A stretch of 32,919 nt of DNA from Magnetococcales bacterium. GTDB taxonomy: Bacteria > Pseudomonadota > Magnetococcia > Magnetococcales > JADFZT01. The translations under genes and the position numbers were made by a program. The notes beneath the pieces are model-generated. The model had not been told where the DNA came from, did not search any database, and saw only the letters and a list, made by a program, of their open reading frames with translations. The stretch spans positions 1-32,919 of the forward strand of contig JADFZT010000057.1 of NCBI GenBank assembly GCA_015232395.1. Direction: 5' to 3'. Below, piece by piece: positions 1 through 32,919 of the stretch. Every line of letters begins with the position of its first letter. Position 1 is the first letter of the stretch.

Positions 1-2
1 CG

Positions 3-215
3 AACCGTCAAATCATGGCTGAAAAAACAGGTCTGGCAGTGAAAAAACAGCCCCACACCTGCCCGGTGGATGACTTTCATCTCTCCATCCGTTTGGGGAT
101 TGCCCAACAAAATAACAGCGAATCTTTGACCAAGCTTGTAAGCCGCGCGGACAAGGCGCTCTATCTCGCCAAAACGGGAGGCCGCAACCGAGCGGTTCAA
201 GCGAAAACCGCCTGA
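3..215 (+). CDS. GGDEF-domain protein, C-terminal end (partial)
   Basis: Only the last 70 or so residues are in the window; the reading frame is open at the left edge, so the true start lies upstream. The segment LSIRLGIAQ followed by ADKALYLAKTGGRNR is the typical end of a GGDEF domain: the beta strand after the active site, then the helix with a conserved A-D-x-A-L-Y-x-A-K and G-R-N motif. Such proteins make cyclic di-GMP from two GTP in the cytosol, or sense it if the active site is degenerate. The GGDEF signature and any sensory domain are out of view, so activity cannot be judged. It ends in a short tail after GGRNR, so GGDEF is the last domain. Confidence 0.8.
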   Translation, partial: NRQIMAEKTGLAVKKQPHTCPVDDFHLSIRLGIAQQNNSESLTKLVSRADKALYLAKTGGRNRAVQAKTA

Positions 216-486
216 AATCATTGGCAGATTTTCTGTGAAGCCAGGAAAGATCCATCGCCCCACCCTTTGATGCTGGCGGGTTTCTGAACAATCAGCCTGC
301 TCTCCCCCCATTGTGAGATTTTGCTCTTATTGAGGTGGCCCAACTCTTGGGTCTGTTGGTGCAGGGATGCAATGGATGGAATTCCAAGGGAATTTTTTTG
401 ATTTATTCTGAAGTATTCATACGAATTCTTGTTCAAACAATGAGCTTAAGGCCATCATTTGAACTTCATTCAAAACCGGAAAATCT

Positions 487-609
487 GCCACAGAGAACAC
501 AGGGATCATAGAGGAAAAGCATGAAAAACAGCTGAATATTCCGACCACTACCGGGCATGAATTTGGCCTGGCAGTGGTTTTCTCTGCGCTCTCTGTGTCC
601 TCCTGTGGC
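487..609. repeat. REP-like nested inverted repeat in a gene-free stretch
   Basis: Between the GGDEF stop (215) and the end of cheW (848) I see no credible gene. The stretch holds a nested inverted repeat. The outer arms are 487-518 (GCCACAGAGAACACAGGG and following) and 578-609 (CTCTGTGTCCTCCTGTGGC at its end), imperfectly complementary. An inner pair, 543-555 and 567-579 (ACCACTACCGGGC / GCCTGGCAGTGGT), is 11 of 13 complementary. CCACAGAGnACACAG-type sequences occur as dispersed repeats in many bacterial genomes. I infer a REP/MITE-like element or its relic. No transposase is nearby. Confidence 0.5.
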
Positions 610-847
610 TAAACGTTTTTTTGTTCGACTCACCTGTTGAACCGGTATTGGTCTCAGCAGCCTGCATAGAATGCGATCAGCAACAACCGCATCGTTCGAA
701 AACTTGCATAGATATTTGAACCAGAGCCTCAATCCTTTGGGTTCGCTGTGAACCCGATGAGGTGGTTTATGGGGGGAATCTCTTGGCTGATGCGGCGTGA
801 GCCTTGAGTGATGCTACACGCATTACCGCAAATTTTACGATGACGAA

Positions 848-1336
848 TCAGGCCGTTGAATAATTCACATCGTCAACCAATTCATCCGCTGAGAACACTT
901 TATCCGTATCCAAAAGAATAATGAACCGTTCTTCCTGCTTACCCATGCCACGGATAAACTCGGTCCTCAGTTTGGTGCCAACTTTGGGTGGCGGTTCTAC
1001 CTGGTCCGGTTCCAGGGTCATCACCTCTTTGACGGAATCAGCCATGGCACCGATCACCATTTCGCCTTCTTTCGTTGCGACCTCAACGATGATGATGCAG
1101 GTATTGACCGTCCGTTCAGCAGCGGGCATATCGAATTTCGATCGCATATCCGTGACCGGGACCGCATGGCCCCGCAGGTTGATGACGCCACACATATAGT
1201 CAGGCATCTGTGGCATCTTGGTCATGGGGGTATACTCCAACACCTCCTTGACCTGGGATATATCCACGCCGAACACCTCTTCGGCCAGTTTAAAGGTAAG
1301 AAACTGAGACGTTTCCGTGATAGCCGCGTTGCCCAT
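848..1336 (-). CDS. cheW: Chemotaxis coupling protein CheW
   Basis: A CheW-domain adaptor that links chemoreceptors to the kinase CheA at the inner face of the cytoplasmic membrane. Its 162 residues match a single-domain CheW. Family landmarks are FLTFKLAEEVFGVDISQVKEVL at the start of the first subdomain, MCGVINLRGHAVPVTDMR (the conserved G-x-I-N-L-R-G) in the middle, and the FIILLDTDKVF strand near the end. ATG at 1336 is preferred because AAGGAG sits nine bases upstream; a GTG at 1345 overlaps that ribosome site. It lies 114 bases downstream of an mcp gene on the same strand, most likely as one operon. No CheA, CheY, CheR or CheB is present, so this is probably an accessory coupling protein for the neighbouring receptor. 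Confidence 0.93.
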   Translation of the reverse strand: MGNAAITETSQFLTFKLAEEVFGVDISQVKEVLEYTPMTKMPQMPDYMCGVINLRGHAVPVTDMRSKFDMPAAERTVNTCIIIVEVATKEGEMVIGAMADSVKEVMTLEPDQVEPPPKVGTKLRTEFIRGMGKQEERFIILLDTDKVFSADELVDDVNYSTA

Positions 1337-1360
1337 GATTTTCACTCCTTCACCCGGGTT

Positions 1361-1404
1361 GGAGCCGAAATCCAGAAATATTCTGCGATATGGATCTCGG
1401 CTCC
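1361..1404 (-). other. Intercistronic hairpin between mcp and cheW
   Basis: Arms 1361-1374 (GGAGCCGAAATCCA) and 1391-1404 pair at 13 of 14 positions around a 16-base loop. The structure lies in the mcp-cheW gap. It has no T-run on the minus-strand side, so it is unlikely to be a simple intrinsic terminator. It could be an mRNA processing or stabilising element that sets the receptor-to-CheW ratio; that role is inference. Confidence 0.5.
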
Positions 1405-1450
1405 GGTTAAAGGCGTCGGCCTAATCTGGCTTTAAAACACTTCTGGAGCC

Positions 1451-3439
1451 CTAGAAGCTTTCAAATTCATCGTCCCCCCCCATATTAATGGCAGCGCCAC
1501 CAGCTGCTGCGGGAGCGGGCAGAGCCGCTGCTGGCCTGGCCGCTGGGATGGAACGGCTGGCAGCGGGTTTTCTAGGGGTTGGAGAAACAGCTCGCCGGGC
1601 ACCGCTGTTATCCACTTTGAAAAAAGAGATGCTCTGGGACATCTGGTCGGCCTGGGCGTTGAGCTCTTCAGAGGTGGCGGCCATCTCTTCAGAAGCGCCG
1701 GCATTTTGCTGAATCACCCCATCCAACTGCTGAATGGACTGATTGATCTGGTCGGCCCCCTGGTTTTGTTCCTGACTGGCTGCGGCGATCTCCTGAACCA
1801 GTTCCGCCGTCTTCTGGATGTCTGGAACCAACGTATTAATGATGTTCCCGGCCTTCTCCGCCACCTGGACGCTGGAAGCGGAAAGTTGACTGATTTCCCC
1901 TGCTGCGGCCTGGCTGCGTTCAGCCAGTTTTCTAACCTCGGCTGCCACCACGGCAAAGCCCTTGCCATGCTCTCCGGCCCGAGCGGCTTCAATCGCGGCA
2001 TTGAGCGCCAACAGATTGGTCTGGCGTGCGATCTCTTCGATGATGGAAATTTTGTCGGCAATCTCCTTCATGGCCACCACCGCCTCCGAGACCGACTGTC
2101 CCCCCTCTTCGGCATCTTTGGCCGCCTTCTGGGAAATCTGCTGGGTCTGTTGGGCGTTGTCGGTATTTTGCTGAATGTTCGACGCCATCTCTTCCATGGC
2201 CGAGGAGGTCTCTTCGACGCTGGCCGCCGCCTGGGTTGCGCCATCTGATAGACTGGAAGCCGATGAGGAGATCTCCTGGCTACCGGAAGTCACATTTTCT
2301 GCCGCCACGGTAATTTCGCCGACGATGGTTTTTAATTTTTCCACCATCTGCCGGGTAGCTACCGTCAGGCTGTCGGTATCCCCTGGCTGCACGTCGATAT
2401 TCACCCGCAGATCCCCGTTGGAAAGCGTGGTGAGAATATCCGCCAGGGCACCCGGTTCCCCACCCAGGGGCTTGGTCACCATGCGGGTAATCCACCACGC
2501 CAGGAAAATCGCGATGAAGAAACTGATGGATGATACCCACACCACGATGGTCACCGTCTCTTCGTTATGCTGCTGAACCACCGGTCCGAGGGCGTCTTGA
2601 TCCTTTTTCACGGAGAGTTTGACATCTTCCACCGCCTTGGCGATGGTCGGCCCAATACGGTCCAGGGTATTTTTGATAATGTCGTTACGGGCAAAGATGA
2701 TTCTGGCCGCTTCCTTGAAGGCGACGTGATAGGCGTCCCGTGCTTCTATAAATTCTTTCAACAGCTGCCGCCGCCTGGGATTTTCCAGCTCCTTATCCAT
2801 GGTGGCGATCAGATGGTTCATCTCCGCCTGAAGCTCTTTTTCTACCCGGTCCACATCCTCCTGGGCATTGGTTTTGAGAAATTTGGCGGCGTAGAGACGG
2901 CCCAGCAGGACATGCTCCTGAGCCCGCCCGGCATAGTAGGCCCCCGTCGGGTCACCATCCTCATAGGCCGACTTCATGATGGCCGTCAGGTTTTGGCGCA
3001 TCTTCAGGCCATTTGGATCCATTTCCCGGGTGACAACGTTATTGCGATCCGTACGAAACTGAATGACCTTTTTAAAGCCCCGCTCATAATCCAGCACATC
3101 AGTGGCAACCTGTGCCACCAAACTGGCCCGCTCCGGCTTTTGGATTTCACCCTTCGCTTCCTCAAGGAAGGTATTCATCTTTTCCAGGTATGAATGGTAT
3201 TGGTCGATATCCTTCTGGCTGCCGGTAATATTGAAATCCTTGACGTTCATCCGGACCATCAACATGTTGGCCTGAAGACGTCCTGCCAGATTGGTGTCCC
3301 GGGCCAACCCCCGGTACTCCGTAAAGCCTTTGACCGCTTCTCCCAGGCCGTTATAGGCCACACCGGCAATAATCAGAAGAAGAACGATGGCCGTACCAAA
3401 CCCCAACGCCATCACCGAAGATATTTTCATGTTTTTCAT
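1451..3439 (-). CDS. Methyl-accepting chemotaxis protein, transmembrane
   Basis: A 662-residue membrane chemoreceptor. Transmembrane helix 1 is near residues 7-30 and helix 2 near 297-321 ([14 protein letters not shown]). The roughly 265-residue helical periplasmic segment between them has the size of a helical bimodular (HBM) sensor; its ligand is unknown. A HAMP domain follows (KPLGGEP...LSNGDL), then the signalling domain, whose hairpin tip reads [20 protein letters not shown]. After a Pro/Ala-rich linker the protein ends in EFESF, which fits the aromatic-x2-aromatic pattern of CheR-tethering pentapeptides. ATG at 3439 is chosen because GGAGAG lies five or so bases upstream and it puts helix 1 at the very N-terminus; an upstream in-frame ATG at 3499 would add 20 non-hydrophobic residues. 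cheW follows in the same orientation. Confidence 0.94.
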
Positions 3440-3674
3440 GATCTCTCCGATCAAAGTTGGCGGGCTTCCATGACCCATTGAATTTTTTTGACAATACATT
3501 AGATTGCTGAATCTTTGTATAGTTTCTTACAAATCTCAAAAAAAATGGCTCTCATTTTTTCAATGATTGAGAGAGCTTGAAAGCGCCTCCCTTCATCTGA
3601 AATCAGGAAAAAAGGAGCCGGGAAATTCCGCCGCTTTTTCTCCCTGGCCAAACGCGGCCTCTCTGATTTGGCCA

Positions 3675-3717
3675 CAAAAAAGCCGACCCTGAAAATATCC
3701 GGGGTCGGCTTTTTTTG
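3675..3717 (-). terminator. Rho-independent terminator of the Ig-like lipoprotein gene
   Basis: Stem arms AGCCGACCC (3681-3689) and GGGTCGGCT (3702-3710) are perfectly complementary, with a run of A on the left and of T on the right. It therefore could work in both directions. On the minus strand it lies 58 bases past the stop of the lipoprotein gene. The rest of the 3440-3774 gap must hold the mcp promoter; I see no convincing -35/-10 pair, only an imperfect GCTCTC/GAGAGC dyad at about 3551-3579. Confidence 0.88.
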
Positions 3718-3774
3718 GCTGGCTTTGAGGAGGGGCTGTATTTTCCCAGCGCCACGCCTCCAATTCAGGTTGGA

Positions 3775-6579
3775 TCAGTCGGCATCAGCACAGGAGCTGG
3801 CAGTGCCGAAGGGGCTGGTCACACCAGGGGGCGTCACATCCACATCGCCGAAATCATCAGCAGTACCAGGAAGATAGAAGGTGACACTCTCCTGGTCTTC
3901 CGTACCCTGGACAGTCCCCCGGGCCGTCAGTTCCACGATCACCCAATAAGCATACTCCTGGGCGTAGAGAATATTGAAGGTGGCAAAACCGTCATCACCA
4001 GTGGAAACAGTCGCCGCAGAACCTTCCAACGAAGCGACGTTACCAGGCTCCAGAGTGCCGTTGCTGTTGTAGTCTTCGTTGGCATCCAGCACACCGTTGT
4101 CGTTCAGATCCTCGGTATCCTCCCCCTCATCCAAGATACCGTTGCCGTTCAAGTCTTCGTTGTCACAATCAGCCGAAGGGGTATACCAGGCGACGGTGCC
4201 CCAGGTGCGGGTACCCTTACCATATTTGGTGGGCAAAATGGCGATATCCAGCTCCACCCCGTTCATGGGGTTACCCTCGGCATCGGTCACCAACACCGAA
4301 TAGGGCATCGCATAGCGGGTATCGTCATACTCCGACATGGTGTTACCGGTACCCAGGGTGATGAAGAGCGGCTTTTCCGCCACCGTCAGGTTGATGGAAT
4401 CAGTGGCTGAGGCGTAATCCGGCACCGAAGCGGTCACCGCAATTCCTTCATAGGCACTCGCCACCGGACCCGCCGTATAGACCGAAGAGGCCCGGCCGAA
4501 GGAGTCGGTGGTGTCGGATGGGGGATCCAGGCTACCGCCGGTGATGTCGGTCACGGAAAAGTTGACGGTCTGATTTTTGACCAGATTGTTTTCCACATCC
4601 CGCACCACCGCAATCAATTCGCTCTGCTCATCGGTGGAGTCATCCAGATTGACCCCCAGAGAAGAGGGATCCGCTTGCAGCACCAGGGTGTAAGGCGTGG
4701 TGGCGACAAACTCGATCTCCGCCTGGGTGGAGGGTCCGTCGGTGCTTTCGGCTACGGCTTGAATAATCGCAGGCCCGGCATTATCAGCGCTGATGGTGAC
4801 CGACGCCTCGCCATTGCTGTTGGTGGTGGCGCTGTTGGCACTCAAGGTGCCCCGAGTGGCGGAAAAGTTGATCGTCTGACCCGATTGTGCCACCAACCCC
4901 TGACCATCATCGTTGTCATGTTTCCAGTGAACCTGAACGGTATAGTCGGTGTTGAGATCCACCTCAACGATGGAGGTCGCTTCCGCATCAGGAATATCAA
5001 ACACAAATTCATCGCCGGAAATACTCACTTCCGCCGTTCCGGAAAGGGTGCCACTATAAGAGGTGGCAGTGATGACGTCGGGATCATCCTCGCCATCGGA
5101 ATCATCGTCATAGTCGGAAACGATGGCGATCACCGCGATGCTCACCTCACCATTAACGTCCGTGGTGAGGGTGTCCGATTGGGTACCGCTGGTGTCCGGA
5201 TCGGTGTCGATGGTGTTGCCGTGGGCTGAGGTGACCGATACCGTCTGCCCGGTAATGGCGTTATTGTCGGAATCCTTCAAGGAGATGGTAAAGGTGGTGC
5301 TGTCACCATACACCATGGAGGCGGAGTTGGGGGTGAAGGTGAGGGTGGTTCCGGAGACCGAAACCGTGGTGGAAGCCGAAACGCTCCCGGAGGTGGCGGT
5401 CACCGTGATATCCCGGTTTTTGGGAGAGCCCTGGGTCGTCAGCAGGGCAGAGGCGATCCCGCTGCTGTCCGTGGTGGCCTGGGTCACCTGAATTTCACTG
5501 TCACTGTCGCTGCTGGAAAAGGAGACCGCCAGATTTTCAATCAGATTGTTGCTGGCATCCTTCACAATCGCCGTGACACTCACGCTGTCGGCGCCGCTGG
5601 AGTTGAGCTGGATGGAGCTGACCAGAATGGCGATGGAAGAGGCGGTCTCGCCATCGTCAGTGGTGGTGGTGTTGATGGATGAGGAGGTGCCGCCAAAACT
5701 GGCAGTCACCATGGGCTCATCGGCTGTGCTGGGATAGGTCACCACCGCGATGGCCTGGCCATTCTCATCGGTTTGAACCACCGAAGAGGAGAGGGTTCCA
5801 ACCCCGGTGGAAAGCACCACCGCTCCCCCCTCCAGGGGCTCTCCTGCGGTATCTGTCACCGTCACCGTGACCGTCAGGATATAGTCATCGTTGACCTGGA
5901 CCGGGTCGCCATTGGCGACAATCGTCATACCCCCCATGACACCCGCTTCCACCAACGCCATGGTGGCATAGAGCCCGGATTCCACGCTGTCGGCGGTGGT
6001 GATATCGTCTGTCCCGTCATAACCGGTCAAAACACCGTTCAAGGCGGTATCCAGAGAGGTGGTAAAATCGGTATCGGAAATGTTGGAAAGGTTGATCTCG
6101 GTAATGCCGGAAAGATCAGAGAGCGCCTGGGAGCTGATATTGATCACATCATCGTCGCTGGAGTCGTTGATCTCACTCATGTTCAAAAAGCGCATGATGT
6201 TGATCGCCCGATCATCCGCATCAGCGGCATTCCCCACCAGATTGAAGGCGGTGATATCAGCTGTGCTGGCCGGGGGGATCGTCGCGGTTCCCAGGACCAC
6301 ATTGCCGACATGGAAGGTGACCTGGGTAGACTCGCCGACGGTATAGGTATAGGAAAAATCACCGTTGGAGTCGGTGGTGGGGTTGCCGGAAGAAAGGGAG
6401 CCACCCGAACCGTAATACTGTACACCGGTGATGACGCTACCGTTGAGAGTCCCGGTTCCCGTGGCAGTGGTTGAGGTTGAGCTGTCGCCGCTGCCTGAAT
6501 CCTGACTTTCTCCACTACCTCCACAAGCGGCCAAAACAACCACGAGCAGTAACGCCATTAACGTATTCAAAATCTTCAA
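3775..6579 (-). CDS. Large surface lipoprotein with bacterial Ig-like repeats and EF-hand-like loops
   Basis: A 934-residue exported protein. The start is taken as TTG at 6579: GGGAG lies eight bases upstream, and this start yields a textbook lipoprotein signal, KILNT, a hydrophobic stretch, then LAAC-GG. The earlier ATG (6639) would bury that signal behind 20 residues. After a Ser/Gly/Asp/Thr-rich spacer come several Big_1-type (invasin/intimin-like) Ig domains, each with patterns like GxSVSVTAxVKDxxNNLIxNxxVxFS and TDxxGxAxxxxT. Near residues 808-848 three tandem D-x-N-x-N-G loops (DLNGNGILDEGED, DLNDNGVLDANED, DYNSNGTLE) resemble calcium-binding dockerin/EF-hand loops. The family is associated with adhesion and cell-surface display; a calcium-stiffened adhesin is inference. 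It stands alone with its own terminator. Confidence 0.85.
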   Translation of the reverse strand: MKILNTLMALLLVVVLAACGGSGESQDSGSGDSSTSTTATGTGTLNGSVITGVQYYGSGGSLSSGNPTTDSNGDFSYTYTVGESTQVTFHVGNVVLGTATIPPASTADITAFNLVGNAADADDRAINIMRFLNMSEINDSSDDDVINISSQALSDLSGITEINLSNISDTDFTTSLDTALNGVLTGYDGTDDITTADSVESGLYATMALVEAGVMGGMTIVANGDPVQVNDDYILTVTVTVTDTAGEPLEGGAVVLSTGVGTLSSSVVQTDENGQAIAVVTYPSTADEPMVTASFGGTSSSINTTTTDDGETASSIAILVSSIQLNSSGADSVSVTAIVKDASNNLIENLAVSFSSSDSDSEIQVTQATTDSSGIASALLTTQGSPKNRDITVTATSGSVSASTTVSVSGTTLTFTPNSASMVYGDSTTFTISLKDSDNNAITGQTVSVTSAHGNTIDTDPDTSGTQSDTLTTDVNGEVSIAVIAIVSDYDDDSDGEDDPDVITATSYSGTLSGTAEVSISGDEFVFDIPDAEATSIVEVDLNTDYTVQVHWKHDNDDGQGLVAQSGQTINFSATRGTLSANSATTNSNGEASVTISADNAGPAIIQAVAESTDGPSTQAEIEFVATTPYTLVLQADPSSLGVNLDDSTDEQSELIAVVRDVENNLVKNQTVNFSVTDITGGSLDPPSDTTDSFGRASSVYTAGPVASAYEGIAVTASVPDYASATDSINLTVAEKPLFITLGTGNTMSEYDDTRYAMPYSVLVTDAEGNPMNGVELDIAILPTKYGKGTRTWGTVAWYTPSADCDNEDLNGNGILDEGEDTEDLNDNGVLDANEDYNSNGTLEPGNVASLEGSAATVSTGDDGFATFNILYAQEYAYWVIVELTARGTVQGTEDQESVTFYLPGTADDFGDVDVTPPGVTSPFGTASSCADAD

Positions 6580-6762
6580 TTTTTTTTCTCCCGCCCAAGA
6601 AAACCCCGAGTTATCAACCATCCAACCTTTGAATATCAACCACCGTCGGCTGACGTGTCAATTGAAAACAGGAAAAAAGGCTTGGTAAATCGAATGCCTA
6701 CCCCCCCTCTGTACCCCCCCTGCCTTCCGCTGGCCATGCAAATGACACACCACCCGCGCCAA

Positions 6763-7536
6763 TCACAAACCAAGCACCTCCTTGGCCAAATGCACTGTCA
6801 GGGGGCGTTTCCGGCGCAGAGAGGCCCGGTCCAGCTTTTCCAGTGCCTCATCAAAGCCTGTCACCCGCCGGGGGAGGCGATTCAATAAAAATTTCAGCAG
6901 CTCCGGTGTCAGAGAGACCTGACGGTCGGCGGCCATCTTTTGGACAATCTTTTCAAGCTCCGGCTCATCCGGAAAAGCCAGAGGCATCACCGGCCCCCAA
7001 AGCAGCCGGGAGCTGAGATCTTTCCGCAGGCTCGTCATGTCGGAAGGGTGTTTTCGGCCGGCAAAGAGCAGTCGATGACCCGCTGATCGCAAACGGTTGA
7101 ACAAAAACAGCACCCCCTCCTGGAGAGGTGCGCTCGCTTCCAGCTCATCCAGCCGATCCACCGCCACCAGTTCCCGCTCCCCGTGATACTCCAAAAAAGG
7201 GGTCAGGGTTGATTCTCCCCTGAACGCAGCCCCCTCACCAAAGGTCGCCGCAACCATTTTGAGATCCAGATAAAAGGCCGCCCCCTCCCCCCGCTTTTCT
7301 CGACAGTGACTTACCGCCGCGTGCAGAAGGTGACTCTTGCCCGTCCCCTCCTCTCCTACCAGGGTCAGCGCCGTGGCGGGCATCGCCATCACCCCCCGTA
7401 CCGCCTCAAAAGCCAACCGGCTCCCCTCGCCCACGATAAAGTTGTCGAAAGTCCACACCGGATCCAGAGGAAACTCCAGGAGGAGCTGGATCTGCTCCTC
7501 TCCTGAATCCCCACGCCTGAAATCCCCGCCCCCCAT
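6763..7536 (-). CDS. hda: DnaA-like AAA+ protein, Hda family
   Basis: A 257-residue AAA+ ATPase without the DnaA DNA-binding domain, as in Hda, which with the sliding clamp stimulates ATP hydrolysis by DnaA to block re-initiation. Visible parts: an N-terminal QIQLLLEFPLDP segment, where Hda proteins carry their clamp-binding motif (Q-x2-L-x-L/F); FDNFIVG; Walker A GEEGTGKSHLL near residue 61; a Walker B-like LVAVDRLDEL with the usual DD altered to D-R; and a sensor II-side helix R-R-V-T-G-F-D. The start is ATG at 7536, which shares its A with the TGA of the upstream gene (TGATG) and has AGGAGGAG in front. Last gene of the DUF2066-pgsA-hda unit. DnaA-inactivating function is inferred from family and context. 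Confidence 0.85.
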   Translation of the reverse strand: MGGGDFRRGDSGEEQIQLLLEFPLDPVWTFDNFIVGEGSRLAFEAVRGVMAMPATALTLVGEEGTGKSHLLHAAVSHCREKRGEGAAFYLDLKMVAATFGEGAAFRGESTLTPFLEYHGERELVAVDRLDELEASAPLQEGVLFLFNRLRSAGHRLLFAGRKHPSDMTSLRKDLSSRLLWGPVMPLAFPDEPELEKIVQKMAADRQVSLTPELLKFLLNRLPRRVTGFDEALEKLDRASLRRKRPLTVHLAKEVLGL

Positions 7537-8078
7537 CACCCCTTCTCCTCCTGAAGCACCGCCAACCGGCTCCACCTGACCACATAGAGCCAACCGGAAG
7601 TGATCGTGGTCCCCGCCGTCAGCAGCATCAAAACCAGCAACACCTCCTCAAGCCCCCCACGAACCCCCTGAAGAAGCACCACACACAGCAGCACCATCTG
7701 CATCACGGTGTTCACTTTGCTGATCCAGAGGGGCTCCATGCGCAAGGCACCGGTCACCACCTGAAAAACCACCGCCCCGCCGATGATGACCAGATCCCGG
7801 GTCACCACGATCAACACCAGCCAGAGGGGAATCTGTCCCATCACGCTCAAGGTGACAAAACCCGCCAACAAGAGTGCCTTGTCAGCCATGGGGTCGAGAT
7901 AGCCCCCCAGCTCGGTCACCATGTTGAACCGTTTGGCGATAAAACCATCCAGGGCATCGGTGATTCCAGCTATGGCAAACAGCCACAAAGCCGCTTGGGG
8001 GTGGGCCTCAAGCACCAGCCAGATAAAAGCTGGCACAGCAAGGATACGCAAAAAGGAGAGCGCGTTGGGTAGATTCAT
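7536..8078 (-). CDS. pgsA: CDP-alcohol phosphatidyltransferase (PgsA-like)
   Basis: An integral membrane enzyme of 180 residues. It carries the CDP-alcohol phosphatidyltransferase signature as DALDGFIAKRF, then GGYLDPMADK (pattern D-x2-D-G-x2-A-x9-G-x3-D-x3-D), which binds the divalent metals and CDP-diacylglycerol. About five hydrophobic helices surround it. The likely reaction is CDP-diacylglycerol plus glycerol-3-phosphate to phosphatidylglycerol-phosphate; transfer to another alcohol cannot be excluded, since specificity does not show in this motif. The ATG overlaps the previous gene by four bases (ATGA), and its stop overlaps the hda start, so the three genes are translationally coupled. 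Confidence 0.85.
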   Translation of the reverse strand: MNLPNALSFLRILAVPAFIWLVLEAHPQAALWLFAIAGITDALDGFIAKRFNMVTELGGYLDPMADKALLLAGFVTLSVMGQIPLWLVLIVVTRDLVIIGGAVVFQVVTGALRMEPLWISKVNTVMQMVLLCVVLLQGVRGGLEEVLLVLMLLTAGTTITSGWLYVVRWSRLAVLQEEKG

Positions 8079-9172
8079 GGAAGGTGAATAACGATCTCCG
8101 GAAACGCCTCGGAAACTTGATATCCAGCGCGCATCAAGGCGGCCATGAATTGATCGTCCGGCCCCTGGTAATCCACTTCCAGCACCGCTTCCCGGGCTTT
8201 AAAACGGGAAGCGCGCACCCCGGAAACCCCGGAAACCAGCTTCAGCCGCTTGAAAAACTTGGCATAACCGGTCAGTTTTGCCCCATGAACCACCCGTAAA
8301 AGCACCGCATGTTGCTGGCCTGGATCCACCGCATTTACCTGGGCCCAGCGGTCGAGTATTCCCTGGAGCAGCTCATTGGCCACCTTTTCAAAGAGAGCCC
8401 AACGAGCCCCCTTGGATTCGGCATAGCTCCCCTCCGCCCGGGATTCAAAACGTTGCCCCGTGTCCTTCACCGTCAGGGTGCCCAAAGCGGCATAGTGTTC
8501 CGTGCCTTCCTGCTCTCCAGCGCCCACCCGACCAAAAGCCATCTGGCCGATAAAAATCCGTTTGGCGCCATAACGGGTTTTGGCCCACTGGTTCAAAGCG
8601 GCATCATTTCCCCCCAGGGCCACCATATCTTCCATATCTCCCAATGGTTTTCCCAGGGAGACGCCAAAGGTCCTGGCACTCCTTAAAAGCGCTTTCTGGA
8701 AAGGATCCCCTTGGGGGAAAAAGCCGGGGCGGCCAGTGCGATCCATCTGGGCCAGGAGCAGGGAGAAAGGGTGAGCCGTTTCATTATAGGAAAGACCAAT
8801 CCCTCGCAACGCCTCCCCGACCGCTTTGCGGGAAAAGGTGATATCAACGCTGAAGAGGAGCCCACCAGGCCGCTGTTTTTCAGAACGCACCACAGCACGT
8901 TTGACATATTTGCGGGTATCCTGCCCCAATGACTTGAGGGTTTCCGCCAGCACTTCCCGCTGATCCCGGGGCAACATACGGGTCATCAGGAGATCAAAAG
9001 CCTTCTCACCCGCCCAGGTAATGCCGGTTTGCCGGGGATCCCGGCCACCGGGCTTGGGGTTGGGCACAAATATTTCGACCCCCTCCACCTGATAGATCGA
9101 CTCCCGGCTTTCGGCTTGGCCGGTGGTGGGAATGAATGAAAAAATCAGAAAAATCAGAAACAAAAACCGCAT
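8075..9172 (-). CDS. Secreted DUF2066-family protein
   Basis: A 365-residue exported protein of unknown molecular function, matching in size and layout the DUF2066 family often found beside purM. ATG at 9172 is preferred over the upstream in-frame ATG (9277): it has AGAGG in front and opens with a signal peptide, MRFLFLIFLIF, then cleavage near GQA-ES. The mature part has a YQVEGVEIFV opening, a LPRDQ-containing helical region and a C-terminal half ending in IVIHLP. No catalytic motif or membrane segment is visible. First gene of the unit with pgsA and hda, divergent from purM across the 133-base gap 9173-9305, which must carry both promoters. Confidence 0.78.
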   Translation of the reverse strand: MRFLFLIFLIFSFIPTTGQAESRESIYQVEGVEIFVPNPKPGGRDPRQTGITWAGEKAFDLLMTRMLPRDQREVLAETLKSLGQDTRKYVKRAVVRSEKQRPGGLLFSVDITFSRKAVGEALRGIGLSYNETAHPFSLLLAQMDRTGRPGFFPQGDPFQKALLRSARTFGVSLGKPLGDMEDMVALGGNDAALNQWAKTRYGAKRIFIGQMAFGRVGAGEQEGTEHYAALGTLTVKDTGQRFESRAEGSYAESKGARWALFEKVANELLQGILDRWAQVNAVDPGQQHAVLLRVVHGAKLTGYAKFFKRLKLVSGVSGVRASRFKAREAVLEVDYQGPDDQFMAALMRAGYQVSEAFPEIVIHLP

Positions 9173-9305
9173 CAACCTCTCCCGGAATAGAATCCAACGG
9201 AGCTTGGTCCAGCAACGCTTGGCTGGTTTGCGCCAAACCCGATCCGTAGTGTAACCTCCCCGGGTAGAAAGACCCAAGGCGCAAAAACAAGGAAACCCCT
9301 ATCCC

Positions 9306-10397
9306 ATGCCTTCTGAAAAAAATCAAATCATTTCCAGCAGCCCCACCACCCCGGATCCCGCCAAGGCCCCTTCTCTCACCTATCGGGATGCGGGAGTCGA
9401 TATCGAATCGGGCTACAAGGTGGTCTCCCTGATCAAAAAAGCGGTGGAATCCACCCGACGCCCCGAAGTGGGTTCCAGTCTGGGGGGATTTGGGGGACTC
9501 TTCAATCTGGATACTGAAAAATTCAAGGAGCCGGTCCTGGTTTCAGCCACCGATGGTGTCGGGACCAAACTCAAGCTTGCCTTCCTGATGGAGCGCCACG
9601 ATACGGTCGGCATCGATCTGGTGGCCATGTCGGTGAACGATCTCATCGTACAAGGGGCCGAGCCGCTCTTTTTTCTCGACTATTTTGCCACAGGCAAGCT
9701 CCATCCCGAAACAGCGGCGACGGTGGTCACAGGGATTGCGGCTGGCTGCCGGGAGGCCGGGTGTGCTCTGATCGGTGGCGAAACCGCTGAAATGCCTGAT
9801 TTTTATGCGCCAGGGGAGTACGACCTGGCCGGTTTTGCCGTGGGGGCGGTGGATAAGTCGAAGATCATCGATGGCACTGGAATCGCTCCGGGAGATGCCC
9901 TCATCGGCCTCACCTCCTCCGGCCCCCACTCCAACGGCTATTCCCTGATCCGGCGGTTGGTGCTGGGTGAGGGGGGCCCCGGGTTGGAGGCCCCTTTTGA
10001 GGGGGGCACTTTAGGAGAAGCCCTCCTCACCCCTACTCGGATCTATGTGCGTGCGGTGCTGGAGATGGCGGAGCAAAATCTCATCAAGGGGCTTGCTCAT
10101 ATTACCGGCGGTGGCTTCCAGGAAAATGTTCCCCGGATGCTCCCCGACCAGGTTGCGGTGGATCTCGACCCCTGGCCCTGGCCGCCCATTTTTCATCGCC
10201 TGATGGAGTTGGGAAATATCGAGAAAAAAGAGATGGAGAAGACCTTCAACTGCGGCATCGGCATGGTGGTGGCGGTAGCGGAGGGTGATGTAGATAGCGC
10301 TTTGGACATTCTGAAAAAGAGCGATACCGATGCCAGACTGCTCGGTCGTGTGCGTGCCCGTAACGGCAACGAATCCCAGGTGATGATCCGTGACTGA
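9306..10397 (+). CDS. purM: Phosphoribosylformylglycinamidine cyclo-ligase (AIR synthetase)
   Basis: Step five of purine synthesis: ATP-dependent ring closure of formylglycinamidine ribonucleotide to aminoimidazole ribonucleotide in the cytosol. The 363 residues carry the family hallmarks: YRDAGVDIESG near the start, the Gly-rich segment SSLGGFGGLF, SATDGVGTKLK, MSVNDLIVQGAEPLFFLDYFATGKL, GCALIGGETAEMPDFY, LTSSGPHSNGYSLIR, and HITGGGFQENVPRMLP followed by FNCGIGMV. The N-terminus has about 20 extra Ser/Thr/Pro-rich residues before SLTYRDAG compared with the usual enzyme; no better internal start was seen. Its end overlaps purN by eight bases, so the two are coupled. Confidence 0.97.
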   Translation: MPSEKNQIISSSPTTPDPAKAPSLTYRDAGVDIESGYKVVSLIKKAVESTRRPEVGSSLGGFGGLFNLDTEKFKEPVLVSATDGVGTKLKLAFLMERHDTVGIDLVAMSVNDLIVQGAEPLFFLDYFATGKLHPETAATVVTGIAAGCREAGCALIGGETAEMPDFYAPGEYDLAGFAVGAVDKSKIIDGTGIAPGDALIGLTSSGPHSNGYSLIRRLVLGEGGPGLEAPFEGGTLGEALLTPTRIYVRAVLEMAEQNLIKGLAHITGGGFQENVPRMLPDQVAVDLDPWPWPPIFHRLMELGNIEKKEMEKTFNCGIGMVVAVAEGDVDSALDILKKSDTDARLLGRVRARNGNESQVMIRD

Positions 10398-11067
10398 CGC
10401 TTCCCCAACCCAAAAGCTCCCCATCGGTGTGGTCATTTCCGGTGGCGGCACCAATTTACAGAGTCTGATTGATCGGGCGCTGGATGGCTCTCTCCCGGTG
10501 GAGATCAAGCTCGTGGTGAGCAACAATCCGGACGCTTTTGGGTTGGAGCGGGCCAAAAAAGCCGGGATTCCCACCCGAGTGGTCGATCATCGCGGTTTTG
10601 GGGATCGGGGGGCGTTTGAAGAGGCTCTGATTGAGGTGTTGGATGGGGCTCGGGTGGAACTCGTTGCTCTGGCGGGATTCATGCGGGTGCTGACCCCGCT
10701 GTTTGTGAATCACTATGCAGGTCGGCTCCTGAACATCCATCCGGCGTTGCTCCCCAGCTTTCCGGGGCTCAATGTCCAGCAGCAGGCGATTGATGCCGGG
10801 GTGCGTTTTTCCGGGGCGACGGTCCATTTTGTCACCGAGGGGGTGGATGCCGGTCCCATCGTCGCCCAGGCGGTGGTGCCGATCCTCCCCCATGATGATG
10901 CCAAGGCGCTGGCGGCACGCATTCTTCAGCAGGAGCACCGTCTCTATCCCCTGGCGATCCGCCTGTTCGCCGAAGGCCGCCTCTCCATCAACGGCCAGCG
11001 GGTGGAAATCCAAGCCCCTCCCACCGAAGCAGGCCCCTCCCTCCTCAACCCACCGGAAGGGGCTTGA
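10390..11067 (+). CDS. purN: Phosphoribosylglycinamide formyltransferase (GAR transformylase)
   Basis: Step three of purine synthesis: formyl transfer from 10-formyl-tetrahydrofolate to glycinamide ribonucleotide. The 225 residues show the phosphate-binding loop ISGGGTNLQSLID at the N-terminus, the catalytic Asn and His in LLNIHPALLPSFPG, and the catalytic Asp in TEGVDAGPIV. The start is GTG at 10390, inside the last codons of purM, with AGGTGA upstream. A Pro-rich tail of about 20 residues after INGQRVEI has no obvious function. The 73-base gap to the convergent sulfatase gene shows no clear terminator. Confidence 0.96.
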   Translation: MTDASPTQKLPIGVVISGGGTNLQSLIDRALDGSLPVEIKLVVSNNPDAFGLERAKKAGIPTRVVDHRGFGDRGAFEEALIEVLDGARVELVALAGFMRVLTPLFVNHYAGRLLNIHPALLPSFPGLNVQQQAIDAGVRFSGATVHFVTEGVDAGPIVAQAVVPILPHDDAKALAARILQQEHRLYPLAIRLFAEGRLSINGQRVEIQAPPTEAGPSLLNPPEGA

Positions 11068-11140
11068 GAGCTCGAACGATGCGGTTCGCGTTGCTCACCA
11101 CATCCTACGCAGCAGGTTGCAGGTTTAGGTTTGGGGGGGG

Positions 11141-12544
11141 TCAATCGCAGTAGGTGGTGCAGAGGATGCTCTGGAGGAGTGAACAGAGATGCTCCCTGTC
11201 GGACGCCAGGTCGCTTTGTTCCTCGGGATCCCGGTTCAAGTCGTAGAGCGCCTGCTCCTCATCATCCTTATACTCAATCAGGTGCATCCCGTTGCGGTAG
11301 AGGGAAATCATCTCCCCTTCCTGCTCGGTATCCGCCGCACTATCGGTATAGGAGATCACCGGATAGTTGTCCGAATCAACCCGCTGGCCCAGCAGGAGGG
11401 GCATCATGGAGCGGGCATCCATGGGTGGGATTTCCAGGTTGAGCCAATCGAGAATGGTGGGTAGCAGATCAAAACTACGCACCAGGGTGCTGATCTCCTT
11501 TTTCCGCTTTTGATGGGGAAATTTGACCACCAATGGAATGGCCAGCTCCGCATCCAGCAGATTGGTGCCGTGCCTGAAGCTGGCGCCGTGGTCGAGCAGG
11601 ATCTCCCCATGGTCGGAAAAAACGATGATGAGGGATGAATCGTAGAGCCCTTCCATTTTGAGTTTGTCGAAAAACGTGCCCAGCTGATCGTCGGTATAGT
11701 GAATGCCCGCATCATAGGCGGCCACATACATCCGTCCATCCCGATAGGCCCCATCCTCGTCCCCTGGTGGCCCCAATCGCTCCAACGCGCTGTCGGAAAG
11801 GTGCTCCATGGTCAGGTTACCTGATGGGGAGGGCAGGGAATCGATAACCACCTTTTCCGCCCTCTTGAAAGTCCGATCGTTCAGATATCTTTCAAAATAG
11901 TTGTTTTGATCAAGGGTGGCGTTATAGGGCCAGTGGGGGTTGAACAGTCCTAAAAACATGAAAGGCCGGGTCTGTTTGGCCTCCGGTGTTTCAAGCCAGG
12001 AGATCGCCTCCTCGACAGCGTCCTCATCCAGGCGATCGCTACCGGTAAAGGAGTAAGACTCGTCAAAATCCCCGACGACATAATCAACCATTTTGTTGCG
12101 TTGAATGGAGAGGGTGTGATAGCCCCCCTGCTCCTGGAAGGTTTGGATCAGGGAGCCCGTTGCCAGGGGCAGTGGGGAGTCTTCGTCGGGTTCGAAGATA
12201 TTGCCGTGGTTGAAAGGATGAAGCCCCCAGAAAAGTGAGGAGACCGCAGGCATGGTCCAGGAGGATGAACTCTTGGCCTGGGTGAACACATAGCTCTCTT
12301 CAGCCAGCTCCGCCAGATTGGGGGTGGTGTCCCGGGCATATCCAGACACAGAGGTGTGATCAAAGCGCAGGGTATCAATGAGAATCAAAAAAATAGGGGG
12401 ATAATTTTTCCATAAGGGCGAAACCAACTCTCTGGGAATCGGCTTTTGATGCCCCCAACGATGCTCACCAGCCTCTGCCACCGGTAGACAGAAGAGCACC
12501 GTGCTCAACAAAAAAGCCGATAAAACAAACCTCAATGAAAGCAT
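11141..12544 (-). CDS. Exported sulfatase-fold (alkaline phosphatase superfamily) hydrolase or transferase
   Basis: A 467-residue periplasmic or surface enzyme. The start is ATG at 12544, with AGGGGG about nine bases upstream and an immediate signal peptide (SLRFVLSAFLLSTVLFCLP, cleavage near AEA-GE). Metal-site parts of the sulfatase fold are clear: FLILIDTLRFDH at the first site, GYARDTTPNLAELAEES, and IVFSDHGEILLDHG later. The formylglycine motif C/S-x-P/A-S-R is absent; the equivalent position reads SSWTMPAVSSL. Conventional sulfatase chemistry is therefore doubtful, and a threonine or serine nucleophile, as in phosphoglycerol or phosphoethanolamine transferases, is possible. Substrate unknown. 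Monocistronic as far as visible. Confidence 0.83.
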   Translation of the reverse strand: MLSLRFVLSAFLLSTVLFCLPVAEAGEHRWGHQKPIPRELVSPLWKNYPPIFLILIDTLRFDHTSVSGYARDTTPNLAELAEESYVFTQAKSSSSWTMPAVSSLFWGLHPFNHGNIFEPDEDSPLPLATGSLIQTFQEQGGYHTLSIQRNKMVDYVVGDFDESYSFTGSDRLDEDAVEEAISWLETPEAKQTRPFMFLGLFNPHWPYNATLDQNNYFERYLNDRTFKRAEKVVIDSLPSPSGNLTMEHLSDSALERLGPPGDEDGAYRDGRMYVAAYDAGIHYTDDQLGTFFDKLKMEGLYDSSLIIVFSDHGEILLDHGASFRHGTNLLDAELAIPLVVKFPHQKRKKEISTLVRSFDLLPTILDWLNLEIPPMDARSMMPLLLGQRVDSDNYPVISYTDSAADTEQEGEMISLYRNGMHLIEYKDDEEQALYDLNRDPEEQSDLASDREHLCSLLQSILCTTYCD

Positions 12545-12727
12545 TCCCCACATCCCCCTACCGTCAAATCCAAACGCGGCCAAGTGATTGGCACCAAGCA
12601 CAACGATCCACTTTAGCTGATAAAAGGATACGGCAGGGCCTCTTTTTTAGCCAGATAATTCGTCAAAACCTCTCCCTACACCATGAGGAGGAAATCATCG
12701 CGACTTGATCCCAAACGATTGAAAAAC

Positions 12728-13108
12728 CTACAAAAAAATCTTCACATCTTCGCTGATGGTGTGGGTGACGAACCATTCGACGACAAACTGGACGATTTCA
12801 TCGGCAGTGACCAAGCCCTTTTGGAACTGGGCCACCCGTTGGGAAACCTCTTCCAGCAGGGTGTTGTGGAGAGTGTTGTGGTGGGAAAGGCGGTGGGGGT
12901 GGAGCTGGGAGATGATGTTTTCCTCGGAGATAAAGTGGAAGCGGGCATAGGCGGCCAACTCCTCCAGGAGGCGAGTTTCGTAGGCCCGGTCTTGGGTTTT
13001 TCCCAATTCCGCCTTTAGGCGATTGATCAGCCCGACAAAATATTTGTGCTGTAGATCCACTTCCTTGTTACCCGTCTCAAAACCACTGCGCCACTCAACT
13101 CTTTTCAC
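12728..13108 (-). CDS. Bacteriohemerythrin
   Basis: A 126-residue cytosolic four-helix di-iron protein that binds oxygen reversibly. The ligand pattern is visible in order: W..GFETGNKEVDLQHKYF (first His), HFISEENII (His and Glu), HRLSHHNTLHNTL, and VEWFVTHTISEDVKI with the closing His and Asp. The start is GTG at 13108, which has AAGGAGG eight bases upstream and begins right before the core (KRVEW); an earlier in-frame ATG at 13204 would add 32 residues with no family counterpart. In motile microaerophiles such proteins are proposed to carry or sense oxygen; that role is inferred here. Confidence 0.92.
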   Translation of the reverse strand: MKRVEWRSGFETGNKEVDLQHKYFVGLINRLKAELGKTQDRAYETRLLEELAAYARFHFISEENIISQLHPHRLSHHNTLHNTLLEEVSQRVAQFQKGLVTADEIVQFVVEWFVTHTISEDVKIFL

Positions 13109-13210
13109 AGCTGTCCCCTCCTTAGGACGAAACGCGCATCTACTCTTTTGGCCCCCCCTCACCATCAAAAAGGGGCTCCCCAGCACCATTCGTGCCTTCA
13201 TCATTGCTCT

Positions 13211-13747
13211 TTATAACGTTCTTTCCGCCAAATCCTTGGTAGTGTCCAGATTGGGGCCTTCAACGGTTTCCCAGTCGTAGACCCAACCCGACTTGTTATC
13301 CCGGCTCACCTCCCCCAGCAGCTTGACTACCGCTTCCCCCAACTCCAGCAGATCGTCATACCCTTCCAAGCGAATGTGGCGGCCATTTCTAAGGTCGATC
13401 ACCACCCGGTCCAACGCACCTTTTCGGCGACGAAAACGCACCTTGAGGATGCGTTCCACCTCCAGCATGCTATCGACCCCCTTGGTCCAAAAAGTCACGC
13501 CCTTCTCACCCACCTCCACCCGATGGTCTTTGATTTTCGTGCGATAGTTCATATAGAGTACCGCGTTGATCATGTTGGAAAAAACCACAAAACCGATCAC
13601 TGAAAGCAGGAGCATGTCATTATATTTATTGCTGTCCCAGGAATTGGCCGCCGCCGTCACCGCAATAAAGCCAACGCTGTAGATGATCCCCATGAAAATA
13701 TTTTTGTTTCTTTTGCTGATTTCCTGTTTACCCACCTGAAAGACCAT
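13211..13747 (-). CDS. Small membrane protein with PH-like cytosolic domain, function unknown
   Basis: A 178-residue protein. After a short polar start come two hydrophobic helices (IFMGIIYSVGFIAVTAAA and MLLLSVIGFVVFSNMINAVLY), then a basic, beta-rich segment (RVEVGEKGVTFWTKG, RILKVRFRRRKG, RVVIDLRNGRHIRLEG) that resembles bacterial PH-like or YcxB-like domains placed after two membrane helices. ATG at 13747 is preferred, with GGAG ten bases upstream; a GTG lies at 13756. It sits about 100 bases before the hemerythrin gene on the same strand and could be cotranscribed with it. No specific function can be assigned. Confidence 0.7.
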   Translation of the reverse strand: MVFQVGKQEISKRNKNIFMGIIYSVGFIAVTAAANSWDSNKYNDMLLLSVIGFVVFSNMINAVLYMNYRTKIKDHRVEVGEKGVTFWTKGVDSMLEVERILKVRFRRRKGALDRVVIDLRNGRHIRLEGYDDLLELGEAVVKLLGEVSRDNKSGWVYDWETVEGPNLDTTKDLAERTL

Positions 13748-13960
13748 CTCACTCACTCTCCATTGGTGCGCACCCCGCTTATCAAGCAGGGGCTGATTTT
13801 ATCCCGTTTACACTCTACTCCCATCCCCCCTTTGTGGCCAGTATCCGCAAAGCAGGTACCATTTTGCCCAGGGGCATCCAGCTGCTTTTCATGTAAGATA
13901 AGGCCTTTTTTTCGCCCCACACCACTTCATTTTTGGTGGGGAATGACAGGAAAGTGCGAT

Positions 13961-14761
13961 ATGTCCCTTCTATTCTTGGCTTCACTCATGACCGGATTGG
14001 CCGCTGGCGTCATTGCCGGGCTTCTGGGAGTGGGTGGCGGCATTCTCATTGTTCCGGCACTGCTCTTCCTCTTTTTTATCGACGGGATGAACTCGGTCAT
14101 CTCCATGCAGCTGGCCGTGGGTACCTCTCTGGCCACCATCGTCGTCACCAACCTTTCCGCCACCTGGAACCACCACTTAAGAAACTCCGTCGATTGGGAG
14201 ATGGTGCCCCAATATGCCCCGGGCATTCTCATGGGAGCCTGGTTCGGCGCCCAAACCGCCTCCGGCATGAATGGCGAAACCCTGCGTCTGGCCTTCGGCG
14301 TTTTTGAAATCGTCGTCGGTCTCGCCATGATCCTCCAAAGCGCCCCCGGCAAAACCGATGCTCAAAATGAAATCCACCCCTTCCTGCACCCCTTTTTGGG
14401 GTTTGGCATCGGCTTTTTAAGCAGCCTTTTCGGTATCGGCGGCGGCACCCTGTCGGTCCCCACCCTCAATCTCCTGACCGGCCTCACCATCCACCGGGCG
14501 GTGGGAACCTCCTCAGCCTTGGGGATTATCCTGGCCCTGGCTGGCGCGACCGGCTATATCCACGCCGGTTGGAACCATTCCGCCCTCCCCCCCCATGCCG
14601 TGGGCTTTGTGGTTCCGGCAGCCTTTCTGGGCATCGTGGTTGGCACCCTGCTCACCACTCCCCTGGGCGTACGCCTGGCCCACACCTTTTCTCCAGGACA
14701 GCTCAAGAAAGGCTTTGGCTATTTCCTCCTGGTGGTGGGCTTGAAGCTGGTCTGGGTGTAG
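13961..14761 (+). CDS. TSUP-family (TauE/SafE) permease
   Basis: A 266-residue inner-membrane carrier of the sulfite/sulfonate exporter (former DUF81) family. Eight or so hydrophobic helices are arranged as two similar halves, each with the family signature: AGVIAGLLGVGGGILIVPAL near the start and SSLFGIGGGTLSVPTLN in the middle, both followed by an A-V-G-T-S motif (QLAVGTSLA and RAVGTSSA). ATG at 13961 is chosen because AGGAAA lies seven bases upstream and the length fits the family; ATG at 13943 is an alternative, and the frame stays open to 13763 without family similarity. Members move small organosulfur or carboxylate anions; the substrate cannot be read from sequence. Confidence 0.9.
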   Translation: MSLLFLASLMTGLAAGVIAGLLGVGGGILIVPALLFLFFIDGMNSVISMQLAVGTSLATIVVTNLSATWNHHLRNSVDWEMVPQYAPGILMGAWFGAQTASGMNGETLRLAFGVFEIVVGLAMILQSAPGKTDAQNEIHPFLHPFLGFGIGFLSSLFGIGGGTLSVPTLNLLTGLTIHRAVGTSSALGIILALAGATGYIHAGWNHSALPPHAVGFVVPAAFLGIVVGTLLTTPLGVRLAHTFSPGQLKKGFGYFLLVVGLKLVWV

Positions 14762-15070
14762 ATCCATCCTGGTGTCACAAAAGCTGGAGAGCCCCTCTCC
14801 CGGCACAGTTTCAAATTTATTTTGACAGTTTCCTTGCTTAATTTACATGTGACACATTTATTTACACTCCCCCCCTTTTTTCCACCCTTCATCCACCTTT
14901 CAGCCAGATCCTCGCCCTCGACCGCAGACAAATTTCCGCTTACTAATCAATACCCTACCATCACTTCATCCCTACCAGCCATCCTTTGGATCTCTTTTTG
15001 CGAAATAGAGTCCCAGAGGGCAACCCTGGGGAGGGGCGCTTCTCCCAGCCACATCACCAACCGGAGAGGA
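14762..15070 (+). promoter_or_regulatory. Leader region of the glycoside hydrolase gene, no gene seen
   Basis: The frame of the following gene stays open here, but the translation is unlike a protein domain and the signal peptide starts later. A TTGACA hexamer at 14821-14826 could be a -35 box, with TTACAT at 14842-14847 as a poor -10. TTTACATGTGACACATTTATTT (from 14841) resembles the AT-rich block at about 29488 before the other secreted-protein gene, which hints at shared control. Confidence 0.3.
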
Positions 15071-17413
15071 ATGATCATGAACAGGTGGATTCAGCATGCA
15101 ACAGCCCACGCTTTGACCAAAGCCATCCTCACCCTCCTGGCTATCGTGGTGATCTGCATTCCCCGTCCGGCTAGCGCAGAAACGTCCACCCTCTCTCCCT
15201 TCGGCATGGGGATTTATCTCTATCGCTATCTGAACGATCCCCCCAAAATGGCCCATATCGCCGCCATGGCAGAAAAAGCCGGCATCCGCTGGACCCGGGA
15301 TGAATTTAATTGGGGGGTGATCGAGCCGGTCAAAGGTCAATACGACTTTTCCCAATATGACGCCATGATGGCGATCCACAAAAAGCACAATATTGAAGTG
15401 ATGGGGCTTTTGGCCTACGGCAACGACCACTATTTTGGCCAAACCCCCAGCGAACCGGAACACTACGAAGCCTTTGCCCAGTTTGCCACCGACGTGGTGC
15501 GCCGCTACAAGGATCAGGTGCACTATTGGGAAATCTGGAACGAACCCAACGCCCCGGCCTTTTGGCAGCCCCAGCCCGACGCCGACGCCTATACGGAGCT
15601 TTTGAAGGTGACGGCCCAGGCGATCCGGGAGGTGGATCCCGAAGCCAAGATCATCTGCTGCGTCACCGGCGGCATCGATATCTCCTATATCAACCGGGTG
15701 ATGGAGCAGGGGGGTGGGGAGTATGCCGATTATATCGGGGTCCACCCCTACTCCCCCCCCATTCCTTTTGAAACAGCCATGAAGGAGCCCATCGAAGATT
15801 TAAAATCGATGCTCCACCGTCACGGCCAGGATGACAAACCGATCTGGGCCAGCGAGCTGGGTTTTCCTACCGACACCGGCTTTGAGGGGGTCACTGATGA
15901 GCGCCAGGGGGAGTTGTTGGTCCGCACCTATCTCTCCGCCATCCGCCACGGCTTTGTGCAGACCAACTGGTATGATTTTGTCAACGACAGCGACAATCCC
16001 ACGGAAAACGGCGGTATGGCTGGAATCCTCAACTATGATCTCACCCCGAAACCGGCCTGGTTCGCCTTTCAAAACATGACCCGCCTTCTGGGAGAGAGCC
16101 GTTTTGAGCGGGTGATCAAGCTCGATGAATCGAGCGAAGGATTGCTCTTTAAAACCGACGATCAAAAGAGCATCCTGGCCTACTGGACCACCGATGAAAA
16201 TGAAGACAGCTCCGGCACCCTGGTTGTAGAGGTACGGGAATTATCCGTAACCATCACCGGGCAGGTGGAAGGAATTCTCACCCACATGGGCCACCCCCAA
16301 CCCCTCACCTTCGAAGAGGTGGCATCAGGCCCCCGGCAGATCAAACTCAGCGTCGATGGCGCACCCCGCTTTTTAATCGGCCGCTTCCAACTGCCCGACT
16401 ACGGCTATGATGAAAACAGAGCCCTGGGCATTGCCTTTGATGATATCAAACTCGCCCACTGTATCCGGGATAGCGGCGCCCAGGCCACCTCGGAAATCAT
16501 CGATCTCGACTGCGCTGCCCGGGGGATCGAAACCCTTGGGGGCATCGAACATCTGGAAAGCCTGGAAAACATCAATCTGGCCGCCAACCCCATCGACGAT
16601 ATTACCCCCCTGGCCGCAGTCACCACCCTGAAGATGGCCAAGCTGATCGGCACCGATATCGACGACCTCACCCCTCTTCAGGACAACACCCTCCTGGAGT
16701 GGCTACAGCTCTCCTGGACCCTGGCAGAGGATGTGGAACCCCTCACGGAGCTGGCCCATCTCACCGATCTGGATCTCACGGGGCTCGGCATGACCCACGT
16801 CGATTCCCTGGCAGGCTTCAACCACCTCATCGCCCTCAACATCTCCATCAACCCCCTGACCGATCTTAACGGACTCTCCGAGTTGACGACCCTGGAGTGG
16901 CTGTTGATCTCCGAACATGAACTGACCGACATCTCCCCGGTGGCCAACCTGACCCGGCTCAATTTTTTGGAACTGCCCCTGGGTAACATTGTCGATATCA
17001 GCCCGGTCACCCAGCTGGACCAGCTGGAATGGTTGAGCTTTTGGGGCAATCCGGTGGCGGATATCTCCCCACTGCAAGGGATGGATCAGCTGCTCAGCCT
17101 GGAGCTGGCCAATACCGGCCTTTCCGATGTCACCCCCCTTTCCGGCCTCACCAGCCTGGAAATCCTGCGCCTCAACATGAACAACATTCAAGATGTCTCA
17201 GCCCTCAAAACCCTCTCCGCCCTCAGGATTCTTTCCCTGGAAAACAACCCCGTCAACAGCGGCGTCCGGGAGCTTGCAAGCTTGACCAATCTTGAATACC
17301 TCGATCTGAACGAAGATTATGACATTCTCTGCGCAGATCTCGACTATCTGGAAGAAACCCTGGGGGAAGAGGTGGTCAGCCGTCCATGGGAATGCCGTTC
17401 AGAGGAGGGATGA
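15071..17413 (+). CDS. Secreted glycoside hydrolase fused to internalin-like leucine-rich repeats
   Basis: A 780-residue exported protein. A signal peptide (AILTLLAIVVICIPRPASA, cut near ASA-ET) leads into a TIM-barrel glycosidase of GH39/GH5 type. The proposed acid/base is Glu158 in YWEIWNEPN, and the nucleophile is Glu262 in KPIWASELGFP. FGMGIYLYRYLNDP and GIRWTRDEFNWGVIEP near the front resemble exopolysaccharide glycosidases of the PslG kind. A beta-rich segment follows (about 340-460). From about residue 475 there are some twelve 22-residue leucine-rich repeats of internalin type, with a recurring D-I/V-S/T-P-L motif (for example LEWLSFWGNPVADISPL). Start: ATG at 15071 with GGAGAGG in front; ATG at 15077 is equally good. 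I infer that the enzyme trims a surface polysaccharide while the repeats bind a partner. Confidence 0.86.
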   Translation: MIMNRWIQHATAHALTKAILTLLAIVVICIPRPASAETSTLSPFGMGIYLYRYLNDPPKMAHIAAMAEKAGIRWTRDEFNWGVIEPVKGQYDFSQYDAMMAIHKKHNIEVMGLLAYGNDHYFGQTPSEPEHYEAFAQFATDVVRRYKDQVHYWEIWNEPNAPAFWQPQPDADAYTELLKVTAQAIREVDPEAKIICCVTGGIDISYINRVMEQGGGEYADYIGVHPYSPPIPFETAMKEPIEDLKSMLHRHGQDDKPIWASELGFPTDTGFEGVTDERQGELLVRTYLSAIRHGFVQTNWYDFVNDSDNPTENGGMAGILNYDLTPKPAWFAFQNMTRLLGESRFERVIKLDESSEGLLFKTDDQKSILAYWTTDENEDSSGTLVVEVRELSVTITGQVEGILTHMGHPQPLTFEEVASGPRQIKLSVDGAPRFLIGRFQLPDYGYDENRALGIAFDDIKLAHCIRDSGAQATSEIIDLDCAARGIETLGGIEHLESLENINLAANPIDDITPLAAVTTLKMAKLIGTDIDDLTPLQDNTLLEWLQLSWTLAEDVEPLTELAHLTDLDLTGLGMTHVDSLAGFNHLIALNISINPLTDLNGLSELTTLEWLLISEHELTDISPVANLTRLNFLELPLGNIVDISPVTQLDQLEWLSFWGNPVADISPLQGMDQLLSLELANTGLSDVTPLSGLTSLEILRLNMNNIQDVSALKTLSALRILSLENNPVNSGVRELASLTNLEYLDLNEDYDILCADLDYLEETLGEEVVSRPWECRSEEG

Positions 17414-17509
17414 CAGAAGTCAGAGGAGGGATTGTAGAGGAAAGAAAACAGAAAACAGTTGGCTGAAAACCAAAAGAGACGATCAGCCTGGCAGGTGACC
17501 AGGGAGGGT

Positions 17510-17544
17510 GGGGTTGAGGGAAGGATGATTTTTCCCTCAACCCC
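17510..17544. terminator. Perfect 13-bp hairpin between convergent genes
   Basis: GGGGTTGAGGGAA (17510-17522) pairs perfectly with TTCCCTCAACCCC (17532-17544) around a nine-base loop. It lies between the stops of the glycoside hydrolase gene (plus) and tyrS (minus), where a bidirectional terminator is expected. There is no strong T-run on either side, so termination is inferred from place and shape. Confidence 0.55.
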
Positions 17545-17590
17545 ATGATATTTCAAGATTCAGCTTTAATCCGAGGCCAAAACCAGCACC

Positions 17591-18805
17591 TTATGAGAGG
17601 GTGACGTAAGCAAAACGGCGTTTGCCCACTTTGAGCAGATGGCGTGCCCCCGCTTTGAGGGTCATCTGGGTGTCCGTCACCTTGGCCTGATCCACCGAAA
17701 CCGCATTTTGCCGGATGAGCCGCATCCCCTCACCGTTGGACTTCACCAAACCCGCTTCCTTAAGCACCGCAGCCAGCCCCATCTCTCCCCCATCAGCTGT
17801 CAGGGTGGTCTCCGGAATATCGTCGGGGAGATCTTTTTTCTTGAAGACCGCTTCAAACTCCTGGCGGGCGTGGGTGGCGGCCTCGCTGTCGTGAAAACGG
17901 GCGGTGAGTTCGTGGGCGAGCAACTTTTTGGCCTCCATGGGGTGCTGCCGCCCCGCCTCCACATCCCCCTTCAGCGCACTCACTTCCGCCATGGAGAGAT
18001 CCGACAGCAGCTCATAATAGCGCCACATCAGCGCATCCGACAGAGACATGCTCTTGCCGAAAATATCCCGGGGAGAGTCCTGGATGGCGATGGTGTTGCC
18101 CAAGGATTTCGACATCTTTTGAACCCCGTCGAGCCCTTCCAGAATCGGCAGGGTAATCACGCACTGGGGGGACTGACCATACTCCCGCTGCAACTCCCGC
18201 CCCACCAATAGATTGAAGGTCTGATCGGTCCCCCCCAACTCCACGTCCGCTTTCAAGGCCACCGAATCGTATCCCTGCACCAGGGGATAGAGAAATTCGT
18301 GGATGGCGATGGGACGGCCTTCCTTATAGCGTTTGGAAAAGTCATCCCGCTCCAACATCCGGGCCACGGTCTGACGGGCGGCCAGCTGGATCATCTGGGC
18401 AGCACTCATGGGATTCATCCAGGTGGAGTTGAAAACCACCCGGGTTCGCTCCGGATCCAAAATCCGAAACACCTGCTCCCGGTAAGTCTCGGCATTGGCC
18501 GCAATCTCCTCCGGGGTGAGGGGAGGCCGGGTTTCGTTTTTGCCGGTGGGGTCCCCAATCAGACCGGTAAAATCACCGATCAAAAATAAAATTTCATGGC
18601 CCAACTCCTGAAACTGGCGCATTTTTTGGATCAACACCGTATGACCCAAATGCAGATCCGGGGCAGTAGGATCAAACCCTGCTTTGATTCGCAAGGGGAT
18701 TTTGGTCTCATAGGAGCGGGTGAGTTTGCTTTCCAGCGCTTCCTCGGTCAGGATGTCGACGGTACCACGACGGATCAATTCCAGCTGTTCTTTGACGGGT
18801 TTCAT
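17591..18805 (-). CDS. tyrS: Tyrosyl-tRNA synthetase
   Basis: Class I synthetase that charges tRNA-Tyr with tyrosine using ATP. The 404 residues are the usual length. The HIGH motif is HLGH at residues 52-55 after [21 protein letters not shown] is near 230-237, and the tyrosine-binding region reads [35 protein letters not shown] is conserved in the core. A C-terminal S4 RNA-binding domain ([12 protein letters not shown] ... VGKRRFA) is complete. The layout is the second bacterial type (TyrZ-like) rather than E. coli TyrS. Transcribed away from anmK across a 142-base gap that must hold both promoters. Confidence 0.97.
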
Positions 18806-18947
18806 GGCTCTTTGGCTGTGGTGGGCGGATATTTAAAGGGAGAAACAAAGCCTCTCCCAAAGAATTATGGCAGCACGGCGGATCAAATGATCCAGGCGCT
18901 TGCCACCTAACGATCACGCACTTTAACACACATGCAGGTGGGGAATC

Positions 18948-20078
18948 ATGGCTCCCGTTTTCAACGCAATCGGCCTCATCTCCGGCACCTCTGCCGACGG
19001 CATCGACGGGGTATTGGTACAAACCGACGGCCTCACCCCTCCCAAAGTGCTGGCAGCCAAAGAGTACCCCTATCCAGCGGAAATACGCGCCCGAATTTTG
19101 GCGCTCTACGAACCAGGTATCAGCGAGATCGACCGCATGGGGGCTCTGGACCGGGATTTGGGGGAGCTTTTTGCCCAAGCCGCCCTCGGGGTGTGTGAAG
19201 CGGGCAACCTGAAACCCAAAGAGGTCAACGTCATCGGCAGCCATGGCCAGACCATCCGCCATCGCCCCCCCCTCTTCACCCTGCAAATTGGCTCTCCCTA
19301 TCTCATCAGCGCCCGAACCGGCATCACCACCGTGGCCGATTTTCGCCCGGCGGATATGGTGCGAGGGGGAGAAGGCGCCCCACTGACCCCGCTTTTTCAT
19401 CAGTGTCTCTTTGGCAACAAACCGGGCGAACGGGTGATCGTGGCCAATCTGGGAGGGATCGCCAACCTGACCCGGCTGGCGGACGGTGCCCAACGACCGG
19501 TATTGGCTGGGGACAGCGGACCTGCCAACACGGGGATGGATCTTTTGATTCAGCGCTTGAGCGACGGCGCAAAAACCTTTGATGCCGATGGTCAGGGGGC
19601 TGCTCAAGGCAACGTGCTCCCCGAGCCTCTCGCCTGGTTGATGGCCCACCCCTATCTTCAGGAATCCTTTCCCAAATCCACGGGTCGGGAAGTTTTCGGG
19701 GAGAGCTGGCTTGGGGAATTTTTAACCGCTTTTCCTGAATGTAACGGGGTGGATGGTCTCGCCACACTCACCCGGTTTACGGTGCTTTCAGTGGCAGACG
19801 CCTGTGAAACCCTCACCTCCGGGGCTCCCGATCGTTTGGTACTCTGTGGGGGAGGCGCCAAAAATCCGGAACTCCTCCGGGGGCTGCAAAACGCCCTGCC
19901 GGAAACCACCCTGGAAAACAGCGCTGCGCTGGGGGTTGATCCGGATAGCCTGGAAGCCCAGGCGTTCGCCTGGTTTGCCGTCCGTACCCTCCAGGGGTTG
20001 ACCTCCTCCCTGCCCGAAGCGACCGGGGCGGAAATCCCAGCGGTGTTGGGAGCCATCCATCCAGGACAAATGGCCTGA
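18948..20078 (+). CDS. anmK: Anhydro-N-acetylmuramic acid kinase
   Basis: Cell-wall recycling enzyme: it cleaves and phosphorylates 1,6-anhydro-MurNAc with ATP to give MurNAc-6-phosphate in the cytosol. The 376 residues begin with the ATP-binding loop GLISGTSADGIDGVLV and include NVIGSHGQTIRHRPP, with conserved catalytic-region residues. Next come TGITTVADFRPADMVRGGEGAPLTPLFH, NLGGIANLT, GDSGPANTGMDLL and LCGGGAKNPELLRGL near the end. The pairing with tyrS is frequent in proteobacteria. An in-frame ATG is used with a weak ribosome site (GTGGGGAATC). The next 55 bases hold a two-part CCGAAC site that belongs to the repressor region downstream. Confidence 0.95.
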   Translation: MAPVFNAIGLISGTSADGIDGVLVQTDGLTPPKVLAAKEYPYPAEIRARILALYEPGISEIDRMGALDRDLGELFAQAALGVCEAGNLKPKEVNVIGSHGQTIRHRPPLFTLQIGSPYLISARTGITTVADFRPADMVRGGEGAPLTPLFHQCLFGNKPGERVIVANLGGIANLTRLADGAQRPVLAGDSGPANTGMDLLIQRLSDGAKTFDADGQGAAQGNVLPEPLAWLMAHPYLQESFPKSTGREVFGESWLGEFLTAFPECNGVDGLATLTRFTVLSVADACETLTSGAPDRLVLCGGGAKNPELLRGLQNALPETTLENSAALGVDPDSLEAQAFAWFAVRTLQGLTSSLPEATGAEIPAVLGAIHPGQMA

Positions 20079-20105
20079 ACCAATTGGCTTCCAAACCAGG
20101 CTGAA

Positions 20106-20134
20106 CCGAACCAAACACAAAAAAACCGAACTTT
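20106..20134 (+). promoter_or_regulatory. Two-part CCGAAC site at the 3' side of the repressor gene
   Basis: CCGAACC (20106-20112), 13 bases, CCGAACTTT (20126-20134). The same composite site occurs three times upstream of the repressor gene. The stretch AAAAACCGAACTTT is identical here and at 21028-21041. Sites on both sides of a repressor gene suggest an auxiliary operator that allows DNA looping, or the end of a small mobile unit; both are inference. Confidence 0.55.
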
Positions 20135-20865
20135 TAAAGCCTGCGACCGGCCCACACCACCCGGCCGACAATTTTCAGCCGCTGTTCCACCATATGAGCC
20201 GATACCGTCATTTTTTCATAGACGGGGTTATCGCTCTGGATATGAATGTTGCCTTCAAAATCCCGTTGCAGGCGCTTGGCGATGAGGGTGTCATCCCGGC
20301 GTATGACATAGATGGCATCGTTGCGCACCTCCCGCTCCCTGAGATCCAGCAACACCAGATTGCCCTCCTGGAGAGTCGGCTCCATGGAGTCTCCCTTCAC
20401 CCCCACCAGAGCCAGCTTGCGGGCATCCAGGCCCATCACCCCCTTGATCCAATCCGCCTTGAAAGCCAGATGGTCCACCACCTCTTCCTGGTGAATCAAT
20501 CCCCCGTCTCCAGCGCTGGCCGTCACCTCATATCGAGGCACCAGCACATACCCTTTGCGCACCAGATAGACCCCATCCACATCCGCCAGGGAAGGAGTAA
20601 ATCCTTTGCCTGAGGAAGCCAGCCGAACCGGGCCTTTGCCGGTTAGGAGATAGTTCAAGGAGATGTCGGTGGCGTAGGCAATTTTGATCAAAGTGCCTCT
20701 TTGGGGCGTCGAACCCTTTTTGAGGATACCTTCAAGGGTGCTTTTGCTGATCCCCGCCCGAATACCCCACCCATAAGGGGGTTCATCACCAATCGCTTTC
20801 AATAGACGCTCCGGCAACCCAGGGGCAGCTTTCTCGTTCTTTTGGGTATCTTGATCGCTTTTCAT
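20134..20865 (-). CDS. Phage-type repressor with HTH and S24 (LexA/CI) peptidase domain
   Basis: A 243-residue transcriptional repressor. Residues 18-75 form an XRE-like helix-turn-helix (GWGIRAGISKSTLEGILKKG, then ATDISLNYLLTGKGP). The C-terminal half is an S24 peptidase: Ser160 in VKGDSMEPTL and Lys197 in DTLIAKRLQ form the Ser-Lys dyad, and an Ala-Gly pair lies at 118-119 (TASAGDGG) where CI-type repressors are cut. Such proteins are inactivated by RecA-stimulated self-cleavage after DNA damage. It diverges from gam-mor across a 258-base AT-rich gap packed with CCGAAC sites. I infer that it represses both directions. No SOS LexA role is suggested, since the neighbours are Mu-like. Confidence 0.9.
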   Translation of the reverse strand: MKSDQDTQKNEKAAPGLPERLLKAIGDEPPYGWGIRAGISKSTLEGILKKGSTPQRGTLIKIAYATDISLNYLLTGKGPVRLASSGKGFTPSLADVDGVYLVRKGYVLVPRYEVTASAGDGGLIHQEEVVDHLAFKADWIKGVMGLDARKLALVGVKGDSMEPTLQEGNLVLLDLREREVRNDAIYVIRRDDTLIAKRLQRDFEGNIHIQSDNPVYEKMTVSAHMVEQRLKIVGRVVWAGRRL

Positions 20866-20875
20866 GGCATCTCAT

Positions 20876-21041
20876 TCGGAAAAAAATTCCGAACCTTCCG
20901 AACTTTGGTGACTTTTTTGTCAAGAAAAAAATACTTTTTCCGAACCACACCCCTGTGTACCGAACTTTTTTTGGTCCGGAAACACTTTTTTCTTGACATA
21001 TTGCCGCTCAAAACCGAACCTTACTCGAAAAACCGAACTTT
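20876..21041. promoter_or_regulatory. Operator cluster between repressor and gam
   Basis: Three composite sites, all in one orientation: CCGAACC-N2-CCGAACTTT (20889-20906), CCGAACC-N13-CCGAACTTT (20940-20968) and CCGAACC-N12-CCGAACTTT (21014-21041). Half-sites are thus 9, 20 and 19 bp apart, one or two helical turns. A dyad TTCGGAA-N4-TTCCGAA (20876-20893) sits just in front of the repressor start. TTGACA at 20993-20998 is a candidate -35 box for gam-mor, though no good -10 follows; a second TTGACA reads leftward at 20924-20919. Binding by the adjacent repressor is inferred. Confidence 0.68.
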
Positions 21042-21123
21042 AAACCACTTTAACCAGACCTATCCTACCTGTAGGCTCCCCAAGGCTTCAATAGGTAGGA
21101 TACATTCCTGTGGAGAGAGTTTC

Positions 21124-21675
21124 ATGGCCAGTCGCAAACGGATTAAACCAAAAAGCCCGGTCATTGTCCGGGATCTTGAACATGCCAACCAGGTATTGGG
21201 AGAAATTGCTCACTTGAAACGCAACATTTCCGCCATCGAAACAGATATGAATCAATCCATCGACCGCATCAAAGCCGCAGCCGAGGCCTTTGCCGCCCCC
21301 CGTCGCTCCAGGCTCGATGCCCTGACCGCCGGGCTCACCGCCTTTGCCGAGTATCACAAAGAGGGTCTGTTCAAGAAAAAACGTTCCGTTGATCTGGCCT
21401 TTGGTCATCTGGGATTTCGCCGCTCCTCTGAAATCAAGCCCAAACCCCGCTCCAAGTGGGCCTTGATTCTCAACCGCATCAAAGAGTTGGGTTATCGGGA
21501 TGCCATCCGCATTCGGGAAGATGTCAATCGGGAAGCGTTGCGGGACTGGCCCGAAGAGCGTCTGGCCATGGTGGGGGCTCGGCGCATGGACAAGGATCTG
21601 TTCTGGTTTGAGCTTAAGGAAGAGGGTTTGGGAGAAGGCGCATGGTCCGGTACTGACGAAGAGGCGCAACCATGA
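21124..21675 (+). CDS. gam: Mu-type host-nuclease inhibitor Gam
   Basis: A 183-residue protein of the phage Mu Gam family, Ku-like proteins that bind double-stranded DNA ends and shield them from exonucleases. Typical features: a basic start (ASRKRIKPKSP), a heptad-rich helix around residues 20-60 (LEHANQVLGEIAHLKRNISAI, DMNQSIDRIKAA), a second helix through LDALTAGLTAFAEYH, and the beta strands KKKRSVDLAFGHLGFRRSS. The start is ATG at 21124 with GGAGAG upstream; the open frame further left is the operator region. Its end overlaps mor by four bases (ATGA). No other early Mu genes (ner, A, B) are nearby. Confidence 0.87.
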   Translation: MASRKRIKPKSPVIVRDLEHANQVLGEIAHLKRNISAIETDMNQSIDRIKAAAEAFAAPRRSRLDALTAGLTAFAEYHKEGLFKKKRSVDLAFGHLGFRRSSEIKPKPRSKWALILNRIKELGYRDAIRIREDVNREALRDWPEERLAMVGARRMDKDLFWFELKEEGLGEGAWSGTDEEAQP

Positions 21676-22043
21676 GCCACAATCCCCGATATCGTGAAAT
21701 CGATCTGCCTGACTCCCTGTTGGAAATCAAGGATGCCATTGGTCTGGAGGGTGCGATGACCCTGGTCAAATCTTGTGGCGGTACCCGGCTGTTCATTCCC
21801 AAACGTATCCGGGCACAACACAAGCTCGCCCAGCTACTGGGCATTGAACGGGCTCGCCGCTTGAGCCTTCGGTTCGGCGGCGAAACCCTGATGATCGTGC
21901 GAGCGGTCAAAGCGATGCGTCAGGCCCGCAACCGGGAGATCATCCGCCGCTACGATGCGGGTATCCCGGTGCGCACCCTGGCCCAGGAGTATGACCTGAC
22001 GGAACGGGCCATCTATGCGATTTTGTCTGCCGTACCGAATTGA
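21672..22043 (+). CDS. mor: Mor-family transcription activator
   Basis: A 123-residue protein resembling Mu Mor/C activators, dimeric proteins that switch on middle or late phage promoters. The N-terminal part (LLEIKDAIGLEGAMTLVKSCGGTRLFIPKR) matches the Mor dimerisation region with its G-G-x-x-x-F-I-P motif. The C-terminal helix-turn-helix reads REIIRRYDAGIPVRTLAQEYDLTERAIYAIL. ATG overlaps the gam stop, so the two are coupled. In Mu the target promoter lies downstream; here no phage gene follows, so the target is either elsewhere in the genome or lost. Confidence 0.87.
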   Translation: MSHNPRYREIDLPDSLLEIKDAIGLEGAMTLVKSCGGTRLFIPKRIRAQHKLAQLLGIERARRLSLRFGGETLMIVRAVKAMRQARNREIIRRYDAGIPVRTLAQEYDLTERAIYAILSAVPN

Positions 22044-22066
22044 CCCACCCCTTGCCACACTCTGAC

Positions 22067-22147
22067 GGGCAACCGGCCATCCCCTGACATCCAGCCAGGG
22101 TGTAGCCCTTTCTGAATCCCCGGGGATTCACTCCTGGCCGGTTGCCC
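22067..22147. other. Nested inverted-repeat structure behind mor (three-way-junction shape)
   Basis: The outer arms GGGCAACCGGCCA (22067-22079) and TGGCCGGTTGCCC (22135-22147) are a perfect 13-bp inverted repeat. Inside lie a small hairpin, CCCTG (22082-22086) with CAGGG (22096-22100), and a perfect 16-bp palindrome GAATCCCCGGGGATTC (22114-22129). It starts 24 bases after the mor stop. It could be a large terminator, a structured RNA, or a recombination site. No T-run follows. The rest of 22044-22584 holds a GAF relic and otherwise nothing I can identify. Confidence 0.55.
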
Positions 22148-22199
22148 TGAAATCCGGCGCCACCACCTGACGAACATCCTGCCAACATGGAATACCGGG

Positions 22200-22337
22200 C
22201 TGAACGCCCGGGTGGTGGCGGTGGAGGAGCTTGGAGCCCTGCCCCCTTTTTCCGAAAACCAGATCGCCTTCCTGAACCTGGCTTCAAAAAACATCGCCTT
22301 CGCCCTGATGATGACTCAAAAGCCGAATTTGGGATGA
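22200..22337 (+). pseudogene. Decayed C-terminal fragment of a GAF-domain protein
   Basis: In frame from 22200 the translation reads NARVVAVEELGALPPFSENQ, then IAFLNLASKNIAFALMMTQ, and stops at 22337. This looks like the last strand and helix of GAF domains in bacterial hybrid kinases or cyclases, where G-V-x-E-L-x-x-x-x-P-F-x-x-x-Q-x-x-F-L-x-x-x-A-x-x-I-A-x-A-L is common. No start codon, upstream domain or downstream output domain is in frame, so I call it a relic. It may mark the gene into which the repressor-gam-mor unit inserted. A longer open frame on the same strand (22187-22615) has Gly/Pro-rich low-complexity content and is judged non-coding. Confidence 0.45.
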
Positions 22338-22584
22338 TTGGGCTGATCCGACGACTGCTGATTCAAGGGGAAAGAGATCCTGCCAATGCCACCCCCCTGC
22401 CTTCTCCCTATGGAGATTCCTCAGGAGGCGTTTTTTTCCCATGGGTCTGGATGAAAGGGTGGTTTTTTCCGGGTGGTGCAACAGCGGAGGGTCGGTTCAC
22501 AGCGGAAGAGGTCATCTTTTTTGTGGAAAAGCCCCCATCGTTACCGATTTTGATTTCGCAGGAGAGTGGATCCAAAAACGGCGG

Positions 22585-23280
22585 TCAGAGGGCGATCCCT
22601 TTGGCTTCGTTATAATCTTTTTTAAATTGGGCCAGCTCCTTGAGCAGCCTATCAATAATCACCTCGTTGCCAGGAGGACCTTCTCCGTAGACCCAGGTTT
22701 CCTGCTGGGCATTGAAGGTAAACTTGTCGTAGGGGCCGGTAAATGGACCAGAGAGAGGATCTTCCGGGGAGGAGACCCGGGTAAAGACCCGGACAAAATC
22801 GTTATGGGGTTTTAAACCGAAGGCGAGTTCTGTTCCCAGGACCGTTATCTTCCGGTAACAGCGATCCCGCACCCGATCCTTGAGAATGCGCCGGTCCAAC
22901 TCACAAAAGTGGAGGTCGGCCTTGGAGCGATCCAGCTCCCGACGCAGATGGTGACAGAGGCGATGGATATCGTTGCGGGGATAATATTGCCTTGAACGCC
23001 TGAAACGATAGCAGGTACAGGTGACCTGATAGAGATTGACCTCATAGGTCTTGTGGCGACGCAGGCGGCTGGGAATGTGAAAGGATTTATCGAACTCTTC
23101 CGGTAGGGTGGGCAGCAGGAGGGGGCTGCAATATTTTTCCCGATCCTTGATACGTTTTCTTTTTTTGGCAGGAACATAGATAAAACGCACCACCGCCCAA
23201 AAGACCGTCGCCCCAACGATGAGGACCCATAGCCATGGCTGTTTTAATAGTTTAACAATGGGTAAAATATCAAATGGCAT
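22585..23280 (-). CDS. Membrane-anchored protein with SWIM-like zinc motif, function unknown
   Basis: A 231-residue protein. One hydrophobic helix near residues 14-35 (QPWLWVLIVGATVFWAVVRF) is followed by a strongly basic stop-transfer (AKKRKRIKDR), which places the rest in the cytosol. Around residue 85 the sequence VTCTCYRF, then DIHRLCHHL, fits the SWIM zinc-finger pattern C-x-C-x(n)-C-x-H with its usual aromatic and R-L-C-x-H-L ending. The C-terminal part (FGLKPHNDFVRVF, ETWVYGEG) is unassigned. SWIM motifs bind DNA or protein. Near the insertion site of a phage-like unit, but codon pattern and composition look like the host by eye. Divergent from the LolA-like gene. Confidence 0.72.
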   Translation of the reverse strand: MPFDILPIVKLLKQPWLWVLIVGATVFWAVVRFIYVPAKKRKRIKDREKYCSPLLLPTLPEEFDKSFHIPSRLRRHKTYEVNLYQVTCTCYRFRRSRQYYPRNDIHRLCHHLRRELDRSKADLHFCELDRRILKDRVRDRCYRKITVLGTELAFGLKPHNDFVRVFTRVSSPEDPLSGPFTGPYDKFTFNAQQETWVYGEGPPGNEVIIDRLLKELAQFKKDYNEAKGIAL

Positions 23281-23363
23281 GGGCCTTGCGTGATCCGCTT
23301 TCCAGGGGGCTACGGCTGTCGGGAGCCACCGTATTGATTTAGAGGTATCATAAGGGGAATCAC

Positions 23364-24116
23364 GTGAAAAGAAACGATAATTTTTTTCTGACTTTACTTC
23401 TGGCCGTCCTCCTCACCCTCTCTGCCACCACCGCCAAAGCCCAGGATGCCGATGATATCCTGCGTCGGGTGGATCGCAATCTCTATCCGGAATCGATGCA
23501 GATGTTTTACCGGGTATTGCATCGCACCCCCAATCTGGAAAAAAGCTGGATGACGATCTATCTGGCCCATAAAAAAGGCAATCATACCGTCGCCCTGATC
23601 ATCGGCCCGAATGAATTGAAAGGGCGTACCGCCATGCGGGATGGGGATCTCATCTGGATGCACGTTCCCGGTGAAATGGCCCTGCGGGAAGCGACCCTGG
23701 ACAAATCCTTTCTCGGAGGGGTCTTCACCAACGCCGACATTTTCCGGCAGGAATTTCACCTGGAATATACCCCCACCCTTCTGGAAGTCACCCCAGACCA
23801 CTTTCTCCTCTCTCTCGCCCCAAAAAAACCGACCTCCCCCTACAGCAAAATCGTGATGAAAGTGCACCGCAAACTATATGTCCCCATGGAGAGTACCTAC
23901 TATGGCGGCAGCGGCTATCCCACCAAACAGTTTCGCTACAAGGCGATCCGGGAACTCTCTCCCGAGCTGATCCGCCCCTCGATGATCGAAGCGGTCAACA
24001 GCACCAATCCAGGCTACATCTCCATTATGCGCATCGGTACTCTGGAAGCCCGTGAGCTACCGGACAGCGCCTTCACCAAAGAATCCCTGCCCCGGGTAGG
24101 CACCCTCTTGAAATAA
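23364..24116 (+). CDS. Periplasmic LolA-like protein (outer-membrane lipoprotein-sorting family)
   Basis: A 250-residue exported protein. The start is GTG at 23364 with AGGGG seven bases upstream. A signal peptide (NNFF-type start, LTLLLAVLLTLSATTAKA) is cut near AKA-QD. The mature protein opens DADDILRRVDRNLYPESM and continues with strands such as KSWMTIYLAHKKGNHTVALII, RDGDLIWMHVPGEMALRE and ESTYYGGSGYPTKQFRYKAI. This matches LolA-like proteins of the TP_0789 type, which are beta half-barrels presumed to bind lipids or lipoproteins and often accompany MMPL or LolCE-type exporters. No such exporter is beside it here. Lipid carriage is inferred from the fold family. Confidence 0.8.
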   Translation: MKRNDNFFLTLLLAVLLTLSATTAKAQDADDILRRVDRNLYPESMQMFYRVLHRTPNLEKSWMTIYLAHKKGNHTVALIIGPNELKGRTAMRDGDLIWMHVPGEMALREATLDKSFLGGVFTNADIFRQEFHLEYTPTLLEVTPDHFLLSLAPKKPTSPYSKIVMKVHRKLYVPMESTYYGGSGYPTKQFRYKAIRELSPELIRPSMIEAVNSTNPGYISIMRIGTLEARELPDSAFTKESLPRVGTLLK

Positions 24117-24128
24117 CGGTTCACCCCG

Positions 24129-24158
24129 GGCTCGCCCCAGAAAATACCGGGGGGAGCC
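24129..24158. terminator. Candidate hairpin between convergent genes
   Basis: GGCTC-G-CCCC (24129-24138) pairs with GGGG-G-GAGCC (24149-24158) with one mismatch around a ten-base loop. It lies between the ends of the LolA-like gene (plus) and the glycosyltransferase (minus). No clear T-run, so weak evidence. Confidence 0.35.
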
Positions 24159-24203
24159 ATCTACCGGAACGGCTAGACGAAAAAGCCAAAACGCCCAACC
24201 ACG

Positions 24204-25379
24204 TTAACCGGATACAGCCTCCCCAGTGGGTTGATGGCCTACCTGCGCCATCAACGCCTCAAACCGTCCCGCCCGCTCCTCCCAGGAATACCCGGCCGCC
24301 AACTGCCGGGCCGCCAACTGCATCGCCCGCAACCCCGGCCGATCCTGATCGAGACGCCATAGCGCCTCTCCAATCACCTGGGGCCGAAGGCTCGCCAATT
24401 TTTGAATCCCCCCGGCATTCCCGGCCCCATCGACCACGCCATTCACCGCCTCCGGGGCCGCCACCACCCCCAACCCCGAAGAGAGCCCCTCCAACAACAC
24501 ATTGGAAACCCCCTCCGCCCGGGAGAGATGCAGCAAAAGATCGTGCTGCCGATAGATCCCGGGCATCTCCTCCCGGGGGATAAATCCTGCCAGGCGCACC
24601 TTGACCGTCGGAGGCATTTGACCGACCCCCTCTTCCAGCGCCCCCCACAAAGGCCCCTCCCCCACCAGAGTCAACTCCCCCCGCCCCCCTTGCTCCCCAA
24701 ACTGCACCACCCCCCGGAGCAGTTCCAGGCAGCGTTTACGGGGAATCAACTGTCCCACAAAAAGCAGGCGCAAGGGGCCGGGGAGATCATCCGGCCTCTG
24801 GGGGGGATAAAACAGACGACCATCGATCCCGTTGGGCAGATTGATCACCGAACGTTTGAGCCCTTTTTCAGCCAGGCAGGTAAGAGAGGCCCCGTTAGCC
24901 AGGAGCAGATCAGCCTTTTTGGCGGCGGGTTTGAAGAGCATCCCCTGCATAAAGCCCAAACGCCCCCAGCGCCCCGGAGAAAAACCCGGTACATCCGAGC
25001 CCCGCAGCGACACCACCAAAGGCACCCCCAACCGCCCAACCAAAGGCAAAACAGCATGTCCTGCCGGAAAGGCAAACCAGGCCACCACCCCGTCGGGCTT
25101 AAAGCGCGTGATAGAGTCGCCGCTTTGACCTCGCAACGCCAGATAAGAGCGCATCAAGGTTTTCAAGCCTGGCGCCAGAAGCGTTCGCCGCCCCACCCCC
25201 AAGCGAACGATATGGCGTCCCTGTCCATCCCGCTCCTCCTGATCCATCTTCCCCAGGCCGATGGTGACCACCAAAATTTCATGCCCCCTTTCGGCCAACA
25301 CCCGGGTAAAACGCTCCAATGCCGAAGCAGCCCCTCCCCCCAGAGGGGGATATTCATGACAGACAAAAGCGAGCCGCAT
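24204..25379 (-). CDS. Glycosyltransferase family 4 protein
   Basis: A 391-residue GT-B fold enzyme that would transfer a sugar from a nucleotide donor to a growing glycan at the cytosolic face of the inner membrane. The N-terminal domain begins FVCHEYPPLGGGAASALERF, the Gly-rich acceptor loop, and includes VVSLRGSDVPG. The C-terminal domain shows NGIDGRLFYPP, LLFVGQLIPRKRCLELL, LTLVGEGPL, VRLAGFIPREEMPGIY and the donor-site E-x7-E motif in SRAEGVSNVLLEGLSSG. The end lacks a membrane segment. It is divergent from the methyltransferase gene across 201 bases in which I see no clear promoter. Together with the genes at 25.6-29.5 kb it suggests surface polysaccharide synthesis. Confidence 0.92.
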   Translation of the reverse strand: MRLAFVCHEYPPLGGGAASALERFTRVLAERGHEILVVTIGLGKMDQEERDGQGRHIVRLGVGRRTLLAPGLKTLMRSYLALRGQSGDSITRFKPDGVVAWFAFPAGHAVLPLVGRLGVPLVVSLRGSDVPGFSPGRWGRLGFMQGMLFKPAAKKADLLLANGASLTCLAEKGLKRSVINLPNGIDGRLFYPPQRPDDLPGPLRLLFVGQLIPRKRCLELLRGVVQFGEQGGRGELTLVGEGPLWGALEEGVGQMPPTVKVRLAGFIPREEMPGIYRQHDLLLHLSRAEGVSNVLLEGLSSGLGVVAAPEAVNGVVDGAGNAGGIQKLASLRPQVIGEALWRLDQDRPGLRAMQLAARQLAAGYSWEERAGRFEALMAQVGHQPTGEAVSG

Positions 25380-25580
25380 GGCAGATCCTTAACGATGAAG
25401 GGCAATAAAAGAACACAAAGTGGCTGAAAAAACCCAATAGTCCGGGAAGAATAGCGGAAACCACCCCCCATGGAGAGCCTTTTTGCCCAATTTCCCGAAG
25501 GAGACCATGACCCGGTTTTTTCCCTGTGATAATTTCAACCTTCCAACACTTCCCCGAACCACCATCAGGAGCAGACGGCA

Positions 25581-26456
25581 GTGTCTCTGAAAGATCTCTC
25601 CCAGCACTATGCCTTTGGGGACAACTGGCGAGCCTATGCAGAAAAAATCAATCCCATCGCCATCCAAAACGCTGAAGAAAAACTGCGGACACTCCTGGGG
25701 GAGGATCTCCACAACAAAAGCTTCCTCGATATCGGCTGTGGCTCGGGGCTCCACGCCCTGGCCGCCCTGAAAGCCCACGCCGTCCAGGTAATGGGGGTGG
25801 ATCTCGATCCCATCTCGGTGGCTACCTGCCGGAGCCTGTTGGAAAATCATGATCCCGATGGCCCCTGGCAGTGCGAAGAGAAGAGTGTCTTTGATCTTTC
25901 ACCCCGGGAGAGTGGACGATTTGATGTGGTCTATTCCTGGGGTGTGCTGCACCACACCGGAGCCATGTGGGAGGCAATTGAAAAAGCCGCCGCAATGGTT
26001 AAACCGGGGGGACGTCTGGCCATTGCCATCTATCTGGCCACTCCCTTTTGCGGCTTTTGGCGATGGGAAAAACGGCTTTACAGCGCAAGCCCCAAGCCGA
26101 TCCAAAAGCTGCTTTCATTTTTATTTGCCCTGATCAAAATGCCGGGCCTGATGATCCTGGAGCGCAAGCTCAATATCATCGCCGATTATCGGACCAAGCG
26201 GGGCATGGATTTTTTTATCGACATCCACGACTGGCTGGGGGGCTATCCTTACCAATCCGCTTCCCCCGAGGAGATCGTTACAAAGATCAACCGACTGGGG
26301 TTCACCCACCTGAAATCCCGTCGTACGACCCCCCTCCCCTTTGCCGGACTCTTTGGCAGCCGCTGCGCGGAATATCTTTTTGCCAAGGATCCTGTCGCCG
26401 TTGCCAATCATTCCGGTGAAAACAGCCACTCTTCCCCCACGCCACCGAAGGCCTGA
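25581..26456 (+). CDS. SAM-dependent methyltransferase (class I)
   Basis: A 291-residue Rossmann-fold methyltransferase. SAM-binding motif I is FLDIGCGSGLHALAAL near residue 48, the acidic end of strand 2 is VMGVDLDPIS, motif IV region is FDVVYSWGVLHHTG and post-motif KPGGRLAIAIYL. The part after about residue 160 is helical with a basic, hydrophobic face (LSFLFALIKMPGLMILERK) and may contact membrane or a lipid-linked glycan. Start is GTG at 25581 with AGGAG nine bases upstream. Its stop is only three bases before asnB, so the two form an operon with the downstream glycosyltransferase. Substrate unknown; a glycan or lipid carrier is plausible from context. Confidence 0.88.
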   Translation: MSLKDLSQHYAFGDNWRAYAEKINPIAIQNAEEKLRTLLGEDLHNKSFLDIGCGSGLHALAALKAHAVQVMGVDLDPISVATCRSLLENHDPDGPWQCEEKSVFDLSPRESGRFDVVYSWGVLHHTGAMWEAIEKAAAMVKPGGRLAIAIYLATPFCGFWRWEKRLYSASPKPIQKLLSFLFALIKMPGLMILERKLNIIADYRTKRGMDFFIDIHDWLGGYPYQSASPEEIVTKINRLGFTHLKSRRTTPLPFAGLFGSRCAEYLFAKDPVAVANHSGENSHSSPTPPKA

Positions 26457-26459
26457 GCC

Positions 26460-28322
26460 ATGTGCGGCATCGCGGGCCTCCTCTCCACAGGTCACCTGGA
26501 TACACTCACCCTGAAAAGCCATCTGGATCTTCTTCTATCCGGCATCCGCCATCGGGGACCGGACGATGAAGGGTGCTGGATTCAGGGAGGGGTGGCGCTC
26601 GGCATGCGTCGTCTGGCCATCATCGACCTGGCCGGTGGCCGACAGCCCATGGTGAGCCAGGATGGCCGGGTGGTGCTGGTCTTTAATGGTGAGATCTACA
26701 ATTTTCGCAAACTTCGGGAGATCCTTTCGGCCAAGGGACACCCCTTTCAAAGCCGCTCCGACTCTGAGGTGATTCTCCACGGTTACCGTGAGTGGGGGAT
26801 GGAGGTGGTAAATCACCTGGATGGCATGTTTGCCTTTGCCATTTTTGATCGGGAGCAGGGCAAGCTCCTCCTGGCCCGGGATCATTTCGGCATCAAGCCC
26901 CTCTACCATATATCAAGCCCCGATTTTTTCGCCTTCTGCTCCGAACCCGCCCCCCTTCTCACACTTCCCGGCGTTACCCGGCGATTGGACCCCCAAGGGC
27001 TTTCCGCTTTTCTCAGCCAAAAATATATCCCTGCCCCCCGCACCTTTATTCAAAATCTCTACAAGCTGCCCGCCGCCAGCCATCTGACAATCGACACCCA
27101 CTCCCCCCAACAGCCTCCCTTCCCCAGCCGCTATTGGCAGCTGGAACCCACCCCCTGGCAAGGGAGCGATGGGGAGGCTTTGGAGCAGCTGGAAGGGTTA
27201 TTGAAACAGGCGGTGCAGCGTCAACTGGTGAGCGATGTACCGGTGGGGGTGTTTTTGAGTGGTGGGATCGATTCGGGGCTGTTGCTGTGGGGGGCGAAAG
27301 AGTCCGGCGAAGCCCACGTCGCAGGGGCCTTTACAGTGGGATTTGGGGAAAAATCCTTCGATGAATCCCGTCTGGCCCAGCACTCCGCCCGGCATCTGAA
27401 CACCCCCCTCCAGATCGACCGCCTCCCCTCCCCCTCCCCGGCTGATTTGGCAGGCATGATCGCGCAGTTTGGCGAGCCTTTTGCCAACTTGAGCGTACCG
27501 GCCAATTTTTTGGTGAGCGCTGCTGCGGCCAAAGGGGTGAAGGTGGCGTTGAACGGCAGTGGCGCAGATGAGCTTTTTGGTGGCTATGATCGCTATTACG
27601 CCTCCCACCCCCCTCTGCCTCTAGCCCTGGCTGGATCTCTGGCCCCTCTCCTGCTTCCCCTGGCTTCCCGACTGCCGGTGAGTGGCTCCAAACATTCCGT
27701 CGTCCATCGCGCCCGAGCCTTTCTCGCCGGTCAAAATCATCAACCCGCCCAGCGCCACGCCATCCCCATCGCCCTCTTTTCCGCCGACGAAATCCAAACC
27801 ATGGCACCTGATCTGCCACCAGTCGAAATGGCAGCGGCCCAAGCCTACCGACAGGCTCTGGGAACAGATGGTTTGCAGCGGGCCACCTGGGCCGATATCA
27901 ACACCATGTTGCCGGATGATTATCTCACCCTGGTGGATCGCACCTCCATGGCCGCCTCCCTGGAAGTGCGGGTACCGTTTCTCGATCTGGATCTGGCCCG
28001 TTTTGCCTTTTCCCTGGCATCGAGCCACAAGATCAAGGGGTGGCAAAAAAAGCGGATTTTAAGACAGCTCGCCCAACGCCACCTCCCCCCGGTGATCGCC
28101 CGGCAACCCAAAATGGGCTTCGAATCCCCGGTAAGCAGCTGGTTTCGGGGAGAGCTGGGGGATGAACTGGCTGCCAGCTGGCCTACCTCCCCCTTAAATG
28201 ACCTTATCGATGGGGGATTTGTCAGCAGGCTGGTCCAGGATCACCAACACCATCGAAGAGATGCCGCCAAGCAACTCCTGGCGCTCCATACCCTCAAAGG
28301 GTGGTGGGAAAATACCGCATGA
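26460..28322 (+). CDS. asnB: Asparagine synthase (glutamine-hydrolysing) type amidotransferase
   Basis: A 620-residue enzyme with two domains. The N-terminal class II glutamine amidotransferase has the nucleophile Cys2 (MCGIAGLLS), with IRHRGPDDEG, MRRLAIIDL and VFNGEIYNF lining the glutamine site. The C-terminal synthase domain has the pyrophosphate loop GVFLSGGIDSGLL at about 263-275 and GSGADELFGGYDRYY further on, then VDRTSMAASLEVRVPFLD. It would activate a carboxylate with ATP and amidate it with ammonia from glutamine. True asparagine synthesis is possible. The setting among glycosyltransferases, however, fits the many AsnB paralogues in exopolysaccharide and O-antigen loci that amidate sugar acids. 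Tightly packed: three bases after the methyltransferase and overlapping the next start. Confidence 0.92.
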   Translation: MCGIAGLLSTGHLDTLTLKSHLDLLLSGIRHRGPDDEGCWIQGGVALGMRRLAIIDLAGGRQPMVSQDGRVVLVFNGEIYNFRKLREILSAKGHPFQSRSDSEVILHGYREWGMEVVNHLDGMFAFAIFDREQGKLLLARDHFGIKPLYHISSPDFFAFCSEPAPLLTLPGVTRRLDPQGLSAFLSQKYIPAPRTFIQNLYKLPAASHLTIDTHSPQQPPFPSRYWQLEPTPWQGSDGEALEQLEGLLKQAVQRQLVSDVPVGVFLSGGIDSGLLLWGAKESGEAHVAGAFTVGFGEKSFDESRLAQHSARHLNTPLQIDRLPSPSPADLAGMIAQFGEPFANLSVPANFLVSAAAAKGVKVALNGSGADELFGGYDRYYASHPPLPLALAGSLAPLLLPLASRLPVSGSKHSVVHRARAFLAGQNHQPAQRHAIPIALFSADEIQTMAPDLPPVEMAAAQAYRQALGTDGLQRATWADINTMLPDDYLTLVDRTSMAASLEVRVPFLDLDLARFAFSLASSHKIKGWQKKRILRQLAQRHLPPVIARQPKMGFESPVSSWFRGELGDELAASWPTSPLNDLIDGGFVSRLVQDHQHHRRDAAKQLLALHTLKGWWENTA

Positions 28323-29467
28323 TTCAAGCATCCGAGAATCATAACCCCATGCGCATCTGTCTCATCGTCAACCAAATCGCGGCCTGGGGTAAGATCGGTG
28401 GGTTTGGGGTGAATGCGCGCCGGTTGGGCCGGGGGCTCGTTGCTCAGGGGGTGGAGGTGCATGTGGTGGTGCCCCAACGCGCCGGGCAGGATCGGCTTGA
28501 AACCCTGGATGGCATGACCATTCACGGTCAATCCTCCCGGGAGGTGTTTTTCGGTCGGAAAATCTACCGGCAGATCGATGCCGACATCTATCACCTGTGC
28601 GAACCCAATATCGCCGGTTTCAACGCCCAGCGTGCCTGCCCCGATAAAATCCATCTCGTCACCTCCATGAACCCCCGCAACCACGAGGTGTGGCGCACTG
28701 AACTGGCAAGCGCCGTCTGGTCCCGAAAGATAAAAATCCCCTTTCAGTGGGCTTATGAAGACTCTCCCCCGGTACGGCGCGCCATCAAAAAGGCCCATGG
28801 GGTCTATGCGGAAGCAGAATTTCTTCGGGATGTGGCCCAGGATTTTTACCGCTTGGCCCAACGCCCCGGCCTGCTACCCAAGCCCGTGCCGATTCCGGAA
28901 GGCCCCTTCCAAAAATCAGAACGGCCCTTGTGTGTTTTTCTGGGTCGTTTTGATGGCGCCAAACGTCCCGAGCGGTTTTTTCAATTGGTGAGCCAACTGC
29001 CGGAAGTGGACTTTATCGCCATCGGTCGCTCCCACGAAGCCAGCCATCAAAAGCACCTGGAAGAGCGCTATTTCCACCTGCCCAATCTCACTGTTTCAGG
29101 AGATTTTATCGATCAATTTCAGGACAATACCCTGGATAACATATTGGCCCGGGCCTGGATCCTGGTCCACACCGGCCCCCGGGAAGGACTCGCCACCTCG
29201 TTTCAGGAAGCCAGCGCCCGGGAGATGGCCATCCTTGCCTATGTCAATCCCGGGAATTATGTCCGCCGCTTCGGAAAGGTGGTCCCTGACGATGGCGGCA
29301 CCGACACCATGGCAGCAGCTCTCCAATCATTGATCCACTCCGGTGGTTGGCGGAAGATGGGCAAGCAGGGACGCGCCTGGAATTTGGCCAACCATAGTGT
29401 CCAGCATTCGGTAGAAGAGCATATGAAGGTCTATCGGGGACATCTGGAGCAACAGAGGGGGGGGTAG
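28319..29467 (+). CDS. Glycosyltransferase (GT4-like)
   Basis: A 382-residue GT-B type protein. After a short lead the N-terminal domain begins MRICLIVNQIAAWGKIGGFGVNARRLGRGL, with the Gly-rich loop; the C-terminal half has CVFLGRFDGAKRPERFFQLV, VDFIAIGRSHEA, LTVSGDFIDQF and the donor-site segment GPREGLATSFQEASARE (E-x-x-x-x-x-x-x-E). ATG at 28319 overlaps the asnB stop by four bases (ATGA), favouring coupling. ATG at 28349 gives the more typical N-terminus and may be the real one. Donor and acceptor sugars are unknown. Last gene of the methyltransferase-asnB operon; no clear terminator follows. Confidence 0.88.
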   Translation: MIQASENHNPMRICLIVNQIAAWGKIGGFGVNARRLGRGLVAQGVEVHVVVPQRAGQDRLETLDGMTIHGQSSREVFFGRKIYRQIDADIYHLCEPNIAGFNAQRACPDKIHLVTSMNPRNHEVWRTELASAVWSRKIKIPFQWAYEDSPPVRRAIKKAHGVYAEAEFLRDVAQDFYRLAQRPGLLPKPVPIPEGPFQKSERPLCVFLGRFDGAKRPERFFQLVSQLPEVDFIAIGRSHEASHQKHLEERYFHLPNLTVSGDFIDQFQDNTLDNILARAWILVHTGPREGLATSFQEASAREMAILAYVNPGNYVRRFGKVVPDDGGTDTMAAALQSLIHSGGWRKMGKQGRAWNLANHSVQHSVEEHMKVYRGHLEQQRGG

Positions 29468-29486
29468 GGGGAGAGTGTTGCGTTTG

Positions 29487-29505
29487 TTTTACATGTAGTG
29501 TAAAA
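29487..29505. promoter_or_regulatory. Inverted repeat TTTTACA-N5-TGTAAAA upstream of the secreted protein gene
   Basis: A perfect 7-bp dyad with a five-base spacer, in an AT-rich block 133 bases before the start at 29638. It has the form of a binding site for a dimeric regulator. The AT-rich surroundings (29480-29560) probably hold the promoter; I cannot fix the -10/-35. Confidence 0.45.
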
Positions 29506-29637
29506 ATTTATTTTTCCATCTGTTTGGGGTATTATCTTATATCTTGTTGTTTTATTTGATTTTTATTCTTGGCATCCATCTTGTAATATCTTCTCCTCAA
29601 ACGCGACAATTATGTCATTTCTCGGGAGGAGTGAATC

Positions 29638-30477
29638 ATGATTTCCATCAAACATGTCACCATCGCCATGGCCCTGACCGGCACCATCGCTCTGACCCAG
29701 GGTCTGCCCCAAGCCTACGCTTACGACACCGAAACCATCTATCAATCCACCAATCTGGATGGCCATCAAGTGTTTGCCGAGTGTAATCCCGGCGGTGGGA
29801 CTGATTGTGACTGTAGCGACAGCGATGTCGTCATCGAAAGCCATGCAGAGTATGGTGAAGTCACCTCCAATCCCTTTCTCAACAACACCTACGTCAACGC
29901 CATCGGCTATAAAAAGTTTTATGAAGGACTGCCCAACGGTGAGCCCCTGGATCTGGGACAATATATCTATCGTGGCCAGGTACGCCTCACTGAAAACCCC
30001 TTCCCCAACCCCTATCAGGTGGACAACGCCCAAGCGGTGCACATGATGATCCAGTTTTACGATGGGCGGGATGAGCTGTATGTCAGCAACAAGACCTCCC
30101 TGGAAGGGGTGATCTATTGGGAACTCAACCCTTGGGTACCCGACTCCGGTGCGATCAAGATCGGTACCGGCACCACCCACCAGGATTTTTATCTGAAACC
30201 AAGCGGTATCGTGGTCAACCCGGATCAGGAGTGGCACCAGTTTGAGCTGGCGGTGGATCTGAAAACCCAGACCTATCTCCACGTCAAGATCGGTGAGCAG
30301 CAAGTGGATCTCACCGGGCTGCCCATGACCAAAGTGCACCATCCGGATTGGGGGAATGACATGGCCCTCTCCATCACCACCGAATCCATGGCCTCCTGGC
30401 CGCAATATACCTGCATTCTGCCCTTCCGCTGGGCTACCCGGTTCCGCAACCTCGATTTTGAGCGGGTGATTCAATAG
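29638..30477 (+). CDS. Secreted protein of unknown function
   Basis: A 279-residue exported protein. A strong ribosome site (GGGAGGAG, six bases before ATG) and a signal peptide (VTIAMALTGTIALTQGLPQ, cut near AYA-YD) are clear. The mature part is rich in Asp, Asn, Tyr and Trp, with a Cys-rich patch early (ECNPGGGTDCDCSDSD) and beta-strand-like segments (YIYRGQVRLTENPF, AVHMMIQFYDGRDELYV, WHQFELAVDLKTQTYLHVKIG). The last of these is reminiscent of jelly-roll, laminin-G or carbohydrate-binding folds, but I cannot place it in a family. It follows the glycosyltransferase operon after 170 bases with its own regulatory region. A polysaccharide-binding role is only a guess from position. Confidence 0.75.
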   Translation: MISIKHVTIAMALTGTIALTQGLPQAYAYDTETIYQSTNLDGHQVFAECNPGGGTDCDCSDSDVVIESHAEYGEVTSNPFLNNTYVNAIGYKKFYEGLPNGEPLDLGQYIYRGQVRLTENPFPNPYQVDNAQAVHMMIQFYDGRDELYVSNKTSLEGVIYWELNPWVPDSGAIKIGTGTTHQDFYLKPSGIVVNPDQEWHQFELAVDLKTQTYLHVKIGEQQVDLTGLPMTKVHHPDWGNDMALSITTESMASWPQYTCILPFRWATRFRNLDFERVIQ

Positions 30478-30609
30478 GGCACGTCGCGGTCAAAATGGCC
30501 AGAGGGGGCTCAACTGTTGGGATGAAAGCGAGGGGAAAGTCAATCGAAATGGAGATGAGGGGGGAAACCAACCGGGATTGAGACAGGGGAGTCAACACCC
30601 GGTTCAACC

Positions 30610-30666
30610 GACGCGAGTCTGGGTATGTTCCTTTGAGGGAGGGGGCAGAACACCGAGGCTCGCGTC
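30610..30666. terminator. Long imperfect hairpin between convergent genes
   Basis: Arms 30610-30630 (GACGCGAGTCTGGGTATGTTC) and 30648-30666 (GAACACCGAGGCTCGCGTC) pair over GACGCGAG/CTCGCGTC at the base and GTTC/GAAC at the top, with small internal loops. It lies between the secreted-protein gene and the convergent ATPase gene. TTTACG follows on the plus strand, a weak U-tract. Probable bidirectional 3'-end structure. Confidence 0.5.
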
Positions 30667-30679
30667 TTTACGTTAAGCG

Positions 30680-31951
30680 CTAAATGCCCTTGAACGGGCG
30701 CAGGGAGGGGAGCGCGCCAAAATCCCCTTCGAGATAGTTTTTCTGGAGGGGAGCCCCCTTGGCCACTTCAAAGTCGGAGAGGGGAAAGAGCTGACTGCAC
30801 CGCTCACTACTACGCTCCACCAGCCAAAATTGATCCCGACGAAAGAGAGTGTTGTCCAAAAGCGCGGTATCGTGGGTGGTGCTCACCAGTTGGGCCTGGG
30901 TATTGTTGATTTCGGGGTTGTGGATCAAGCTGAAGAGAAATTTGACCAGGTTGTGGTGAAGGCTGGTATCCATCTCATCCATGAACAAAACCCGCCCCTC
31001 TCCCAAAATATTCATCCAGGGCCAAGCCAGGGCAAAGAGCTTTTGAGTCCCCCGGGATTCGGTCTCCCAAGGAAGATAAACCCCTTTGCCGGTGTCGGCG
31101 GTGGAGCGTTCGAAGCGGACCTCGTTGACCTCCTGGCTGGCCATCTCTTTTTGCAGGGCCAGACGCACCTCGGGGGGGAGATCGTCCATGTTGAGATCCC
31201 CCACGGTGCGGGTCTCCACCTGGATCCCTTCGATATCGATATCCGCCTGGTTGAGAAATTTCATCACCCGGTGGCGTCCTTCGATCTCTTTGCACAGCGA
31301 AGTGGAAAATTCCCGGCTTATTTCGGCATGGGGCCTGAAAACCCGCAGGCGTTTATCAAACCAATCAAAAACCGGTTTTAAGGGGGCGCTGTTGAGCTGA
31401 ATCGCGGTGGAGAGAAACAGAGCGTTATCCCGGGTGGCCTCCCGCCACACTTCCCGATTGCCGGGGAGATGTTTTTTGTGCAGGGTCCACTGGGTTTCAC
31501 CGGTGGTGGCGTCGTGGAAGCGTTCAAACCAGCGCTGGGCCCGTCCTTTGGGAAAAGCCAGAAGCCATTCGTGCCAGACCCGCTCCCGGGTGGCGGCAAA
31601 GCCGTATTGATAGCGCACCCCCCCTTCCACAAAGATCATCTCGAAGGTACTGGGCTGCTGGCTGTTTTTGGAGTTGAGCAAAAAAGGATTGACCTCAATC
31701 TCATCCCCCTCCTGGCCCTTGGCGGAATTAAGCACAAAATTCCACATAAAGAGCGCCGCACGGATCAGATTGGACTTGCCCGAAGCGTTGGGGCCGTAAA
31801 TAACGGTGGACTTCAGGAGCTTGGGCAGGCGGGGCAATCCGGTGGAAAAGCCGTTGTCCGGCATCTCCCGATAGGAGCCGGAAGCCGCCATACTCAGGGT
31901 CTGGGTTTCACAGAAGGAAAGAAAATTGGTGACGCTAAATTCAATAAGCAT
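30680..31951 (-). CDS. RloA/AbiL-like AAA ATPase (COG1106 type), no partner gene
   Basis: A 423-residue ABC/SMC-like ATPase. It opens MLIEFSVTNFLSFCETQTLSM, the typical start of this group, then Walker A GPNASGKSN at 53-61. Further on come a signature-like ESRGTQKLFALAWP near 298-311, Walker B GRVLFMDEMDTSLHH near 318-332, and the switch His in STTHDTALLD near 358-366. There is no Toprim nuclease domain as in OLD proteins. Family members are found in antiphage and restriction-linked loci, typically next to RloB or AbiLii-type effectors. Here no effector follows: the next 200 bases hold only a hairpin, and the next gene is convergent. The upstream side is a MITE. Defence function is therefore open. 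Start has only a weak GGAAC ribosome site. Confidence 0.87.
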   Translation of the reverse strand: MLIEFSVTNFLSFCETQTLSMAASGSYREMPDNGFSTGLPRLPKLLKSTVIYGPNASGKSNLIRAALFMWNFVLNSAKGQEGDEIEVNPFLLNSKNSQQPSTFEMIFVEGGVRYQYGFAATRERVWHEWLLAFPKGRAQRWFERFHDATTGETQWTLHKKHLPGNREVWREATRDNALFLSTAIQLNSAPLKPVFDWFDKRLRVFRPHAEISREFSTSLCKEIEGRHRVMKFLNQADIDIEGIQVETRTVGDLNMDDLPPEVRLALQKEMASQEVNEVRFERSTADTGKGVYLPWETESRGTQKLFALAWPWMNILGEGRVLFMDEMDTSLHHNLVKFLFSLIHNPEINNTQAQLVSTTHDTALLDNTLFRRDQFWLVERSSERCSQLFPLSDFEVAKGAPLQKNYLEGDFGALPSLRPFKGI

Positions 31952-32106
31952 GAATCGTTCCGGCCACAGGTGTTCGAAGGATCAGGGGGAAAGCCTCTAT
32001 TCTCCACCGACCGTCAAGGTAACACGGATTGATGGCGCATGAAATGGTGATGAAAAACAGAAGCTGAAACCGCTATCGCTCCTATCTATCAACCTCCCCC
32101 TGATTT

Positions 32107-32350
32107 TATAGCAATTCAAATCAAGAATTGGACATATGCCGCTGTACTTTTTCTGTCATTCCCGCGAATGCGGGAATCCAGGGGGGCTGGCGCGAACCTT
32201 TCCAAAATCTTGTATCACTTTCAGCAAAACACCGACCTTTCTTGAAGATTTGGTTTTTCCTTGAGGGCAATCATCAGCTCCCTGGATCCCCGCCTTCGCG
32301 GGGATGACGAGTCAGGGAAGAGTGTTCAATTTTGAGGTAGAACTGCTATA
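32107..32350. mobile_element. MITE with TATAGCA(A/G)TTC terminal repeats and dRS3-like hairpins
   Basis: The left end TATAGCAATTC (from 32107) matches the reverse complement of the right end (TATAGCAGTTC, read leftward from 32350). The similarity continues inward through CAAgAATTGgACA / CAAaATTGaACA. Each half then carries a hairpin: ATTCCCGCGAATGCGGGAAT (32158-32177) and ATCCCCGCCTTCGCGGGGAT (32286-32305), both flanked by the CCAG/CTGG and GTCAT/ATGAC blocks. The first fits the ATTCCC-N8-GGGAAT form of the neisserial dRS3 repeat. TA at both ends suggests IS630/mariner-type TA target use. No open frame of note inside, so it is non-autonomous. Confidence 0.7.
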
Positions 32351-32470
32351 CCAAAACAGCTGGGCTCACGCTGATCCACTCAAGGTCCGGCTCTCATCAA
32401 AAATACTCCTCACGATTGAAAAAACAGGCCTTGGGAGCACATGCATCCCGATAACAACCTGCTCAACGGT

Positions 32471-32795
32471 TTTTCCACATTTTGTCAGCTATTTATCCAC
32501 CGGTTATCCACGGCTTGCTCACCGGTTATCCACGACCTTATCCACAGCCTGCTCACAACATTTGGTTCGAGCCTGCTTGATGCAACGCCGTTTTCATTGA
32601 TGTGGTTCGCACAGCTCACCCCACCCCACACGGGTTACTCTTTTCCACCGGTTATCCACCGCCTATCCACAGCTTATCCACCGGTTATCCACCACTTATC
32701 CAACACCTGCCCACAGCTTATCCACTCCCTTATCCACCGATAACCCACCGCCTGTTCAACCACTTATCCACCCGTTATTCCCCCACTTATCCACA
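32471..32795 (+). other. DnaA-box array (candidate replication origin or DnaA-titration locus)
   Basis: Eleven exact TTATCCAC boxes, all on the plus strand, start at 32493, 32504, 32526, 32538, 32652, 32674, 32685, 32718, 32730, 32764 and 32787. Those at 32538 and 32787 are the full consensus TTATCCACA. One-mismatch copies of the eight-base core sit at 32471, 32641 and 32663, and TTATCCAAC is at 32696. Weaker copies fill most gaps, so box starts step by 11 or 12 bases in two blocks (32471-32557 and 32641-32795). The unit TCCACCGGTTATCCAC recurs. Open frames across it encode only repeats of S-T-G-Y-P type and are not genes. I see no clear AT-rich unwinding element and no dnaA, dnaN or parAB in view. 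Candidate oriC or datA-like locus by inference. Confidence 0.75.
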
Positions 32796-32837
32796 GGCCG
32801 AAACCCTGTTTTTGGCAACAAATTCAATCCATACCAT

Positions 32838-32918
32838 CAGGACAACCCCGAAACCCGCTCCAACAGCGGTGGGGAGGCAGTATTGACATCCACCCCGACG
32901 CTGTTGACCGCATCCTCC
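32838..32918 (-). pseudogene. tex: Tex (S1 RNA-binding transcription accessory protein) fragment, cut off at its 3' end
   Basis: Reading leftward from the window edge the frame gives EDAVNSVGVDVNTASPPLL, then ERVSGLS and a TGA at 32840-32838. The V-G-V-D-x-N-T-A-S-x-x-L-L-x-x-V-S-G-L string is highly characteristic of Tex/YhgF. In intact Tex this stretch is followed by a helix-hairpin-helix region and an S1 domain, roughly 200 or more residues, of which nothing appears in any frame here; the DnaA-box array begins 43 bases later. The 5' part lies outside the window. I infer a truncated tex copy, or a broken end created by rearrangement at this point. Confidence 0.7.
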
Positions 32919-32919
32919 A

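Follow-up and report, generated by a model that had tools for sequence, protein, structure and literature searches.

The window analysed here is the whole 32,919-bp stretch of DNA, which makes up an entire contig (C57) of a 4.94-Mb, 170-contig Magnetococcales assembly. Near its right-hand end lies a ladder of DnaA-box-like units that falls into two blocks (Table 1). The genes flanking the ladder on this contig are ordinary chromosomal ones. The nearest to the left, of the AAA_21/AbiEii-like ATPase family, points away from the ladder and has no obvious connection with it. No replication, par or transposase gene was found to the left of the ladder on the contig, the right side being beyond the contig end. 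The contig also carries the gene for Hda. The MITE-like repeat upstream of the ladder is present in many copies, ~86–98% identical, in the 0.9 Mb of genome examined, and some contig ends in that sample fall within its copies. Mu-like relics (adjoining S24/CI-type repressor, Gam-like and Mor-like genes) were also observed at 20134–22043 of the window, 10 kb from the ladder.

Table 1. Coordinates of the ladder, its surroundings in the window, and the box clusters beside mtaB in other Magnetococcales genomes.
Feature	Position	Strand	Details
MITE-like dispersed repeat	32104..32350	.	~247 bp, upstream of ladder
AAA_21/AbiEii-like ATPase family gene	30680..31951	-	nearest left gene
Ladder block 1	32471..32546	+	6 units: 32471, 32493, 32504, 32515, 32526, 32538
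Block 1, special units			32471 = TTTTCCACA; 32515 = TTGCTCAC; 32538 = TTATCCACA, full consensus
Short dispersed repeat between blocks	32578..32634	.	copies on at least 7 other contigs
Ladder block 2	32641..32795	+	14 units
Block 2, first half			32641, 32652, 32663, 32674, 32685, 32696, 32707
Block 2, second half			32718, 32730, 32741, 32753, 32764, 32775, 32787 (last = TTATCCACA, full consensus)
Last 77 bp of contig	32843..32919	.	identical to interior of intact tex on C15
mtaB clusters	L144 9962-10254; L145 9735-10048; L242, L244, L246-L253

The contig ends ~123 bp past the array; thus, the right flank of the ladder is largely outside the sequence. Sequence from within tex begins 48 bp past the last box. 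In the same assembly, the end of contig C4 and contig C2 have exactly 77 bp in common, so that the assembler very probably worked with 77-letter words; the segment at 32843–32919 is then very probably an assembly-graph branch or a chimera and does not point to a real neighbour. A second tex junction was looked for and not found. We rejected a mobile-element insertion in tex because a single junction was found and tex is intact on C15. A coding repeat was rejected because the 11-bp unit is no multiple of 3 and the open reading frame across the ladder has no Pfam match, and an RNA element was rejected because there was no Rfam match.

The earlier note on this DNA had reported at least 11 exact, same-facing boxes together with near matches at 32471–32795, and our counts bore this out. 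The exact 8-mer TTATCCAC occurs 11 times between 32493 and 32794, always on the forward strand, as against a chance expectation of 0.67 copies on average and 3 at most per window (dinucleotide shuffles of the whole window). Elsewhere in the 33-kb window the 8-mer occurs twice. About nine degenerate boxes, recognized by their spacing, are in register with the 11 exact ones and bring the ladder to 20 units, and no box was found on the reverse strand of 32401–32919 at two mismatches or fewer. Tandem Repeats Finder independently reported a period of 11 at the ladder. The earlier note had also proposed looking for further clusters of the 8-mer in the genome; this search covered the 4.94-Mb assembly and turned up no second array of this sort.

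Steps along the ladder are mostly 11–12 bp, that is, 9-mers with 2–3 bp between them. The description of an 11–12 bp ladder with degenerate copies filling the gaps held for the spacing and the period, but the ladder is not one run: its two blocks are separated by a gap of ~93 bp with a dispersed repeat inside. In block 2 the mean step is 11.23 bp, which turns successive boxes by ~25 degrees and amounts to a drift of ~326 degrees across the block. Because of this mean step, the boxes of block 2 wind slowly round the helix and do not lie on one face. The idea of a continuous filament on one face was thus not quite right, the ladder being both interrupted and drifting.

A canonical DnaA box has nine bases. 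The base following the 11 exact 8-mers was C in six cases, G in two, A in two and T in one, and full TTATCCACA 9-mers, with A at the ninth position (A9), accordingly account for 2 of the 11 (32538 and 32787). Boxes that deviate from TTATNCACA have lower affinity for DnaA (PMC5043019). The genome encodes a standard DnaA (L015 7788–9158, minus strand), which keeps the DHTT recognition motif in alignment to solved DnaA structures and whose best match is a protein of a Magnetococcales metagenome-assembled genome (59%).

Departures from consensus are unevenly distributed over the 20 units, affecting 17 of 160 core cells (11%) and 25 of 60 linker cells (42%; p ~1e-6, a value that is somewhat flattering because knowledge of the core guided the placing of the degenerate units). 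With the same unit placement, TTATCCAC is kept best among all 8-base rotations of the 11-mer, with 17 changes versus 23–39 in the others. Differences in length between units likewise sit in the linkers and not in the 8-mer. Because the 8-mer is far better kept than the linkers, it looks selected from its sequence pattern, and a drifting minisatellite should not produce such a contrast. No counterpart of the ladder turned up in other Magnetococcales, among genomes that include no other member of the source family, and selection was therefore judged solely within the array.

We then compared the ladder with the sites at which a chromosomal origin would be sought. In the relative G011, assembled as one contig of 4,719,581 bp, sampled GC skew was for the most part above zero between 0 and 2.1 Mb and below zero between 2.4 and 4.7 Mb, with a fine minimum at ~20–25 kb. 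Beside this minimum, TTATCCACA boxes and AT-rich DNA lie upstream of hemE (27.1 kb), an arrangement known from Caulobacter, and boxes upstream of hemE recur in many Magnetococcales genomes. In the source genome the corresponding boxes are on contig C36 just before hemE (42,730; upstream region ~42,390–42,730), with a 77% AT stretch, and the skew of C36 stops falling near them; the minimum itself was shown at the hemE origin in G011 only. An origin beside dnaA was rejected, as there is no box cluster at dnaA-dnaN-recF-gyrB, which is located on C27. A literature search for a Magnetococcus oriC yielded nothing usable.

The ladder is not the chromosomal origin. A dense box cluster is present (11 exact 8-mers, mostly lacking A9), the GC skew of C57 falls towards the array, and in G316, another Pseudomonadota genome, a one-orientation TTATCCACA cluster lies between a maf-like gene and hemE (contig C1, ~948.6 kb; L418) and is probably its oriC. 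These points are outweighed by the hemE-linked origin on C36, whose box and AT-rich arrangement is seen across the order and whose counterpart in G011 sits at the skew minimum; the ladder is not at the locus conserved in the order, where the skew minimum of G011 also falls. No AT-rich unwinding element was found beside the ladder in the sequence up to the contig end (123 bp on the right): the best 60 bp near it reach 68% AT and are within the MITE-like repeat, compared with 77% at the hemE origin. In addition, the tyrS gene of C57 corresponds to a position at 2.97 Mb in G011, a long way from the origin of that genome. We concluded that an origin function, which the earlier note had offered as one reading, is contradicted by the hemE-linked origin, the G011 minimum and the lack of an AT-rich region, and we give it almost no credence. 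The skew minimum does fall elsewhere (in G011), beside a better box site, which comes close to what the note had named as refuting it, but that site adjoins hemE and not dnaA or parAB. Capture from a mobile replicon and titration in the manner of datA or DARS are now the leading readings, ahead of a chromosomal origin.

Other box clusters away from the origin exist in the order. Ten Magnetococcales genomes, drawn from several families, have a mixed-orientation cluster of DnaA boxes beside mtaB. The one in G011 was rejected as oriC because it is 1.17 Mb off the skew minimum, and its distance of 1.17 Mb from the hemE origin suggests that the mtaB cluster may serve as a datA/DARS-like site throughout the order. 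The mtaB of the source genome has no box cluster. That genome contains two off-origin clusters built like the mtaB one, at C67:7574 (L016 7573–7750) and C42:34641 (L243 1500–1535). In each, one box faces forward and two face the other way, and a stretch with 80% AT comes after the C67 cluster.

Our best reading, to which we assign a probability of roughly 40%, is that the ladder is a chromosomal, off-origin DnaA-binding site of mostly weak boxes that may act as a sink or regulator of DnaA. It is an off-origin cluster of DnaA sites, as titration clusters are, with the sites recognized by their letters, and the mtaB clusters of 10 genomes provide company for it in the order. Less favourable are the A9 count (2 of 11 exact boxes versus 97% in viral ladders, among the matches listed) and the setting amid dispersed repeats, one of which breaks the ladder. 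The main rival, ranked second and somewhat unlikely in our estimation, is that the ladder is an origin, captured or in decay, from a phage, a plasmid or another mobile replicon that relied on the host DnaA; the ladder would then be the initiator-loading region, with the replication genes lost or beyond the contig end. Viral contigs often contain one-orientation ladders stepping by 11–12 bp: a strict pattern matched at least 120 stretches in them versus 11 for the reversed control, and 2 of 10 neighbouring proteins scanned were phage helicases. No strict triple ladder occurred in 398 Pseudomonadota genomes, but this count used the strict pattern, which the C57 array itself fails. A looser pattern that the array passes matched 7 of 249 genomes, the source genome included. 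Four of the seven are triple-box matches in Magnetococcales (G019, G031, G040 and G044); their periods are divisible by 3, and they were set aside as probable coding repeats. The cluster of G316 beside hemE also matched, as did another one-orientation cluster in G086. Also in favour of a mobile origin are the Mu-like relics 10 kb away and the pTrp plasmid of Buchnera, which carries 22 perfect copies of TTATCCACCGG, the same unit as the C57 ladder. These copies, from Buchnera of Cinara fornacula, are in tandem and split by the record ends (L387 1–121 and 2786–2904). Against it, no replication gene lies to the left of the ladder, the genes around it are of ordinary chromosomal kinds and the ladder lacks an AT-rich region. 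Viral ladders, moreover, have boxes almost all in one orientation and almost always carry A9 (509 of 523, 97%, among the matches listed), which the C57 ladder does not. The ladder thus shares the orientation and 11–12 bp steps of phage and plasmid ladders, but its full TTATCCACA boxes number 2 of 11. Viral ladders lacking A9 are rare, and the Buchnera plasmid unit also lacks it. A DNA similarity search in phages returned short matches to box-rich stretches and nothing more, and a literature search on Buchnera trpEG origin repeats gave nothing usable.

Two further explanations do without DnaA. The array could be a functionless minisatellite whose 11-bp unit contains the DnaA-box 8-mer by chance; its tandem period of 11, its position in a repeat-rich gap between dispersed repeats, its absence from relatives and the many other tandem repeats of the genome, with other units, all fit this account. 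We consider it improbable, since changes and length differences sit in the linkers and not in the 8-mer, and since the 0.9 Mb examined held no other comparably long array with an 11-bp unit. Lower still in our ranking is a site array for another protein, either a ParR-type plasmid centromere or a transposable-element end with repeated transposase sites. Plasmid R1 parC consists of 11-bp direct repeats in two clusters, which the ladder resembles, and 48 bp separate the last box from the tex-interior sequence at the contig end. However, there is no par or transposase gene to the left, tex is intact on C15 with one junction found and a shared length of 77 bp that matches the assembly word, and the conserved core agrees with the DnaA box at 8 of 8 positions, which would have to be coincidence.

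If the ladder is a sink or regulator of DnaA, a mechanism can be proposed from its layout. DnaA of Thermotoga maritima pairs best on equally oriented boxes at 2-bp separation, and single-orientation arrays guide head-to-tail ATP-DnaA at E. coli oriC (PMC10316083). Gaps of 2–3 bp combined with weak boxes and a few strong ones would therefore suit cooperative, ATP-dependent filament growth. We infer DnaA binding and a role in titration for the ladder. Binding would nucleate at the full boxes (32538, 32787) and at near-consensus boxes (32471, 32663), and ATP-DnaA would then spread head to tail, in one direction, over the weak sites. Such a filament could remove ATP-DnaA from circulation or expose it to inactivation, and the smaller free pool would limit initiation at the hemE origin, as happens with datA and with clusters of DnaA boxes elsewhere among bacteria. 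Lacking an unwinding element, the ladder would bind DnaA yet not initiate.

A stronger version, which we regard as doubtful, is that the ladder is a purpose-built off-origin site for an ATP-DnaA filament, in which weak boxes without A9, optimal spacing and few strong nucleators would allow cooperative capture to set the timing of initiation. If true, such a site would control DnaA in a way that differs from datA, DARS and simple titration clusters. How DnaA is limited in bacteria outside the main models is poorly known. A long, regular off-origin ladder of weak boxes would be well suited to testing whether spacing and orientation are all that DnaA filaments require on double-stranded DNA, and whether these filaments sequester ATP-DnaA. 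The analysis also located the hemE-linked origin of Magnetococcales and a conserved off-origin box cluster at mtaB, which is directly testable.

Among known systems, the closest functional analogy is with off-origin regulators. DnaA-box clusters in Bacillus are off-origin regulators of DnaA, and datA activity requires IHF sites whereas DARS requires Fis/IHF sites. In E. coli, datA and DARS1/2 are off-origin DnaA-box clusters that regulate DnaA (PMC4585315). These clusters have few boxes (with cofactor sites in datA and DARS), in contrast to the long and regular ladder, for which no conservation was seen. The DnaA-oligomerization region of E. coli oriC is similar to the ladder in having mostly weak boxes in the same direction and a few strong ones, which suits head-to-tail ATP-DnaA (PMC10316083). 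There, however, two opposed arrays of five boxes (left: R1, R5M, tau2, I1, I2; right: R4, C1–C3, I3) are found, whereas the ladder has ~20 units in one direction, away from the origin and with no unwinding element seen. The T. maritima origin has closely spaced boxes like the ladder, those in the same direction working best 2 bp apart (PMC10316083), and the boxes of the Helicobacter pylori origin share one orientation (PMC4285127). Both are true origins with few boxes and an unwinding element, unlike the ladder, and the minimal T. maritima oriC has five boxes of which one is opposed. Ladders in viral contigs resemble that of C57 in their single orientation and 11–12 bp steps, but differ in their A9 (97%), in usually having fewer boxes and in lying, in some cases, beside phage helicase genes. 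The Buchnera pTrp repeats (NZ_LT667502.1) have the identical 11-bp unit in one orientation and in many copies, as in the ladder, but these copies are perfect and are located on a small plasmid beside trpEG.
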